Positions 1-64,000 of a DNA stretch of 64,000 nucleotides are shown one piece after another. Made by a program: the position numbers and the translations under genes. The DNA is from Myxococcales bacterium (GTDB lineage: Bacteria > Myxococcota > Myxococcia > Myxococcales > JAKAPL01): assembly GCA_021783235.1 (NCBI GenBank), contig JAJXUD010000006.1, positions 1 to 64,000 of the forward strand. The letters run 5' to 3'. The notes beneath the pieces are model-generated. The model was not told the DNA's origin. It did no database searches and saw nothing but the letters and a program-made list of their open reading frames with translations. How positions within the stretch are numbered: the first letter of the stretch is position 1; each line of letters begins with the position of its first letter.

Positions 1-12
1 GGCGGGCAGGTC

Positions 13-127
13 TGATCACGATGCTCCGATCCGGGTGATCACGATGCCGATCTCGGTGATCACGATGGTCCGATCCGAGTGATCACGATGCTCCGATCCC
101 GGCGATCACGATGGTCCGAGATACGCA
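13..127. repeat. Five ~23-bp direct repeats, probable IS21-family terminus
   Basis: The core TGATCACGATG (first base varies) occurs at 13, 36, 57, 80 and 103, each followed by a variant of STCCGATCYSRG, so the spacing is 23, 21, 23 and 23 bp. IS21-family elements are known to carry several ~20-bp internal repeats at their ends and to terminate in CA. A CA dinucleotide at 126-127 follows the last repeat directly, and the sequence beyond it belongs to a different element. The istA/istB genes, if present, lie outside the window. Assignment to IS21 is inference from the repeat architecture. Confidence 0.5.
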
Positions 128-231
128 CCCGAGGCACCCGCCGCTGGTGGTGGAACGCGAGCAAGGGGCTCCACGTCGCCCTGCCGAACAGTTACTACGA
201 CCGCCTCGGAGTCCCAAGACTCGCCGGCTAA
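121..231 (+). pseudogene. C-terminal tail of a group II intron maturase (5'-truncated)
   Basis: Frame +1 reads 36 residues ending ...RRWWWNASKGLHVALP... and ...YDRLGVPRLAG before a TAA at 229-231. The Trp-rich stretch, the HVALP-N-x-Y/F motif and the LG-x-PRL end resemble the extreme C terminus of group II intron reverse transcriptase/maturases. The stop lies 14 nt before the domain V hairpin, the usual spacing where the ORF sits in intron domain IV. Everything upstream is missing and replaced by the IS21-like end, so this is a relic. Confidence 0.55.
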
Positions 232-243
232 CCTCAACCGTCC

Positions 244-323
244 GAACCGCCGGATGCGGACCCGCATGTCCGGTGGTGTGGGAGGGGAGTAGAGGGGACG
301 AACCCTCTACCCCCTATCCCGAT
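244..323 (+). ncRNA. Group II intron 3' end: domains V and VI
   Basis: 246-277 folds as a domain V hairpin: ACCGCCGGA (246-254) pairs with TCCGGTGGT (269-277) including a G-U wobble, TGCG (255-258) pairs with CGCA (263-266), there is a two-nucleotide bulge TG at 267-268, and the total is about 34 nt with the base pairs flanking it. CGC occupies the catalytic-triad position. The apical loop GACC is not a GNRA tetraloop. 289-296 pairs with 303-310 as domain VI around a GACGAA loop. The intron ends near CCCTATCCCGAT at about 323. Only this 3' portion survives, so it cannot splice. Confidence 0.75.
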
Positions 324-597
324 TGCTCTTCGTCGAAGATCGGGCCGATGAAGTCGACTTTCGGCGGCCTCGCCACCCCCGCCGCGACCTCGCGTCCTTT
401 GCCCGCGCCGTGGAGCCGCTCGAGCCATACCTCAACGATCTGCTGTTCGTGAGTGGCTCGGCTCACTTCCTCGGCGAGGTGGAGGGCGGCTTCTACCTCG
501 AGTTCCTCGCGCCACTCGTCGGCGGGAAGGTCGAGCGCGGCCGTCGCCGCGACGCCACGGTCGCCGTCGCAGGAGTGACCGCCCAGCCGATCGGCGG
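314..597 (-). pseudogene. Remnant coding sequence interrupted by the group II intron
   Basis: Read on the minus strand, this stretch is open for about 94 codons, with a protein-like composition (for example EWREELEVEAALHLAEEVS and PPKVDFIGPIFDEEQ). The stop TAG is supplied by the intron's own last bases, so the real protein would have continued across the insertion point. The N-terminal side dissolves into the 85-bp satellite. The family is not recognised; an open frame of this length can occur by chance in GC-rich DNA. Confidence 0.3.
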
Positions 598-1275
598 CCT
601 CATTCGATCGATCAGCGGGCAGAGTCGGTCGATGGTGGGGTCACACTCGACCGATCAGCCGCGAGAGTCGACCGATCAGCGGCCTTACTCGATCGATCAG
701 CGGGCAGAGTCGGTCGATGGTGCGCTCCCATTCGACCGATCAGCCGCGAGAGTCGGCCGATCAGCGGCCTCACTCGATCGATCAGCAGGCCGAGTCGGTC
801 GATGGTGGGGTCATGCTCGACCGATCAGCGGCGAGAGTCGGCCGATCAGCGGCCTCATTCGATCGATCAGCGGGCCGAGTCGGTCGATGGTGCGCTCACA
901 CTCGACCGATCAGCCGCGAGAGTCGGCCGATCAGCGGCCTCATTCGATCGATCAGCGGGCAGAGTCGGTCGATGGTGTGCTCACATTCGACCGATCAGCC
1001 GCGAGAGTCGATCGATCAGCGGCCTCATTCGATCGATCAGCGGGCAGAGTCGGTCGATGGTGGGGTCACACTCGACCGATCAGCCACGAGAGTCGACCGA
1101 TCAGCGGCCTCACTCGATCGATCAGCGGGCCGAGTCGGTCGATGATGGGGTCACACTCGACCGATCAGCCGCGAGAGTCGACCGATCAGCGGCCTCATTC
1201 GATCGATCAGCGGGCAGAGTCGGTCGATGGTGGGGTCACATTCGACCGATCAGCCGCGAGAGTCGACCGATCAGC
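596..1275. repeat. Eight tandem 85-bp higher-order repeats
   Basis: The junction GGCCT(C/T)A recurs at 596, 681, 766, 851, 936, 1021, 1106 and 1191, exactly 85 bp apart, with a degenerate boundary at 1276. Each 85-bp unit is a tetramer of diverged monomers built on TCGACCGATCAG, with monomer steps of 21, 21, 21 and 22 bp. Copies differ at a handful of positions. Because 85 is not a multiple of three, the frame shifts at every copy and all three plus-strand frames stay open over the array. That argues for a non-coding satellite, not a protein repeat. Confidence 0.9.
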
Positions 1276-1300
1276 GGCGCTGATCGCGCGATCAGCGCCG
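1275..1300. repeat. 26-bp perfect palindrome at the array centre
   Basis: CGGCGCTGATCGC (1275-1287) is followed immediately by its exact reverse complement GCGATCAGCGCCG (1288-1300). It lies at the right edge of the 85-bp array and marks the point where the monomers change orientation. It could extrude as a cruciform. Confidence 0.9.
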
Positions 1301-1317
1301 GCATGCGGTCGACTCGC

Positions 1318-1421
1318 GCCGCTGATCGGCCGAGTGAGGGCCGCTGGTCGCTGGAGTCACGCGGCTGATCGGTCGAATGGGGCCGCTGATCGGCGGAGTC
1401 ACGCCGCTGATCGGCGGACTC
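1318..1421. repeat. Inverted, degenerate monomers of the satellite
   Basis: GCCGCTGATCGGCCGAGT-like monomers start at 1318, 1340, 1361, 1383 and 1404 (steps of 22, 21, 22 and 21 bp). They are the reverse complement of the monomer in the 85-bp units, so this is a short inverted arm of the same repeat family beyond the 1275-1300 palindrome. Confidence 0.75.
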
Positions 1422-1459
1422 TCCGCGCCGAGGGACCGATCGGGGCGGCGAGGAGGTCG

Positions 1460-1924
1460 TGCCAGAGCATCTCCCAGGCGCGGTGGATAGAGCGACGCAT
1501 GGAGCGGCTGCTCCCCACGGACTACTTTCACGTCGTCTTCACCGTGCCCGATGACCTGCTCAACGGGATCATCCTTCGCAACCGCGCGCTGTTCTTCGAT
1601 CTGCTCTTCGCCGCAGCCAGTGAGACGCTCCTCACGCTCGGCCGGGATCCCAAGCGGCTTGGCGGGCAACTCGGCGTCACGGCTGTCCTTCACACCTGGA
1701 CGCGCGACCTGCGGTTTCATGCGCACCTGCACTGCATCGTCACCGGCGGCGGCCTATCCATGGAAGAGCTGGACGATTCACAGCTCATCATGGCGCTGCT
1801 GCTCGACGCGGCGCAGGCCGAGCTGGACGCGGAGGCGCGCGCCGAGGCCGCCTTTTTTTCACCCCGCAGCCAGCCGGCAACGACGCGGCTGCGCCCTCGT
1901 CGACGGAGAAGGGGCGCGCGTTGA
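1460..1924 (+). pseudogene. IS91-family transposase fragment, lacking both ends
   Basis: From codon 1460 the frame matches the middle of IS91-type transposases: CQSISQARWIERRMERLLP, TDYFHVVFTVPDDL, LGVTAVLHTWTRDLRFHAH and HCIVTGGGLS. IS91 enzymes are rolling-circle (HUH/Y2-like) transposases with an N-terminal zinc ribbon. Homology begins exactly at the last Cys of that ribbon; the rest of it is replaced by satellite DNA. After about 1760 the sequence no longer resembles the family and continues as an unrelated Ala/Glu- then Arg-rich frame to a TGA at 1922. It is an inactive relic. Confidence 0.8.
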
Positions 1925-1960
1925 CAGTGGACCCTGGGCTCGGCTAACTGCCCGGTCACC

Positions 1961-3337
1961 ATGCGCTCGCTCCTCCTCGGCTCGCTCCTCACGGCCATTC
2001 TGGCCGCATGTGGCAATCGTCCCCCCGCGACCTCCGGCTCGGCGGCGGGCGGGACGGCGGGCGGAACGGACGGCGGCGCGGACGCCGGGGCCTCGCCGGG
2101 CTCTCCCGGCGGCTACCCGACCGTCGCCTGCGAGGAGCCCGGCCAGATCGACCCCTGGGCGCCGGTCGCCGGCGACTTCAGCGTTCCAGCGGATCTCGGC
2201 CGCATCCTCGCCTGCGAGCACAGCGCCACGGTGGCCACCTCGAGCCCGCCGTACGACGAGTTCGTCATTCAGTACGTCACGCAGGGACCCGTGGGGACGC
2301 TCCACCGGGCGAGCGCGCTCCTCTACCTGCCGTCGGGCGAATCGGATGGCGGCGTGCCGCTCGTCGCGGTCGACCACGGCACCTCCGGGATGGGCCCGAG
2401 CTGTGGGCCGAGCCACGTCACCGCCGTGGCGGACTACATGGCGCTTCCGCTGGTCCAGGCCGGCTACGCGGTCGTCGCTCCGGACTACGTGGGCATGGGG
2501 GTGGACGAGGGCGGCGTCTCGCCCTACATGGTCGGCGAGGCGGAGGGATACGCCATCCTCGACGCCGTGCGGGCCATGAAGGGCTTCCACGACCCGCGCT
2601 TCGACGCCTCGCGCCTCTCGGGCGAGCTCTTTCTCGCGGGCCACTCCCAGGGCGGCCAGGCGACCCTCTTCGCCCACGCCCTCTTCGATCCCGCCACCGC
2701 GGGCTTCACGCTGCTCGGCTCCGTCTCCTGGGCCCCCGGCCTCGGCGACGTCCGGGGCGTCGGCCAGGCCATGAGCGGGGGCGCCTCCACCAACGGGCTC
2801 GGCACCCTCCTCCTGATGGGGCTCTACGGCGAGTGGAGCTACCACGGCGCGCCGCCGCTCTCGGACTGGCTCACGCAGAGCGCGCAGGCCCAGCTCCCGG
2901 GCCTCCTCCACGACCAGTGCCTCGCCGAGGAGCTCACCTCGATTCCGGCCGCCTGGCCCACGTTTGGCGACGCGCTCACGCCGCCATTCCTCGCGGCGGC
3001 CCAGAGCTGCCCGCTGAACGGCGGGAGCTGCCCGTCCTTCGAGCCGTGGGCGACCGAGCTGGTCGACGCGCAGCCCGGAGGCTTCACGAGCGCGGAGCCG
3101 GCGCTCCTGCTCCAGGGCGAGAGCGACACCACCGTGGCGCCCGAGACGACCGCCTGCATCGAGAAGCGGCTCCAGGAGCATCAGACGCCCGTGCAGCTCT
3201 GCGGCTACGCGGCGACCGATCACCTGACCATCGTGCAGAACTCGATCGGCGACGCGATCCGCTGGATGGCGGCCCGCCGCCTCGGGCAGACCCCCGACGT
3301 CTGCCCGGCCCCGCTCGCCGAGAGCTGCGCCCCCTGA
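1961..3337 (+). CDS. Secreted alpha/beta-hydrolase lipoprotein (lipase/esterase-like)
   Basis: The product is 458 residues. The N terminus MRSLLLGSLLTAILAACGN is a lipoprotein signal with the lipobox LAAC, followed by a Gly/Ala/Asp-rich linker (about residues 20-50) of the kind common on myxobacterial surface lipoproteins. The hydrolase core shows the nucleophile elbow GHSQGG near residue 228, a candidate acid in LLQGESDTTVAP and a candidate His in ATDHLTIV, in that order. The overall pattern resembles secretory lipases or large serine esterases; the substrate is unknown. It stands alone between the relic region and tRNA-Asp. Confidence 0.8.
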   Translation: MRSLLLGSLLTAILAACGNRPPATSGSAAGGTAGGTDGGADAGASPGSPGGYPTVACEEPGQIDPWAPVAGDFSVPADLGRILACEHSATVATSSPPYDEFVIQYVTQGPVGTLHRASALLYLPSGESDGGVPLVAVDHGTSGMGPSCGPSHVTAVADYMALPLVQAGYAVVAPDYVGMGVDEGGVSPYMVGEAEGYAILDAVRAMKGFHDPRFDASRLSGELFLAGHSQGGQATLFAHALFDPATAGFTLLGSVSWAPGLGDVRGVGQAMSGGASTNGLGTLLLMGLYGEWSYHGAPPLSDWLTQSAQAQLPGLLHDQCLAEELTSIPAAWPTFGDALTPPFLAAAQSCPLNGGSCPSFEPWATELVDAQPGGFTSAEPALLLQGESDTTVAPETTACIEKRLQEHQTPVQLCGYAATDHLTIVQNSIGDAIRWMAARRLGQTPDVCPAPLAESCAP

Positions 3338-3372
3338 TCCCGGGCGGCGTGGCGACGCCAGCGTGAAAGCGC

Positions 3373-3402
3373 TTGCCTTCGCCCCGCCCGCCGCGCTAGC
3401 TT
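3373..3402 (+). promoter_or_regulatory. Probable sigma-70 promoter for tRNA-Asp
   Basis: TTGCCT at 3373-3378 and TAGCTT at 3397-3402 are separated by 18 bp and lie 16 bp upstream of the tRNA 5' end. This is a simple consensus match. Confidence 0.45.
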
Positions 3403-3418
3403 CCGCCCGCTTTCCGAT

Positions 3419-3492
<74 letters not shown>

Positions 3493-3630
3493 CCTCGTAG
3501 AACCCCGCGAGAACTGGCGCTTTCGCGGCGAGGCCGTGCCGACGCGGCCCGAGTAGCGCCGCGCCCTGGTTTCGCAAGGACGCCAGCGGCGCAGGTTGCT
3601 TCGCCAGTCCGTCCGGCCTACACTCTTCCC

Positions 3631-3819
3631 ATGGGCGCCCCGAAGCGAAAGCAGCCCGAAACTGAGCATCCCGCCCCCCGGCCGAGCCCGGCAGAGCGTG
3701 AGGCCGCCGAGGATCGGGCGGACGCGGAAGCCCTTGATCGCGCCGTCGCCGACTGGGAGGCCGATGGCCGCCGGACGGTTCCGCTGGCCGAGGTCAAGCG
3801 CCGCCTCGGCTTGAAGTAA
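3631..3819 (+). CDS. RelB-like antitoxin
   Basis: This 62-residue, highly charged protein has a disordered Pro-rich N terminus and a helical C-terminal part (ADWEADGRRTVPLAEVKRRLG). The C-terminal pattern DGR-TVPLxEVKxxLG is common in small antitoxins paired with RelE/ParE toxins. It begins 38 bp upstream of the toxin gene, the usual antitoxin-first order. Type II antitoxins bind and neutralise their toxin and normally autorepress the operon. The call rests mostly on the partner gene. Confidence 0.7.
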   Translation: MGAPKRKQPETEHPAPRPSPAEREAAEDRADAEALDRAVADWEADGRRTVPLAEVKRRLGLK

Positions 3820-3857
3820 CCACTCCGAGCGACAGGCTCCCGTAGTAGCTCTACGGG

Positions 3858-4115
3858 GTGCCTCCCTACCAGGTCGAGTTCACGCGGGCGGCGGACAAGC
3901 AGATCCGGAAACTCGACGGCCAGATTCACGTGCGGATCGTCGCCGCGATCGAACGGCTCGCCGATGACCCGCGCCCACCCGGACATAGGCAGCTCACCGG
4001 GCACCCGGGCTTCCGAGTCCGCGTCGGCGACTGGCGTGTGATCTACACCGTGGACGAGTCCGCCAGGGTCGTGATCGTTCAGGGCGTCGGCCACCGCCGC
4101 GAGATCTACCGCTGA
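3858..4115 (+). CDS. RelE/ParE-family toxin
   Basis: The product is 85 residues from a GTG start. It begins with YQVEFTRAADKQIRKLDGQ and ends with GDWRVIYTVDESARVVIVQGVGHRREIY, the typical RelE fold pattern (helix-rich N terminus, then GxxRVxY and a final HRxxxY motif). Proteins with the C-terminal GHRxxIY pattern usually act as ribosome-dependent mRNA interferases; ParE members target gyrase, and sequence inspection alone does not separate the two. The module sits just downstream of tRNA-Asp, a common entry point for acquired DNA. Confidence 0.85.
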   Translation: MPPYQVEFTRAADKQIRKLDGQIHVRIVAAIERLADDPRPPGHRQLTGHPGFRVRVGDWRVIYTVDESARVVIVQGVGHRREIYR

Positions 4116-4247
4116 CACGCTGCCCAGCCCTCCCGATCGGCAGCGCGCAAGGGGGCAGCAAGACCTCGCGGATTCGGCGAACGCGGGCCACTCGCAGAAC
4201 AGCTTCCCGAGCGCCACCCAGGCCGCCGGCTTCGACGGCTGAGCGGC

Positions 4248-4901
4248 TCAGCGGCCCGCGAACAGGCCGACGGGGCAGGAGACGCCCGTCCCCGCGAGGC
4301 CGCAGTAGCCGTCGGGGTTCTTCGCCAGATACTGCTGATGGTACTCCTCGGCGTAGTAGAAGACGGGCGCCTCTCGCAGCTCCGTCGTGATGGCGCCGAG
4401 CCCCGCCTTGGCGAGCCGCTCCTGGAAGGCGAGGCGGGAGGCCTCGGCCGCTCGGCGCTGCGGCTCGCCCGTCCAGTAGAGCGCGGAGCGGTACTGCGAG
4501 CCGACGTCGTTCCCCTGCCGCATCCCCTGCGTCGGGTCGTGCCCCTCCCAGAAGAGGCGCAACAGCTCTCCGTAGTCGAGCCTCGCGGGGTCGAAGGCCA
4601 CTCGCACGATCTCCGCGTGGCCCGTCCGGCCCGAGCAGACCTCCTCGTAGGTCGGGTTCGGCGTCGTTCCGCCGGCGTAGCCGACCGCGGTCGAGTGGAC
4701 GCCCTTCGCCTGCCAGAAGAGCCGCTCGGCGCCCCAGAAGCAGCCCATGCCGAAGTGGGCGAGCTCGACGCCCGCGGGAAAGGGCAACTCGAGCGCCGTT
4801 CCGAGCACGAAGTGGCGGTCGGGGAGCGGCATTCTCTGGGAGCGGCCGGGCAGCGCCTCCTCCGGGGTCGGCAAAGTCGTCGGCTTCGGTCGAAAGGGCA
4901 T
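4248..4901 (-). CDS. msrA: Peptide methionine-S-sulfoxide reductase
   Basis: The product is 218 residues, close to the usual length. MsrA reduces the S-epimer of methionine sulfoxide in proteins. The catalytic signature [13 protein letters not shown] is present with its Cys, followed by [31 protein letters not shown], the [18 protein letters not shown] block and [20 protein letters not shown] start it at MPFRPKP; the open frame continues further upstream without homology. There is no signal peptide, so it is cytoplasmic. It is divergent from the beta-propeller gene at 4936. Confidence 0.93.
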
Positions 4902-4935
4902 GCGATAGTCTAACCTCGACCGACGCAGCCTCGCC

Positions 4936-5895
4936 ATGCTCGCGCTCCTCCTCCTCGCCCTCGCCGCGCCGACCCCGGTCCCCCTCCCCGGCGGCGCGCC
5001 CGGCATCGGCTTCGACGACCTCACCTTCGCTCCGCCGCTCGGCCGGCTCCTGGTCCCCGCGGGCCGCACGGGCGATCTCGACCTCGTCGATCCCGAGACG
5101 CTCCACGCCGACCCGATCTCCGGCTTCTCGAACGCCCCGAAGCACGAGGGCGGCCACGACTTCGGCGTCACCTCGGCGGACATGGGCGGCGATCTCGTCT
5201 TCGCGACCGACCGGACGAGCCGCGAGCTCGTGGTCGTCGATCCGCGGAGCCGCCGGATCGCGGCCCGCGCGCCGCTCGGGGCCGAGCCCGACTACGTCCG
5301 CTTCGTCCCGCCCGCCTCCGTCTGGGTGACCGAGCCCGAGGCGGAGCGGATCGAGATCTTCTCGCTCGGGAGCCGCGGCGCCACGCCCGTGCGGGCCGGC
5401 GCCATCCGGGTCCCGGGCGGCCCCGAGTCGCTCGTCGTCGACGCCGCGGCCGGCCGCGCCTACGCGAACCTCTGGCACGGCGCGACCGTCGCCATCGACC
5501 TCGCCCACGGGCGCGTCGTCGAGCGTTGGCCCTCCGGCTGCGACAAGCCGCGCGGCCTCGCGCTCGACCGCGCGGCTCGGCTGCTCCTCGTCGGCTGCGC
5601 CGAGGGGAGGGTCAGCGCCATCGACGCGCGGACCGGGCGCCTGCTCGCGAGCGTCGCGGCGCCGGAGGGGATCGACATCGTGGCCTTCGACCCGAGCCGG
5701 CGCCACCTCTACGCGCCGGGCGGGCGCGCCGAGCGTTTCGCCACCTTCGGCGTCGGCCGCGACGGCAAGCTCGAGCCGCTCCGGAGCGAGCCTGCGCCCA
5801 GGGGAGCGCACTGCGTCGCGACCGACGGCCGCGGCCATGCGTTCGTCTGCGATCCCACGGGCGGACGGCTCTGGCGCTACGACGACCCGAGGTAG
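4936..5895 (+). CDS. Secreted beta-propeller (YncE/NHL-like) protein
   Basis: The product is 319 residues with a short signal peptide ([15 protein letters not shown]). The body repeats a pattern of hydrophobic strands with DP/VD turns (for example [24 protein letters not shown] and [24 protein letters not shown]), typical of seven-bladed propellers of the YncE or lactonase type. No catalytic residues are evident, so a binding or scaffold role is more likely than an enzyme. The SAM hydrolase gene follows 3 bp downstream, suggesting co-transcription. Confidence 0.7.
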
Positions 5896-5898
5896 CCC

Positions 5899-6714
5899 GT
5901 GCGCCGGATCGTCTCCCTCCTCACCGACTTCGGCGGCCTCGACGGCTACGTCGGGCAGCTGAAGGCCGCGCTCCTCTCGGTGGCACCCGCGGCGACGCTC
6001 GTCGACCTGACGCACGAGGTCCCGCCGCAGGACGTGCGCGCCGCCGCCTTCCTGCTCTGGTCCGCGGTCGAGCCGTTCCCTCCCGGCTCCGTCCACCTCG
6101 CCGTCGTCGATCCGGGCGTGGGCGGGGCGCGCCGCGCCGTCGCCGTCCGCGCCGCCCGGGGCGATCTCTTCGTCGGCCCCGACAACGGACTGCTCGTCCC
6201 CGCGATCGAGCGGCTCGGCGGCGTCCGCGAGGCGGTCGAGCTGCGCGCGCGGCGCTACTTCCGCGCGGCGGTCTCGAACAGCTTCCACGGCCGCGACGTC
6301 TTCGGTCCCGTCGCGGGACAGCTCGCCCGCGGCCTGCCGCTGCGCGAGCTCGGACCATCGGCCGACGGGCTCGACCGCTCCGCCGGCTGGCCCCCGCCGA
6401 CCGTGGGGCCGGGCGGCGCCCTGCGCGGGCGGCTGATCCACGTCGACCGCTACGGCAACCTGATCACGAACCTCCCCGCGACCGCCCTCCCCGCCCGCTT
6501 CGGGGTCGCGGTCGCCGGCCGCCCGGTCGGACAGGGGCCGAGCCCGTCGTACGACGCCGTGGCGCGCGGCCGCTTCGCCTGCCTCGTCGGGAGCTCGGGC
6601 CTGCTCGAGATCGCCCGCCGCGACGGCGATGCCGCGCGGGCCCTGCGCGCGCGGACGGGGAGCCGGGTGACGGTGACCGCCGTCGCCGGCAAGAGAGCCA
6701 AGCCGCCCGCTTGA
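5899..6714 (+). CDS. S-adenosylmethionine hydrolase (SAM hydroxide adenosyltransferase, DUF62)
   Basis: The product is 271 residues from a GTG start. Family hallmarks are present: the N-terminal SLLTDFGGLDGYVGQLKA with the Asp motif, LVDLTHEVPPQDVRAAAFLL, HLAVVDPGVGG, FVGPDNGLLVP, the catalytic-region FHGRDVFGPVA and the C-terminal HVDRYGNLITN. Related enzymes hydrolyse SAM to adenosine and methionine using water, while fluorinase and chlorinase relatives carry halide-binding insertions that are not seen here. It likely acts in the cytoplasm. The physiological role is unclear in most bacteria. Confidence 0.88.
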   Translation: MRRIVSLLTDFGGLDGYVGQLKAALLSVAPAATLVDLTHEVPPQDVRAAAFLLWSAVEPFPPGSVHLAVVDPGVGGARRAVAVRAARGDLFVGPDNGLLVPAIERLGGVREAVELRARRYFRAAVSNSFHGRDVFGPVAGQLARGLPLRELGPSADGLDRSAGWPPPTVGPGGALRGRLIHVDRYGNLITNLPATALPARFGVAVAGRPVGQGPSPSYDAVARGRFACLVGSSGLLEIARRDGDAARALRARTGSRVTVTAVAGKRAKPPA

Positions 6715-6739
6715 CTTTGGTCAATGCAGGACGTATTGA
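6711..6739 (+). promoter_or_regulatory. Probable promoter for the large surface lipoprotein
   Basis: TTGACT (6711-6716) and TATTGA (6734-6739) are spaced 17 bp apart. The -35 overlaps the stop of the preceding gene. It would give a leader of about 65 nt before the GGAGGAGG ribosome site at 6797-6804. Confidence 0.5.
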
Positions 6740-6810
6740 CGCTCGGCCAAACGGTTGTCCATCGAGCGCACGGGAGACACCCGAGGCGCTCCAGTTGGAG
6801 GAGGAACACA

Positions 6811-9800
6811 ATGCGAAATGGATGGAAGTCTCTCGGAGGCCTGCTCGCCGCGGTCGGCGTCCTCGCCGCCTGCGCCAGCGAGCAGCCGCCCGTGATCGGC
6901 TCGGTCGTCGCCACGCCGGCGACCGTCGCCCCCGGCGGCACGGTCTCGATCTCGGCCGTCGCCACGAGCCCGCAGAACCAGCCGCTCAGCTACGCCTGGA
7001 CCGTCCCGAGCGGCTGGACCGCCAAGGGCGCCACGAACCAGCCGGTCCTCGTCCTGACCGCGCCCGCCACCTTCGCGACCGCGGGCGTCGCCGGCATCAG
7101 CGTCACCGACAAGAACGGCGGCAGCGCCGCCAGCCAGGCGCTCGTCGCGACCGAGGCCGACCAGGCCCCGGTCTTCACGACCCTCTCGGCGAGCCCCAAC
7201 CCGGCGGCCCCGGGCGGCACCGTCACCCTCTCCGCCGTGGCGACGAGCCCCACGGGCAACCCCGTCACCTACAGCTGGACCTCGTCCGACTCCGCCTGGA
7301 CCGTCGCGGGCAGCGGCGGCAACGCCACCCTCACCGCCCCGGCCAAGTACGGCGCCAGCAGCGCCATCACGGTGGTCGCGAGCGACGGCACCCTGAAGGC
7401 CACCGGCACGCTGGTCGTGACGACCACGGCCACGGCCTCGCCGGTCCTCAAGGCCATCGTCGCCACGCCGCCGATGGTCGCCCCCAAGGGCACCATCCAG
7501 CTCACCGCGCAGGCCCAGAGCCCCGACGGCCAGCCGCTCAGCTACGCCTGGTCGGTCGCCGACTCCTCGTGGACCATCTCGGGCAGCGGCCCCACCGCCA
7601 CGCTGACCGCCCCCGCCAGCTACGCCTCGAGCAGCACCGCCTCGGTCTCCGTCACCGACGCCGCCGGCGCCAGCGTCTCCGGCTCGGTCGCCGTCGCCAC
7701 GACCCCCGACGCGACCCCGGTCGTCAGCTCGATCAGCTGGAACCCGACGAACCCCAACACGAACCAGGTCGTGACGCTCGGCGCCATCGCGAGCGTCCCG
7801 GCCGAGGGCGCCACCTTGGCCTGGACGTTCGTCTCGCTCCCGCAGGGCTCGAAGGCCACGCTGACCGGCTCGACCACGCCGGCCCCGACCTTCACCCCGG
7901 ATCTCCCCGGCAGCTACGTCGTCGGCGTCATCCTGACCGACGCCGCCGGCACGCCGAGCCGGATGCAGACCGCGACCATCGGCGTCGGCAGCCCCACGCC
8001 GACCGCGGTCATCGCCGGTAGCTCGCCGCTCTCGGGCTCGATCAACACGCCGATCCTCCTCGACGGCTCGGGCTCCAGCACGCCCACCGGCGACGCCCTC
8101 ACCTACTGGTGGAGCCTCCAGAGCGGCCCCCTGAACGCGAGCTGCGGCTTCTTCGCCGACGCCTCGAAGTCGGCGCAGGGCAACAACCTCCCGAAGGCCT
8201 ACCTCGCCTGCAACATGGCCGGCAGCTACCTCGTCCAGCTCACGGTGCAGGACGCCCTCACCGGCCAGAGCGCCTTCGCGACGATGGGCGTGAACCTCGT
8301 CGGCGCCGCGAGCCTCAAGGTCGTCAGCGGCGACAAGCAGACCGCCACGGTCCACCAGTTCCTCCCGAGCCCCGTCGTCCTCCAGGTCGTCGCCGCCGAC
8401 GGCAGCACCCCCATCCCCGGGATGCGGGTCGCGGCCTACGCCGCGGGCGGCGCCGTGACCGCCAACTCGGTCACCTCCGACTCGAGCGGCAAGGTGCAGC
8501 TCATCGTCCAGGCCGGCCGCATCGCCGTCGAGACCGGCATCGTCTCCGCCTGGCTCGCGAACGATCCCACCATCACCGCCGCGGCCACGTTCAGCGCCAC
8601 CGCCGACAAGGCGGCGAGCTTCGCGCTCGTCCCGACCATGGGCAACGCCGACACGGGCGCCAGCATCAAGGTGCAGGCCGTCGATCAGTTCGGCAACCTG
8701 GCGACGGACAACGCGGCGGCCAACACGGCGCAGCTCACCCTCACCGCCCAGAGCAGCTCGGGCAAGGCCAACTTCGGCGGCGGCACGCCGTCGGCCACGG
8801 CCAAGCTCACCCTCGTGGGCGGCGTCGCCAGCACGACCTTGCTCGACCCGGTCTCGGAGCCGGTCACGCTCACCCTCACCCCGACCTCGTCGCTCCTGCC
8901 GCTGCCGTACACGGCCTGGCAGACGGTGGAGTACGACAACGGCATGGGCCTCCTGAACGGCTGGGGCCAGTCGCAGACGGGCGGCCAGTCGCCCTGGGCC
9001 GTCGAGACCGCGGCGGGCCAGATCGACGGCGCCATCGGCGACGTCGTCTCCTACGGCCTCGGGCTGAACCCGTCGCAGTCGCTCTCGACCGGCGCGAGCC
9101 AGCTCTTCCACAACGTCTTCAACGCCGGCAGCATCGAGCTGCTCAGCTTCAACCAGCAGCTCTCGGTGCAGGGCGCCTACGACGCGGCGAGCGGCTGCGA
9201 GGCGCAGCCGGCCTTCGCCGCCACGGTCGTCAACGCCAGGCGGACCGAGTACCGCGATCCGCAGGGCAACCCGCTGATTCCGGTCGGCGGCTACGCGATG
9301 TCGGACGCCTGCGGCCACGGCCTCTCCTTCGGCGCGACGAACGGCTGGGTCTCGCAGAGCTACGACCTCACCGACGCCTTGGCGCAGGGCTACGACCTCG
9401 TCGACTTCGGCATGTGGAACGGCGGCGACGGGCAGAACCCGCCGCAGCCCGCGAGCTGGGACCTCGGCCAGATCTGGGTCCGCTACCTCTCGGCGCCGAA
9501 CCCGAACCAGGCGTCGACCTTCACCGTGATCCTCCCGGGCGCGGCGAAGACGGTGGCCTTCACCCAGGCGAACTTCGGCCAGTCGTACAACGGCGTGCTC
9601 TTCGGCCAGTGCGTCAGCTACGCGGCGGCCACCGGCGTCGCCATCGAGGCCTTCGACCAGAACGGAAACCAGGCCTACTCCAACGGCACGCTGGACATCG
9701 CCTGGACGAACGGCTCCAACGCCGCGCTGGCCGGAGCGAGCACGGGGAGCATCGTCACCGCGGCGCCGGGGAGCGCCGAGGTCCAGCTCTCGCTCGGGAG

Positions 9801-10275
9801 GGCCGCGCTCGAGTTCGACTTCGCCTCCGCGAGCTCGTCGACCTTGACGCTCTCGAACCCGAGCAGCGGCCTCACGCTGGGGAGCCAGGCGACAGCGACG
9901 GCGCAAGCGGCGCAGTACTACTGCCACAGCGACGGGGTCGGCGGGAACTGGAGCGACGACGTGCCGACCGGGACGCTGACGCAGCCAGAGGCGACCCTCG
10001 CCTGCGAGAACGTCTACGGCGCCGGCAACTGCACGAACTCCGCCACCTCGAGCTACGTCTACCCCACGGGCGCGGTCGCCGGCTGCAATACGTACTACAT
10101 GTGGTACTACGCGGCCGCGACCATCAACAGTGCTTGCGGCGGGACGTTCTCGCCGATGGCCGGCAGCCTCGACCAGGGCTTTTTCATCGTGGGCTGCGGC
10201 TGCAACGTCACCGCTGGCGTTGGCGGCCCGACGTACGACTCGTTCTGCGGCGGCACCTGCAACCTCTGGAACTGA
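6811..10275 (+). CDS. Very large Ig/PKD-repeat surface lipoprotein
   Basis: The product is 1154 residues. The start at 6811 is chosen because a strong GGAGGAGG precedes it. MRNGWKSLGGLLAAVGVLAAC is a lipoprotein signal with LAAC. Residues 25-430 contain about five tandem Ig/PKD-like modules with the pattern VxATPxxVAPGGTVxLxAxATSP...LSYAWxV. Then come Big-1-like stretches (VVAADGSTPIPGMRVAAYAAGG), a lectin-like middle around YDNGMGLLNGWGQSQTGG, and a Cys-rich C-terminal segment (about residues 1045-1154, with CHSDG, CENVYG, GCGCNV and CGGTCN). It is probably a surface adhesin or matrix protein; the function is unknown. A promoter and a strong terminator bracket it as a single-gene unit. Confidence 0.8.
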   Translation: MRNGWKSLGGLLAAVGVLAACASEQPPVIGSVVATPATVAPGGTVSISAVATSPQNQPLSYAWTVPSGWTAKGATNQPVLVLTAPATFATAGVAGISVTDKNGGSAASQALVATEADQAPVFTTLSASPNPAAPGGTVTLSAVATSPTGNPVTYSWTSSDSAWTVAGSGGNATLTAPAKYGASSAITVVASDGTLKATGTLVVTTTATASPVLKAIVATPPMVAPKGTIQLTAQAQSPDGQPLSYAWSVADSSWTISGSGPTATLTAPASYASSSTASVSVTDAAGASVSGSVAVATTPDATPVVSSISWNPTNPNTNQVVTLGAIASVPAEGATLAWTFVSLPQGSKATLTGSTTPAPTFTPDLPGSYVVGVILTDAAGTPSRMQTATIGVGSPTPTAVIAGSSPLSGSINTPILLDGSGSSTPTGDALTYWWSLQSGPLNASCGFFADASKSAQGNNLPKAYLACNMAGSYLVQLTVQDALTGQSAFATMGVNLVGAASLKVVSGDKQTATVHQFLPSPVVLQVVAADGSTPIPGMRVAAYAAGGAVTANSVTSDSSGKVQLIVQAGRIAVETGIVSAWLANDPTITAAATFSATADKAASFALVPTMGNADTGASIKVQAVDQFGNLATDNAAANTAQLTLTAQSSSGKANFGGGTPSATAKLTLVGGVASTTLLDPVSEPVTLTLTPTSSLLPLPYTAWQTVEYDNGMGLLNGWGQSQTGGQSPWAVETAAGQIDGAIGDVVSYGLGLNPSQSLSTGASQLFHNVFNAGSIELLSFNQQLSVQGAYDAASGCEAQPAFAATVVNARRTEYRDPQGNPLIPVGGYAMSDACGHGLSFGATNGWVSQSYDLTDALAQGYDLVDFGMWNGGDGQNPPQPASWDLGQIWVRYLSAPNPNQASTFTVILPGAAKTVAFTQANFGQSYNGVLFGQCVSYAAATGVAIEAFDQNGNQAYSNGTLDIAWTNGSNAALAGASTGSIVTAAPGSAEVQLSLGRAALEFDFASASSSTLTLSNPSSGLTLGSQATATAQAAQYYCHSDGVGGNWSDDVPTGTLTQPEATLACENVYGAGNCTNSATSSYVYPTGAVAGCNTYYMWYYAAATINSACGGTFSPMAGSLDQGFFIVGCGCNVTAGVGGPTYDSFCGGTCNLWN

Positions 10276-10297
10276 GCCGTCCGTCGTCCGAATCAGC

Positions 10298-10337
10298 GAA
10301 GGCCCCGGGGCGGCGCCGCCCGGGGCCTTCGTGTTTT
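10298..10337 (+). terminator. Strong Rho-independent terminator
   Basis: GAAGGCCCCGGG (10298-10309) pairs with CCCGGGGCCTTC further on, across a GC-rich inner part that is itself self-complementary (GCGGCGCCGC), and is followed by GTGTTTT. It ends the surface lipoprotein transcript 22 bp after the stop. Confidence 0.85.
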
Positions 10338-10704
10338 CGAGGGGTTGCGACCAGTCGGGCGGGGGCAACCGGCTGCCCCCGCTCTGAAAGCCGATGTTGA
10401 GGCTCTGCAACCCGATGCCCCCGCTCTGCAACCCAATGCCCCCGCTCTGCAACCCGATGCCCCCGCTCTGCAAGCCGATGCCCCCGCTCTGCAAGCCGAT
10501 GCCCCCGCTCTGAAAGCCGATGCCCCCGCTCTCGATCGGCCTCGTGAGCCTCTCGTCCCCGCGCGAGGAGGGGACACCCCCGCTCGACGGCACGACGATC
10601 GGCCGCGCGGGGGAGCGGACCGGGCTCGCCGCGCCCTCTCCCGCGGACCGCCGGCCTGGCAGCGCCCCCCATGGTGGCTAACTTACACTCCGAAAGGAGG
10701 CGTC
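10338..10704. other. Intergenic region without a gene
   Basis: Between the terminator and the KGG gene I see only the 21-bp tandem array (10374-10538) and GC-rich flanks. Open frames on both strands here are periodic readings of the array or shadows. A Shine-Dalgarno AAAGGAGG at 10693-10700 belongs to the KGG gene. Confidence 0.6.
10374..10538. repeat. 21-bp tandem repeat, about 7.8 copies
   Basis: Units of the form GCCCCCGCTCTGCAACCCGAT start at 10374, 10395, 10416, 10437, 10458, 10479 and 10500, with a partial copy at 10521. Units alternate CAA-CCC, CAA-GCC and AAA-GCC variants; the second unit is more diverged (GTTGAGG). The 21-bp period keeps frame, giving APALQPD or SGGIGLQ heptads, but no ribosome site or start supports translation. 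Confidence 0.9.
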
Positions 10705-11055
10705 ATGGCCGAAAAGGGACACAAAGGCGAGATGACCGTCCGCGAAGCCGGCAAGATGGGCGGTGAAGTCCGCAAGGAGCAGCTCGGTCCCGAGGGCTAT
10801 TCGGAGCTCGGCAAGAAGGGCGGCGAGACCGTCGCCCGCGAGCGGGGCTCCGAGTTCTACTCGGAGATCGGCAAGGAGGGCGGCGAGGCCCGCAAGCGCG
10901 AGCTCGGCCCCGAAGGTTACAAGGAGCTCGGCCACCTCGGCGGCGAGGCGCGCAAGGAGGAGCTCGGCCCCGAGGGCTACGCGGCGCTCGGCCACAAGGG
11001 TGGTCAGCGCGTCAAGGAGCTCATCGCGGAGGGGAAGGCGAGCGAGAAGGAGTAG
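10705..11055 (+). CDS. KGG-repeat general stress protein (GsiB/LEA group 1-like hydrophilin)
   Basis: The product is 116 residues. AAAGGAGG five bases upstream fixes the start at MAEKGHKGEM. The protein is five or six tandem copies of a roughly 20-residue KGG motif: GxxGGExRKxELGPEGYxELG. Such proteins are extremely hydrophilic, heat-soluble and unstructured, and in Bacillus (GsiB) and plants (Em-type LEA) accumulate in desiccation or general stress. It is expected to be cytoplasmic. It is a single-gene unit between a terminator and the convergent cheB. Confidence 0.85.
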   Translation: MAEKGHKGEMTVREAGKMGGEVRKEQLGPEGYSELGKKGGETVARERGSEFYSEIGKEGGEARKRELGPEGYKELGHLGGEARKEELGPEGYAALGHKGGQRVKELIAEGKASEKE

Positions 11056-11100
11056 CGCTCACCGGTGGCCCGGTCCGGCGCCGGGCCACCGGCCGCGGCC

Positions 11101-12087
11101 TCACTCGGCGAATTCGAGGACGGCCTGGGCGATGGAAGGGAGCGCCCGGACCTCGGCGGCGGCGCCCGAGTCGATGGCGGCCTTCGGCATCCCGAAGACC
11201 ACCGACGTCTCGGGCGCCTCGGCGATGGTCCGCGCCCCGGCGGCCCGCAGCGCGGCAAGGCCGGCGCGGCCGTCGCTCCCCATGCCGGTGAGCACGACGC
11301 CGAGCGCCCCCGCGCCGACCACGCGGGCGGCGGAGGCGAAGAGGGCGTCCACGGAGGGGACGTAGTGACCGCCGCCCGCCTCGAGGTGGACGATGGGGGA
11401 GCGGGCGCTCCCCGCGACGAGCAGGTTCTGGCCGCCCGGCGCGACGAACGCCATCCCCGAGAGCAGCCGATCTCCCTCCCGCGCCTCGGTCACCTTGAAG
11501 GCGCACGAGCGATCGAGCCGCTCCGCGAAGGAGGCGGTGAAGCGCGCCGGCATGTGCTGGGCGATCAGCACGGCGACCGGCAGATCCGGCGGGAGATCGG
11601 CGAGGATCCGGGCGATGGCGCCGGGACCGCCGGTGGAGGCGCCGAGGAGCACGAGCCGCTGGAGCGCGGGCACGGGCGCCGCCGCCGGCTCCGGCGCGAG
11701 GCGCAGGCCGCGAATCCGGGAGAGGAGCTCGGGCAGGTCGCGCTCGCTCGGGGGCAGGTTGCGCGGCGGCTTGCGGACGAAGCCGACCGCGCCGAGTTCG
11801 AGCGCCCGCCGCACGTCGGCCCGCCCGTCGTGGCGAGAGAGGACGAGCACCGGGGTCGGCGCCTGGCTCCGCAAGAAGCGCAGGAAGGTGAAGCCGTCCA
11901 TGCGAGGCATCTCGAGATCGAGCAGGATGAGCTCGGGCCGCAGCTCGAGCGCGAGCCGCAGCGCCTCCTGCCCGTCCGCGGCCTGGCCGACGACGCGCAC
12001 GTCCGGCGCGGCCTCGAGGATCTGCACGAGGGCCCGCCGGACCTGGGCGGAGTCGTCGACCACGAGCGTCCGGATGGGGCCGGTCAC
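11101..12087 (-). CDS. cheB: Chemotaxis response regulator protein-glutamate methylesterase
   Basis: The product is 328 residues from a GTG start overlapping the cheR stop by 4 bp. The N-terminal receiver domain (about 1-120) has VVDDSAQ, LILLDLEMPRMDG and a Lys in GFVRKPP. The C-terminal methylesterase domain has the catalytic Ser in LLGASTGGPGA, the His in IAQHMPARF and the Asp in TGMGSDGRAG. Phosphorylation by CheA relieves inhibition so it demethylates or deamidates receptors. It is the last gene of the chemosensory operon. Confidence 0.93.
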   Translation of the reverse strand: MTGPIRTLVVDDSAQVRRALVQILEAAPDVRVVGQAADGQEALRLALELRPELILLDLEMPRMDGFTFLRFLRSQAPTPVLVLSRHDGRADVRRALELGAVGFVRKPPRNLPPSERDLPELLSRIRGLRLAPEPAAAPVPALQRLVLLGASTGGPGAIARILADLPPDLPVAVLIAQHMPARFTASFAERLDRSCAFKVTEAREGDRLLSGMAFVAPGGQNLLVAGSARSPIVHLEAGGGHYVPSVDALFASAARVVGAGALGVVLTGMGSDGRAGLAALRAAGARTIAEAPETSVVFGMPKAAIDSGAAAEVRALPSIAQAVLEFAE

Positions 12088-12947
12088 GGCGAGGCCTTCC
12101 CGCGCGCCGGCTTGCGGTAGACGACGTCGTTGCGCAGGTGCACGAGTTCGAAGTCGGCCGTCACGTTGATGAGGCTCTCCGAGTGGCCGAGCAGGAGGTA
12201 GCCGCCCGGCGCGAGCAGCTCGAGGAAGCTCTCCAGCACGCGCCGGCGCGCCGCGAGGTCGAAGTAGATCATGACGTTGCGGCAGAAGATCACGTCCATC
12301 TGCCCGACGCCGCGCAGGCCCGGCGCCTCGAGGAGGTTCTGCCGGCCGAAGGAGACGAGCGCCCGCACCGCCTCGCGCGGCGCGAAGCGCGCTCCCCGCG
12401 TCTCGAAGTAGATCCGGCGCAGCTCGTCGTCGGTCGCCCGCAGCGCGGAGGCCGAGTACTCCGCCCGGCGCGCGCTCGCGATGACCCGGCGGGAGATGTC
12501 GCTGCCGAAGACCTCCGTCTGCCAGCCGCCGAAGAGACCGGACCGGAGCAGCAGGATCGCGATGGTGTAGCACTCCTCGCCGGTCGAGCAGCCCGCCGAC
12601 CAGATCCGCAGCCGCCGCTCCGCGGCGCGCTCCTGCGAGAGCGACGGGAGGAGCTCGTCGGAGAAGGCCCGGAGCTGGTTCGGCTCCCGAAAGAAGTAGG
12701 TCTCGTTCGTGGTGAGCAGCTCCACCGCCGCCTCGAGCTCCGCCGAACCCTCCGGGTGGTGGCGCAGGTAGCGCGCGTAGGCGCCGAAGCTCGGCAGCGC
12801 GAGGAGCTGGAGCCGCGGCTGGAGCCTGCGCTCGAAGACGTAGCTGAGCTCCGCCTGGAGCCGGATGCCACAGTGGTCGTAGAGCAGCTCTCCGAGCTCC
12901 CGCAGCTCCTCCGGGCGCATCGGCGAGAAGCCGCCGCGATCGCTCAC
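12084..12947 (-). CDS. cheR: Chemotaxis protein-glutamate O-methyltransferase
   Basis: The product is 287 residues from a GTG that overlaps the upstream HEAT gene stop (GTGA). The CheR N-terminal helical domain is followed by the SAM-binding domain: TTNETYFFREPNQL, IWSAGCSTGEECYTIAI, GSDIS, FCRNVMIYFD and LLLGHSES. It methylates glutamates on chemoreceptors using SAM, opposing CheB. No pentapeptide-binding extension or TPR is seen at the C terminus. Confidence 0.93.
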   Translation of the reverse strand: MSDRGGFSPMRPEELRELGELLYDHCGIRLQAELSYVFERRLQPRLQLLALPSFGAYARYLRHHPEGSAELEAAVELLTTNETYFFREPNQLRAFSDELLPSLSQERAAERRLRIWSAGCSTGEECYTIAILLLRSGLFGGWQTEVFGSDISRRVIASARRAEYSASALRATDDELRRIYFETRGARFAPREAVRALVSFGRQNLLEAPGLRGVGQMDVIFCRNVMIYFDLAARRRVLESFLELLAPGGYLLLGHSESLINVTADFELVHLRNDVVYRKPARGKASP

Positions 12948-14452
12948 CGCGAGGCCCCGAGCCGGGCGAGCGCGCGCTCGGCCGCCTCCCGGACCTCCGG
13001 CGCCTCGTCGGAGAGCGCCAGCGCGAGGGCGCGCTCGGCCGAGGCGTCGCCCAGCGTCCCGAGCGCCTCCGCGGCGGCCGCGCGCTGGCGCGGGCCTGGG
13101 GCCGCCCGCAGCACGGCGAGGAGCGCGGGGACGTCCTCTTTGGCGCCGATGGCGCCAAAGAGGCGCAGCGTCACCGGCCGCGGCAGCCCCCGCAGCTCGG
13201 CGCGCCCGAGCTTCCGGAAGGCGTCTGGCGAGCGGCGGCCGATGGCGGAGAGCGTCTCCACGACCGGCCGCTCCCAGTCCGGCTCGCCGTCGGCGAAGGC
13301 GAGCAGCGCGGGCAGCGTCCGCTCGCTGCCGATGGCGCCGAGGAGCGCGAGCGCGGCGAGGCGCCCCTCGTCCGACGAGTCGTCGAGCCAGCGGAGCGCC
13401 AGCTCCTCGGCGCCGGAGCGCTCCGGGCCCTCCCCGCCCGCGAGCGCCCGCGCGAGGGCGGAGAGCAGCGTCGGCCGGGCTCTCGGCGAGAGCCCTGGCT
13501 CCCGCGCCGCGAGCAGCGTCGCCTCCGGCCCGAGCGCGAGGAGCAGCGCGAGGACCTCCTCGGAGAGCAGCTCCTCGCCCGCGAGCGCGGCGGCGAGCGG
13601 CGCGTCCTCGGCCGCTCCCACCCCGGCGCAGGCGAGCAGCCGGAGCGCGCCGCGCGCCGCGGCGGGATCCGCGCCCTGGAGCGCCGCGAGAGCGGCCTGG
13701 CGCAGCGCCGCGCGCTCGGCCGTCCGCCGGACACAGACCTCGATCTCCGCGCCGGTCAGCCGGCCGAGCCCCGCGAGCGCCGCTTCGCGGACGGCCCGGC
13801 CGCCGTCCAGCGCTCCCTCGAGGAGCAGCTCGATCGCCCGCGCCGAGCCGCAGCGGCCGAGCAGCCGGAGCACCGGCCGCCGAAGCGGCGCCCGTCCGGC
13901 GAGCGGCAGGAGCAGCTCGATCGGGAGGACGGCGTCCGATCGGGCGAGCCCGTCGAGCGCCGCGAGCAACAGCTCCGGATCGTCGGGCGGCCGCTCGACG
14001 AGCCGCCGCAGCGCCGCCCGCTCTCCCCCGAGCTTCCCCAGCGCCTCGGCCGCCGCCACCCGGACGTTCGACTCCCGGTCTTCGAGCGCGCGCACGAGCG
14101 CCTCTTCGCCGCCCCGAACCTCGCCGAGCCCGTCGACCGCGAACTTGCGGACGTTGGGATCGGCGCTCTCGGCCGCCTCCACCAGCGCCGGGATGGCCTG
14201 GGCGCCGAGCGCCACGAGCCCCTCGGCCGCCGAGTTTCGCAGCGCGACGCTCTCGGAGTCGCCCAAGAGCGCGACGAGCCGAAGCGCGAGCGCGCGCGGC
14301 TCGGCGGCGGCGACGAGCCGGCCCACCGCGGCACGGCGGACCCGCCAGCTCTCGTCGGCGAGGGCAGCGAAGAGCCGCGCCTGCCCCTCCGGAGAGGCCG
14401 GATCCGCGCCGCGAAGCTCCTCGTAGCGGCGCTGCTCGTCCGCGGTCGTCAT
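12944..14452 (-). CDS. HEAT-repeat protein of the chemosensory operon
   Basis: The product is 502 residues made almost entirely of HEAT/PBS-lyase-like helical repeats (pattern ALxDESWRVRRAAVGRL, LxDREsNVRVAAAEALGKLG, LxDEAPEVREAAERALARLG). There is no signal peptide or catalytic motif, so it is probably a cytoplasmic scaffold. Its 4-bp overlaps on both sides with cheW and cheR show it is translated with the signalling proteins. Some myxobacterial chemosensory clusters also encode HEAT proteins; their partners are mostly unknown. Confidence 0.85.
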   Translation of the reverse strand: MTTADEQRRYEELRGADPASPEGQARLFAALADESWRVRRAAVGRLVAAAEPRALALRLVALLGDSESVALRNSAAEGLVALGAQAIPALVEAAESADPNVRKFAVDGLGEVRGGEEALVRALEDRESNVRVAAAEALGKLGGERAALRRLVERPPDDPELLLAALDGLARSDAVLPIELLLPLAGRAPLRRPVLRLLGRCGSARAIELLLEGALDGGRAVREAALAGLGRLTGAEIEVCVRRTAERAALRQAALAALQGADPAAARGALRLLACAGVGAAEDAPLAAALAGEELLSEEVLALLLALGPEATLLAAREPGLSPRARPTLLSALARALAGGEGPERSGAEELALRWLDDSSDEGRLAALALLGAIGSERTLPALLAFADGEPDWERPVVETLSAIGRRSPDAFRKLGRAELRGLPRPVTLRLFGAIGAKEDVPALLAVLRAAPGPRQRAAAAEALGTLGDASAERALALALSDEAPEVREAAERALARLGASR

Positions 14453-15009
14453 CGGCGAAGGGCACCTCCGGCCCCCTTCTGGCTCCCCGCTGGGCCCACC
14501 GGCGGAGAGATGGGCTCGTCGCTCCGCAGGAGCGCCTTGAGGTCGAGCAGCAGCCGGAGCCGTTCGCCGTCCTCGCAGGCGCCGAGGAAGCAGCTCGCCC
14601 CCCCGCCCCAGAGCACGGGCGCCGGCCTCAGCGAGGAGCGCGGCAGCCGCAGCACGCCGGCGACCCGATCGACCACGAGCGCGACGGGCCGCCGGCCGAC
14701 GAGCGCGAGCAGGAGGCGGCGGCCGGGGCCGTCCACGACCGGGGCGCCGAGCCGCTTGCGGAGGTCGACCACCGGGATGACCGCGTCCCGCAGCTGGACC
14801 ACGCCCTCGAGGAAGGGCGGCGCCCGAGGGACGCTCGTGATCCGCAGCGGCCGGAGGATCTCGCGGATCCGCCGGAGGTCGAGCGCGTAGCCCTCGGCGC
14901 CGACGTCGAAGGCGCAGAGGCTCACGAGCGCCTCTCCGTCCGCCTCCGGCACGACGCCGCCCCTGCGCCGCGCCTCGGGCCGCGCCACCGTTCGTTCGAG
15001 CCCGCTCAT
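14449..15009 (-). CDS. cheW: CheW-type coupling protein (second in operon)
   Basis: The product is 186 residues. The CheW fold is clear: SLCAFDVGAEGYALDLRRIREIL, FLEGVVQLRDAVIPVVDLRKRLG, ALVVDRVAGVLRLP and LLLDLKALL. It couples receptors to CheA. The gene overlaps the HEAT gene start and the upstream cheW stop by 4 bp each. The C-terminal tail (about 165-186) is low-complexity. Confidence 0.9.
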   Translation of the reverse strand: MSGLERTVARPEARRRGGVVPEADGEALVSLCAFDVGAEGYALDLRRIREILRPLRITSVPRAPPFLEGVVQLRDAVIPVVDLRKRLGAPVVDGPGRRLLLALVGRRPVALVVDRVAGVLRLPRSSLRPAPVLWGGGASCFLGACEDGERLRLLLDLKALLRSDEPISPPVGPAGSQKGAGGALRR

Positions 15010-15674
15010 CCCGTCCGCTCCGCGAACAGCTCCCCGAGGCCGAGGATCGCGTAGAGCCGGTCGTCGAGACGGCCGATGCCCTCGAGGCAGGCGGCCTGCC
15101 CGCCGCGGAGACCGCGCGGCGGCGGCTCGATGGCGCTCGCGGGGAGCCGAATCACCTGCTCGACCGAGTCGACCCAGAGGCCCGCCGGCCCCCTCCCCGT
15201 CTCGAGCACGACGATCCGCTCGGCGCCCCGGGCGCCGCCCTCGCTCCCGTCGCCGCCGGGCGGCGGCAGCCGCAGGAGCTCCGCGAGCGAGAAGACCGGC
15301 AGCGCCTCGCCCCGCAGGCTGATCACTCCGAGCACCTCCCGGCGCACCCTCGGGAGCTCGGTCACGACCGGCGGCTTCACGATCTCGCGGACGCTCGCGA
15401 TCGGCACCGCGTACCGCTCGCCGTGCAGCCGGAAGGCGAGCAGCTCCGAGCGCCGCTCGGGCGCCGCGGGCAGCTCCGCCGCGGACGCGCCCGGAAGCTC
15501 GAGCTCGAAGATGCCATCGCAGGCCTCGTCCGGATCGTAGAAGAACGCCGCGAGCGGGTCCGAGGGCTTCGCCGCGGGGAGCGCGACGTTCCGCGCGGCG
15601 CTCGCCTCTGGCCCGCCCGCCGCGCTCGGCGGCTCGACCTTCGGGGAGAGCTCGCTCTTTCGCTTCGCCGCCAT
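15006..15674 (-). CDS. cheW: CheW-type coupling protein (first in operon)
   Basis: The product is 222 residues. An N-terminal extension of about 80 residues with low complexity (including a DPDEACDGIFELELPG patch) precedes a CheW domain: LLAFRLHGERYAVPIASVREI, EVLGVISLRGEALPVFSL, GLWVDSVEQVIRLP and LYAILGLGELF. Two CheW proteins in one operon suggest either two receptor types or an array role. It starts 2 bp after the cheA stop. Confidence 0.9.
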   Translation of the reverse strand: MAAKRKSELSPKVEPPSAAGGPEASAARNVALPAAKPSDPLAAFFYDPDEACDGIFELELPGASAAELPAAPERRSELLAFRLHGERYAVPIASVREIVKPPVVTELPRVRREVLGVISLRGEALPVFSLAELLRLPPPGGDGSEGGARGAERIVVLETGRGPAGLWVDSVEQVIRLPASAIEPPPRGLRGGQAACLEGIGRLDDRLYAILGLGELFAERTG

Positions 15675-15676
15675 GC

Positions 15677-17764
15677 CTAGCCCGCCGCCCGCTCGAGGGA
15701 ATCGACCTTCGTCGCCTCTTCGAGGATCGCCGCCACGTCGAGGACCGGGACCGTCCGCCGGTCGCCCAGGTCCGTCGCCCCGGCGATGCCGCGGACCGTC
15801 CCGAGCAGCCGGCCGAGCGGCTTGACGACGATGTCCTGCTGCCCGCTCAGCTCGTCGACCACGACGCCGAGCCGCTCCTCGGCGAGGCCGACCACGATCA
15901 CGTAGCGCCGCCCCCCGGCGCGCGCACCCCGCAGCCGAAAGAGCCGGTCGAGCCGGACGAGCGGCAGGGTCGTCTCGCGGAGGCTCAGCACCTCGCGCCC
16001 CTCGACCGTCCGGATCTCCTCCTCGTTCACCGAGGCGATCTCGAGCACCGAGTTGAGCGGCACCGCGTAGCTTCGCCCGGCGACCTCGACGATCAGCGCC
16101 TGGAGGATCGCGAGGGTGATGGGCAGCGTGATGCGAAAGGTCGTCCCCACGCCCGGCGCCGTCTCGACGTCGATCATCCCCGAGAGGTTCGCGATGTTGG
16201 TCTTGACGACGTCGAGGCCGACCCCTCGCCCCGAGAGCTCGCTCACGGCGCGGGCCGTGGAGAAGCCGGGCAAGAAGAGCAGGTTCAGGACCTCGCGCGC
16301 GGAGAGCGCCTGCGCCTCCTCGGCGCCGAGGAGCCCCCGCTGCTCGGCGACCTCGAGGACCCGGGCGCGATCGATGCCGGCGCCGTCGTCCGAGAGCTCG
16401 ATGACGACGTGGTTTCCCTTCTGCGAGGCCGCGAGGGAGAGCGTGCCGCGGCGAGCCTTGCCGGCCGCGTCGCGCCGCTCGGGCGACTCGATGCCGTGGT
16501 CGACGGCGTTTCGGATGAGGTGCATCAGCGGATCGGAGAGCTCCTCGACGATGAGCTTGTCGAGCTCGACGTCCCCGCCCGAGACGCGCAGGTCGACCTC
16601 CTTGCCGACCTCGCGCGACACCTTTCGGAGCATGCGCGCGAGCTTGTCGAAGACCTGATCGAGCGGGACCATCCGAACGTCGAGGATCCCCGCCTGCAGC
16701 TCGTCCAGCCGCCGCTCGAGGTTGCGCCCCTCCCGGAAGAGGCGCGCGGAGAGGTTCGCCGAGGACTCGCCGTTCTTGAGCAGCTCGGCCACGGCCAAGA
16801 GGTTGGTCTTCGCGAGCACGAGCTCGCCCATCACCGTCATGAGGCGGTCCAGCTTGCCGATGTCGACGCGGACGGTCTGGACCAGGTGGTGCAGCCGGTC
16901 GACCTCGCCCTCGGACGCCCGCGCGGCCGCCTCGGAGAGCGCCGCGGGCGGCGGCGCGACCGGCGGCGGCGGGGAGGCCGCCGCCCCATCGGCGGGCGCG
17001 GCCGGCCGGCGCTCGATCGGGACGATCTCGGCGCCGAGCCCCAGGACGGCGCGGGCGAGCTCCCCGGCCGGGGTGGCGCTGCCGAAGACGAGTTCGAAGC
17101 CGATCCGATCGGACTCGACGGCGCCCGCCGCCGGCAAGGTCGAGACGACCTCCCCGATCCCCTTGAGCCGCGACGTCAGCTCGGAGAGGCCGCGGTCGAA
17201 CGACGCCATCTCGAACGAGGCGCGGACCCGGTAGACGGGCGTCCCCGCCCGCGCGTTCTCCCGCAGCCGGTGCTCCTCGTACTCCGTCAGCACGCCTCGG
17301 ATCTCGGGGCCGATGAGCAGCCCGTCCAGCGGATCGGCGGCGGCCGAGGGCGCCGGCGGCTTCGAGACCGCTTCGATGCGGCGGCGCAGCGCGGCGGCGG
17401 CCTCGTCCCCGCCGGCCTCGTCGCCCCCGCCGGCCGCCGCGATCAGCGCGCCGAAGACGTCGACCGAGTCGAACAGGAGCCCCTCGAGCTCGGGCGACAG
17501 GCCGAGGCGCCCCATCCGAAGGGCGTCGAGCAGATCCTCGAAGGCGTGCGCCAGCGATTGCAGCGTGCCCAGGCCGAAGATCCCGGCGAGCCCCTTGAGC
17601 GAGTGGGCCGATCGGAAGAGCGCGTTGACGGTCTCCGGGGCGGGCGCCCGCGCGGCGTCCCGCGCCGCGCCGAGGTCGAGCAGATCGCGGGAGAAGCCGT
17701 CGAGGATCTCCTGGGCCTCCGCGAGGAAGCCCTCGAGCGACCGACCGTCGCCGCGCGCCGTCAC
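15677..17764 (-). CDS. cheA: Chemotaxis histidine kinase CheA
   Basis: The product is 695 residues. The P1/HPt domain has the phospho-accepting His near residue 54 in ALFRSAHSLKGLAG. A second small domain and Pro/Ala linker follow (to about 285), then dimerisation P3 (KLDRLMTVMGELVLAKTNL), the HATPase P4 (LMHLIRNAVDHGIESPERR, LSDDGAGID, LFLPGFSTA, GRGVGLDVVKTNI) and the CheW-like P5 at the C terminus. It is cytoplasmic. It overlaps the upstream cheY stop by 4 bp. Confidence 0.95.
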   Translation of the reverse strand: MTARGDGRSLEGFLAEAQEILDGFSRDLLDLGAARDAARAPAPETVNALFRSAHSLKGLAGIFGLGTLQSLAHAFEDLLDALRMGRLGLSPELEGLLFDSVDVFGALIAAAGGGDEAGGDEAAAALRRRIEAVSKPPAPSAAADPLDGLLIGPEIRGVLTEYEEHRLRENARAGTPVYRVRASFEMASFDRGLSELTSRLKGIGEVVSTLPAAGAVESDRIGFELVFGSATPAGELARAVLGLGAEIVPIERRPAAPADGAAASPPPPVAPPPAALSEAAARASEGEVDRLHHLVQTVRVDIGKLDRLMTVMGELVLAKTNLLAVAELLKNGESSANLSARLFREGRNLERRLDELQAGILDVRMVPLDQVFDKLARMLRKVSREVGKEVDLRVSGGDVELDKLIVEELSDPLMHLIRNAVDHGIESPERRDAAGKARRGTLSLAASQKGNHVVIELSDDGAGIDRARVLEVAEQRGLLGAEEAQALSAREVLNLLFLPGFSTARAVSELSGRGVGLDVVKTNIANLSGMIDVETAPGVGTTFRITLPITLAILQALIVEVAGRSYAVPLNSVLEIASVNEEEIRTVEGREVLSLRETTLPLVRLDRLFRLRGARAGGRRYVIVVGLAEERLGVVVDELSGQQDIVVKPLGRLLGTVRGIAGATDLGDRRTVPVLDVAAILEEATKVDSLERAAG

Positions 17765-18198
17765 CGCGCCTCCGCCCGGGCGAGGTAGCGGCGGCCGAGC
17801 TCGACCCAGCGCGCCTTCTCGACGGGTTTTGCGAGAAACTCGGTCGCCCCGAGCGCGAGCCCCTGCCGGACGTCGCGCTCCCCCGCCTGCGTCGAGATCA
17901 GGATGACCGGCACCTCCCGGGTGCGTGGGTCGTGGCGCAAGAGGCGCAGCAGTTCGAAGCCGTGGATGTCGGGCATGTTCACGTCGGAGATGACGAGGTC
18001 GAGCCGGTGCAGCGGCACGAGCCGAAGCGCCTCGAAGCCCGACGAGCCGAGGAGGACTTCGATCTCGCCGAACTCCGGCGACTCGAGGCTCTCCAGCGTC
18101 TCGGCGATGGCCTCCCGGGTCGTGCGCGAGTCGTCGACGACGAGGACGGTCCGGATCAAGGGGCTCCCGAAGCGTCGGGTTCCCTTCGATCCTAGCAC
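17761..18198 (-). CDS. cheY: Single-domain response regulator (CheY-like)
   Basis: The product is 145 residues with one receiver domain: LVVDDSRTTREAI with the acidic pair, the phospho-acceptor Asp in LVISDVNMPDIHGFELL, the conserved Thr in ILISTQAG and the Lys in EFLAKPVEK. The segment LESLESPEFGEIEVLLGSSG is slightly longer than in E. coli CheY. The first dozen residues (MLGSKGTRRFGS) are uncertain; a TTG at LIRTVLVVD is an alternative start. It is the first gene of the chemosensory operon and may signal to something other than a flagellar motor. Confidence 0.88.
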   Translation of the reverse strand: MLGSKGTRRFGSPLIRTVLVVDDSRTTREAIAETLESLESPEFGEIEVLLGSSGFEALRLVPLHRLDLVISDVNMPDIHGFELLRLLRHDPRTREVPVILISTQAGERDVRQGLALGATEFLAKPVEKARWVELGRRYLARAEAR

Positions 18199-18241
18199 GC
18201 CCCGAAGAAAAGGCGGACGGCGAGCCGCCCCGCGGGGAACA

Positions 18242-18820
18242 CTAACGGCCGAGGGCCCGCGGCATCGCGCGCGGGCGACCCCCGCGGGGCGGCTCGCCGT
18301 CCGGCGCCGGGCTCTCGCGGGCGCGCCGCCAGTCGACAGCGACTCGACGGGCCGAAGAGTCGCGCCAGCGCTGCAGCTCGCGCGGATCTCCGAGGAGGAT
18401 CTGCCGCTCCGGCGCCTGCGCGAGCGCCGCCGCCCAGACGTCCAGCGTCCGGTCGACGCCGAGCCCCGTCCAGGGAACGCCGACGAGGGCCGATCGGACG
18501 CCGGCGAGCCGCAGCGTCGCGAGCGCCTTGGTCCAGGCCCCGGCAGCGGCCTCCGCCGCCCCTCCTGCGTCCCCGAGGCCGAAGAGGAAGATCCGAGGGG
18601 CGGGCAGCCGGCCGCGCGAGGTGGTGAGCAGCACCTCTCCCCGCTCGCCCGAGAAGAAGCCGTCGAGCAGCGTCCGCGAGAGCGAGCCGCAGAGGCGCCA
18701 GTCGCAGAGCCCCGCGAGCCCGCGGAGCGGCCGCTCGTCCCGGGCGACGAAGAGCGCCACGGCGTCCGCCTTCCCGGCGTCGAGCGCGGGCAGCGACAGG
18801 TCGTCGACGAGGATCTCCAC
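18242..18820 (-). CDS. Leucyl-aminopeptidase N-terminal-domain-like protein
   Basis: The product is 192 residues from a GTG that shares one base with the nusB stop. The pattern (VDDLSLPALDAGKADAVALFV, GSLSRTLLDGFFSGERGEVLLTTSRG, RIFLFGLGDA) resembles the N-terminal macro-like domain of M17 leucine aminopeptidases, without the catalytic metallopeptidase half. Stand-alone M17-N proteins occur next to nusB/ribH in related genomes. The C-terminal 30 residues are Arg/Pro-rich. The role is unknown. Confidence 0.65.
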   Translation of the reverse strand: MEILVDDLSLPALDAGKADAVALFVARDERPLRGLAGLCDWRLCGSLSRTLLDGFFSGERGEVLLTTSRGRLPAPRIFLFGLGDAGGAAEAAAGAWTKALATLRLAGVRSALVGVPWTGLGVDRTLDVWAAALAQAPERQILLGDPRELQRWRDSSARRVAVDWRRARESPAPDGEPPRGGRPRAMPRALGR

Positions 18821-19476
18821 TACTCGTCCCCCTCGGGCGGCGCCGCCGGCTCGCCCTCCGGCGCCCGGACCGTCTTCGCGATCTTGTCGAGGACCCCGTT
18901 GATGAAAGCCCCGGACTCCTCGGAGCCGAACTTGCGGGCGATCTCGATCGCCTCGTTGAGGCAGACCTTCGTCGGGACGTCCGGCCGGTGGAGCAGCTCG
19001 TAGACGCCGAGCCGCAAGATGTTCCGATCGACCCGCGCCATCCGCTCGATTCGCCAGTGGAGGCTCGTCTGCTCGACCCTCTCGTCGAGCTCGGCCCGGT
19101 GGACGAGCGCGCCCCGGATGAGCGGGTCGGCGAGCAGCCGCACCTCGGACTCGGGAGGGTCGAAGCTCGCCCAGAAGGCGTCCAGCGCGTCGTCCAGCGT
19201 GGCGGGCGGCGTGGGCGGCGGCTCCGGCATCGCGGCCGGCGACTTCGGCTCGGGGGCAGGCTTGCGCCGCCGGAGCAGCGCGGCGCCGCCGGTCGGGCCC
19301 GACAGCTTCCAGAGGAGCTCGCGCTCGGCCGGCGGCGGCTCGGCGGCGGCTCGCGGCGCCTCCAGCGGTGGGACGGCCGCGGCCCGCGGGCCGAGCGCCT
19401 CCGGAGAGAACGAGATCCCGTCCAGCTGGTAGAGCGCCTGGACCGCGCGCTCGCGCGCCCTTCGCCGGAGGCCCAC
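18820..19476 (-). CDS. nusB: Transcription antitermination factor NusB with a large insertion
   Basis: The product is 218 residues against about 140 in E. coli. The start GTG at 19476 gives [19 protein letters not shown], the classical NusB N terminus. A Pro/Ala-rich insert of roughly 70 residues follows before the conserved second half: [68 protein letters not shown]. It binds BoxA RNA with NusE in rRNA antitermination. It begins 4 bp after ribH. Confidence 0.9.
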
Positions 19477-19480
19477 CCGC

Positions 19481-19978
19481 CTAAGCCCTCCGGGCGCGGG
19501 GCCGCGGCGCGGCCTTGCCGAGCGTGCGGAAGAGATTTGCCTGCTCGATGGCGGCGACGGCCGCGTCGGCGCCCTTGTTGCCGGCCTTGGTCCCGGCCCG
19601 CTCGATCGCCTGCTCGAGCGTGTCCGTCGTGAGGACGCCGAAGCCGATCGCGCAGCGCGCCTCGGCGGCGAGCTGACCGAGACCCTTGGCGCACTCGCCG
19701 GCGACGTAGTCGAAGTGAGGCGTGGCCCCGCGGACGACCGCCCCCAACGCGACGAGCGCGTCGTGGCGGCCGAGATCGACCAGCCGGCGGGCCGCCGCCG
19801 GCAGCTCGAAGGTCCCCGGGACCCTGACGAGCTCGAGGTCGTCCTCCGCCGCGCCGTGCCGCCGCAGGGCGTCCAGCGCCCCGACCACGAGCTGATCCAC
19901 GATGAAGCCGTTGAAGCGGGCCGCCACGAGGACCAGCCGCAGGCCCGTCGCATCCAGCTTCCCCTCGATCGTTCGCAT
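19481..19978 (-). CDS. ribH: 6,7-dimethyl-8-ribityllumazine synthase
   Basis: The product is 165 residues starting [23 protein letters not shown]. It condenses ribityl-aminouracil with dihydroxybutanone phosphate to lumazine. Conserved features: [37 protein letters not shown] with the catalytic His in TPHFDY, and [24 protein letters not shown]. It is separated from the rest of the rib genes by the antiparallel cyclase gene. Confidence 0.95.
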
Positions 19979-20071
19979 GCTCGTCACCCGTTCGAAAGCC
20001 CCCTTTTCCCACTCCGCCGGGGCGCGTGCAACACTCGACGGCATCGCCCCGTGAGGATACCCTCGCCGGCC

Positions 20072-21802
20072 ATGATGCGCTCGGTCCGAGGAAAGCTCGT
20101 GGCGCTGGTCCTCGTCTGCCTCGTGCCGGCGGGGATCTCGACGCGGGTCTTCTCGTACGCCTCGAGCCTCGCGCTCGAGCGGGACGTCCTCGGAGAGATG
20201 CACAGCGCGGGGCAGGCCTTCTCCCTCGAGCTGGAGGACGACGTCTCCACGCTGCGCGTCGCCGCCCAGCTCATCTCCACCGATCCCGACCTCGCCCGCG
20301 AGGTCGAGCAGCGCGAGCGGGAGACCCTCTTCCAGCACATCGACGACTTCTCCTCCGTCTACCCGGGCGTTCGGGTCTACCTGACGGACCCGAGCGGCCA
20401 GATCCTCGCGACCAGCGTCGGACCGAGCGTGGAGGGGAGCCTCGCCGCCATGCCGGAGATCGCGCAGGCGCTCTCGGGCCACCCGTTCGCGGGGATCACC
20501 CGAATCGCCGTCCAGAAGGGCGGCGCCACGGAGGCCGAGCACGCCTACTCCTACGCCATCGCCGAAACCATCCGGCGCGGGCCGAAGATCGTCGGCGGCC
20601 TGCTCGCCTGGTTCCGGCTCGACCGCAGCTACCTCGACAACACCGAGCAGAAGGAGCAGTTCGCCCTCGCGCTCCGGGTGGGCGGAGCGCTTTCGGTGTC
20701 GGACGACGACCACCCCTACGCGAACGAACCGCTCGCGGCCGGCAGCTCGCTCGTGCGCCACCTCCCCGGGGGGCGCGTCGTCGCGCTCTCGGCCTTCGTC
20801 CCGACGGGGCTCGGCTGGACGCCCGCGCCGCTGACGGTCGTCGCGGCGCGGGACGTCACGGGACAGTTCGAGGCGAACGACCGGTTCGTGGGCTACCGGC
20901 TCGTCGCCCTCGCCGCCATCGCGCTCATCGCCGTGCTCGCCGCCTTCTTCATCGCGAACCCCATGGTCGAAGGCATCCGGCGGATCGAACGCGCGCTGCC
21001 CGCGGTCGCCTCCCGCCGCTACGTCCCCATCGAGCCCGTCCGCACGCGGGACGAGATCCAGAATCTCGCCGAGGCGTACAACGCCATGATCGGCGATCTC
21101 GCCCAGGCCGCCCGCTACCGCGAGGCCCTCGGCAAGTACCTCTCGCGCGCGGCGCGCGAGGCCGTCGAGGCGGGTCAGCTCTCGCTCGGCGGCACGAGCC
21201 TGCAGGCGACCGTGCTCTTCTCGGACATCCGGGGCTTCACGACGCTCTCCGAGAAGATGCTCCCCGAGAACGTGCTCGCGCTGCTGAACCGCTACTTCAC
21301 CGAGATGGTCGGCGCCGTGGTTCGGCACCGCGGCATCGTCGACAAGTTCATCGGCGACTGCATCATGGCCGTCTGGGGACCGCCAGAGCCCACTGCGTCC
21401 GACCCGCTCGACGCCGTGCGCGCCGCCCTCGAGATGCGCGATCGACTCGCCCGACTGAACGCCGAGTTCGCGAAGGCGGGGCTGCCCGAGCTGCGAACCG
21501 GCATCGGCCTCCACTCCGGCCGGGTCGTCGCCGGCAACATGGGCGCGGAGACCACGGCCGAGACCGAGGGGAAGATGGAGTACACGGTCATCGGCGACAC
21601 CGTGAACCTCGCCTCGCGCCTCGAGTCGCTCACCAAGGAGCTCCACGCCGACGTGCTGCTCTCCGAGGACACCTTCCGGCTCGTGGAGGGGGCCGTCCTC
21701 GCCGAGCCCGTGCAGCGGCTGCGCGTCCGCGGCCGCGAGCAGGAGGTCCAGATCTACCGGCTCGTGGGCCTGCGGGAGGCGCGCGCGGTGGGCGCGGCCT
21801 GA
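20072..21802 (+). CDS. Membrane class III adenylate/guanylate cyclase
   Basis: The product is 576 residues. One TM helix near the start (LVALVLVCLVPAGI) is followed by a periplasmic sensor domain of about 250 residues (Cache-like: YLTDPSGQILATSVG), a second TM (VALAAIALIAVLAAFFIA), a HAMP-type linker and a class III cyclase domain. Catalytic features: the metal Asp in LFSDIRGFTTLSE and VDKFIGDCIMAVWG, and the TVIGDTVNLASRLE block with Asn and Arg. The Lys/Asp pair favours ATP. It points against its neighbours, and its last 49 bp overlap the ribBA 3' end convergently. Confidence 0.9.
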   Translation: MMRSVRGKLVALVLVCLVPAGISTRVFSYASSLALERDVLGEMHSAGQAFSLELEDDVSTLRVAAQLISTDPDLAREVEQRERETLFQHIDDFSSVYPGVRVYLTDPSGQILATSVGPSVEGSLAAMPEIAQALSGHPFAGITRIAVQKGGATEAEHAYSYAIAETIRRGPKIVGGLLAWFRLDRSYLDNTEQKEQFALALRVGGALSVSDDDHPYANEPLAAGSSLVRHLPGGRVVALSAFVPTGLGWTPAPLTVVAARDVTGQFEANDRFVGYRLVALAAIALIAVLAAFFIANPMVEGIRRIERALPAVASRRYVPIEPVRTRDEIQNLAEAYNAMIGDLAQAARYREALGKYLSRAAREAVEAGQLSLGGTSLQATVLFSDIRGFTTLSEKMLPENVLALLNRYFTEMVGAVVRHRGIVDKFIGDCIMAVWGPPEPTASDPLDAVRAALEMRDRLARLNAEFAKAGLPELRTGIGLHSGRVVAGNMGAETTAETEGKMEYTVIGDTVNLASRLESLTKELHADVLLSEDTFRLVEGAVLAEPVQRLRVRGREQEVQIYRLVGLREARAVGAA

Positions 21803-23031
21803 GGCTCGGGCCGCTCGTTCGGCACGGCCAAGTTCAAGAGGTGGCCGAGCTGGTCCCGCTTCTGGGCGAGGTAGCGGCGGTTTCGAGCGGTGGGGCGGAT
21901 CTCGAGCGGAACCCGCTCGACGACCTCGAGACCGAAGGCCTCGAGGCCCACGATCTTGCGCGGGTTGTTCGTGAGCAGCCGGAGCCTTCCGACGCCGAGC
22001 TCGCGCAGGATCTGGGCGCCCAGACCGAACTCGCGCAGATCCGCCTGCGCCCCCTTCGCCGGCGGGGCGCCGCCGCCCGGGGGAGGCAGGTGGGTGCAGC
22101 GCAGCCGCGCCGCCGGGTCGGCCGGCTCCTTTTGCAGGTAGACGACCACGCCCTCGCCCGCCTCGCCGATCCGCCGGAGCGCCAAGCGGAGCTGGGCGCC
22201 GCAGTCGCAGAGCGCCGAGCCGAAGACGTCGCCGGTGGTACAGGCCGAGTGCACCCGCACGAGCGTCGGGCGCGTGGGAGACGGCTTGCCGAGGACGAGC
22301 GCGAGGTGGGATCGGCCGTCGATGGCGCTCTCGAAAGAGACCGCCCGGAAGTCCCCGGCGCCCTCGACCGGCAGCGCCGACGAGGCGACCTGACGGACGA
22401 GCCGCTCTCGCTCGAGCCGCCAGCGGACGAGATCCGCGACCGCCAGGATGGGCAGCCCCCGGGCGGCGGAGAAGCGGCGCAGGTCGGGCATCCGCGCCAT
22501 CGTCCCGTCGGCCTTCATGATCTCGCAGATGACGGCGGCCGGCTCGATACCGGCGAGCCGGGCCAGATCGACCGACCCTTCGGTCTGGCCGGTCCGGACG
22601 AGCACGCCGCCCTCCCGCGCCCGGAGCGGGAAGATGTGGCCCGGCTGGACGAGATCCTGCGGCCTCGCGTTCGGCGCCACCGCCGCCAGGATCGTGGTCG
22701 CGCGGTCCTTCGCGCTGATGCCGGTGGTCACCCCGCGGGCCGCCTCGATGGAGACGGTGAACGCCGTGCCGAACGGAGAGCCGTTCTCGCTCACCATCAT
22801 CGGCAGCTGGAGCTGACGAATGCGCTCGTCCGAGAGGGCGAGGCAGATGAGGCCGCGGCCGTGCGTCGCCATGAAGTTGATCGCCTGCGGGGTGACCTTC
22901 TCGGCGGCGATGCAGAGGTCGCCTTCGTTCTCGCGATCCTCGTCGTCGACGAGGATGACCATCCGGCCGCGCCGGAATGCCTCGATCGCCCGCTCGACCT
23001 TCTCCCGCGGGCTCGCCTCCCGCCGGCTCAC
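21754..23031 (-). CDS. ribBA: RibBA: DHBP synthase with a divergent GTP cyclohydrolase II domain
   Basis: The product is 425 residues from a GTG overlapping the ribE stop. Residues 1-205 are 3,4-dihydroxy-2-butanone-4-phosphate synthase ([50 protein letters not shown]). Residues 210-410 follow GTP cyclohydrolase [22 protein letters not shown] has the three Zn Cys, [12 protein letters not shown] has Asp and Arg, and [13 protein letters not shown] is present. The canonical RQEGRGIGL motif and the following Tyr are absent, replaced by [13 protein letters not shown] and a Pro/Gly-rich loop. Cyclohydrolase activity is therefore in doubt. Confidence 0.88.
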
Positions 23032-23663
23032 GCGAAGCCCGCCCGGCGGAGGAGCGCCTCGTCCACGGCCGCGCCGCTCCGCGGCCCGAGCAGCCGCGCG
23101 ACGTACTTGCCGATGACGTCGGCCTCGAGGTTCACCCGGTCGCCGGGGCCGAGCCCGCCGAGCCGCGTCTTCCGGAGAGTCTCGGGGATCAGGAAGACGT
23201 CGAAGCGGTCGCTGCCCACGCCGTTCAGCGTGAGGCTCACGCCGTCCACGGCGATCGAGCCCTTCTCGAGGAGAAACGGCGCCACCGCGGGCGGCGCCTC
23301 GATCTCGAGGAAGCGACCCGAGGGCTCCGCGCGCACGGCCGCGACGCGGCCCACCCCGTCGACGTGGCCGAGCACCAGGTGGCCGCCGAGCCGATCGCCC
23401 AGGGCGATGGCCCGCTCGAGGTGGACCTCCCGCCCCAGGGAGGCCGCCGAGAGCGTCGATCGCGCGAGGGTCTCGGCGCCCGCCTCGACCACGAAACGGC
23501 CCGGTCCCCGCTCGATGACGGTCAGGCAGACGCCGTTCACCGCGACGCTCTCGCCGAGCTCGAAGCGCTCGGCCGGTAGCGCGGTGGAGATCGCGAGCCG
23601 AAGCGGCGCCGGGCCGCGCGCCTCTCGAATGGTGCCGACGTCCTGGACGAGACCGGTGAACAT
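23028..23663 (-). CDS. ribE: Riboflavin synthase alpha subunit
   Basis: The product is 211 residues starting [12 protein letters not shown], the signature N terminus. It is two tandem lumazine-synthase-like barrels: [12 protein letters not shown] and [12 protein letters not shown] are the paired repeats, with [12 protein letters not shown] and [15 protein letters not shown]. It dismutates two lumazine molecules to riboflavin. It lies 24 bp after ribD and overlaps ribBA by 4 bp (GTGA). Confidence 0.95.
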
Positions 23664-23687
23664 CGTTCGCAGTATAACAAGCCTCGG

Positions 23688-24812
23688 CTACCCGCGGTCG
23701 ACCACGAGCAGCGCGTCCCGTCCCACGGTCCTCGCCGAGAACTCGCCGAGCTCGAGCGCGTCGGACATTCGCCGGCCACCGGGCAGCGCGGCCCACGGGC
23801 GCCCCTTCTCCCCGAGCAGCTTCGGCGCCACGAAGAGCATCAGCCGATCCCAGGCCCCGAGCGCGAGGAGCTGCCCGAAGACGTCGGCCCCCCCTTCGAC
23901 GAGGAGTCGGACGACACCGCGCCCGGCGAGCGCCTCGAGCAGCCGCTCGAGGCCGACCCGTCCCCCGCGCCCGGGGAGCCGCCAGATCTCGACCCCCTTG
24001 CGCTCCAGCGCCGCCGCTCGGGCGGCCGGGGCTTCGGGGAGCGCCACGGCGAGGGCTCCGGGAGCCACGCGACCGTAGATACGGCTCCCGGGAGAGCAGG
24101 AGAGCCGCCCGTCGAGCACCACGCGGAGCGGCGAGCGCGCCCCGGGCAGCCGGGCCGTGAGCCGCGGGTCGTCCGCTCGGACGGTCCCCGCCCCGACCAG
24201 GATCGCGTCGGCCTGCGAGCGCAGCTCGTGGACCTCGCGGCGCGCCGCCGGACCGGTGATCCAGCGCGAATCGCCGGTCGCCGAGGCGAGCTTGCCGTCG
24301 GCGGTGACCGCGGCCTTGAGGGTCACGTGGGGTCGGCCGCTCGTGATGAAGCGAAACCAGGGGCGATTGATCTCGTCGCAGCGCTCGCGCTCGACGCCGC
24401 GCGCCACCTCGACGCCGCGGGCGCGCAGCCGCCGCACCCCGCGCCCGGCCACGAGCGGGTTCGGATCGTCGCTGCCGACGACGACGCGCGCCACGCCCGC
24501 GTCGAGGATCGCCCGCGTGCACGGCGGCGTGCGCCCCTGGTGGTCGCACGGCTCGAGGGTCGAATAGAGCTCGGCGCCGCGCGCCAACGGCCCCGCGTCG
24601 CGGAGGGCCTCGACCTCGGCGTGCGGCTCGCCGGCGCGCCGATGCCAGCCCCGGCCGACGACGCGGCTGCCCCGCACCACCACGGCGCCGACCGCCGGGT
24701 TGGGACTCGTCCGGCCGATGCCCTTGCGCGCCTCCGCGATCGCCTCGAGCATCCAGCGCCGCTGGCGAGAGTGCTCTTCCCCTCGGCCCCCGCCGGTGAC
24801 GGCTCGGGCCAC
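23688..24812 (-). CDS. ribD: Bifunctional riboflavin deaminase/reductase
   Basis: The product is 374 residues from GTG. The N-terminal deaminase domain has the Zn/catalytic motif PHAEVEAL and TLEPCDHQGRTPPCTRAI. The C-terminal reductase domain has LKAAVTADGKLASATGDSRWI, VGAGTVRADDPRLT, LLVEGGADVFGQLL and LFVAPKLLG. It performs the second and third steps from the GTP-derived pyrimidine. It is the first gene of the rib cluster on this strand, preceded by a 194-bp structured gap. Confidence 0.94.
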   Translation of the reverse strand: MARAVTGGGRGEEHSRQRRWMLEAIAEARKGIGRTSPNPAVGAVVVRGSRVVGRGWHRRAGEPHAEVEALRDAGPLARGAELYSTLEPCDHQGRTPPCTRAILDAGVARVVVGSDDPNPLVAGRGVRRLRARGVEVARGVERERCDEINRPWFRFITSGRPHVTLKAAVTADGKLASATGDSRWITGPAARREVHELRSQADAILVGAGTVRADDPRLTARLPGARSPLRVVLDGRLSCSPGSRIYGRVAPGALAVALPEAPAARAAALERKGVEIWRLPGRGGRVGLERLLEALAGRGVVRLLVEGGADVFGQLLALGAWDRLMLFVAPKLLGEKGRPWAALPGGRRMSDALELGEFSARTVGRDALLVVDRG

Positions 24813-25006
24813 GCGCTAGCGTACCCCGCCAGAATGAACGGCACGTTTCGGCATTCGGGGCACGCTGGCCCTTCGACGGAGGGCGTGCCGCCCTCCCTGC
24901 CCGGCCGCTGGCGGAGCCTGGCATTCCCTCCCTGCCACGGCCGGACTCCCGGCCGGGCCGCCTCCGGCGGCCGGATCGATCGTTCCGCTGAGGGTGACGG
25001 GGTCCA
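24813..25006. other. Structured intergenic region between glyA and ribD
   Basis: No gene is seen. Nested inverted repeats are present: GGCACGC at about 24859 with GGCGTGCC about 16 bp later, and CCGCC-TCC-GGCGG near 24960-24970 flanked by GGCCGG repeats. I looked for the conserved FMN-riboswitch boxes upstream of ribD and did not find them. The hairpins could be a terminator after glyA or a REP-like element. Confidence 0.4.
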
Positions 25007-26257
25007 CTAGCGCTCCAAGAGCTCCGGGTAGAGAGGGAACCGGCGGGTCAGCTCGGCCACCTCGGCCCGCGCCTCGCCCGTCACCCGCTCGTCCGAAGGG
25101 GCCTTCAGCAGCCGGCCGATCATCGCGCCGATCCGCTCGAACTCGGCCGGCCCCATGCCCCGCGTCGTCAGCGCCGGCGTCCCCAGCCGGATGCCGCTCG
25201 TCACCATCGGCTTCTCGGGATCGAAGGGGATCAGGTTCTTGTTGACCGTGATCTCGGCCCGCCCGAGCGCCTCCTCGGCGACCTTGCCGGTCAGGCCGAC
25301 CGAGCGGACGTCGACGAGCACGAGGTGGTTGTCGGTGCCACCCGAGACGAGCCGCAGCCCGGCGGCCGAGAGGGAGCGGGCGAGCGCCTGCGCGTTGTCC
25401 AGGATCCGCTGCTGGTACACCTTGAACTCGGGCCGGAGCGCCTCGCCGAAGGCCACCGCCTTGGCGGCGATGACGTGCATCAGTGGCCCCCCCTGGATGC
25501 CCGGAAAGATTTGGCTGTTGAGCGTCTTGCCGATCGGCTCCTTGCAGAGGATGAGGCCGCCGCGCGGCCCACGCAGCGTCTTGTGCGTGGTGGAGGTGAC
25601 GATCTCGGCGTGCGGCACCGGCGAGGGCGAGAGCCCCACCGCCACGAGCCCGGCGATGTGGGCGATGTCGACCATGAGGGCCGCGCCGACCGAGTCCGCC
25701 GCCGCCCGGAACGCGCCGAAATCGAGGGTCCGCGGGTAGGCCGAGAAGCCGGCCACGATCACCTTCGGCCGGTGCTCCTTCGCGAGCGACGCCACCTGGT
25801 CGTAGTCGACGGTCTCGGTGTCCTTGCGAACGCCGTAGGAGACGACCTTGAAGAGCTTTCCCGAAAAGTTGACCGGCGAGCCGTGGGTCAGGTGGCCGCC
25901 CTGCGCGAGGTCGAGCGCCAGGATCGTGTCGCCCGGCTTCGCGAGCGCGAAGTAGGCCGCCATGTTGGCCTGCGAGCCCGAGTGCGGCTGGACGTTCGCG
26001 GCCTCGGCGCCGAAGAGCCTCTTCGCCCGGTCGATGGCGAGCTGCTCGACCTGGTCGACGAACTCGCAGCCACCGTAGTAGCGCTTGCCTGGATAGCCCT
26101 CGGCGTACTTGTTCGTCAGCGGAGAGCCCATCGCCTCGAGCACCGCCCGGGAGACGAAGTTCTCGCTCGCGATGAGCTCGAGGCCGTCCGCCTGCCGCGC
26201 GATCTCGCGCGAAATCGCCTGATGGATCTCCGGATCCTGCTTCGCGAGCTCGCTCAC
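25007..26257 (-). CDS. glyA: Serine hydroxymethyltransferase
   Basis: The product is 416 residues from a GTG overlapping the rpiB stop. It interconverts serine and glycine with tetrahydrofolate and PLP. Motifs: [60 protein letters not shown] with the PLP Asp, and the Schiff-base Lys in [15 protein letters not shown]. The length is normal and the enzyme is cytoplasmic. Confidence 0.97.
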
Positions 26258-26709
26258 GTGTCCGCCTCCTCGAGCGCCTTGATCTTCTCCAGCCGCCGGG
26301 CGTGCCGCCCGCCCTCGAAGGCGCCGCCGAGGAACGCGTCGACCACCGCGAGCGCCACCGCCCCGCCGAGCGTCCGCTCGCCGAGGCAGAGGACATTGGC
26401 GTCGTTGTGGGCCCGGGCGAGCCGGGCCTCGAGCTCGTTGGCGCAGACCGCCGCCCGCGCGCCACGGATCTTGTTCGCGGCGATGGACATGCCGATGCCC
26501 GTGCCGCAGACGAGGATCCCGAGCGGCTGCCGCCCGATCGAGACCGCCCGCGCCACCGCCGCCGCGAAGTCGGGGTAGTCGACCGAATCCTCCGAATCGG
26601 TGCCGAGGTCGACGGTGGCGACGCCCCGCTCGGAGAGGTGGCGCGCGATCTCCCGCTTCAGCCGGAGCCCGGCGTGGTCCGACCCGAGGGCGATCGCGCG
26701 ATCGGCCAT
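26254..26709 (-). CDS. rpiB: Ribose-5-phosphate isomerase B
   Basis: The product is 151 residues. RpiB features: [27 protein letters not shown], the catalytic Cys in [43 protein letters not shown] and [18 protein letters not shown]. It interconverts ribose-5-phosphate and ribulose-5-phosphate, the substrate for DHBP synthase encoded nearby. The rpiB-glyA order is common in related genomes. Confidence 0.94.
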
Positions 26710-26716
26710 CCGCGGC

Positions 26717-27961
26717 TCAGCCCTTGAAGCGGCGGAAGGCCAGGACCGCGTTGGTCCCGCCGAAGCCGAACGAGTTCGAGAGCACCGCGTCGACCTTCAG
26801 CTCGCGCGCCTGGTTTGGGACGAAGTCGAGGTCGCAGGCGGGGTCGGGGTGCTCGAGGTTGATCGTCGGCGGTAGGACGCCCCGCTGCAGCGTCAGGACG
26901 GAGAAGATCGCCTCGATGGCGCCGGCGGCGCCGAGCAGGTGACCCGTCATCGACTTGGTGGAGGAGATCGCGAGCCTCTTCGCGTGGTCGCCGAAGACGG
27001 TCTTGATGCCCGCCACCTCCGCCGGGTCGCCCGGCGGCGTGCTCGTGCCGTGGGCGTTGATGTAGCCCACGTCGCTCGGCGCGAGCCGCGCGTCGGCGAG
27101 CACCCGCTTCATGCAACGCGCGCCGCCCTCGCCGCCCTCGGCCGGCGCGGTGATGTGGTAGGCGTCGGCCGTCGCGGCGTAGCCCGCGAGCTCCGCGAGG
27201 ATCGCGGCGCCACGGCGCTTCGCGTGCTCGAGCTCCTCGAGGATCACGATGCCCGCGCCCTCACCGGCGACGAAGCCGTCGCGGTCCCGGTCGAACGGTC
27301 GGCTCGCCTTCTCGGGCGCGTCGTTGCGCTGAGAGAGGGCCCGCATCGCGCAGAAGCCGCCGATGCCGAGCGGGGTGATGGCCGCCTCGGTGGCGCCGGC
27401 GATCACCACGTCGGCGTCGCCGTACTGGATCGTCCGCATCGCCTCGCCGATCGCGTGGTTCCCCGTGGCGCAGGCCGAGACCGGCGCCCAGTTCGGCCCC
27501 TTCGCCCCGAAGATCATGCTGATCTGCCCCGGGGCGAGGTTGATGATCATCTGCGGGACGAAGAACGGGCTGATGCGGCGCACACCCTTCTCCGCGACGA
27601 GCTTGGTGGTCTCCTCGAGCACCGCGATGCCGCCGATGCCGCTGCCCACGATCACGCCGACCCGCTCGGCGTTCGAGGGATCGATCCGGAGGCCAGAGGA
27701 GTCGAGCGCCATCCGGGCCGAGGCGACGGCGTACTGCGTGAAGAGGTCCATGCGTCGGACCTCCTTCTTGTCGATGAAGTCCTCGGCCCGAAAGCCTCGC
27801 ACCTCGCCCGCGATCTGGGTGGTGTGCTCGCTCGCGTCGAAATGGCTGATCTTCCCGATGCCCGAGCGGCCGTTGACGAGACTTTGCCAGGTCTCCTCGA
27901 CGCCCGTCCCGAGGGGGGTGACCATCCCCATTCCCGTGACGACGACTCTTCGACGATCCAT
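26717..27961 (-). CDS. fabF: 3-oxoacyl-[ACP] synthase II
   Basis: The product is 414 residues starting [18 protein letters not shown]. The condensing-enzyme triad is present: Cys in [15 protein letters not shown], His in [14 protein letters not shown] and His in [14 protein letters not shown], plus the C-terminal [14 protein letters not shown]. It elongates acyl-ACP with malonyl-ACP. It follows acpP by 40 bp and precedes rpiB by 7 bp. Confidence 0.96.
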
Positions 27962-28001
27962 CTCTCGACTCCTCCGAACGCCCGCAGGCCCGCTGCGCCG
28001 C

Positions 28002-28244
28002 CTACTTCTTGTGGGTGTTCACGTAGTTGATGGCGTCCCCGACGGTCTTGATGTGCTCGGCCTCTTCGTCGGGAATCTCGACCTCGAACTCCTCTTCCAT
28101 CGCCATGACGAGCTCGACGATGTCGAGGCTGTCGGCGCCCAGGTCCTCGATGAACGACGACTCGGGCTTGATCTCTTCCTCGCCGACGCCCAGCTGCTCC
28201 GCGATGATCGACTTCACCTTCTGCTCGACCGACGTGTCTGCCAT
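28002..28244 (-). CDS. acpP: Acyl carrier protein
   Basis: The product is 80 residues. The start is MADTSVEQ, preceded by AAGGAGGGC; an upstream in-frame Met is not supported. The acidic helical protein carries the phosphopantetheine Ser in [20 protein letters not shown]. It carries acyl chains for FabD/G/H/F encoded around it. Confidence 0.97.
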
Positions 28245-28293
28245 TGCGCCCTCCTTGGGGGACCAGCTGCGGCGAACCCTTCGCCGCGTCAAG

Positions 28294-29040
28294 CTACATG
28301 TACATGCCGCCGTTGACTCGGAGAACCTCGCCGGTCACGTAGGCCGCCTCGCGCGAGGCGAGGAACACGACGGCATTTGCGACGTCCTCGGCCGTCCCGA
28401 GCCGCCCCGAGGGGATCAGCTCGATCAGCTTCTGCCGCTGCGCCTCGGGGATGACCTGCGTCATGTCCGTGTCGATGAACCCCGGCGCGACCGCGTTGAC
28501 TCGAATGTTCCGGGAGGCGAGCTCCCGGGCAAGGCTCTTCGTGAGGCCGATGAGCGCCGCCTTCGTGGCGCTGTAAACGGTCTGACCGGCGTTGCCCATC
28601 TCGCCGACGACGGACGAGAGGTTTACGATCGCCCCCTGACGTTGCTTCATCATCGGGCGCGAAACCGCCTTCGCGAGGTTGAGCGCTCCCTTGACGTTCA
28701 CGGCGAGCTGCCGCTCGACGTCCTCGTCCTTGAGGCGCACCACGAGCCCGTCGACCGCCACCCCGGCGTTGTTGACGAGCACGTCCACCCGCCCCCAGTC
28801 GGAGACGAGCTCCTCCACCGCCTTCGCCGCGGCGACGCCGTCGGCGACGTCGAAGCGCAAGAGCTTCACCTCCCCGCCCGCCTCCTGCGCCAGCCGGGCC
28901 GTCTCGGCCGCGGCGGCCTCGTTACCGGCGTAGTTCACGGCCACCTTGGCGCCGCGCTTCGCGAAGGCGAGGCAGCAGGCCCGCCCGATGCCACGCGAAC
29001 CCCCGGTGACGAGGGCCACCTGTCCCGAGAAGTCGCTCAC
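28294..29040 (-). CDS. fabG: 3-oxoacyl-[ACP] reductase
   Basis: The product is 248 residues, an SDR-fold NADPH reductase. It has the nucleotide motif [17 protein letters not shown] in VLVNNAGVA, the catalytic Ser/Tyr/Lys ([21 protein letters not shown]) and the C-terminal [15 protein letters not shown]. It reduces 3-ketoacyl-ACP. It overlaps the fabD stop by 4 bp. Confidence 0.96.
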
Positions 29041-29984
29041 GCCGCCTCCTTCGGAGCGAGGCCGGCGAGCGTCTTGTCGAGCGAGGCCTGATCCTCGACG
29101 TTGAACGAGGAGATCTCCCGGTCGATCCGCTTGACGAGGCCGCAGAGCACCCGCCCCGGACCGATCTCGACCACCCGGTCGACCCCGTGGGTTCGCAGCG
29201 CGCGGACGCAGTCGGTCCAGCGGACCGGCGCCGTGACCTGAGCCACGAGCAGCTCGACGAGCCGGCCGGGCTCGGCATTGGGCGTCGCCTCGACGTTCGA
29301 GACGACGGGCGCCGCGAGCGGCTTCCAGGCGATCTTCGAGAGGAGCGCCCGGAGCGGGGCCTGTACGGGGGCCATGAGCGAGCTGTGGAAGGGGGCGCTC
29401 ACGGGCAGCGGCATCACCCGCTTCGCCCCGAGCGCCTGGGCCCGCTCGCCGGCGCGGGCGACCGCCGCGGCGTGACCCGAGATGACGGTCTGGCCCGGCT
29501 CGTTGAAGTTCGCCGGCTGGACCTTCTCCGACGCCGTCGAGGCCTCGCCGCAGGCCTCCTGGACGAGCTCGGGGGCGAGGCCGAGGACCGCCGCCATGGC
29601 GCCCTGCCCCTCCGGAACCGCCTCCTGCATCAGCCGGCCGCGCTCGCGGACGGCCCGAACCGCCTCGGAGAGCGGCATCGCGCCCATCGCGCAGAGGGCC
29701 GACAGCTCGCCGAGCGAATGGCCCGCGGCGAAGGCCGGCGCGGGCAGCCGCTTCGCGAGCACCGCGTGGGCGGCGACGCTCACCGCGAGGATCGCGGGCT
29801 GGGTGTTCGCCGTGCGCCGAAGCTCGGCCTCCGGCCCCTCGAAGCAGAGCTTCGAGAGCCGCTCGCCGAGCGCGTCGTCGGCCGCCTCGAAGACCTCCCG
29901 CGCCTCTGGAAAGCGCTCGTAAAGCTCGCGGCCCATGCCGACCGCCTGCGAGCCCTGCCCCGGGAAGAGGAACGCGACGCTCAT
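29037..29984 (-). CDS. fabD: Malonyl-CoA:ACP transacylase
   Basis: The product is 315 residues. [14 protein letters not shown] opens the domain. The catalytic Ser is in [12 protein letters not shown] and the His in [10 protein letters not shown]; the Arg in [13 protein letters not shown] binds the malonyl carboxylate. It supplies malonyl-ACP. It starts 1 bp after the fabH stop. Confidence 0.96.
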
Positions 29985-29985
29985 C

Positions 29986-30966
29986 TCACCACCTCACGAT
30001 CCCACTGCCCCAGGCCATGCCGCCGCCGATCGCCATCATGCCGATGAGGTCCCCGGCCTTCAGGCCGCCGGCCCGGTTCGCCTCGTCGAGAGTCATGGGG
30101 AGCGAGGCCGTGGAGGTGTTTCCGTACTTCTCGAGGTTGAGCCAGCAGCGCGACATCGGGATGTCGAAGCGCTTGAGCACCGCCTCCAGGATGCGCAGGT
30201 TCGCCTGGTGGGCGACGACGTGCTGCAGATCGCCCGGCCGGAGCCCGTTGAAGGCGAGCGCCTCCGCGAAGGCGTCCGAGAGGCTCCGCACGGCCACCTT
30301 GTAGACCTCCCGGCCGTTCATGTGGACGTAGTGCAGCCTCTCCTTGACGGTCGCCTCGCTCGTCGGGTGCCGCGAGCCGCCGCCCGGGATGCAGAGGATC
30401 TCGGCCAGCCGGCCGTCGCTGTGGAGGTGGGTCGAGAGGATGCCCCGCTCGCCCTGGCTCGGGCCGACCAGCATCGCGCCGGCGGCGTCGCCGAACAGGA
30501 CGCAGCTGTTCCGGTCGGTCCAGTCGACGACCCGCGAGAGCAGCTCGACGCCGATGACGAGCACCCGCTGGTGCTGCCCCGCCGAGATGAACTTGTCGGC
30601 GATCGACAGGCCGTAGAGCGAGCCCGCGCAGGCCGCCGAGATGTCGAAGGCGGCCGCCCGCTCGAGCCCGAGCTTCGCCTGCACGAAGGCAGCGCACGAG
30701 GGCAACGGCATGTCCGGCGAGATGGTGCCGACGACGAGGAGGTCGACCTCCTCGGGCTTCACCCCCGCCATCTCGAGCGCCTTGCGCCCGGCGGCGGCGG
30801 CCATGTCGCTCGAGGCCTCGTCGGGGGCGGCGATGCGCCGCTCGCGAATGCCGGTCCGCTCGACGATCCACTGGTCGGTCGTATCGACCATCTTCTCGAG
30901 ATCGTGGTTCGTCAGGATCTTCTGGGGGACGTACGACCCCGTCCCGAGGATCTGGCTCTTCGGCAT
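29986..30966 (-). CDS. fabH: 3-oxoacyl-[ACP] synthase III
   Basis: The product is 326 residues starting MPKSQILGTGSYVPQKILTN. The triad is present: Cys in FDISAACAGSLYGL, His in VVAHQANLRILEAV and Asn in EKYGNTSTAS. Other motifs are WIVERTGIRERRIA and GGGMAWGSGIVRW. It initiates fatty-acid synthesis from acyl-CoA and malonyl-ACP. It lies 4 bp after plsX. Confidence 0.96.
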   Translation of the reverse strand: MPKSQILGTGSYVPQKILTNHDLEKMVDTTDQWIVERTGIRERRIAAPDEASSDMAAAAGRKALEMAGVKPEEVDLLVVGTISPDMPLPSCAAFVQAKLGLERAAAFDISAACAGSLYGLSIADKFISAGQHQRVLVIGVELLSRVVDWTDRNSCVLFGDAAGAMLVGPSQGERGILSTHLHSDGRLAEILCIPGGGSRHPTSEATVKERLHYVHMNGREVYKVAVRSLSDAFAEALAFNGLRPGDLQHVVAHQANLRILEAVLKRFDIPMSRCWLNLEKYGNTSTASLPMTLDEANRAGGLKAGDLIGMMAIGGGMAWGSGIVRW

Positions 30967-30970
30967 GGTC

Positions 30971-32134
30971 CTAGTGTCTCCGTGAATCGGTCGGCGCGGG
31001 GGCGTCTTCCTCCGCGCTCCTTCGACCGCCAACGCCCTTGCCCTCGCCGCCATTTCCCTCCGCGCCCGCGGCTCCCCGTCCGGCCTTTCCCTTGGCCGGG
31101 CGGCCGCAGAGATCGCGACCGAGCTGTGCGGCGCGCGAGAGCTCGGGTCCCATCCCGACCGCGGCGGCCTCCGCCGCCACGCGGATCGCGTTGCGGATGG
31201 CCTTGGGTCCGCTTCGGCCGTGGGCGATGATGCCGACGCCGTCCACCCCGATGAGCGGCGCGCCGCCGTGCTCGTCCCAGTCGATGGTCGCCTTGAAGCG
31301 GCGCAGCGCCGGCCGTGCGAGCGCCATCCCCGCGGTCGCCGCGAGGCTCGAGCCGACCGACCGGCGCAAGAGCTCGATCATCGCCTGAGCGCAGCCTTCG
31401 ATGGCCTTCAGGACCACGTTGCCGGTGAAGCCGTCGGTGACGACGACGTCGACCTCGCCGCCGAGGATGTCCTTGCCCTCGGCGTAGCCCGAAAATCGCA
31501 CTCCAGCCGCGCGGCTCAAGGCCTCGGCGGCCTCGCGCGTCAGCTCCGTCCCCTTCGTCGCCTCCTCGCCGTTCGCGAGGACCGCGATCCGGGGCCGCTC
31601 GACGCCGAGCATGCGCCGCATGTAGACCTCGCCCATCAGAGCGAACTGGACCAGGTGGACCGCCTTGCAGTCGGTGTTCGCGCCGGCGTCGAGAAGGAGG
31701 GTCTTGCCGCCGAGGCTCGGGATGAGCGCCGCGATGGCGGGCCGCTCGACCCCCTCGAGCCGGCCGACGACCAGGACCGCCCCGGCCATCACCGCACCCG
31801 AGTTCCCAGCGCTCACCATGGCGTCGGCCTCGCCCTTCGCGAGAAGGTCGAAGCAGACGCGGATGGAAGAGTCCTTCTTCTGCCGGAGCGCCTGGCCCGG
31901 GTGCTCGCCCATCTCCACGACCTCGGTGGCGTGGCGGACCTCGATGGTCCCGGCGGGCAGCGCCCCCTGCTTCGCGAGCTCGGAGCGGATCCGCGGCTCG
32001 TCGCCCACGAGCAGGACGCGCAGCGGCAGCCCGAGGTCGCGAACCGCCTCGGCGGCGCCGGCGACGACCGCGCCCGGGGCATGGTCCCCGCCCATCGCGT
32101 CGAGCGCGATTCGCAGTGTCGAGGTCTGGATCAA
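30971..32134 (-). CDS. plsX: Phosphate acyltransferase PlsX
   Basis: The product is 387 residues. PlsX makes acyl-phosphate from acyl-ACP for phospholipid synthesis. Conserved features: IALDAMGGDHAPGAVVAGA, SIRVCFDLLAKGEADAMVSAGNSGAVMAG, LLDAGANTDCKAVHLVQFALMG and DVVVTDGFTGNVVLKAIEG. The last 50 residues form a Gly/Lys-rich low-complexity extension beyond the usual end. It sits 15 bp after rpmF. Confidence 0.95.
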   Translation of the reverse strand: MIQTSTLRIALDAMGGDHAPGAVVAGAAEAVRDLGLPLRVLLVGDEPRIRSELAKQGALPAGTIEVRHATEVVEMGEHPGQALRQKKDSSIRVCFDLLAKGEADAMVSAGNSGAVMAGAVLVVGRLEGVERPAIAALIPSLGGKTLLLDAGANTDCKAVHLVQFALMGEVYMRRMLGVERPRIAVLANGEEATKGTELTREAAEALSRAAGVRFSGYAEGKDILGGEVDVVVTDGFTGNVVLKAIEGCAQAMIELLRRSVGSSLAATAGMALARPALRRFKATIDWDEHGGAPLIGVDGVGIIAHGRSGPKAIRNAIRVAAEAAAVGMGPELSRAAQLGRDLCGRPAKGKAGRGAAGAEGNGGEGKGVGGRRSAEEDAPAPTDSRRH

Positions 32135-32149
32135 GCGCTCGGCCGAAGG

Positions 32150-32326
32150 CTAGGCGGTCTCGAGGACCTGGCGGCCGTTGTAGTTGCCGCAGGCCTTGCA
32201 GGCGCAGTGCGGCTCGACCGGCTCCCGGCACTTCGGGCAGGTGGCGACGGCGACGCGAGCGACCTTCCAGTGGGCCCGGCGACGGTCGCGCCGCATCTTC
32301 GAGGTGCGCTTCTTCGGAACTCCCAT
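32150..32326 (-). CDS. rpmF: 50S ribosomal protein L32 (zinc-ribbon form)
   Basis: The product is 58 residues: MGVPKKRTSKMRRDRRRAHW at the start, then a zinc ribbon of CPKC and CACKAC, ending NYNGRQVLETA. Cys pairs identify the zinc-binding (C+) type. It lies between the DUF177 gene and plsX, the usual order in this operon. Confidence 0.96.
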   Translation of the reverse strand: MGVPKKRTSKMRRDRRRAHWKVARVAVATCPKCREPVEPHCACKACGNYNGRQVLETA

Positions 32327-32360
32327 GGCTCTACCTCTTCTTCAAAGACGCCACTTCGCG

Positions 32361-32924
32361 TCAGTTGGACAGCTTCACCGATCGCAGCTTTTCCCAGCGG
32401 GGATCGAACGGTCTCGGCGCGCAACCACAGGGCCCCTCGTTCAGATCGCGGCCGCAGCTGGGGCAGAGGCCCGCGCAGCCTTCCCGGCAGAGAGCGTCCA
32501 TGGGGAGAGCCAGGAGGATCTGCTCGCGGACGATCGGCTCGAGCTCGATGTGGCGGCCGTCGAAGGTCTCCTCGTCGATTCGGGCGGAGCCAAAGCTCGC
32601 GGTCCCGCCCGCCTCCCGCTCCTCGCTCTTCTCTGCCACCTCTTCCCGCTCGCGCGGCACGAGGTTCAGGGTGAATGACACCGGCACGGCCACCTTCACC
32701 TGCGCGAGGCAGCGCCGGCACTCGGTGGCGAGCGGAGCGGACAGGGAGCCCCGGACGAGAACGCCCTGGTCGACCTTCTCGAGCCGCCCCGTCAGCTTGG
32801 CCGGCGCGACCGACCAGAAGCCGGTCTTGCGCTCCCCGTCGAGGAGCTGGTCGAGCCACGGCTGGCCGAGATCCTCCGTGAGATCGAGCCCTTCCTCGCC
32901 GATTTCTTCGATGGTGAAGCGCAT
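32361..32924 (-). CDS. DUF177/YceD-family protein
   Basis: The product is 187 residues starting MRFTIEEIGEEGLDL. Family features: the CRRCLA motif after a beta-rich half, the acidic ...ELEPIVREQILLALPMDALC block, and the C-terminal Cys cluster CREGCAGLCPSCGRDLNEGPC, which could bind a metal. YceD homologues are linked to 23S rRNA processing and L32 supply in bacteria and plastids. It is the first gene of the rpmF-plsX-fab operon. Confidence 0.9.
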   Translation of the reverse strand: MRFTIEEIGEEGLDLTEDLGQPWLDQLLDGERKTGFWSVAPAKLTGRLEKVDQGVLVRGSLSAPLATECRRCLAQVKVAVPVSFTLNLVPREREEVAEKSEEREAGGTASFGSARIDEETFDGRHIELEPIVREQILLALPMDALCREGCAGLCPSCGRDLNEGPCGCAPRPFDPRWEKLRSVKLSN

Positions 32925-32956
32925 GTGCGGAAGGTCCCCATCGCCGGGAGCGCGAG

Positions 32957-32986
32957 GATGTACCAATGGGCCCGGAGGCCTGTCAA
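32957..32986 (-). promoter_or_regulatory. Probable sigma-70 promoter of the DUF177-rpmF-plsX-fab operon
   Basis: On the minus strand, a perfect TTGACA (32981-32986) is followed after 18 bp by TACATC (32957-32962) within GGTACATCC. The predicted start lies about 25 nt before the DUF177 ATG. Confidence 0.55.
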
Positions 32987-33212
32987 GCAAGCATCCCGGC
33001 GCCGATCTCGCCGTCCCCGGCGTCACTGGACGGCTTTGGGGTTGTAACCCGCCGCCCCATCCGGGGCTTCCGCCGCCCGAGAAACCGGAGTGAACCAGCG
33101 ACGGCCGGGGGCGCGTCCGGGGGCCTTGGGGCGCCGGCGCTCGAGGGCGCGGCGACTCGCCCCCCCCCGATGCGCACGGTCCCCCGGGCTACGTCCGTCG
33201 CCCTGACTCGGC

Positions 33213-33241
33213 TTGACGCCCAGCGGCGACGCGCTTAGGAC
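33213..33241 (+). promoter_or_regulatory. Possible promoter of the cus operon
   Basis: TTGACG (33213-33218) and TAGGAC (33236-33241) are 17 bp apart. Transcription would begin almost at the ATG at 33249, implying a leaderless message, or the -10 match is fortuitous. Confidence 0.35.
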
Positions 33242-33248
33242 AGAGGGC

Positions 33249-33620
33249 ATGCGCGCCGGCCGCCTCACCGCCGTCCTCTGCCTGCTCGGCCTGTCGCTCT
33301 CCGCGGCGGTGGGGCCTGGGATCCGGCTCCTGCGCTGCACGCTCACGGGCCGCGTCTCCATCGACTGCTGCTGCGACGCCTCCGGCGGGGCCGCGCCGGA
33401 CGCGCTCGGCGGGCCATCGACCCAGGGCTGCTGCACCGTGCAGCGGCTCGCCTCGCCCTGGAGCGCCCACCAGCTCTCGGCGCGCCCCCCGAGCCTCGCG
33501 GCCGCGCCGGACCTGGCCCGGCCGACCCTCGCCACGGGCCTCGCTGCCCGCGCCTTCCAACGCCCTGCCGCGCCGTCGCTCTACCCGCCGCCGCTCTGGC
33601 TGCGGGTCTCCCGCGTCTAG
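33249..33620 (+). CDS. Small Cys-rich secreted protein heading the efflux operon
   Basis: The product is 123 residues with a signal peptide (MRAGRLTAVLCLLGLSLSAA). The mature part has a CCCD cluster at about residues 36-38 (VSIDCCCDASGG) and a CC pair (TQGCCTV) about 20 residues later, then a low-complexity Ala/Pro tail. It is not a recognised family. Position 57 bp upstream of the tolC-like gene and the clustered Cys suggest a periplasmic metal-binding accessory of the efflux pump; this is inference. Confidence 0.6.
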   Translation: MRAGRLTAVLCLLGLSLSAAVGPGIRLLRCTLTGRVSIDCCCDASGGAAPDALGGPSTQGCCTVQRLASPWSAHQLSARPPSLAAAPDLARPTLATGLAARAFQRPAAPSLYPPPLWLRVSRV

Positions 33621-33677
33621 CCGCTCCTCGCGCCCAACTCTTTCGGGCGCCGCATCCGCGGTGCCCCGCGAGGACTC

Positions 33678-34925
33678 ATGCTCCCTCTGCTGCTCGGGCT
33701 GGCGCTCCAGGCGCCGGCCCCGCTCCACCTCCAAGACCTCCTGAAGGAGGCGCGCGACCAGAACCCCGAGCTGCGAGCGGCGCTCGCCGAGCTGCGCGCG
33801 GCGCGCGCGTCCGTCGCGCCGGCGGGCGCGCTCGACGACCCGATGCTGATGCTCCAGCTCTGGAACGGCCCCGTCGACTTCTCGTCGGTGCCGCTGATGC
33901 TCCAGCTCTCGGAGACGTTCCCGCTCGGCGGAAAGCGCTCCCGCCGCCGGGAGGCCGCCCGGGCCGACGAGCGCTCGGGTGAGGCAAACGCCGCGGCCAA
34001 GGCGCGGGACGTCGAGGAGGCGGTGGCGAACGCCTACTTCGATCTCTTCATGATCGACCGGACGCTCGACGTCGACCGCGAGCTCGAGGGGCTCGTGGCC
34101 GCCATGACCGAGGCGGCCTCGGCCCGGATCGCCTCGGGCAAGGGCGAGCTCGCCGATCAGCTCGACTCCCAGGGCGAGACGCTCCAGCTCCAGGCCGACG
34201 AGGAGACGGCCACGGCCCAGCGCGTCTCGGCGAGCGCACGGCTCGCGACCCTCTTGGACCGCGACCCGGAGCTGCCGCTCGGCCCGACCGGCGTGCCGGC
34301 GCTCCTCCCCTCGCTGCCGGCGCAAGCCACGCTGCGCGACCGGGCGCTCGCCTCCCGGCCGGAGCTCGCCGCCGCCGACGCCGCCGTGGCCGCGGCGAAC
34401 GCCCAGCTCGGGCTCGCGCAGGCCGAGCGGATCCCGGACCTGGGGCTCTCGGCGGGCGAGATGCACGCCTTCGGCGGCCCGCCCGGAGTCCGCGACTTCC
34501 TCTTCCTGGGCGTTCAGACGAACCTGCCGATCTTCGACGGCGAGAAGAACGGCCCGAAGATCGAGGCCGCGACCGCCCGGCTCGACGCGATGCGGGAGGC
34601 CGTCCGAGCGCTCCGCAACCGGATCCTCGCCGAGGTGGCCGACGCCTACGCACACGTCGAGGCCGAGGAGCACCTCATCCATCTCCACCACCGGCTCATC
34701 CCGCTCTCGCGCCAGGCGTTCGAGAGCTCGATCTCGAGCTACGCCGCCGGCCGCTCCGACTTCTTGCGGGTCCTCGACGGCGCCCGGAAGCTGCAGATGC
34801 ACGAGCTCGACCTCGCCGCCCACCTCGGCGCCTACGAGCAAGCGCTCGCCGCGCTCGAGCACGCCGTCGGAACGGATCTCGGCCTCGCGGCGCACGCCGA
34901 AGAGGGCTCCCTGGAGGCACACTGA
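33678..34925 (+). CDS. cusC: CusC/TolC-family outer-membrane efflux protein
   Basis: The product is 415 residues. A short signal (MLPLLLGLALQAPAPL) precedes two OEP repeats: LLKEARDQNPELRAALAELRAARA and LASRPELAAADAAVAAANAQLGLAQAERIPDLGL. Long coiled-coil helices follow, ending ...SYAAGRSDFLRVLDGARKL. It forms the trimeric outer-membrane duct. It overlaps the adaptor gene start by 1 bp. cusC is a role-based symbol; the metal is not determined. Confidence 0.85.
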   Translation: MLPLLLGLALQAPAPLHLQDLLKEARDQNPELRAALAELRAARASVAPAGALDDPMLMLQLWNGPVDFSSVPLMLQLSETFPLGGKRSRRREAARADERSGEANAAAKARDVEEAVANAYFDLFMIDRTLDVDRELEGLVAAMTEAASARIASGKGELADQLDSQGETLQLQADEETATAQRVSASARLATLLDRDPELPLGPTGVPALLPSLPAQATLRDRALASRPELAAADAAVAAANAQLGLAQAERIPDLGLSAGEMHAFGGPPGVRDFLFLGVQTNLPIFDGEKNGPKIEAATARLDAMREAVRALRNRILAEVADAYAHVEAEEHLIHLHHRLIPLSRQAFESSISSYAAGRSDFLRVLDGARKLQMHELDLAAHLGAYEQALAALEHAVGTDLGLAAHAEEGSLEAH

Positions 34926-36508
34926 TGAATCGCCACTCGACGACCGCGCTCTGTCTCGCGGCGCTCTCCGCGGCCACCGGCTGCGCCAAGGGGATGGTCC
35001 GCACCGTTCAGGCGGGCCCGTTGCGCGCCGAGTTCTCAATCGACCCGGACCCGCCGATCGCCGCGGAGAACCGGCTTCTCCTCCGCCTGAGGGACGAACA
35101 GGGGCGGGCGGTCGACGGCGCGAAGCTCGAGCTCGACTACGACATGCCCGCGATGGGGACGATGCCCGAGATGAAGGGACGGGGCGAGAGCCGCGCGCTC
35201 GGGAACGGCCGCTATCGGATCGACTACGAGCTCCCGATGAACGGCGAGTGGAAGGTGACCGTCTCGATCGAGGCTCCGCCCGCGCCACCCGAGCGGATCC
35301 GGCTGAAGCTCTCGCCTCCCCGCGGCGGTTTCGTCGTCGAGGGTGCGGCGGCCGGCCCTCAGGGCGCCGCGCCTGGGACGACCGGCGCGCCGGGGATGGG
35401 AATGCCGGGCTGCGGCGGCTCGGCCATGCCCGGGATGGCGGGCATGCCTTCGCAGCCCTCACCCGCCTCCGCCCCGGCCAAAGGCCTGCTCGACATCCCC
35501 CTCGAGCGGCAGCAGCTCATCGGCGTCACCTACGGGACGGTCGCAGAGCGGCCCCTGTCCGTGAAGATGCGGGCCGCCGGGCGCGTGCAGGTGGACGAGC
35601 GGGAGCTCGCCGACGTGACCCTCCGCTACGAGGTCTACGTCGAGAGCCTCTTCGTCGCCGAGACCGGCAAGCGCGTCGCGCGCGGCCAGCCGCTCCTGCG
35701 CGCCTACAGCCCCGATCTCCTCTCCGCCGAGCGGGAGCTGCTCGACCTCGAGCACGGGCCCGCTCGCGGCGGCGCTGGGGGGCACGGCTCGGCGCTCCTC
35801 GAGGCAGCGCGGGAGCGGCTGCGCTTCTGGGATCTCGGCGCCTCGCAGATCGCCGCGATCGAGCGCGGCGGGAAAGCCGACGGCACGGTCGTCGTCCACG
35901 CCCCGGCGGCCGGCGTGGTCCTCGAGAAGGACGTCGTGGAGGGAACCCACGCGATGCCCGGCATGGTCCTCTACCGGCTCGGCAACCTCGGGCGAATCTG
36001 GATCGAGGCGGCGATGTACGAGTTCGACGCCCCCTTCGTCGCGGTCGGCGAGCCAGCGAGGGCCACTCTTCCCGCGCTCGGTAGCCGCCCCTACGAGGCG
36101 CGCGTCGGCTTCGTCGCCCCCACCCTCGACGAGAAGACGAGGACGCTCGAGGCGCGGCTCGAGGTCGAGAACCCCGACCTCGCCCTCAAACCCGGGATGT
36201 TCGCCGAGGTGGACCTCGAGAGGCCGCTCGGGGTCCGCCTCGCGGTCCCCGACTCGGCCCTGATCCTCTCGGGCGAACGGCGCTACGCCTTCGTCGAGCG
36301 CGGCCCCGGGAAGCTCGAGCCGGTGGAGGTGCGCGTCGGCGCGCTCGCGGGCGGCTGGGACGAGGTGCTCGCCGGCCTCTCCGCCGGCGAGCGCGTCGTC
36401 ACCGGCGGAAACTTTCTCGTCGCGAGCGAGGCCCAGCTGCGCGGCCTCTTCGCGCGCTGGGAGCTCGACGCTCCGGACGCCGGCGGATCCGACGGAGGCG
36501 CGAAGTGA
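34925..36508 (+). CDS. cusB: CusB-type periplasmic adaptor with an N-terminal YtkA-like domain
   Basis: The product is 527 residues. A lipoprotein signal is present (ALSAATGC). Residues 30-115 look like a YtkA/FixH-like beta domain (LLLRLRDEQGRAVDGAKLELDYDMPAMGTMPEMKG), not normal for CusB. Residues 135-165 are a Met/Gly linker (MGMPGCGGSAMPGMAGMP), a plausible Cu/Ag site. The adaptor proper follows, with barrel-sandwich VHAPAAGVVLEKDVVEG, the beta-barrel and the membrane-proximal domain. The gene overlaps cusA by GTGA. Confidence 0.88.
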   Translation: MNRHSTTALCLAALSAATGCAKGMVRTVQAGPLRAEFSIDPDPPIAAENRLLLRLRDEQGRAVDGAKLELDYDMPAMGTMPEMKGRGESRALGNGRYRIDYELPMNGEWKVTVSIEAPPAPPERIRLKLSPPRGGFVVEGAAAGPQGAAPGTTGAPGMGMPGCGGSAMPGMAGMPSQPSPASAPAKGLLDIPLERQQLIGVTYGTVAERPLSVKMRAAGRVQVDERELADVTLRYEVYVESLFVAETGKRVARGQPLLRAYSPDLLSAERELLDLEHGPARGGAGGHGSALLEAARERLRFWDLGASQIAAIERGGKADGTVVVHAPAAGVVLEKDVVEGTHAMPGMVLYRLGNLGRIWIEAAMYEFDAPFVAVGEPARATLPALGSRPYEARVGFVAPTLDEKTRTLEARLEVENPDLALKPGMFAEVDLERPLGVRLAVPDSALILSGERRYAFVERGPGKLEPVEVRVGALAGGWDEVLAGLSAGERVVTGGNFLVASEAQLRGLFARWELDAPDAGGSDGGAK

Positions 36509-39500
36509 TCGCGGGCCTCATCCGCTGGTGCGCCGGCCACCGGCTCGCCACCGTCCTCATCGTCCTCGCCGCCGCGGCGATCGGCGGCTACGCGCTGTCG
36601 CGCACCCCGCTCGACGCCATCCCCGACCTCTCCGACGTGCAGGTGATCATCTACGGCGAATGGATGGGGCAGTCGCCCGACCTCGTCGAGGACCAGGTCA
36701 CCTACCCCATCGTCACCGCGCTCGTCGGCGCGCCGCACGTCAGCGCCGTCCGCGGCCTGTCGATGTTCGGCATGTCGTTCGTGAGCGTGATCTTCGAGGA
36801 CGGCACCGACCTCTACTGGGCGCGGAGTCGCGTCCTCGAGTACCTGCAATCGCTCGGCTCGCGGCTGCCCGAAGGGGTGACCCCGAGGCTGGGCCCCGAC
36901 GCGACGGGCGTCGGCTGGGTCTACGAGTACGCGCTCGTCGACGAGACGGGCCACGTGGACCTCGCCGCGCTCCAGTCGTTGCAGGACTGGGACCTGCGCT
37001 ACGCCCTCCAGTCGCTGCCGGGGGTGGCCGAGGTCGCGAGCGTGGGCGGCTTCGTCAAGGAGTACGAGATCGAGCTCGACCCGGTGAAGCTAGAGGCCTT
37101 CCACGTGCCCCTCCAGAAGGTGGTCGACGCCGTTCGCATGTCCAACGGCGACGTGGGCGGCCGCGTCCTCGAGATCGCGGGCACCGAGCACTACATCCGG
37201 GGGCGCGGCTACGTGAAGAGCCCGGCGGACCTCGAGAAGGTCGTCCTCGGCGCCGAGAACGGCACGCCCATCACCGTCCGCGACGTCGGGACGGTGCGAC
37301 TCGGCCCCGCGCAGCGGCGCGGCCTCGCCGAGTTGGACGGCAAGGGCGAGACCGTGGGCGGGGTCGTCGTGATGCGCACGGGCGAGAACGCGCTCGACGT
37401 CATCCGGCGCGTAAAGGCCCGCCTGCGGGAGATCGAGCCCACCCTGCCGCCCGGAGTGAGGATCGTCCCCACCTACGACCGATCGACCCTCATCGAAGCG
37501 AGCATCCACACCCTCGAGCACACGCTCCTCGAGGAGCTGATCGTCGTCGCGCTCGTGATCCTCCTCTTCCTCTGGCACGCCCGCAGCACGCTCGTGCCGG
37601 TGCTCATGCTGCCCATCGCGGTCCTCCTCGCCTTCATTCCGATGACGGCGATGCACCTCACGGCGAACATCATGTCGCTCGGCGGCATCGCCATCGCCAT
37701 CGGCGCCATGGTGGACGCCGCGATCATCGTCGTCGAGAACGTCCACAAGCGGCTCGACCGATGGGAGAAGACGGGCAAGAAGGAGCCGCGTGGCGAGGTC
37801 GTGACCGAGGCGCTCGTGGAGGTGGGGCGCCCCATCTTCTTCTCGCTCCTCGTCATCACCGTGGCCTTCCTGCCGGTCTTCACGCTCACCGGGACCGAAG
37901 GCCGGCTCTTCCAGCCGCTCGCCTTCACCAAGACCTTCTCGATGGCCTTCGCGGCGATTCTCTCGGTCACCTTGGTCCCCGCCATCGCAGCGATCTTCAT
38001 CCGCGGCCGCATTCGATCCGAGGAGGAGAACCCCGTGAGCCGGCTGCTCGATCGGATCTACGACCCGGTCTGCCGCTTCGCGCTCCGCTTCCGCTGGCCG
38101 CTCCTCGCCCTGGGCGTGCTCGCCGTCGCCACCACCGTACCGGTGGCCCTCCGGCTGGGCAGCGAGTTCATGCCGCCGCTCAACGAGGGGACTCTCCTCT
38201 ACATGCCTGGCGGAGCCGTGCCGGGCCAGAGCGACGACTCGGCCTTCGACACGCTGCAGCGGCAGGACCAGATCCTCATGCGCTTCCCCGAGATCGCCCG
38301 GGTCTTCGGCAAGGCGGGCCGCTTCGACACGCCCACCGACCCGGCGCCCCTCGAGATGTTCGAGACCGTGGTGACCTTGAAGCCCAAGGACGACTGGCCG
38401 AAGGGTGAGAGCTGGGACGATCTCATCGGGAAGCTGGACGCGGCCCTGCAGTTCCCCGGCATGCCGAACGTCTGGTGGATGCCGATCCAGACCCGCACCG
38501 AGATGCTCGCCACCGGCGTCCGCAGCCCGCTCGGCATCCAGGTCCTCGGCCCCGACCTCGCCGGCATCGACCGGCTGTCACGAGAGCTCGAGGCCGCCCT
38601 CGCGAAGGTGCCCGGCACCCGCTCGGCGTTCGCCGAGCGGATCGCCACCGGCGGCCAGTACCTCGACTTCGACGTCGACCGCGATGCGGCCGCCCGCTAC
38701 GGCCTCGAGGCGATGGACGTCGAGGACGCGATCGAGACCGCCATCGGAGGCAAGGTGGTGACGACGACGGTCGAGGGGCGCGAGCGCTACCCCGTCCGCG
38801 TCCGCTACGCCCGCGACTTCCGCTCGACGCTCCCCGACCTCGGGCGCGTCCTCGTCCCGACCCCGAGCGGCGCCCAGGTACCGCTCTCCGAGCTGAGCCG
38901 GCTCCGCTCGCGCCCGGGCCCCTCGATGCTGCGCGACGAGGGCGGCCGGCTCTACTCCTACGTCAACGTCGATACCGCGCGCCCCATCGACGACTACGTG
39001 CGGGACGCCAAGCGGGCCGTGGCCGAGCAGGTGAAGCTGCCCTCCGGCTTTCGGCTCGCCTGGATGGGCCAGTACCTCTACCTCGAGCGAGCCAAGGCCC
39101 GGCTCGCCTTCGTCGTGCCGATCACGCTCCTCGTCATCTTCCTGCTCTTGCTCGCGAACTCCGGCAGCCCCGTCGAGGCGGCGCTCGTCATGCTGGCCGT
39201 GCCCTTCTCGCTCATCGGCGCCTTCTGGCTCCTCTACGCCCTCGGCTACCACCTCTCGGTCGCCGTCTGGGTCGGGATCATCGCGCTTGCGGGCCTCGAC
39301 GCCGAGACCGGCATCGTGATGCTGCTCTACCTGGATCTCGCCTGGAAGGAACGACGACCCAGGAGCCGAGACGAGGCGCGCGAGGCCATCCTTCAGGGCG
39401 CGGTCAAGCGGATCCGGCCCAAGATGATGACGGTCTGCACCATCATCGCCGGCCTGGTGCCCATCCTCTGGTCGCAGGGGGCCGGCGCCGACGTCATGAA

Positions 39501-39681
39501 ACGGATCGCCGCTCCGATGATCGGCGGCGTCGTCACCTCGGCGATCCTCGAACTCGTCCTCTACCCGGCGATCTACCTGGTCTGGAAGGGGCGAGGGCTC
39601 CCTGGCGGACCCGGCGCTGCGCCTACGTCGACCTCGACACCGCGCGCCGCATTCGCTGCGGCAGCGCCCCGGGGTCCCTGA
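36505..39681 (+). CDS. cusA: CusA/CzcA-family heavy-metal RND pump
   Basis: The product is 1058 residues of the HME-RND family. Hallmarks: RTPLDAIPDLSDVQVIIYGE, GQSPDLVEDQVTYPIV, the MPPLNEGTLLYMP block, the TM4 segment GGIAIAIGAMVDAAIIVVEN, and GLDAETGIVMLLYLDLAW. It exports metal cations using proton motive force with CusB/CusC. The Leu/Met-rich pore pattern favours monovalent Cu/Ag, but specificity is inference. The last 59 bp overlap gltB convergently and encode an Ala-rich tail. Confidence 0.93.
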   Translation: MIAGLIRWCAGHRLATVLIVLAAAAIGGYALSRTPLDAIPDLSDVQVIIYGEWMGQSPDLVEDQVTYPIVTALVGAPHVSAVRGLSMFGMSFVSVIFEDGTDLYWARSRVLEYLQSLGSRLPEGVTPRLGPDATGVGWVYEYALVDETGHVDLAALQSLQDWDLRYALQSLPGVAEVASVGGFVKEYEIELDPVKLEAFHVPLQKVVDAVRMSNGDVGGRVLEIAGTEHYIRGRGYVKSPADLEKVVLGAENGTPITVRDVGTVRLGPAQRRGLAELDGKGETVGGVVVMRTGENALDVIRRVKARLREIEPTLPPGVRIVPTYDRSTLIEASIHTLEHTLLEELIVVALVILLFLWHARSTLVPVLMLPIAVLLAFIPMTAMHLTANIMSLGGIAIAIGAMVDAAIIVVENVHKRLDRWEKTGKKEPRGEVVTEALVEVGRPIFFSLLVITVAFLPVFTLTGTEGRLFQPLAFTKTFSMAFAAILSVTLVPAIAAIFIRGRIRSEEENPVSRLLDRIYDPVCRFALRFRWPLLALGVLAVATTVPVALRLGSEFMPPLNEGTLLYMPGGAVPGQSDDSAFDTLQRQDQILMRFPEIARVFGKAGRFDTPTDPAPLEMFETVVTLKPKDDWPKGESWDDLIGKLDAALQFPGMPNVWWMPIQTRTEMLATGVRSPLGIQVLGPDLAGIDRLSRELEAALAKVPGTRSAFAERIATGGQYLDFDVDRDAAARYGLEAMDVEDAIETAIGGKVVTTTVEGRERYPVRVRYARDFRSTLPDLGRVLVPTPSGAQVPLSELSRLRSRPGPSMLRDEGGRLYSYVNVDTARPIDDYVRDAKRAVAEQVKLPSGFRLAWMGQYLYLERAKARLAFVVPITLLVIFLLLLANSGSPVEAALVMLAVPFSLIGAFWLLYALGYHLSVAVWVGIIALAGLDAETGIVMLLYLDLAWKERRPRSRDEAREAILQGAVKRIRPKMMTVCTIIAGLVPILWSQGAGADVMKRIAAPMIGGVVTSAILELVLYPAIYLVWKGRGLPGGPGAAPTSTSTPRAAFAAAAPRGP

Positions 39682-42600
39682 GCAGCTCCCCCGCGACCGC
39701 GGAGCCCGTCGCCTCGAGGTGGGCCGCGAGCAGCCCCCGCAGCCGCTCGATCGCGGGCTCGTCGAACGGCGCCCAACGCGCGTCGACGTGGAGCTTGTCG
39801 TCGAGCCTTCCGTCGTCGAGAAGAAAGATCTCGCCGCCGGTCATCCCCGAGGCCACCACGGAGCTCACCGGGCCGAGCACCGCGCCGACGCCGCCCGTCA
39901 TGTACTCGAAGGCGTACTTCCCCGCCCCCTCGCAGACGAGGGCCGCCGCGGAGTTGCGGACCCCGAACCGCTGCCCGGCCCGCCCCGCGACGAACAGCTC
40001 TCCGCCCGTGGCGCCGTACGCCGCGGCGTTTCCGACGAGGCTGCGGCCCGGATCGCGCGGACACGGCGAGAGGACGGCGATCCGACCGCCGCTCATCACC
40101 TCGCCGACGGTGTCGTTCGCGAACCCGACGAGCCGCAGCGAGAGCCCAGCGACGAGCGCGAAGCCGAGCCCCTGCCCCGCGCAGCCCGTCAGGTCGATCC
40201 GTCCGGGCCTCGAGAGCCGGATCTCGCCGCGGGCGATGGCCCCGGACAGCCGAGCGCCCAGCGAGCGGTCGGCCGTCGTCACCACCGCGCGATGGTCGAG
40301 CCGTCCCGTCTCCCGCGCGATTCGGACGAGCTCGTCCTCGAGCGCCGACGTGGCGCAGTCCCGCCTCGGCGTCCCGGCAGGCGCGGCGATCTCCGCGAGG
40401 TCGACGAGCAGCCCGCTCAGGTCCAGCGCGTCGGCGCGCGGATTCGTCGAGGGAATCTGCTCGAGCAGATCGACTCTGCCCACGAGCTCCGCCGGGGCCC
40501 GAAGCCCCAGCTCCGCGAGCTCGGCCCGCATGCCCTCGGCCACGTTGATCAGGTAGCGCTTCACCGCCAGGCGGGCGTCCGCGAACCGCTCTTCCTCCGC
40601 CGCCACGGGATCGGGTTCGGCGAGCGCGAGGGCCGCCCGCGTCCCGGCGCTCTTCGGCTGCATCAGCTTCCGGGAGTGCGCGTCGTCGCCCGCGGTGATG
40701 CCCGCCGGGCAGTTCCCCTTCGCGCAGCCGCGACAGAAGATGCACTCCTCCGCGATCATGAGCGCGGTGCCGAGCGAGACCTCGTCGGCGCCCAGCGCCA
40801 TGAGCGCGAGGATGTCGGCGGGGGTCTTGAGCCCCCCGTCGGCCCGCAGGCGCACCGCTCGTCGGATGCCGTTCACGACGAGCGCCTGGTGCGCATCGGT
40901 GAGGCCGAGTTCGAGCGGAAGCCCCGCGTGCTCGATCGAGGAGGCCGCCGCGGCGCCCGTGCCGCCCTCGAACCCCGAGATCGCGATGACGTCGGCCCCC
41001 GCCTTCGCGACCCCGACCGCGATGGTCCCGAGCTCGGCCACCGCCGGACACTTCACGCAGATCCTCGCGCTCGGGTTCACGGCGCGCAACGAGTGGACCA
41101 GCTGCGCCAGATCCTCGATCGAGTAGATGTCGTGGTGGGGCGGGGGCGAGATGAGCGTCTGCCCGGGCCGCGTCCTGCGGATGGCCGCGATCTCGGCGGT
41201 CACCTTGTGCGCCGGGAGGTGCCCCCCCTCCCCCGGCTTCGCCCCCTGGCCGATCTTGATCTCGAGCTCGTCGGCGTTGACGAGGTAGGTCGCGTCGACA
41301 CCGAAGCGCGCGCTCGCCACCTGGCGGATGCGCGACCGGCTCTCCTCCCACGGCCCGCCGCGGTTGCGTCGCTCGTCCTCGCCCCCCTCTCCGCAGTTGG
41401 ACATGCCGCCCAGATCGTTGAACGCGGCGGCGATGGCCCTGTGAGCCGTCCGGTGAAGAGCGCCGTGGGACATGGCCGCGCCGCGAAGGTGGCCGCCGAC
41501 GATCGCTCGCGCCTCGACCACCTCCGAGACGGGGAGGCTGCGGCCCGGCTCGACCCGAAAGCGGAGCAGGTCCCGCAGGTAGACGGGTGGGTGGTCCTCG
41601 ACGAGCCGGAGGAAGCGGGTCCAGGCCTCGGGGTTCCCGCGCGCCGCCTCCTGCATCTGCTGCCAGACCTCCTTGCGGTAGACCCCAGGGTCCTCCGGGC
41701 GCCGCGGCTCGCGCCGGGCGGCGCGCGCGTTCAGATCCTCGGCGAGATCCTCGAGATCGACGCCGCCCACGCGCGAGGCGACACCCGGAAGGTAGAACTC
41801 GATCAGGTCCGGCGAGATGCCGACCGCCTCGTAGAGCCGCGAGCCTCGGTACCCGTCGACCGAGCAGATGCCCATCTTGGACATCACGCGGCGCAGCATC
41901 CCCTCGAGCGCCCTCAGAAGGCGCGGCGCGCCGCCGGGGATGGCGAGGTCGTGGGCGGAGGGGCTCGTGCCGACCTGGAGGAGGAGCCAGGGGCAGACCG
42001 CCGTCGCGCCGTTCGCGATGAGGAGGGCGAGGTCGTGCCCCTCGGCCACCTCGCCGGAGTCGGCCACCACCGAACAGGCGCGGCGCAGCCCCTCCTGCCC
42101 GAGCGCGTTGTGCACCGCCGCCACCGCAAGGAGCGCCGGGAGCGGCAGGCGGGCCGGCTCTTCGCGGACCCGCCGATCGGAGATGACGAGCAGCGAGGCG
42201 GCCTTCGATCGGACGGCCTGCACGGCGGCGCGTCCGAGCTCGGAGAGCGTCCGGGTGAGCTCGGCGGCGCTGGCGGGCGCAGCGCAGGTGGCGTCGAGGA
42301 CCCGCGCATCGGGTGGCGTCCCTGGATCCTCGAGCACCGCGAGCTGCTCGGGCGTGAGAATCGGGGAGTCGAGCCACCACTGGGGGTGTACGTCGTAGAC
42401 CGGCAGATCCTCGTGGGGATCCGGCGCGGGCCCGAGGTGCACGCCGAGTTCGAAGGCGCCGCCCTCGCGGATCGGGTCGATCGGCGGGTTCGTCACCACC
42501 GCGACGATCTGCTTGAAGTAGCGCGAGAGCGGCGGACGGGAAGGCGAGAGGACCGCGAGCGGCCGATCGTAGCCCATTCCGACGATGGGCTCCTTGCCCT

Positions 42601-44026
42601 CGGCGGCCATGTAACGGGCCGTCTTCACCCGGTCGCCCGTCCAGCCGAAGAGCGCGAGCAGCCGCTCCGGCGGCGGCGGAGTCGCGTCGGAGTGGAGGTG
42701 GGGGACGCGGCGCAGCTCGCGCTCGGCCAGCTCGTCGGTGTTGAGCCGCGTCGTCGTGGCCACGCGGCGCCTCAGCTCCGGAGGCCTGAAGAGGAGGTTC
42801 GCGCGCGGCTGGAAGGCAACGACTTCGCCGGGATCGAGCTGCCCGGTCTCGGCGATCTCCTCGAAGGGAATGGGCACAGCGCCGATCTCGCTCGCCACGG
42901 CGAAGCGGCCCGAGATCGTCCGCAGCCAGCGCAGGGGGCGCAGGCCCATGCGATCGAGCGCCGCGACCACCATCTCCCCATCCCAGGCGATGAGCCCCGC
43001 CGGCCCCTCCCAGGCTGCGATCGTCCCGAGCGCGCGCTGCACACCGCGCGAGAAGCGCGCCTCCGGGCTGTCCTCGGGCACCAGCTCGCGCCAGGCGGCG
43101 GGCATCAGCCGCAGGAGGGTTTCCGGCAGGGAGACGCCGTGGCTCACGAAGAGCTCGACCGCGCGGTCGAGGTCCGCCGAGTCGCTGCCGAGCTGCATGA
43201 GGACGCCCGAGAGGGAGAGCTCCCGCTCGAGACTGGCAAGCGCGCTCCGGTTCGCCTTGATGGTGTTGATCTCGCCATTGTGGGCGACGAGCCGGAACGG
43301 CTGCGCGAGCGCCCAGTTCGAGAGCGTGTTGGTCGAGTAGCGACGGTGGAAGACGGCCACGTCCGTCACGAGCGCCGGATCGGCGAGATCCGCGTAGTAG
43401 CGGGCGAGCTGGGGCCCGGTGGCCAGGGCCTTGTAGACCACGCTGCGCGGCGAGAAGGAGACCACGGTGATCGCGGGGAGCTGCCGCTCGATCTCCGCCT
43501 TCACCCGGAAGTAGGCCATCGGCAGGTCGCGCGGCGCCACCATCCCCTGGCCGACGAGCAGCTGCCACGGCTCGCGCTGAGAGCCCCGCGCCCGCTCCCC
43601 GAGCGCGGCGGGGGCGACCGGCACACGCCGCCAGCCGAGCGGAGCGAGCCCGTGGCGCCGCAAGAGGCCGTCGATGCGGGCCTGGATCGGCGGCACGTTG
43701 GCCGCCTCGCCCATCGGAAAGAACAGGCATCCGACGCCGAGCGCGTCGCCCTCGGCGAGCCGTTTGCCGTGGCCGACGAAGCGCTCGAAGAACGAGCGGT
43801 GCGCCGTCATCAAGAGGCCGGCGCCGTCGCCAGTGTCGTCGATGGCGCCGCCGCGGTGCTCGACGCAGCCGAGCGCCCGAAGCGCCAGATCGACGATCTC
43901 CCGTGACGGCCCGGCCGGATCCGCGATGGCGCCCACCCCGCAGCCGCCGCGGCCAGCCTGCTCGCGGTGTCGCCGGGCCGCGCGGTCGAGGGCCTCACGG
44001 GCCGGAAGCGCTCGCAGCCGACGCAT
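39623..44026 (-). CDS. gltB: Glutamate synthase large subunit
   Basis: The product is 1467 residues, close to the usual 1500. A short propeptide precedes the nucleophile Cys in GRGGCGVGAIAD (near residue 29). Domains in order: class II glutaminase (to about 400), central domain, FMN-binding synthase domain (PPHHDIYSIEDLAQLVHSLR, GADVIAISGFEGGTGAA) and the GXGXG helix at the C terminus. The 3Fe-4S Cys pattern C-x5-C-x4-C is in CIFCRGCAKGNCPAGI, with an extra Cys. No gltD lies in the window. It is divergent from hsp20-lon. Confidence 0.95.
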   Translation of the reverse strand: MRRLRALPAREALDRAARRHREQAGRGGCGVGAIADPAGPSREIVDLALRALGCVEHRGGAIDDTGDGAGLLMTAHRSFFERFVGHGKRLAEGDALGVGCLFFPMGEAANVPPIQARIDGLLRRHGLAPLGWRRVPVAPAALGERARGSQREPWQLLVGQGMVAPRDLPMAYFRVKAEIERQLPAITVVSFSPRSVVYKALATGPQLARYYADLADPALVTDVAVFHRRYSTNTLSNWALAQPFRLVAHNGEINTIKANRSALASLERELSLSGVLMQLGSDSADLDRAVELFVSHGVSLPETLLRLMPAAWRELVPEDSPEARFSRGVQRALGTIAAWEGPAGLIAWDGEMVVAALDRMGLRPLRWLRTISGRFAVASEIGAVPIPFEEIAETGQLDPGEVVAFQPRANLLFRPPELRRRVATTTRLNTDELAERELRRVPHLHSDATPPPPERLLALFGWTGDRVKTARYMAAEGKEPIVGMGYDRPLAVLSPSRPPLSRYFKQIVAVVTNPPIDPIREGGAFELGVHLGPAPDPHEDLPVYDVHPQWWLDSPILTPEQLAVLEDPGTPPDARVLDATCAAPASAAELTRTLSELGRAAVQAVRSKAASLLVISDRRVREEPARLPLPALLAVAAVHNALGQEGLRRACSVVADSGEVAEGHDLALLIANGATAVCPWLLLQVGTSPSAHDLAIPGGAPRLLRALEGMLRRVMSKMGICSVDGYRGSRLYEAVGISPDLIEFYLPGVASRVGGVDLEDLAEDLNARAARREPRRPEDPGVYRKEVWQQMQEAARGNPEAWTRFLRLVEDHPPVYLRDLLRFRVEPGRSLPVSEVVEARAIVGGHLRGAAMSHGALHRTAHRAIAAAFNDLGGMSNCGEGGEDERRNRGGPWEESRSRIRQVASARFGVDATYLVNADELEIKIGQGAKPGEGGHLPAHKVTAEIAAIRRTRPGQTLISPPPHHDIYSIEDLAQLVHSLRAVNPSARICVKCPAVAELGTIAVGVAKAGADVIAISGFEGGTGAAAASSIEHAGLPLELGLTDAHQALVVNGIRRAVRLRADGGLKTPADILALMALGADEVSLGTALMIAEECIFCRGCAKGNCPAGITAGDDAHSRKLMQPKSAGTRAALALAEPDPVAAEEERFADARLAVKRYLINVAEGMRAELAELGLRAPAELVGRVDLLEQIPSTNPRADALDLSGLLVDLAEIAAPAGTPRRDCATSALEDELVRIARETGRLDHRAVVTTADRSLGARLSGAIARGEIRLSRPGRIDLTGCAGQGLGFALVAGLSLRLVGFANDTVGEVMSGGRIAVLSPCPRDPGRSLVGNAAAYGATGGELFVAGRAGQRFGVRNSAAALVCEGAGKYAFEYMTGGVGAVLGPVSSVVASGMTGGEIFLLDDGRLDDKLHVDARWAPFDEPAIERLRGLLAAHLEATGSAVAGELLRDPGALPQRMRRAVSRST

Positions 44027-44086
44027 CGCGTCAGCATTACCGAAGCCACCCTCCCCGTGTCTATCCTATGGCAGCGGAGGGGGCCC

Positions 44087-44491
44087 TTGAGGTTTCGCCA
44101 GCTGCACATCCGCTACACCGAGATCTCCCGGGGCCCGGGAGCGCTCGGGGATCTACTTGCCGCCCGCTGGCCCGCCACGCTGGCCGAACGGGAGTGGAGG
44201 CCCCGGACCGACCTCTACGAGACCGGCGATGCGTGGACCGTACAGGTCGAGCTCGCCGGAGTGAACGAAGACGATTTCGAGATCCTGCTCTACGAGGACA
44301 CGCTTCTGGTCCGGGGCAGCCGGCGCGGGGTGATCCCGCCGAGCGAGGTTCGCTTCCACGTCGCCGAGATCCGTTACGGCCCCTTCCAGCTGGAGATGCC
44401 CTTGCCCTTCCACTCGCGCACCGAGGAGGCGACCGCCCGCTACGACCGCGGCTTTCTGTTCGTGACCCTCCCCAAGGGAGCCACCGCGTGA
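44087..44491 (+). CDS. Hsp20/alpha-crystallin small heat-shock protein
   Basis: The product is 134 residues if started at the TTG at 44087, which follows GGAGGGGG; the open frame extends upstream but would overlap the gltB start. The alpha-crystallin domain spans about 35-125: RPRTDLYETGDAWTVQVELAGVNEDDFEILL, LLVRGSRR and the C-terminal RYDRGFLFVTLPKG. It holds unfolded proteins. Its stop overlaps the lon GTG, so chaperone and protease are translated together. Confidence 0.88.
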   Translation: MRFRQLHIRYTEISRGPGALGDLLAARWPATLAEREWRPRTDLYETGDAWTVQVELAGVNEDDFEILLYEDTLLVRGSRRGVIPPSEVRFHVAEIRYGPFQLEMPLPFHSRTEEATARYDRGFLFVTLPKGATA

Positions 44492-46941
44492 GCCCAACGG
44501 CGAAGGTGGAGGAGCGTACCTTCGAGGTCCCGAGCCTCCTCCCGATCCTGCCGCTCCGGGGAATCGTCGTCTTCCCGATGGCGATCGCCCCGCTCGCGGT
44601 GGGGCAGGCGCGCTCGATCCGGCTCGTCGACGACGTCATGCGGACCCATCGGCTGCTCGGGCTCGTCGCGCAGAAGGACCCGGAGCAGGAGACCGCCGGC
44701 CCCGACGACCTCTACCGAGTGGGCTCGGTCGCCACGATCCACCAGCTTCTGCGCGCCCCCGACGGGTCGCTGCGGCTCATCGTGCAGGGGATCGAGCGGA
44801 TCCGGGTCGAGGGTTTCGCCAATACCGATCCATACCTCGTCGCCCGGATCACCGTGGCGCACGAGGCCGAGAGCCCAGGCACCGAGCAGGAGGCGCTGCT
44901 CCTCACCGTGCGGGGCCTCTTCGAGCGGCTCGTGCCGGTTGTCCCAGAGCTTCCCGAAGAGCTCGCCGACGCCGCCCGCCGCATCGGGGACCCCCGCCAG
45001 CTCGTCTACTTCGTCGCGGCCAACGCTCCACTCTCCGTCGGCGCCCGCCAGGAGCTCATCGAGAAGGATGCGGTGGGCGAGCAGCTCCACCGCCTGATCG
45101 ATCTCCTGCAGCACGAGATCGCGGTGCGCGAGCTCCAGCAGAAGATCACCTCCGACACCGCCGAGCAGATGACCCGGGCCCAGCGCAGCTACGTGCTTCG
45201 CGAGCAGATCAAGGCCATTCAGCGCGAGCTCGGGGAGACGGGAGGCGGCGGCGCCGAGGAAGAGGTCACCGAGCTGCGCCGGCGTCTCGAGAAGACCGCC
45301 CTCTCGGACGAGGGCCGCAAGGAGGCCGAGCGCGAGATCGGACGGCTCGCGCAGATGGCGCCGGGCTCGCCCGAGTACGGGATGGTCCAAGGCTACCTGG
45401 ACTGGCTGCTCTCGCTGCCGTGGAACCGGCCGACCGGCGCCCCCATCGACGTCGCGCGGGCCCGGGCGGTCCTGGACGAGGACCATTACGACCTCGAGAA
45501 GATCAAGGAGCGGCTCCTCGACCACCTCGCGGTGCGCAAGCTGCGCCGCGACCGGGAGCGGCGGGAGGAAGGCGGCTCGGAGCCAGCGGGGATCGCCGCC
45601 GAGGAGCTGGCCCGCGAGCCGATCCTCTGCTTCGTCGGCCCCCCCGGCGTGGGCAAGACCTCGCTCGGTCAGTCCATCGCCCGCGCCATGGGCCGGCGCT
45701 TCGCCCGGCTCAGCCTCGGCGGCGTCCACGACGAATCCGAGATCCGAGGGCACCGGCGCACGTACATCGGCGCGATGCCGGGACGCGTCATCCAGGCGCT
45801 CCGGCGAGCGGACGCCTCGGATCCCGTCTTCATGTTGGACGAGGTGGACAAGCTGGGCGCCGGATTCCAGGGCGATCCCGCGGCGGCCTTGCTCGAGGTA
45901 CTCGACCCCGCGCAGAACCAGAGCTTCGTCGACACCTACCTCGGTCTCCCGTTCGATCTCTCCCGCGTCCTCTTCATCTGCACGGCCAACACGATCGAGA
46001 CCATCCCCCCGCCGCTCCTCGATCGGATGGAGCTCTTGACGCTCTCCGCCTACACCGAGGAGGAGAAGCGCCACATCGCCCGCCGCTACCTCTTGCCGAA
46101 GCAGATCCACGTGAGCGGGCTCGCCTCGGGCGAGGTGGAGGTCTCGGACGGAGCCATCCGCGGGATCGTCCGCGACTACACGCGCGAGGCCGGCGTGCGA
46201 GGCCTCGAGCGCGCCCTCGCGAGCGTCATCCGAAAGATCGCCCGGCGCATCAGCGAGGGGACCGTGCCTCCCATCCGAATCGACCGGGCGCAGCTGCACG
46301 AACTGCTCGGCCCGCCCCGCTTCCACGACGAGCTGACCGAGCGGATCGACCGACCGGGCATCGCCACCGGGCTCGCCTGGACCCCGTCGGGGGGGGAGAT
46401 CCTCTTCGTCGAGGCCGCGCTGATGCCCGGCCGGGAGGGGCTCGTCCTGACCGGAATGATGGGAGACGTCATGCGCGAGTCCGCGCAGGCGGCCCTCTCG
46501 TTCGTCCGGTCGAACGCAGAGCGGCTCGGCTTCGACCCACGCCTCTTCGAGGGGAAGATCGTCCACGTCCACGTCCCCGCCGGCGCCATACCCAAGGACG
46601 GGCCGTCGGCGGGAGTCGCGCTCATGGCCGCCCTCGCCTCGCTGGCGCTCGGGAAGCCGATCCGAAACGACGTCGCGATGACTGGCGAGATCACCTTGCG
46701 CGGCAAGATTCTTCCCGTCGGCGGGATCAAGGAGAAGGTGCTCGCGGCGCACCGCGCGGGCGTCCAGACGGTCATCCTGCCCCGCGCCAACGCGGACGCG
46801 CTCGAGGAGGTCCCCGACGAGGCTCGCAGGGCGCTGCACTTCGTGCTCGCCGATTCCGCCGAGGAGCTGCTCGCGGCGGCGCTCGGCGGCGCAGAGCTTC
46901 CCGTCGAGCGGCCACCCGAGGGGCCGCCGGCCGTCCATTGA
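44488..46941 (+). CDS. lon: ATP-dependent protease Lon
   Basis: The product is 817 residues from GTG. The N-terminal LON substrate domain starts [15 protein letters not shown]. The AAA+ module has Walker [10 protein letters not shown], Walker [13 protein letters not shown] and GIAPMYV-side equivalents on the plus strand such as [15 protein letters not shown]. The protease domain has the Ser in PKDGPSAGV and the Lys in [10 protein letters not shown]. It degrades misfolded and regulatory proteins in the cytoplasm. It is coupled to hsp20 by a GTGA overlap. Confidence 0.96.
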
Positions 46942-46962
46942 AACTCGAACGGCCGACCGCTC

Positions 46963-47394
46963 TCAGTGCGATCGCTGCTCGCTCCAGGACGGCCTCGCGG
47001 CGATTGTCAGGAGCACCTCGCTGTCCCGCACGGCCTCGAGGTCGTGCGGGATCGCCCGCGCCAGGACCAGCAGCCGGCCGACCGGGAGCTCGATCCGCTC
47101 CCCGTCCAGCTGGATCCGGACCAGCCCCGCGAGCGTCTGGACGGTGATGGGACCGTCGGCCCGGTGCTCCATGAGCCTCGCCCCAGCCTTGAAGGAGATC
47201 AGCACCACGCGCAGGTCGGGCAGCTTGACGAGCGTCTTGGCGAGGTGGCCGGCGGACGGTTCCAGCCGTCGCAGCTCCTCTGCTTCGCGGAGGGGCTCGA
47301 CGAGGTGCAGCGGCGCGCCGAGCCGCCGAGATTCACCTTCCGCGTGCTGCTCCAGCGAGTAGGCGGTCTCGATGGCGGGGTCGTGTGGATCCAT
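46963..47394 (-). CDS. Cupin-domain protein
   Basis: The product is 143 residues starting [20 protein letters not shown], with GGGAGGAAG-like spacing upstream (GGGAGGAAGATC). The cupin core lies at about 60-130: [34 protein letters not shown] and [20 protein letters not shown], with HR and PHD as candidate metal ligands. Similar small cupins sit near hemerythrin/DUF2249 genes in denitrifiers and metal reducers. It is divergent from the hemerythrin gene. Confidence 0.8.
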
Positions 47395-47429
47395 GATCTT
47401 CCTCCCATTGGACGTTGAGGGCGACTGTC

Positions 47430-47451
47430 GAGCGAGGCAAGTTGCTCGCTC
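47430..47451. promoter_or_regulatory. Inverted repeat between cupin and hemerythrin genes
   Basis: GAGCGAG (47430-47436) and its exact reverse complement CTCGCTC (47445-47451) are separated by 8 bp. Position in the 127-bp divergent region makes it a candidate operator. The regulator is unknown. Confidence 0.4.
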
Positions 47452-47500
47452 AATGGGCGCGGCGACTGAACGGCCGGCCGCCAGCCGAGAATCGCGGCGC

Positions 47501-47516
47501 TGGCATGCCTTCTGCA
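47501..47516 (+). promoter_or_regulatory. Candidate sigma-54 promoter for the hemerythrin gene
   Basis: TGGCATGCCTTCTGCA matches TGGCACR-N4-TTGCW at 10 of 12 defined positions, with the invariant GG and GC at exact spacing. Transcription would start near 47527, downstream of an ATG at 47522, so it favours the TTG start at 47555. Confidence 0.5.
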
Positions 47517-47554
47517 TCTCGATGCGCCACGACCACTCGAACCGGGAGCGCGAC

Positions 47555-47926
47555 TTGACCGAATCCATTGGCAGCCTCTTGACCCAGGACCACGATGAGA
47601 TCGACGCGCTGTTTCAGCGGGCCGTCGATGGCGATTCCGCCGCGCGCACGGCGTTCGAGGAACGGCTGCGCCTGCACATGCGGATCGAGGAGGAGATCCT
47701 CTTTCCTGCCCTCTCGGATACGCCGCTGGCCGTCCCGGCGCGCGTGATGGTCAAGGAGCACGACCTCTTGCGCGACCTGCTGGACAAGGACGATCTGGAG
47801 GCGCTGCCGAGCTGCCTCGGCTCGCACAACGTCAAGGAGGAGAACGTGATCTACCCCGCCTGCGAGGGGCCGACGTTCGCCCCGCAGCTCGCGAAGGTCC
47901 GGGAGGCACTCGCCGCCAGGCGCTAG
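47555..47926 (+). CDS. Hemerythrin-like diiron protein
   Basis: The product is 123 residues from TTG (47555), chosen because GGGAG lies 7-11 nt upstream and because the sigma-54 promoter would begin transcription past the ATG at 47522; with that ATG it would be 134 residues. A four-helix hemerythrin domain shows ligands in QDHDEIDALF, LHMRIEEEILFP, VKEHDLLRDLL and SHNVKEENVIYP (H, HxxxE, H, HxxxE). Such proteins bind O2 or NO or repair Fe-S clusters. Confidence 0.85.
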   Translation: MTESIGSLLTQDHDEIDALFQRAVDGDSAARTAFEERLRLHMRIEEEILFPALSDTPLAVPARVMVKEHDLLRDLLDKDDLEALPSCLGSHNVKEENVIYPACEGPTFAPQLAKVREALAARR

Positions 47927-47959
47927 GCGGGGGCGTTGACGGCCCGCCGCCACGGCCGC

Positions 47960-49012
47960 TCACGCGCCGTGCTCCGGGTAGAGCCCGAATTCGCGCATCT
48001 TCCGCCAGAGCGTCGTCCGGCCGATTCCGAGGATCTGCGCCGCCTCGCCCTGCCGCCCGCCGCAGGCCTCGAGGACGCGAACGACGTGCGCCCGCTCGAG
48101 CTCCGCGAGGGAGCAGAGCTCCGTCGCCGGCGGCGCCGCCGTCGTCGCTGAATTCGAAAGCTCTTCCGGCAGTTGGGCGAGGTCGACGTCCTCCCCACCG
48201 GAGAGCGCGGCGCCGTGCTTCACGGCGTTCATGAGCTCGCGGACGTTCCCCGGCCAGGCGTAGGTCTCGAGCGCCTGCCGCGCCGTGCGCGTGAAGCGGC
48301 CGGTCGGGTGTCCATCCTTGCGTAGGAACAGCTGCGCGAGCGGAAGGATGTCGGCGATCCGCTCTCGCAGCGGAGGGACGGTCAAGGCAAAGACCTTCAG
48401 CCGGTAGTAGAGATCCTCTCGGAAGCGGCCGTCGGCGATGCGACGCCGCAGATCCTGGTGAGTGGCGCAGACGATCCGCACGCTCACCGAGAACGAGGCG
48501 GTCTCGCCGACGCGGCGAAGCTCTCCGTCCTGCAGGATGCGCAGCAGCTTCGCCTGCAGCGGCAGCGGCATCTCGCCGATCTCGTCGAGGAAGAGCGTTC
48601 CGCCATCGGCGGCCTCGAAGAGTCCCCGCTTCAGTTGGGTGGCCCCGGTGAAGGCCCCCCGAGCGTGCCCGAACATCTCGGACTCGAGGAGGTCCGCCGG
48701 CAGGGCGGCCACGTTCACCGGGACGAACGGCCTCGACCGGCGCGGGCTGTTCGCGTGGAGCGCCCGCGCGAGCACCTCCTTGCCGCTCCCGCTCTCGCCG
48801 AGAAGGACCACCGAGGCGTCGGCGGCCGCGATCGCCGCCGCCCTCCGCATCAGGGCGCGCATCGCCTCGCTCTCGACGACGAGGCGCGAGCAGGTCCGCA
48901 GCCCGACCTCGGTCTCGGCCATGCCGCAGAGCCGGCACAACGCCGGGCCGCCGTCGAACGGGGACTCGCACATCGGGGAGGGAACGTTGCGCGGCATTTC
49001 AAACTGAAACAT
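47960..49012 (-). CDS. NtrC-type sigma-54 activator with an N-terminal Cys cluster
   Basis: The product is 350 residues. The AAA+ domain (about 45-280) has Walker [14 protein letters not shown], the sigma-54 contact loop [10 protein letters not shown], Walker [13 protein letters not shown] and the arginine-finger region [18 protein letters not shown] Fis-type HTH ends the protein ([21 protein letters not shown]). In place of a receiver or GAF domain there are about 40 residues with Cys 15, 26, 29 and 39 (C-x10-C-x2-C-x9-C), a possible Fe-S or NO-sensing site. Other possible starts are the Met codons at 48997 and 48973. Confidence 0.88.
48997..49009. promoter_or_regulatory. Predicted activator-binding dyad at the regulator gene start
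   Basis: TTTCAAACTGAAA is TTTCA-N3-TGAAA. It overlaps the first codons of the 49012 start, suggesting autoregulation and a downstream true start. The same core occurs upstream of the NnrS-like/uspA promoters. Confidence 0.45.
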
Positions 49013-49101
49013 AGCCGGCGATCCCCGCCCGCGCCATCCTTCCCTGCGTTCCAACCGGCGGCCCCAACCCCTGCGGCGCGCGAGCCCCGCAGCGACGCTT
49101 C

Positions 49102-49335
49102 CTAGCCGCCCACCTTCGCGATCCGGACGCGCCACTCGACCGGGCCCTCCGCGAGGTAGGTCCACGAGAATGTGCCCGGCCGCTCGATCTGGAACTGGTA
49201 CTGGAGCGGGCGGGGGTCGTGATCGTTGACCAGGACGAAGGCGTCCCCGGGACCGAGGGCGTCGAACTGCTGGAAGATGGTCGGGTGTTTCTTCGGCGGG
49301 GGAATGGGTCGGATGTCCAGTATCGATTCTGTCAT
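49102..49335 (-). CDS. DUF2249 protein
   Basis: The product is 77 residues, preceded by GAGGAGACC. It contains the DUF2249 pattern: [49 protein letters not shown]2249 proteins are TusA-like small folds often fused to or next to hemerythrin and nitrite/NO genes; the function is unproven. It follows the NnrS-like fusion gene by 32 bp and is likely co-transcribed with it. Confidence 0.88.
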
Positions 49336-49367
49336 GGTCTCCTCGTGAGTTCGCGGCACAACGTCCA

Positions 49368-51533
49368 TCAGGCGAAACCAAGCTCCTCCCGGGCCTCGGG
49401 GCTCATGCGCTCCGGCGACCAGGGCGGATCGAAGGTCACCGAAACGTCCACGTCCTCGACGCCCTCGAGGCCTCGGAGGATCTGCTCGACCCGCGCCTGG
49501 ATCGCGACGCCGGAGGGGCAGTTGGGGGAGGTGAGCGTCATCCGCACCCGCACGCGTCCTGGGGGTAGGACGTCCACGCCATAGACCAGGCCGAGATCGA
49601 CGATGTCGATCCCGAGTTCCGGATCGACGACGTGGTGAAGGACATCCAGGAGTAACGTGCCTTCGAGCGGCCGCCCGGACGCAGCAAGGGCAGGCGAGGT
49701 CTTCGGCTCGACCGGGACCCCGGCAGGATCGACCAGCGGCTCGGTCGACGGAGCCTCGCTCGACGCCGCACGCCGGAGCCGCTCCAGCCCGCAGGACTCT
49801 CGCAGCCTGGAGACCAGGGCGTCCACGTCGATGCCATGCATCCCGCACGCCTGTCGCAGGCTCACCGCACGAGCGAGCGTCTGCCGGGCGAGCGGGCTGG
49901 CGAGTTGGGTGAACCCGGCGTGGATCAAGACCGCGAGCGCCTCCGGGTAGGCCGTCACGAGATCGTGCACGTTGGCGTCGGCCTGGATGGCGAGCGGCCG
50001 CCGAGGCGACGCCTTCTGCTGCCCATTCTCAGCCGAGGCGCCGATCGTCTTGAGCAGGGACGCGCTCGCCAGCGCCACCCCGGTGGCGGCGACCAGCCCC
50101 GAGCAGGCGGAGACGTGGAGGAGCCAGGGCGCCCCCACCGACGCGACGACCTCTAGCTCGCGCATCAAGACTCCCGTGGAGATGAGCCAGGCCCCGGCGG
50201 TCCGCAGCGCCGGCCAGCGCAAGCTCACGCCGCCGAAGATGGGAACGATCCGGCCGGCCATCCCGAAGATCATGAGCGTCACGAAGCCAAGGGCGAAGGA
50301 GTGCCGAAGGCCGTCGAAGAGCAGGCCGGGGACGGGCGCCTCCGCCAGATCCAGCGCCCCGTACAGCGCGGCGAGCGCGGCGGCCACGAGCTCCCAGACG
50401 ACCGCTTGCCGGATGATCGTCGCGAAGCTCGGGTCCCCGCCGCCCGCGTGGCCTGCCCGCGCGCGCAGCAGCGAGGTGGAGGCCGCAAAGATCGCGATGG
50501 AGCCGCCGATCGCGAAGAGCCCGAGATCGAGGGCGACGGAGCCTGAGCGACGCTCCGGGAATCCTGCCCCGGCCACGCAGAGCGCCGCGCCAGCCTGCCC
50601 GAGCCACCAGGCGGCGCGGACCCCGCCGCGGTGCGGCGGCGGAAGCCCCAAGAAGGACCCGCCCATGCGAAGGATGAAGCCGTCGATGAAGGCGAGAACG
50701 GCGCCGAAGAGGACCGCGAGATAGAGCGGCTCGTGGAGGATCTGTCCGCCGCTCGAATCCTTCGTCCAGAGCGCCAAGCCCCCTTCCGCGACGAGGAGGA
50801 CGCCGGCGACGAGCCACCAGGCGAGGCCCGCCGCAAGGTATCCGTGGAAGGGCTCGAAGGGCCGCGGGGCCACGTGAAAGGTGGAGACCAGCGCCCAGGC
50901 GAAGCAGGCCAGCGCCACGAGTTGGAGCCCTCCCCCCGCGAACAGCGCAGCGGCCGTCCACGGCAGGAGCGAGCCGAACTGCCCGTAGCTCCGAACGAGG
51001 AGCCCCGCGAGGACCAGCCAGAAGCTCGCTTTGGCGGCCCCCAGGGGGCGCAGCGGCGTCCCGAGGAAGCGTGGGAGCGCGTGATAGGCCACGCCCATGA
51101 CGAACGGCAGGACGAAGCCGAAGAGCTGAAACGTGGCATGAACCCAGTTGTGCTCGGGGGGGAGGGTTCCGAGGCTCAGCTGGATGACCAGGAGGTTCGC
51201 GGCGCCGAACGTGGCGCCGAGCGTCAGGGTGCAGACGAGGGCCATCCGCAGGAAGCGCCGGTAGAGCGTGGCGGCTTGCGCCTCGGCGGCGGAAGTCTCG
51301 GCGCCGGCGGCGGGCGCCGAGGGCGATCGGATCGCCTCCTCGAGCGCCGCGAGCAGGCCATCGAGCGACACGCGGTGAACCGCCGCGAAGAGATCGAGCC
51401 GTTCGTCCGGCCCCGTCTGTCCGCCACAGCCGAGGAGGCCGTGCCGCTCGAAGACCGCGCCGGCCTGCGGAAAGCGGGAGAGAATCTCTCGAACGCTGTC
51501 GCTCGGCCCAAGGGCTGGGGAATCGCTCCGCAT
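49368..51533 (-). CDS. DUF1858 / NnrS-like 12-TM / DUF1858 / MIP18 fusion protein
   Basis: The product is 721 residues. Residues 8-65 form a DUF1858-type domain ([28 protein letters not shown]). Residues 95-505 are about 12 TM helices with His in the first ones ([28 protein letters not shown]), like NnrS or haem-copper subunit I relatives. Residues 520-580 look like a second DUF1858 ([18 protein letters not shown]), and 610-721 are a MIP18/PaaD-type Fe-S assembly domain ([27 protein letters not shown]). NnrS proteins are linked to NO resistance. This domain order is unusual. Confidence 0.85.
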
Positions 51534-51545
51534 GCCCGCGGACAA

Positions 51546-51561
51546 TGCAGTTTCGGGGCCA
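51546..51561 (-). promoter_or_regulatory. Weak sigma-54 promoter candidate for the fusion gene
   Basis: Minus strand TGGCCCCGAAACTGCA keeps GG and GC at the right spacing but misses three consensus positions. It would place the start of transcription almost at the ATG (51533), so the site or the start codon may be wrong. Confidence 0.25.
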
Positions 51562-51615
51562 GCCCGGCTCGACCACGGCTTCATCACCTGGAGCGGCCCG
51601 CGGAGGCTCGGGGCA

Positions 51616-51638
51616 TTCCAGCCTGTTTCAGTCTGGAA
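51616..51638. promoter_or_regulatory. Predicted upstream activator-binding dyad
   Basis: A 23-bp near-perfect palindrome with arms TTCCAG and CTGGAA contains TTTCAGTCTGGAA (51626-51638), a TTTCA-N3-TGRAA match. It lies about 120 bp upstream of the sigma-54 promoter at 51758, the normal distance for an NtrC-type enhancer. Confidence 0.5.
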
Positions 51639-51742
51639 CGGGCCCCGATCGTGGCCGCGCGACGGCACGGCTGCAACCGAAGGACGCAAGGCCTTCGCCT
51701 GGACGGCTGGAGCCGCAAGGACTGCGCATGATGATCCCGGGG

Positions 51743-51755
51743 TTTCAAATCGAAT
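51743..51755. promoter_or_regulatory. Second, weaker activator-like site
   Basis: TTTCAAATCGAAT partly matches TTTCA-N3-TGAAA and abuts the sigma-54 promoter. It could be a secondary binding site or chance. Confidence 0.25.
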
Positions 51756-51757
51756 GG

Positions 51758-51773
51758 TGGCACACGAGATGCT
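51758..51773 (+). promoter_or_regulatory. Sigma-54 promoter of uspA-nirK
   Basis: TGGCACACGAGATGCT matches TGGCACR-N4-TTGCW at all defined positions but one (A for the first T of TTGC), with exact -24 GG / -12 GC spacing. Transcription would start near 51784, 17 nt before the uspA ATG. Confidence 0.75.
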
Positions 51774-51800
51774 GCTGGGATCAGACGAAACGAGGCCGCC

Positions 51801-52250
51801 ATGAACTTTCCCCCAAAAAAGATCCTCGTCGCCACCGACTTCAGCGACTGCGCGAAGCACGCGATCGAGCTCGCGGCCTCGATTGCCCGCCAGGAGGGCG
51901 CGGCGCTCGGCCTCATCCACGTGGTCTCTTTCGCGGAAACCTTCGCGGACGGCATGTCCATCGAGGGCGGCTGGTCGGGGGACCTGCAGGGGCTCGCCGA
52001 CGAGCGCGCAGACGAGCTCCTGAAGGCGGAGAGCGACCGGCTGCGGGCCGCGGGGATCCGGGTGGAAGCGGCCGTTCGCCGGCAGGGCTCACCGTACCTC
52101 GCCGTGGCGGCCGAGGCCGCCAAGGGCGGCTACCAGCTCGTCGTCTGCGGGACCCATGGCCGAACCGGGGTCCGCCATCTTCTTCTCGGCAGCGTCGCCG
52201 AGGGAATCGTGCGTCACTGCAAGTGTTCGGTCCTCGTGGCGCGCGACTGA
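51801..52250 (+). CDS. uspA: Universal stress protein UspA family
   Basis: The product is 149 residues. KKILVATDFSDCAKHAIELA opens the domain and VVCGTHGRTGVRHLLLGSVAEGIVRHCKCSVLVAR carries the nucleotide-binding G-2x-G-9x-G(S) pattern, so it likely binds ATP. It is the first gene after the sigma-54 promoter and precedes nirK by 33 bp, suggesting that it acts in the nitrite/NO response. Confidence 0.92.
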   Translation: MNFPPKKILVATDFSDCAKHAIELAASIARQEGAALGLIHVVSFAETFADGMSIEGGWSGDLQGLADERADELLKAESDRLRAAGIRVEAAVRRQGSPYLAVAAEAAKGGYQLVVCGTHGRTGVRHLLLGSVAEGIVRHCKCSVLVARD

Positions 52251-52283
52251 GCCCCGCCGCACGCCATGAAAAGGAGAAACCCG

Positions 52284-53186
52284 GTGCGCTCGCCCCTCGC
52301 TCATGCCCTCGTGCCCCTTCTCGCCCTCGCTCTACCGGGGGGCGCCCGCGGCGCCGAATGGGCGCTCGCCGGCCAGCACGCCACCTGCGCCGATGGGCCA
52401 CGCACCCGAACCTTCACCCTCCGGGCCTCCGAAGGGGTGCGAGAGCTCGGGATGGGCCTTCGCGTCGACGGCATGACACTCGGCTCGCCGGGGCAGCCGA
52501 TTCCCGTGCTCGAGGCCTGCGAGGGCGACACCGTGACCCTGGGGCTCGAGAACACGGGCTCGATGGCCCATGGAATCGACTCGCACGCCTTCCGGATCGA
52601 CACCGGTCGGTTCGGACCCGTCAATCAAGGAGGCAAGCTCTCGTACAGAGGGGTGATGACGACACCGGGCGCCTTCATGTTCCACTGCGCCTCTGGGCCG
52701 GTGACGGACGTTCACATCAAGTCGGGGATGTACGGCGAGATGATCGTCTACCCTCGAAGGCCCTTTCGGCCCGCCCACGAGATCGCCGTCGTCCAGGGGG
52801 GGCTCTTCGGCGAGCCCGACGAGAACGGGCTCGTCCACATCGACTCCGGCCGAATCGCCCGCAACGACCCGTACACCATGATGTTCGATGGGAGGCTCGA
52901 GCACGAGACCGTGAAGGTCACACCGGGCCAGCTGGTCCGCGTCTACTTCGTCAATGCGGGACCGGGCTCGTCGGCCATTCACGTCATGGGAACGTTGCTC
53001 GACCGCTTCTATGCGAGCGGCAACCCGCGCAACGTCGAGTACGGCGTGCAGACCGGCCTCGTCCCCGCCGGCGGAGGCGCCGCCTTCGAATTCCGCGTCC
53101 CCGAGAAGGGGATGTACATGTTGGTGGACCACGACAACCTTCGGTTCTTGCCCTTCGGCTTCGGCATCGGCTTCATGGCCGACTGA
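52284..53186 (+). CDS. nirK: Copper-containing nitrite reductase-like protein
   Basis: The product is 300 residues from the GTG at 52284, favoured because AGGAG ends 7 nt upstream; an ATG at 52266 would add six. It has a Sec signal peptide. Two cupredoxin domains carry the copper ligands: AHGIDSHA (type 1 His, catalytic Asp, type 2 His), MFHCASGP (type 2 His, type 1 Cys), DVHIKSGMYG (type 1 His and Met), SAIHVMG and LVDHDN (type 2 His candidates). Nitrite would be reduced to NO in the periplasm. It is about 40-70 residues shorter than classical NirK. Confidence 0.78.
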   Translation: MRSPLAHALVPLLALALPGGARGAEWALAGQHATCADGPRTRTFTLRASEGVRELGMGLRVDGMTLGSPGQPIPVLEACEGDTVTLGLENTGSMAHGIDSHAFRIDTGRFGPVNQGGKLSYRGVMTTPGAFMFHCASGPVTDVHIKSGMYGEMIVYPRRPFRPAHEIAVVQGGLFGEPDENGLVHIDSGRIARNDPYTMMFDGRLEHETVKVTPGQLVRVYFVNAGPGSSAIHVMGTLLDRFYASGNPRNVEYGVQTGLVPAGGGAAFEFRVPEKGMYMLVDHDNLRFLPFGFGIGFMAD

Positions 53187-53189
53187 TCG

Positions 53190-53855
53190 TCACGGCGGGT
53201 TCGCCGCGACGCCGAGCTTCTGACCGAGGTTCGTGTAGTAGCGCATCAACCCCGTCTGCAGCTCCGCGGGGCTCGTCGAGAGGGCATTCTCGTGCATCGA
53301 CATCGCGAGCTGCGTCACGCCGGCGGTGGGCGAGGTGAGTTCGAAGCTCGCGTCCCAGAGGGAGATGTATGAGGTGCCATCCACCTTCTGGAACGTCACG
53401 ACGACGTGAGTGGGATCCGCCAGGGTACCTTCGTCCAGCACGTGAACCCACTCGAGGTCGTAGACAAAGGAGATGATGTCGGTCAGCTCGTAGTGGATGA
53501 GCTGGTGGATCGGATGCTGGGGGTTCGAATCCGCCACACTGGTCACGGTGAAGGCGGTGGTGTGCGGGTCTTCGGTAACCGCCGGGTCCTGGAGCGCCTT
53601 CCAGACGAGCCCCAGGTCCGCGCTCAGGTAGCAGGTGGCGTCGGCCTGAGCGTAACCGCCGTCGTCGTTCTGAACCGCGGCCACGTTGCAGGTGGCGGGG
53701 TAGCTGTCGCCGCCGTCCGGGGCTGGCGGAGGAAGCGGCGCGTCGAGCGAGCCGGCGAGGTTCGGGTTCCAGGGCGTCTCCTTGACGCCTCCCCCACAGG
53801 CCAGGAGAGATCCCAGCGCGACGGCAACCGCGAACGGGAATGGAAACGCTCTCAT
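53190..53855 (-). CDS. Lipoprotein of unknown function
   Basis: The product is 221 residues. MRAFPFPFAVAVALGSLLAC has a lipobox. The mature part (from about 75) has alternating strands and a long helix (LSADLGLVWKALQDPAVTEDPHTTAF, WDASFELTSPTAGVTQLAMSM) reminiscent of SRPBCC-type folds, but no family can be assigned. The start at 53855 overlaps the PilZ gene stop by ATGA, so the two are co-translated. Confidence 0.65.
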   Translation of the reverse strand: MRAFPFPFAVAVALGSLLACGGGVKETPWNPNLAGSLDAPLPPPAPDGGDSYPATCNVAAVQNDDGGYAQADATCYLSADLGLVWKALQDPAVTEDPHTTAFTVTSVADSNPQHPIHQLIHYELTDIISFVYDLEWVHVLDEGTLADPTHVVVTFQKVDGTSYISLWDASFELTSPTAGVTQLAMSMHENALSTSPAELQTGLMRYYTNLGQKLGVAANPP

Positions 53856-54232
53856 CTTTTCGGAAGTTTTGATGCGAGGTCCCGAATGCGTCGCTGGTGC
53901 TCCGGCGACAGATCGAGAAATTTGACGTTCATGCCGGGACCGTCCGCTCCCGTGGCCGCGACGATTTCGCCGTGGCAAGCGATCTCGTTCGGTGCGCCCG
54001 GCAACGAAAACCGGAGCCTCACCCGGGTGCCGACCGGATGTGGGACCGTCTGCGTGAAGTAGGCCCCGCCCGCAGAGAGGTTCCCGGCGCGCTGGAAGTA
54101 GAGATCCTCCCCCTCCTCGGCCTCGACCCAGAGGTCGACCGGAACGCGCTGCTCCGAGCGCCGGTCGCCCCGCCGCCGCTCCTCCTTCACGGAGGCGACG
54201 AGGCGTCGCCGATCCTTCCCCTTCTCGACCAT
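53852..54232 (-). CDS. PilZ-domain protein
   Basis: The product is 126 residues. It has the c-di-GMP signature region RRGDRRSEQRVPVDLWVEAE (RxxxR) and, 25 residues on, the (D/N)xSxxG equivalent AGNLSAGGAYF, followed by a beta-barrel LRFSLPGAPNEIACHGEIV. It resembles the small myxobacterial PilZ proteins (TIGR02266-like). The RxxxR and NLSAGG pattern makes c-di-GMP binding plausible. Confidence 0.85.
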   Translation of the reverse strand: MVEKGKDRRRLVASVKEERRRGDRRSEQRVPVDLWVEAEEGEDLYFQRAGNLSAGGAYFTQTVPHPVGTRVRLRFSLPGAPNEIACHGEIVAATGADGPGMNVKFLDLSPEHQRRIRDLASKLPKR

Positions 54233-54260
54233 TCGCTCGCCATCCTACCAGAGCCGGCCG

Positions 54261-55046
54261 TCACTGTCCGCAGTTCGAGAGAACGATCCGGGCCTCGAGC
54301 TTCGGCGAGATCGGGCTGTGCGCGTCGAGGTAGGCCTCCACCGCATCGAGGTCGGTGTCGCTCGGGCTGAACGGGCCGCACTGCTGGGCCGCGCAGGCCT
54401 GCGCCATGGCCACGTGGCCGTCCTTGCCGAACGCCGTGAAGCTGTTCGTCACCACCGCGTACGTCGTCGTCGCGTCGGTGGGATCGACCCTCTTGCCCCC
54501 GACCACCACGGAGGTCACCCGCTGGCCCTCTTGGAGGATCTTGGTCTCCGTCGGATCCACCTTCTGGGCGAGTTGGCTGCAGTCCGCCGAAAACGAGAGC
54601 CCCGCGACCTGGAGAAACCAGCCGTTGAAGGCGGCCGGCAGGGACGAGACGGACCGCTCGAGCGTGCTCACGAGCTGCGCACCCGTGAGGTGGACGACGA
54701 CGAGGTGGTCCTGGTCCTCGAACGGCAGGGCATCCTGGAGCTCCTGCGCGCTGATGGGGCCGGCCGCGAGCGACTGCCCCACGCAGCCCTGGTTGTCGGC
54801 GTTCGCCGGGAAGGTCGGCGCCTCGCAGCGGATCGATCCCGCGTTCAGCAACCCCACCTGCGTGCCCGACGGCGCGGACGCCACGTAGGCGTCCGCGACG
54901 AAGTCGCCGAACAGCGTCTCCTGGGAACGCGACTGGTCCTTGTCGAGCGAGAGCGCCACCGCCGTGGAGCCGACCTGGGTCGAGTTCGTGATGGCGCTAT
55001 TCCAGCGCGGGCAGGCGGCGAGCCCGAGCGCCGCCGCCGTGGCCAT
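54261..55046 (-). CDS. Stand-alone 5'-nucleotidase C-terminal-domain lipoprotein
   Basis: The product is 261 residues. MATAAALGLAAC is a short signal with a lipobox. The body matches the 5'-nucleotidase C-terminal domain: QSRSQETLFGDFVADAYV, VGLLNAGSIRCE, ISAQELQDALPFEDQDHLVVVHLTGAQL and YAVVTNSFTAFGKDGHVAM. This domain binds the substrate base, but the N-terminal metallophosphatase domain is missing and none is seen upstream, where a TonB receptor ends. It may be a nucleotide-binding protein. The start is the only in-frame ATG nearby. Confidence 0.78.
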   Translation of the reverse strand: MATAAALGLAACPRWNSAITNSTQVGSTAVALSLDKDQSRSQETLFGDFVADAYVASAPSGTQVGLLNAGSIRCEAPTFPANADNQGCVGQSLAAGPISAQELQDALPFEDQDHLVVVHLTGAQLVSTLERSVSSLPAAFNGWFLQVAGLSFSADCSQLAQKVDPTETKILQEGQRVTSVVVGGKRVDPTDATTTYAVVTNSFTAFGKDGHVAMAQACAAQQCGPFSPSDTDLDAVEAYLDAHSPISPKLEARIVLSNCGQ

Positions 55047-55096
55047 TCCCCGGACCCAGGGGAGGCCGAGCGGAGACCGTCCTCGGCCGATCCGGC

Positions 55097-57268
55097 TCAG
55101 TAGTCCACGCGAAGCGCGCACGCGAGGCTCCGGGGCATCTGCGGCAGGTTCGGAACGTACTGCGAGAAGGGGGTCGGATTGTAGATCGGGGTTCCGGTGA
55201 CGTTGTAGACCCCGACGAACGCCCGGAAGAAGCTCCAGAACGTCTGCGTGGAGAGGACGAGGTCGAGATCCGCCTCGGCGGGAATGGTCCAGTAGTGAAT
55301 CGCCTCCAGCGGCGTCCGCTGGTCGCTCTGCCGGAAGTAGGCGTAGTGCCCGAGCGCCGTCAGCGTGAGGCCGAAGAACGGCCCCACCGAGGCGCCGAGG
55401 TTCGCGAGGAGTCGCGGCACGTCGGTGAGCTCGGAGACCGTCGGCCCGATCTGCGTCGCCGGCCCCTGGTACTCGAAGGTCGCCGTGTCGTCGTAGAGAT
55501 CCGAGACGTTGCCGAAGACCGAGAAGCCGGGGATGCGCAGCCGGAGCTGCGCCTCGAGCCCCCAGACCGAGACGTCGGCCGCGTTCTGGAGCGGGTTGTT
55601 CTGGCCGAAGATCGGCACCTGGACGATCTCGCCCGTGATGCCGTTGTGGAAGGCGTTGGCCGACAGGTCGAGTCCGCCGCCGGTGAGCGGAACGCTGGCC
55701 CCCACCTCGGCCTCGCCGGTGGTGATCCGCTCGGGGCCGAGCGCGGGGTTCCCGACGTAGCCGCCGTTCAAGTCGGCGTTGGTGTTGTCGTAGAGCTCCT
55801 GGAACGTCGGCGCCGAAAAGGCGGTGGCGTAGAGCCCCTTGACCCAGACGTTCGAGATCGGCCGGTAGACGATGGAGACGCGCGGGTTCCAGCTCGAGCC
55901 GAAGTCGGAATAGTCGTCGAGCCGCAAGCCCACCGTGGCCGAGAGCTGGGAGACGGGCTCGAAGATGTCCTGGACGTAGGCCCCGAGGATGTCGCGCGAA
56001 ACCCCGGCGAGCGGCGCGGCGTTGGGCGGCGGGCCGAAGGAGGCGGCGTCGCCCGCCTCCGTGAAGTTCTGCTGCGCGGAGAAGCCGGTGATGAGCCAAC
56101 GCTCGAGCTGGACCCCGGCGGTGGCGCTGTTGTGAAACGGCAAGGTCACCCCGAGCTGCGCCTCGCCGCCGAGCACGAGAGACTGCACCGAGAGCATCCG
56201 CTCCTCGCCGTTCGGGAAGAAGCCGTTCGCGTAGCCGTTGGGCGGATTCGAGAAGTAGCCCTGCGGCGTCAGCGCGATGAGGTCGTCGATCGACTGCCGG
56301 TCGGCGTAGGTCCGCAAGAAGAGCCGAAAGTCGTGGCCGAGCGGCGCCTTGTAGGACAGCTGCGCCTCGTCCTGGTCGAGCCCGATCGACCCCTGCGGAG
56401 CGTAGGTCGCGAGCGGCCCGAAGTATTCGCCGTGGGTCTCCGAGTAGAGCCGGCCCACGAGGGCGAGTTCGTCGCCGTCGACCAGGGCATCCGAGTACTT
56501 CAGGTGCAGATCGCCCGTCACCTGCCGTCTCCAGTCCGAGAGAGGGCCCGGGGTGGCCGACTGCGAGCCGCCCGACGGGAGCGGCGAGGGGTTCTGCGTC
56601 GAGAGGTAGTCGCTCGAGACCGTCTGGAGCGAACCGCCCCGGTACGCCTGGCCGATCGAGCCGCCGAAGTAGAGCTTTCCCTCGCGCTCGCCCGCGCCCA
56701 CCTGGTAGCGTTGCCCGTCGAGCCGGAAGGCGCCGCCGCCCGAGTCCTCCGCCTGGGCCAGCGCCACCACGCCGACGGGCTCGCGGGTGAAGACCTGGAT
56801 GACCCCCGCGAAGGCGTCGGTGCCGTAGAGCGCCGAGCCGGGGCCCCGCAGCACCTCCACGCGGTCGATCATCGCGACCGGCAGATCCAGCGGCGCGTAC
56901 CCATTGAAGGGGTTGTTGATCCGCTGCCCGTCGATGAGGACCAGGAGCTCGGCCGGGTTCGTCTGCCCCCGGAAGGTGATCTGGTCGTCGCCGAGCGAGG
57001 TGCGGCCCACGTCGACGCCGGTCACCCGACGGAGGACGTCGAGCAGCGTGCGGGCGCCCATCGCCGCGATCTCACGGCGATCGACGACCGTGACGACTGC
57101 GGGCGCGGTGTCGACGGTCTCGGGGCGCAGGTTCGCGGTGACGGTCTTCTCTTCCGCCTGCAGGAGCGTCAGCGTGTCCTCGAGCCCCGACTCGACGGGC
57201 GCCGCCGGCTCGACCGCCCGGGCCGAGGCGGCGAGCAGCGTCGCGACGATGGCAATGCGGGCGAACAC
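55097..57268 (-). CDS. TonB-dependent outer-membrane receptor
   Basis: The product is 723 residues from a GTG preceded by GGAGGGGGAG. Signal peptide VFARIAIVATLLAASARA. The plug domain (about 30-165) has TAPAVVTVVDRREIAAMGARTLLDVLRRVTGVDVG and the RVEVLRGPGSALYGTDAFAGVIQV motif. A 22-strand barrel follows, ending in a short aromatic tail (LRVDY). The ligand is unknown; it resembles BtuB/vitamin-type or colicin-type receptors. It is followed by the 5'-nucleotidase-domain gene and divergent from an OMP gene. Confidence 0.92.
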   Translation of the reverse strand: MFARIAIVATLLAASARAVEPAAPVESGLEDTLTLLQAEEKTVTANLRPETVDTAPAVVTVVDRREIAAMGARTLLDVLRRVTGVDVGRTSLGDDQITFRGQTNPAELLVLIDGQRINNPFNGYAPLDLPVAMIDRVEVLRGPGSALYGTDAFAGVIQVFTREPVGVVALAQAEDSGGGAFRLDGQRYQVGAGEREGKLYFGGSIGQAYRGGSLQTVSSDYLSTQNPSPLPSGGSQSATPGPLSDWRRQVTGDLHLKYSDALVDGDELALVGRLYSETHGEYFGPLATYAPQGSIGLDQDEAQLSYKAPLGHDFRLFLRTYADRQSIDDLIALTPQGYFSNPPNGYANGFFPNGEERMLSVQSLVLGGEAQLGVTLPFHNSATAGVQLERWLITGFSAQQNFTEAGDAASFGPPPNAAPLAGVSRDILGAYVQDIFEPVSQLSATVGLRLDDYSDFGSSWNPRVSIVYRPISNVWVKGLYATAFSAPTFQELYDNTNADLNGGYVGNPALGPERITTGEAEVGASVPLTGGGLDLSANAFHNGITGEIVQVPIFGQNNPLQNAADVSVWGLEAQLRLRIPGFSVFGNVSDLYDDTATFEYQGPATQIGPTVSELTDVPRLLANLGASVGPFFGLTLTALGHYAYFRQSDQRTPLEAIHYWTIPAEADLDLVLSTQTFWSFFRAFVGVYNVTGTPIYNPTPFSQYVPNLPQMPRSLACALRVDY

Positions 57269-57384
57269 GCGCTTGCTCCCCCTCCGTTCGAACTTCGACT
57301 CACTGTACCAGAAGCGCTGGACATTTGGCCGCCGACTTGAATACTCGCTCGCAGGCTCACGTCCCCTGGACCGAGAGGCCCCCC

Positions 57385-58098
57385 ATGCCGACCCGACCGC
57401 CAAGCCTTCCGCTTCCCGTGAGCTCGCTCTTTTTCGCCGCGATCGCGATTGGCTTCTTTCCGACCCGGGCGCTCTCGGAGCCGCTCGTCCTCTCGCTCCC
57501 GGACGAGGCGTCGCTCGGGCTCTTGCCCGAGCGGTTGCCGGGCGATCTGCTCGACCTCGGCTCCAGCCGGCTCATCGGCTGGCACCACGGCGGCCACCAC
57601 GGCGCGGGCGGCACGAACGAAGGACCGACCTTTGGCATCGACGCCGGCGGCGCCTTTCCGCTCCCCTCGAGTGGTCAGGAGGCGGCGGCGTCCGTCGCGC
57701 TGGGCGCGCGGGCCGGCTACCAGTGGGCCGATGGCATCGCGGTCCAGCTCCGCTACGACGACCTCGGGCTCAACCGGACCCTGCTCGCGAACTCCCAGCT
57801 CCAGTTTCTCACGGTCGGGATGCGCTACACCTTCCCCTACTTCTTGCCGATGCCGTTCATCGAGGCGATGGCCGGGTCCGCCTTCGTCAACTCGAGCGTC
57901 CCGGTCGAACCCGGCGGAGAGGTCGCGGCCGCTTTCTTTGGCGGCGCCGTCGGCGTCGGGCTCTCGGTGCCCCTGAGCCGTCACCTGAACCTCGACCTCG
58001 CCGCGCGCGACTACATGAGCGAGGCGGGCGCCGCGTTCCTCGACGTACTCACGGCGCAGGTCGGCATCGGCTTCACCGTCGGCGGACCTCCCCGCTGA
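57385..58098 (+). CDS. Outer-membrane beta-barrel protein
   Basis: The product is 237 residues. A signal peptide (to about 30, ...RALSEP) and a linker with His/Gly (WHHGGHHGAGG) precede an eight-strand OmpA/OmpW-like barrel: GARAGYQWADGIAVQLRYDDLGL, LTVGMRYTFPYFL, VGVGLSVPLSRHLNLDLAARDY and AQVGIGFTVGG. The HHGGHH patch could bind metal. It precedes the prohibitin-like gene by 24 bp. Confidence 0.75.
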   Translation: MPTRPPSLPLPVSSLFFAAIAIGFFPTRALSEPLVLSLPDEASLGLLPERLPGDLLDLGSSRLIGWHHGGHHGAGGTNEGPTFGIDAGGAFPLPSSGQEAAASVALGARAGYQWADGIAVQLRYDDLGLNRTLLANSQLQFLTVGMRYTFPYFLPMPFIEAMAGSAFVNSSVPVEPGGEVAAAFFGGAVGVGLSVPLSRHLNLDLAARDYMSEAGAAFLDVLTAQVGIGFTVGGPPR

Positions 58099-58122
58099 CC
58101 CAACCCGAAGGAGAACTCCGAG

Positions 58123-58998
58123 ATGAAGCAACGGTTCCCACTCTTCCGCTCCGCGCTCTGCGCCCTCGCCTCGCTCGCGGCCCTAGGCTCGGGCTGCGCT
58201 TATGTGAACGTCCCGCCCGGCCACGTCGCGGTCGATTGGACCACCGACGGCATGAGCGACAAGATCTACTCCCCGGGATCTTGGGGCATCGGCGTCTACG
58301 ATCAGCCGACGATCTTCGACGCCCGTTCGCAGGAGCGCGAAGAGCGGCTCAACGTCCTCACCGCCAACGGCGAGCGGATCATCCTCGACACCTCGATCCG
58401 CTACCACATCATCCCGAACGAAGCGCTGGCGCTCATCCAGAGCCTCGGCACCCACTACTACTCCATCCTGATCGGGCCGACGCTCCGCTCGCAGGCCCGG
58501 CGGGTCATCGGCCGCTACCTCCCCGAGGAGCTCTACTCGACGAAGCGCGAGGCCATCGAGCGGGAGATCCGCACTGGCGTCGAGCAGGGCATCCAGGGGC
58601 GCCACCTCATCCTCGAGGCGGTCCTGATCCGCGACGTCACCCTCCCAGAGGAGATCCAGCAGGCCATCAACGACAAGCTCCAGGCGGAGCAGAACACCCT
58701 CAAGCAGAAGTACCTCATCGAGACCGCCAAGCTGGTCGCGGATCGGCAGAAGATCGAGGCAGAGGGCGAGGCGCAGCAGGCCCGGATTCGGGCGCAGGGC
58801 CAGGCCGACGCGAAGAAGATCGAGGGCCAGGGTGTCGCGGCCTACGAGAAGGAGGTCGCCCAGAACCTGACGCCCGAGGTGCTCAAATTCCAGGAGATCG
58901 AGAACCTGAACCACCTTGCCCGCTCGAGCAACGCGAAGATCCTGATGTTCGGCGACAGCAAGACCGCGATCCCCCTCATCGACCTCAAGAACCAGTAG
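58123..58998 (+). CDS. SPFH/prohibitin-family lipoprotein
   Basis: The product is 291 residues. MKQRFPLFRSALCALASLAALGSGC is a signal with a lipobox, so the protein is lipid-anchored, not TM-anchored as in typical prohibitins. The SPFH domain runs about 30-200 (VNVPPGHVAVDWTTDG, LDTSIRYHIIPNEALAL, VEQGIQGRHLILEAVLIRDVTLP), then a coiled-coil (ADRQKIEAEGEAQQARIRAQG). Known relatives form membrane cages; this one would be on the periplasmic or outer side. Confidence 0.82.
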   Translation: MKQRFPLFRSALCALASLAALGSGCAYVNVPPGHVAVDWTTDGMSDKIYSPGSWGIGVYDQPTIFDARSQEREERLNVLTANGERIILDTSIRYHIIPNEALALIQSLGTHYYSILIGPTLRSQARRVIGRYLPEELYSTKREAIEREIRTGVEQGIQGRHLILEAVLIRDVTLPEEIQQAINDKLQAEQNTLKQKYLIETAKLVADRQKIEAEGEAQQARIRAQGQADAKKIEGQGVAAYEKEVAQNLTPEVLKFQEIENLNHLARSSNAKILMFGDSKTAIPLIDLKNQ

Positions 58999-59007
58999 CG
59001 CCCCAAA

Positions 59008-59059
59008 GGGCTCCCCTCCTCTCCCCTGGCCGTGCGCGCTGGGGAGAGGAAGGGGGCCC
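59008..59059. repeat. 19-bp-stem inverted repeat
   Basis: GGGCTCCCCTCCTCTCCCC (59008-59026) pairs with GGGGAGAGGAAGGGGGCCC (59041-59059) around a 14-nt loop, with one mismatch and one G-U. There is no T-run. It follows the prohibitin-like gene, so it may act as a bidirectional terminator or be a REP-like element. Confidence 0.6.
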
Positions 59060-59118
59060 GGCCTCGAGGCCCGTCCAGCCGGCATCCCGAGAGCCCCGCG
59101 GGGTATGCTCGCGCCCTG

Positions 59119-62100
59119 GTGCCACGCCCCCTTCGCCTCGCGCTCGTCGCGATTTCCCTCCCGCTCCTCTTCGAGGTGGCGCTGAACGGCTTCCTCGCCT
59201 CCCACCTCCTCGAGCGACTCGTCTCCGAGTCCGACCGCTCGGTCCTCCTTCACTACGACCGCGCCTGGGCGCTCTGGCCCTCGCGGGCCCACGTCGCGGG
59301 CCTCCGCGTCGCCGGCGAGGATCCGAACGTCCAGTTCGAGCTCGATGTGGCCAGGGCGACCCTCTCGCTCCAGCCGCTCGCGCTCGTCCACAAGCGGCTC
59401 CACGCCCGCTGGGTCCAAGCCGAGGGCGCCTCGTTCCGGCTGCGGCCCAAGCTTCGCCCCGAGAGCGTCGCGGGCGCCGGCCTGTCGAGCTGGCCCATCC
59501 TCCTCGACTTTTCCGGCCCGCCGCTGCGAGCGCCCGGCCCACCTCCTCCCGCGGGCCCTCGACCGCCGCCGGGCCACTACTGGACCGTGGTCGTCGACTC
59601 CGTCGACGGCGCGATGGGTGACGTCTGGATCGGCCCCTACCGGCTCTCGGGCCCAGGCCACGCCACCGGCCGCTTCACCTTCGAGCCGAAGACCCTCGTC
59701 GACGTCGACGGCCACCTCGACCTCGCGGGGGCCTCGCTCGAGGGGTACGGCATCCCGATCGCGCGTGCCCTGACAGGCACGGTGACCGCGTTCCTCCCCC
59801 CATTCGATCCCATGCCGATCCCGACCGTCGCGGTCGTCGGCAAGGGGATCGCCCATGCCGCGCTCGGTGGCGAGCTCCTCAGCCTCAGACCGCTGCATGG
59901 CCTCTTGCGCCGCCACCAGCTCGCGACGCCAGCCGCACGCTCGGGAAGCTTCTCCATCGACGCCACCCTGGATCACGGGCGGCTCGCCGCCGGCAGCCAC
60001 GCGGCGCTGCGCGCCCGCGACTTTCGCACCGCGGCGGGGCCGCTCGAACTCGTGGCCGGTGAGGCCGCCGCCGACGCCTCGGTCGACGCGGTGGCGACGG
60101 GCCCAGCGAGGCTGAAGCTCTCGCTCACCGCCGGGCCTCTCGCCGCGGTCCAGCCCGGCGACCTCTCGCCGCTGCTCGAGGGCGCCCGGTTCGGCCTGAC
60201 GGCCGAGACCGCCCGGCTCGACCTCCTCCACCGTCCCTTCGGCGATCTCTTGCTCCAGGCCAACCTCGCCTCGGCGACCCTCCCGAACCTCGCGAGGCTG
60301 GGATCCTTGCTGCCGCCCTCCGTCCGGCCCATGGCCGGCCACGCGGTCGTCGACGTCGCCCTCGAGCGGGCACCCGGCAGATCGCCGGAGGCCGCCGTCG
60401 ATGTCGAGGCCGACGGCCTCGAGCTCTCGCTTCCTGGGCTGCGCGTGCGCGGGTCGAGCCGGGCCAGCGCGCGGCTCTTCGGCATCGCGCCGCCGGGCGA
60501 GGCGCCGAGCCTCGTCCCCACGACGATCGCCGGACGGCTCGAGGCGAGCGCGGAGGCGAGCGCGTCGACGCAAGAGGGGGAGCCGCTCGGCGACGCCCAG
60601 CTTCAGCTCGAGGCGCGGCTTGAACCCTCCAGCCTGCGGCTCCAGTCGCTGCTCGAGCGGCTCTCCGGGGCCGTCCGTAGCCGCGGCGTCCTCGCGCGCC
60701 TGGATCCCCTCGCTCCGTTCCTACCCTCGGGGATCGGGCTGACTGGCGGGCGGGGGCGCTTCCACGCGGAGGCGGAGATCGCCCGCGGCGACGTGCTCCC
60801 TGGCAGCCGCCTCGAGCTCGAGCTCGACGCCATGGGCGCGCGGATCGGGGCGGCCGAGATCCGAGGAACCGGCCGCCTGCACGCGCGGGTGGCCGGCACG
60901 CCCGAGCGGCCCGAGGGGCGGCTTCGGCTCTCGATCGCCTCCTTCACGGCTCGCCTGAAGGGACGGCTCGCCCTGCGCGCCCGATCGATCTCGCTCGCGC
61001 TCGCGAGCCGAGAGCTCCGGCTCTGGCACGAGCCGCTCCGGGATCTCTCGCCGCGCCTCGCGTTCCAGGGTCTGGAGGCCCCGGATCTCGATGCCGTGCG
61101 GCCGATCTTGCCCCAGCCATTCTCGAGCCTGCCGCTCTCGGGGCGGCTCCTCGTCGACGGCTCCCTCGCGGGTGCTGCCGGGGACCGCTGGACGGGCAAG
61201 CTCGCCTTGCGCGGCCGAGACCTCCGCGCGCCGGTCGGTCCACTCCGGGTCGCGGCGCGAGTGGACGCCACCGCCGACCTCGCCGGCGCGGCGCCTCCGC
61301 TCTCGACCGGCCGATCCCAGCACGCCACGCTCGGCGGATCCCTGTCGGGCAGCTCCGGGCTGTCGCTCCAGCGCGGGACTGCGGAGACCGCGTCGCTCCA
61401 GCTCCTCTTCGACGGCCGGGTTCCCGAACGGCCCTTCTCGGACCTCGCGCCCTCGAAGCTCATCCGCGCGCTCGACGCCACAATCCACGCCGGCGGCCAG
61501 CTGAACGACCTCTCGGTCGTCGACCCCTGGCTGGCCAAGCTCTCGAAGGATCGGCCGCTGCGCGCCGAAGGCGAGGCCGGGATCGCGATCGACGGACAGC
61601 TCGCGAAGGGCCACGTCCTTCCCGGCGCGCGCGTGAGCCTGAGATCGACGCGGGCGACGCTCGCCTCGAACCTCGGCCTCACGCTCGAAACGAGCGCGTC
61701 CGCGGACGTCGAGGTCATCCAGAGCGCGGGCGACGCAACCCTGGACGTCCACGCGAGCCTGCCGAGCTACGAGCTGAGCGACCGTTCGGTCAGCATGCCG
61801 CTCCTGCGCGGCAGCGGAGCGACCGCCCACCTGAGCGCGCTGCTCCCCTCCCCGATTCCCTGGCGATGGCCCACCGGCTGGTCGGTGAGCGCCGGGCTCG
61901 GCGCGGCCGATCTTCCAGACCTCGCGAGCGCCGCGCTGCACCTGCCTCAGACGAGCCAGCTGCGGGTGGATGGCGGCGGCGCGCGGCTCCGCGCGGCGTT
62001 CTCGCTCGCGGCCGACGGCCGCCGCTCCGAGGACGTTCGGATCGTGGCCGACGAGACGCGGCTCGAGGTGGGGGGCAACCCCGTGACCTGTGACTGGAAC

Positions 62101-62646
62101 CTGCTGCTCGACCTGAGTCACCTCGACGCTGCCTCCCCGGTGTTGGATCTGCGCGGAAGCTCGCTCACCATCCGGCACGCCGACGTGACGAGCCTCGGCG
62201 AGCCCCGCGACTGGTGGGGGCAGTTCGAGGTGAAGAGGGGGGCGCTCGACCCCGGCGGGGTCGAGGGCCACCCCTTCTTCAACGGCAGTCTCTCCGCCCA
62301 CGCCCGCGATCTCCTCCCGCTGCTCGACCTCTACGGGACGCGGCTCGGAATCCCCGGGATCCTCGACTCGGCGCTCGACTTCGAGGGATTCGACGCCACG
62401 GGCGAGCTGACGCTCGGGCCAAAGCTCATTCAGATCGATCGCTTCAGCGCGACCGGCGAGATCCTCGACGCCCGGGGACGCCTGCGGCTCCACGACGGCG
62501 ACAAGCGGGGCCAGATCCTGCTGACGAGCGGTCCGCTCGCGGTCGGGGCCGACGTGGACGGCAAGAAGACCTCGATCCGGATCTTCGGAGCACGCAGCTG
62601 GTTCGACGAGACCGTGCGGGCGCCGCTCGCCGATACGGCTCCGTGA
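59119..62646 (+). CDS. Very large AsmA/TamB-like membrane-anchored protein
   Basis: The product is 1175 residues from GTG. One N-terminal TM (LRLALVAISLPLLFEVALNGFLA) anchors a long periplasmic region of repeating beta modules: VRGSLSA-like GRLL..DGSL, LDLAGASLEGYGIP, LELDAMGARIGAAEIRGTGRLHARVAGTPERPEGRLRLSIASF and near the end DARGRLRLHDGDKRGQILL. Pro-rich loops occur at about 135-155. The pattern fits AsmA/TamB-type lipid-transfer bridges. Function is inferred from the fold pattern only. Confidence 0.7.
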   Translation: MPRPLRLALVAISLPLLFEVALNGFLASHLLERLVSESDRSVLLHYDRAWALWPSRAHVAGLRVAGEDPNVQFELDVARATLSLQPLALVHKRLHARWVQAEGASFRLRPKLRPESVAGAGLSSWPILLDFSGPPLRAPGPPPPAGPRPPPGHYWTVVVDSVDGAMGDVWIGPYRLSGPGHATGRFTFEPKTLVDVDGHLDLAGASLEGYGIPIARALTGTVTAFLPPFDPMPIPTVAVVGKGIAHAALGGELLSLRPLHGLLRRHQLATPAARSGSFSIDATLDHGRLAAGSHAALRARDFRTAAGPLELVAGEAAADASVDAVATGPARLKLSLTAGPLAAVQPGDLSPLLEGARFGLTAETARLDLLHRPFGDLLLQANLASATLPNLARLGSLLPPSVRPMAGHAVVDVALERAPGRSPEAAVDVEADGLELSLPGLRVRGSSRASARLFGIAPPGEAPSLVPTTIAGRLEASAEASASTQEGEPLGDAQLQLEARLEPSSLRLQSLLERLSGAVRSRGVLARLDPLAPFLPSGIGLTGGRGRFHAEAEIARGDVLPGSRLELELDAMGARIGAAEIRGTGRLHARVAGTPERPEGRLRLSIASFTARLKGRLALRARSISLALASRELRLWHEPLRDLSPRLAFQGLEAPDLDAVRPILPQPFSSLPLSGRLLVDGSLAGAAGDRWTGKLALRGRDLRAPVGPLRVAARVDATADLAGAAPPLSTGRSQHATLGGSLSGSSGLSLQRGTAETASLQLLFDGRVPERPFSDLAPSKLIRALDATIHAGGQLNDLSVVDPWLAKLSKDRPLRAEGEAGIAIDGQLAKGHVLPGARVSLRSTRATLASNLGLTLETSASADVEVIQSAGDATLDVHASLPSYELSDRSVSMPLLRGSGATAHLSALLPSPIPWRWPTGWSVSAGLGAADLPDLASAALHLPQTSQLRVDGGGARLRAAFSLAADGRRSEDVRIVADETRLEVGGNPVTCDWNLLLDLSHLDAASPVLDLRGSSLTIRHADVTSLGEPRDWWGQFEVKRGALDPGGVEGHPFFNGSLSAHARDLLPLLDLYGTRLGIPGILDSALDFEGFDATGELTLGPKLIQIDRFSATGEILDARGRLRLHDGDKRGQILLTSGPLAVGADVDGKKTSIRIFGARSWFDETVRAPLADTAP

Positions 62647-62771
62647 CAGGCGGTCCCACGGCTCCGCTCGCAGGCGCCCCGCCTCGCCCGCCCCGCCCTG
62701 GGACCGAATTGGGTCGGACCCGACGCTGCATGCCACGAGGGAAAGGGCTAGACTGAGGGCTCATCGCCACT

Positions 62772-63122
62772 TTGGAGGCCGCCATCGTCAAGCGCCTTGC
62801 CCTCGCCGCGCTCGTGGCCCTCGCCGCGGGATGCGCGGTGACGACCTATGATGGTCTCGCCGCGGACGAGCGCCGCTCCTACCGATCGTGCATCGACGAC
62901 TGCTCCTCCGAGGCCGCCGGCGCCCGCACGGCCGCCGCCGACGACGAGGAGGCCCGACAGATGGCGGGCTGGGAGCTCGCCGCCTGCCGATCCGACTGCC
63001 GCACCGAGTACCGCCCCGGGCGCGTCCGCGGCGGGGACGGAGAATCGAAGGTGGACACGGGGGCCAGCCACCCGACCGGCGCCGTCGTCGACCATCCCGC
63101 GACCCCGCCGTCCCCCGATTGA
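62772..63122 (+). CDS. Small Cys-containing lipoprotein
   Basis: The product is 116 residues if started at the TTG at 62772. VKRLALAALVALAAGC has a lipobox (LAAGC). The mature part holds YRSCIDDCSSEA and ACRSDCRTEY, two CxxxC pairs about 30 residues apart, suggestive of disulfides as in a helical hairpin. A GGAGG at 62774-62778 lies five bases before an ATC (62784), so a rare AUC start giving a shorter signal peptide is possible. The function is unknown. Confidence 0.65.
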   Translation: MEAAIVKRLALAALVALAAGCAVTTYDGLAADERRSYRSCIDDCSSEAAGARTAAADDEEARQMAGWELAACRSDCRTEYRPGRVRGGDGESKVDTGASHPTGAVVDHPATPPSPD

Positions 63123-63174
63123 GCCACGGGCCGCGGCCGCGGCGCCGGCCGCTCCTTTCACGGAGGAAGCGCAC

Positions 63175-63618
63175 ATGTCCAAGCCCGCAGGAGAGTTTCA
63201 GATCGGCCTCGAACGGCTCGACGCCTACGAGTTCGAAGTCCAGTTCGACAAGCCGCAGTACGAGCGAATCCTCCTCGACGAGCCGGCCCCGCTCGGCAGG
63301 GACCAGGCGCCGAACGCGTCCCGGATCCTCGCGGCGGCCGTGGGCAACTGCCTCTCCGCGAGCCTCCTCTTCTGCTTGAAGAAGGCCGGCGTCGAGGCCG
63401 GCGGTTTGCGCACCGACGTCCAGGTTCAGCTCGTGCGCAACGAGAACAACCGCCTCCGCATCGGGTCCGTCGACGTCACTCTGCACCCCTCGGTCCCGGA
63501 CGGCGCCGCGCTCGCCGGCTGCCTGTCCACCTTCGAGGATTTCTGCGTCGTGACCCAGAGCGTGCGCGCGGGGCTGGAGGTCCGCGTCAAGGTCGAGCCC
63601 GAGCCCGAGAAGGGCTGA
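63175..63618 (+). CDS. OsmC-family peroxiredoxin-like protein
   Basis: The product is 147 residues, with CGGAGGAAG upstream. The OsmC fold is shown by LERLDAYEFEVQFDKP, the Cys in AAAVGNCLSASLLFCLKKAG, VTLHPSV and the second Cys in FEDFCVVTQSVRAGLEV. OsmC-type proteins reduce organic hydroperoxides with two Cys and an Arg; the pattern here is closer to OsmC-like members than to Ohr. Its 3' end overlaps the convergent ATPase gene by 32 bp. Confidence 0.85.
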   Translation: MSKPAGEFQIGLERLDAYEFEVQFDKPQYERILLDEPAPLGRDQAPNASRILAAAVGNCLSASLLFCLKKAGVEAGGLRTDVQVQLVRNENNRLRIGSVDVTLHPSVPDGAALAGCLSTFEDFCVVTQSVRAGLEVRVKVEPEPEKG

Positions 63619-64000
63619 GCGGCGCCCCCTCCTGCTCCTGCCGAACGCCGACGGCGGGCGGCGAGGTGTGAGGCTGCAGGAGCTCGACGATCTGGACTTT
63701 GAGACCGTCAAGTCCAATCGCGAAGAGGGCCACCGCGCCCGCGAGCCCGAGGATCGCCCCGCCGGGGAGCGGTGCCATGAGCCAGCCTCGCCAGGCGAGG
63801 AGCGAGGCGGCGAGGAGCCCTCCCGCGGAGCTCGCGGCCAGCGCGAGGCTCGGCCGCGCGCCCCACAGCCGGCGGCGGCTTCGGACCAGGTAGACAGTGG
63901 CCTGACCGGTGTAGACGAGCATCAGGAAGACGAACGTCTGCTGCTCCTTCAGGCCCGCGAGCCGATCCCGCGCGAAGAGGAGCGCCGCCACCCCGAAACC
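63587..64000 (-). CDS. C-terminal end of a P-type cation ATPase (partial)
   Basis: The frame is open to the window edge, giving 137 residues. GVAALLFARDRLAGLKEQQTFVFLMLVYTGQATVYLVRSRRRLWG resembles the last TM helices of P2/P3-type ATPases, where a conserved LVYSGQATVYLVR-like stretch occurs. Two more TM helices follow (LALAASSAGGLLAASLLAW, ILGLAGAVALFAIGL) and a charged tail. The catalytic domains lie outside the window. It could be a Mg, Ca or H pump. Confidence 0.7.
   Translation of the reverse strand, partial: GFGVAALLFARDRLAGLKEQQTFVFLMLVYTGQATVYLVRSRRRLWGARPSLALAASSAGGLLAASLLAWRGWLMAPLPGGAILGLAGAVALFAIGLDGLKVQIVELLQPHTSPPAVGVRQEQEGAPLSPSRARARP

Follow-up and report, generated by a model that had tools for sequence, protein, structure and literature searches.

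A single open frame of 721 aa (positions 49368..51533 on the minus strand, stop codon within these coordinates) in a Myxococcales contig raises the question of why a 12-transmembrane (12-TM) core resembling NnrS should share one chain with two DUF1858-type domains and a MIP18-type domain, and what such a protein might do. We address it here in the context of the window, i.e., the whole 64,000-nucleotide stretch that was analyzed. From the N to the C terminus, the chain comprises a DUF1858-like domain, the 12-TM NnrS-like core, a DUF1858 domain, and a MIP18 domain (PF01883). Searches with the whole protein recovered this arrangement in both libraries, namely, DUF1858 in two stretches plus FeS_assembly_P in Pfam and the prismane-associated redox domain in two stretches plus the SUF-associated model in NCBIfam. 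A sequencing or assembly fusion of separate genes is ruled out by L004, an ortholog from another genus of the same family (genome G039) that matches along its full length (57% identity, residues 8-721) and carries the full order in one frame. Together with the open frame and the domain matches, this confirms the four-part fusion put forward in the preliminary description. An AlphaFold2 model based on a 50-sequence alignment (pLDDT 88.3, pTM 0.76) shows exactly 12 long core helices (residues 77-506), helical N- and C-terminal domains, and an α/β MIP18 domain, the last preceded by a low-confidence, probably flexible linker (residues 593-614; 49692..49757, minus strand; pLDDT <50).

When the segments were scored singly against profile hidden Markov models, the outcome was mixed: the C-terminal DUF1858 and MIP18 domains rose above their cutoffs, but the N-terminal domain and the core did not. 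The C-terminal DUF1858 domain (residues 516-574; 49812..49988, minus strand) scored 65.1 bits against a PF08984 gathering cutoff of 32.2 and resembles the solved structure 2fi0. The N-terminal DUF1858/DUF542-like domain (residues 11-69; 51327..51503, minus strand), which has a GCGG motif with C36 and is helical over residues 14-69 in the model, reached only 16.2 bits (E value, 0.011) alone; it is, however, the second DUF1858 stretch in the whole-protein Pfam and NCBIfam counts. Relatives display two clear DUF1858 copies (111 bits in L164 and 88 bits in L176). C36 is found in 21 of the 29 relatives that have a residue at this position, and neither cysteine of the two DUF1858-type domains is universal among relatives. 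As the N-terminal domain retains CGG without a CC pair and the C-terminal one lacks the CGG motif, the cysteine chemistry may be partial, to judge from these motifs.

The C-terminal MIP18/SufT-type domain (residues 629-720; 49374..49649, minus strand) retains intact DPE, DLGL, and TSPxCP motifs. The PF01883 match spans residues 629-699 and scores 71.3 bits alone (cutoff, 23.5), with TM0487 (1uwd; E value, 6.9e-25) as a solved relative, which bears out the earlier assignment of a MIP18/PaaD-type C terminus. The domain has all of the signature residues of the SufT/MIP18 family, whose SufT members function in Fe-S maturation (PMC4982691), but differs in forming the C-terminal end of a membrane protein and in scoring 96.8 bits with the SUF-associated assembly protein model TIGR02945, below its equivalog cutoff of 143.4. 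Fusions of DUF59 to DUF1858 have precedent in the S6 architecture (n = 4; PMC4982691). The RIC/YtfE/ScdA proteins likewise combine a DUF542/DUF1858-type N-terminal domain with NO stress; unlike them, the fusion chain lacks the di-iron hemerythrin domain, as the Pfam search of the whole protein gave no PF01814 match.

The affinity of the membrane core (residues 77-506; 50016..51305, minus strand) is less direct. Its size of about 400 residues and its 12 helices fit NnrS, but with PF05940 it scored only 9.8 bits (E value, 0.61), failing the gathering cutoff of 28. The ortholog reaches 27.4 bits over model positions 14-363 of 371, just short of the same cutoff, and relatives with the same bracketing domains pass it (62.6 bits in L176 and 56.2 bits in L178). 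It is because of these matches in the ortholog and in the relatives of like architecture that we regard the core as kin to NnrS. A stand-alone core copy in the window's own genome also passes PF05940, at 39.1 bits. The earlier description of an NnrS-like 12-TM core accordingly holds for topology and kinship but not by the core's own profile score; judged from such sequence matches, NnrS membership is claimed for the family and not for the window core by itself. The likeness to NnrS extends to aligned histidines in TM2 and TM10 and to the NO/denitrification context, whereas the three extra, presumably cytosolic domains set the fusion apart.

Structure comparison widened this relationship. In Foldseek searches of the PDB, the core matched the cbb3 oxidase subunit CcoN and NorB with a probability of 1.00 (E values, 1.7e-7 to 2.7e-6; target-normalized TM-scores, 0.67 to 0.72), and profile searches agreed weakly (CcoN, E value of 9.6e-4; NorB, E value of 0.023). 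The modeled core thus has the fold of subunit I of the heme-copper oxidases, with which it shares the predicted 12 TM helices. The window protein gave no significant PF00115 match, but some relatives did, including one above the cutoff (L164, 42.9 bits). Only two core histidines, H132 in TM2 (51138..51140, minus strand) and H411 in TM10 (50301..50303, minus strand), are conserved in all 40 of 40 relatives. In hhalign comparisons, they align with the TM2 histidine and with the second histidine of the HGH motif of NorB, which are the ligands of the low-spin heme b in cNOR. They also align with histidines of an NnrS-like protein (in WHAHEM and MHVLTVGA); both reference proteins are encoded on Sinorhizobium (S. 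meliloti) pSymA and, the record being unannotated, had to be recognized from their sequences. The position of the heme b3 histidine is occupied by L409 in the window core, and neither hhalign nor conservation across the 40 relatives revealed a CuB/FeB histidine set. On this evidence, the core is predicted to keep the low-spin heme pair of subunit I but, in contrast to CcoN and NorB, to lack the ligands of the catalytic heme and of CuB. The positive-inside charge bias (14.0 K/R per sequence on the side of the termini versus 4.5 on the other) suggests that both termini are cytosolic.

These features bear on the idea that the core is an NO reductase-like enzyme, converting NO to N2O in place of a missing NorB. 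The NorB-like fold and the adjacent nirK gene are compatible with such a role, as are the only two PF00115 genes found in the window genome, which, at 462 and 430 bits, resemble classical oxidases in score. However, the loss of the catalytic heme and CuB/FeB ligands implies that the core should not reduce NO itself, and we consider this activity highly improbable.

The genes around the fusion point to denitrification. Divergent from it lie a universal stress protein gene (51801..52250, plus strand; PF00582) and a gene for a NirK-type copper nitrite reductase (52266..53186, plus strand), the product of which scored 107.7 bits with TIGR02376, below the equivalog cutoff, and matched 4kns with an E value of 1.9e-31, the Cu-ligand residues being intact in the alignment. 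Upstream of this pair is a sigma-54-type promoter-like site, TGGCACACGAGATGCT (51758..51773, plus strand; one mismatch), which alone is no evidence of function; candidate sites of this type near the start codons of the fusion and hemerythrin genes fit those starts poorly and were rejected. Downstream of the fusion follow a 77-aa DUF2249 protein (49102..49335, minus strand; PF10006, 103.8 bits), syntenic with the ortholog's locus, a sigma-54 activator with a short Cys-rich N terminus (47960..49012, minus strand, start at 49012 inferred; PF00158, 229.8 bits), and a hemerythrin-domain protein (47522..47926, plus strand; PF01814, 47.6 bits). In the genome of the ortholog, a nirK-type gene (59% identity) lies directly upstream of the fusion and a DUF2249 gene (69% identity) downstream, with a sigma-54 activator divergent from them. 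Farther away, the window contains tandem repeats of 85 bp (8.4 copies, 92% matches; 587-1297), 21 bp (8 copies; 10365-10532), and 60 bp (10790-11019).

Sigma-54 activators adjoining such cores in the window and in L134, L135, L139, L145, and L199 have conserved cysteines (C...LCxxC...CSR) in their short N termini; in the L133 copy, only the CxxC remains. No recognized sensor domain was found in these core-adjoining activators. This raises the prospect of a membrane NO/redox sensor, in which the heme core would read NO or the redox state of the quinone pool and signal via DUF1858/MIP18 to the neighboring activator. The fact that activators whose short N terminus is rich in Cys adjoin related cores in several genomes of two phyla, the want of a recognized sensor domain in the window activator itself, and the effect of DrpB, a DUF1858 protein from Thermus read as a regulator, on denitrification gene expression (PMC6282519) are all in keeping with it. 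On the other hand, the conserved N-terminal cysteines of the activator could sense unaided, an Fe-S assembly domain would be an odd signaling output, and cores without a linked activator exist (L206, L203, and L204). We therefore deem a sensory role unlikely.

Comparable loci in other genomes contain the same components as separate genes. In L141, an RIC Fe-S repair protein, MIP18, DUF2249, and a membrane protein follow one another on a single strand; RIC adjoins MIP18 beside a similar membrane protein in L137; and in L139, a sigma-54 activator is divergent from MIP18-DUF2249, which is followed by a similar membrane protein. These membrane proteins (L139:5580-6698, L141:3957-5135, and L137:4546-5799) had no Pfam or NCBIfam match; with hhalign, those of L141 (E value, 1e-5) and L139 (E value, 9e-7) align to the core, and that of L137 hardly does. 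L145 has a stand-alone core transcribed divergently from a sigma-54 activator, and farther along lie hemerythrin and nosZ-type genes; in L206, a three-part relative lies within a nar operon and is followed by moaA. Together, these loci indicate that the parts fused in the window occur as separate neighbors in other NO/denitrification loci. The nar-type operon of the last (L206:2537-11914) also includes molybdopterin, Fer4, and NarJ-type genes and further radical SAM genes.

Such associations could also be read as those of a maturation factor for one denitrification enzyme, delivering electrons, iron, or clusters to a neighboring metalloenzyme (nitrate, nitrite, or N2O reductase) rather than acting in general repair. 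The placement of the L206 relative between narH/narJ-type genes and moaA and the nirK-fusion-DUF2249 order in the genome of the ortholog would suit this, as would the observation that Thermus lacking DrpA/DrpB contains nitrate reductase protein of low activity (PMC6282519). Yet the linked enzymes vary from genome to genome (nirK, nar, nosZ, and Rnf-like genes), for which shared NO stress is a better explanation than one client, and NirK requires copper, not Fe-S. Dedication to a single enzyme hence seems rather unlikely.

We next consider how widely the architecture is distributed. The preliminary description implied that the DUF1858-bracketed NnrS core is exceptional; it is not, since the three-part unit forms a family in the Planctomycetota. 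Although sporadic in the window's phylum, it has relatives in 26 of 197 genomes of the Planctomycetota (the phylum of G228), nearly all with DUF1858-core-DUF1858 and some with an extra DUF542 domain. Two copies of the unit occur in ten genomes of the Planctomycetota group (L164-L173 and L183-L192), nine of which encode the hydrazine synthase alpha subunit of anammox; the single-copy genome G821 encodes it as well. Closer to the window genome, G089 has DUF1858-core-DUF1858 without MIP18, G156 has a DUF542-type N-terminal domain plus the core, and other genomes of the class have stand-alone cores. By contrast, only two genomes, the window genome (G000) and that of the ortholog, showed the added MIP18 domain. 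Hence, the claim of an unusual architecture survives only in this last element, which alone looks lineage specific. A scan of genome contigs was dominated by stand-alone MIP18 matches, and plasmid records gave no match beyond the MIP18 level. At an E value of 1e-32 and with no positive control, there was no match among the sampled genomes of the phyla of Rhizomicrobium (Pseudomonadota; 398), HyVt-553 (285), and "clean1828" (200). The open-access literature on NnrS with DUF1858, anammox, and heme-copper oxidases, which was the scope of our survey, yielded no description of the architecture or of the DUF1858-NnrS-DUF1858 family. The parts are known, and the addition of MIP18 is new to the DUF1858-NnrS-DUF1858 family.

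The restriction to two related genomes might also reflect a neutral gene fusion, in which MIP18 was joined via stop codon loss and substitutes for a missing stand-alone SufT. Indeed, no stand-alone SufT was found in either genome, where the other PF01883 match falls in Mrp-size frames (368 to 398 aa) and assembly gaps are possible; in six relatives (G089, G038, G087, G013, G005, and G131), a further PF01883 protein accompanies the Mrp-like one. In a tree of MIP18 domains, the two fused domains group together (support, 0.78; deeper branches are weak), but their nearest relatives, at weak support, include short MIP18 proteins adjoining DUF2249. This, along with the neighborhood of MIP18 with RIC/DUF2249 in L141 and with DUF2249 in L139, indicates a functional link, and the DPE, DLG, and Cys residues of the fused domain are intact. 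A neutral origin is accordingly very unlikely.

The reading that we prefer, with a probability of roughly 0.4, is that the fusion is an inner-membrane heme b protein of the NO/denitrification response, the tethered cytosolic domains of which protect or repair Fe-S or iron pools. Under this proposal, the core would be a degenerate subunit I of the NnrS type with one bis-histidine low-spin heme (H132/H411). NO made by the neighboring NirK would damage iron or Fe-S centers, the heme core would sense NO or supply electrons, the two DUF1858/DUF542-type Cys domains would carry thiol/iron chemistry in the cytosol, and the flexibly tethered MIP18 domain would hand iron or clusters to client proteins. 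The NirK, DUF2249, sigma-54 activator, and hemerythrin context, partly conserved with the ortholog, and the lack of a detected stand-alone SufT in both fusion genomes count in its favor. The preliminary description had likewise coupled a heme/NO-type core to Fe-S maturation in one chain; domain, family, fold, and neighborhood evidence uphold the union of the parts, and domain anatomy and gene context suggest the coupling itself. Against the protective role stand the possibly partial cysteine chemistry, the three-part relatives that manage without MIP18 and the interpretation of DrpB as a regulator. NnrS is reported to contain copper, to which a core without CuB ligands is a poor fit, and this too counts against it. 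The term used for NnrS is "heme/copper-containing" (PMC9409073).

NnrS does not remove NO but shields the iron pool from the formation of dinitrosyl-iron (PMC9246220; PMC11526790), RIC proteins supply iron to damaged Fe-S proteins for cluster repair (PMC9268430), and DUF1858 genes belong to denitrification regulons (PMC6710368; PMC6282519). DrpB (DUF1858-DUF2249-DUF2249) similarly combines DUF1858 and DUF2249 in a nitrate respiration locus, but it has no TM core, and DUF2249 is encoded by a separate gene in the window.

How NnrS protects iron and Fe-S from NO has been an open question since the removal of NO was excluded, and the fusion offers a direct and testable hint, together with the same parts occurring as separate neighbors elsewhere. 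Fold comparison groups NnrS-type cores with the heme-copper oxidases, with retention of only the low-spin heme site. More broadly, we tentatively raise the possibility, doubtful as it still is, that DUF1858-NnrS-DUF1858 proteins represent an unrecognized family of membrane devices for iron/Fe-S protection built on a retired heme-copper oxidase core, with two copies in the majority of the sampled anammox genomes. One member in the window's family would have gained its own Fe-S delivery domain, so that a single chain would span everything from NO stress through to the repair of clusters. The two three-part copies in genomes with hydrazine synthase suggest a role in organisms living on free NO.
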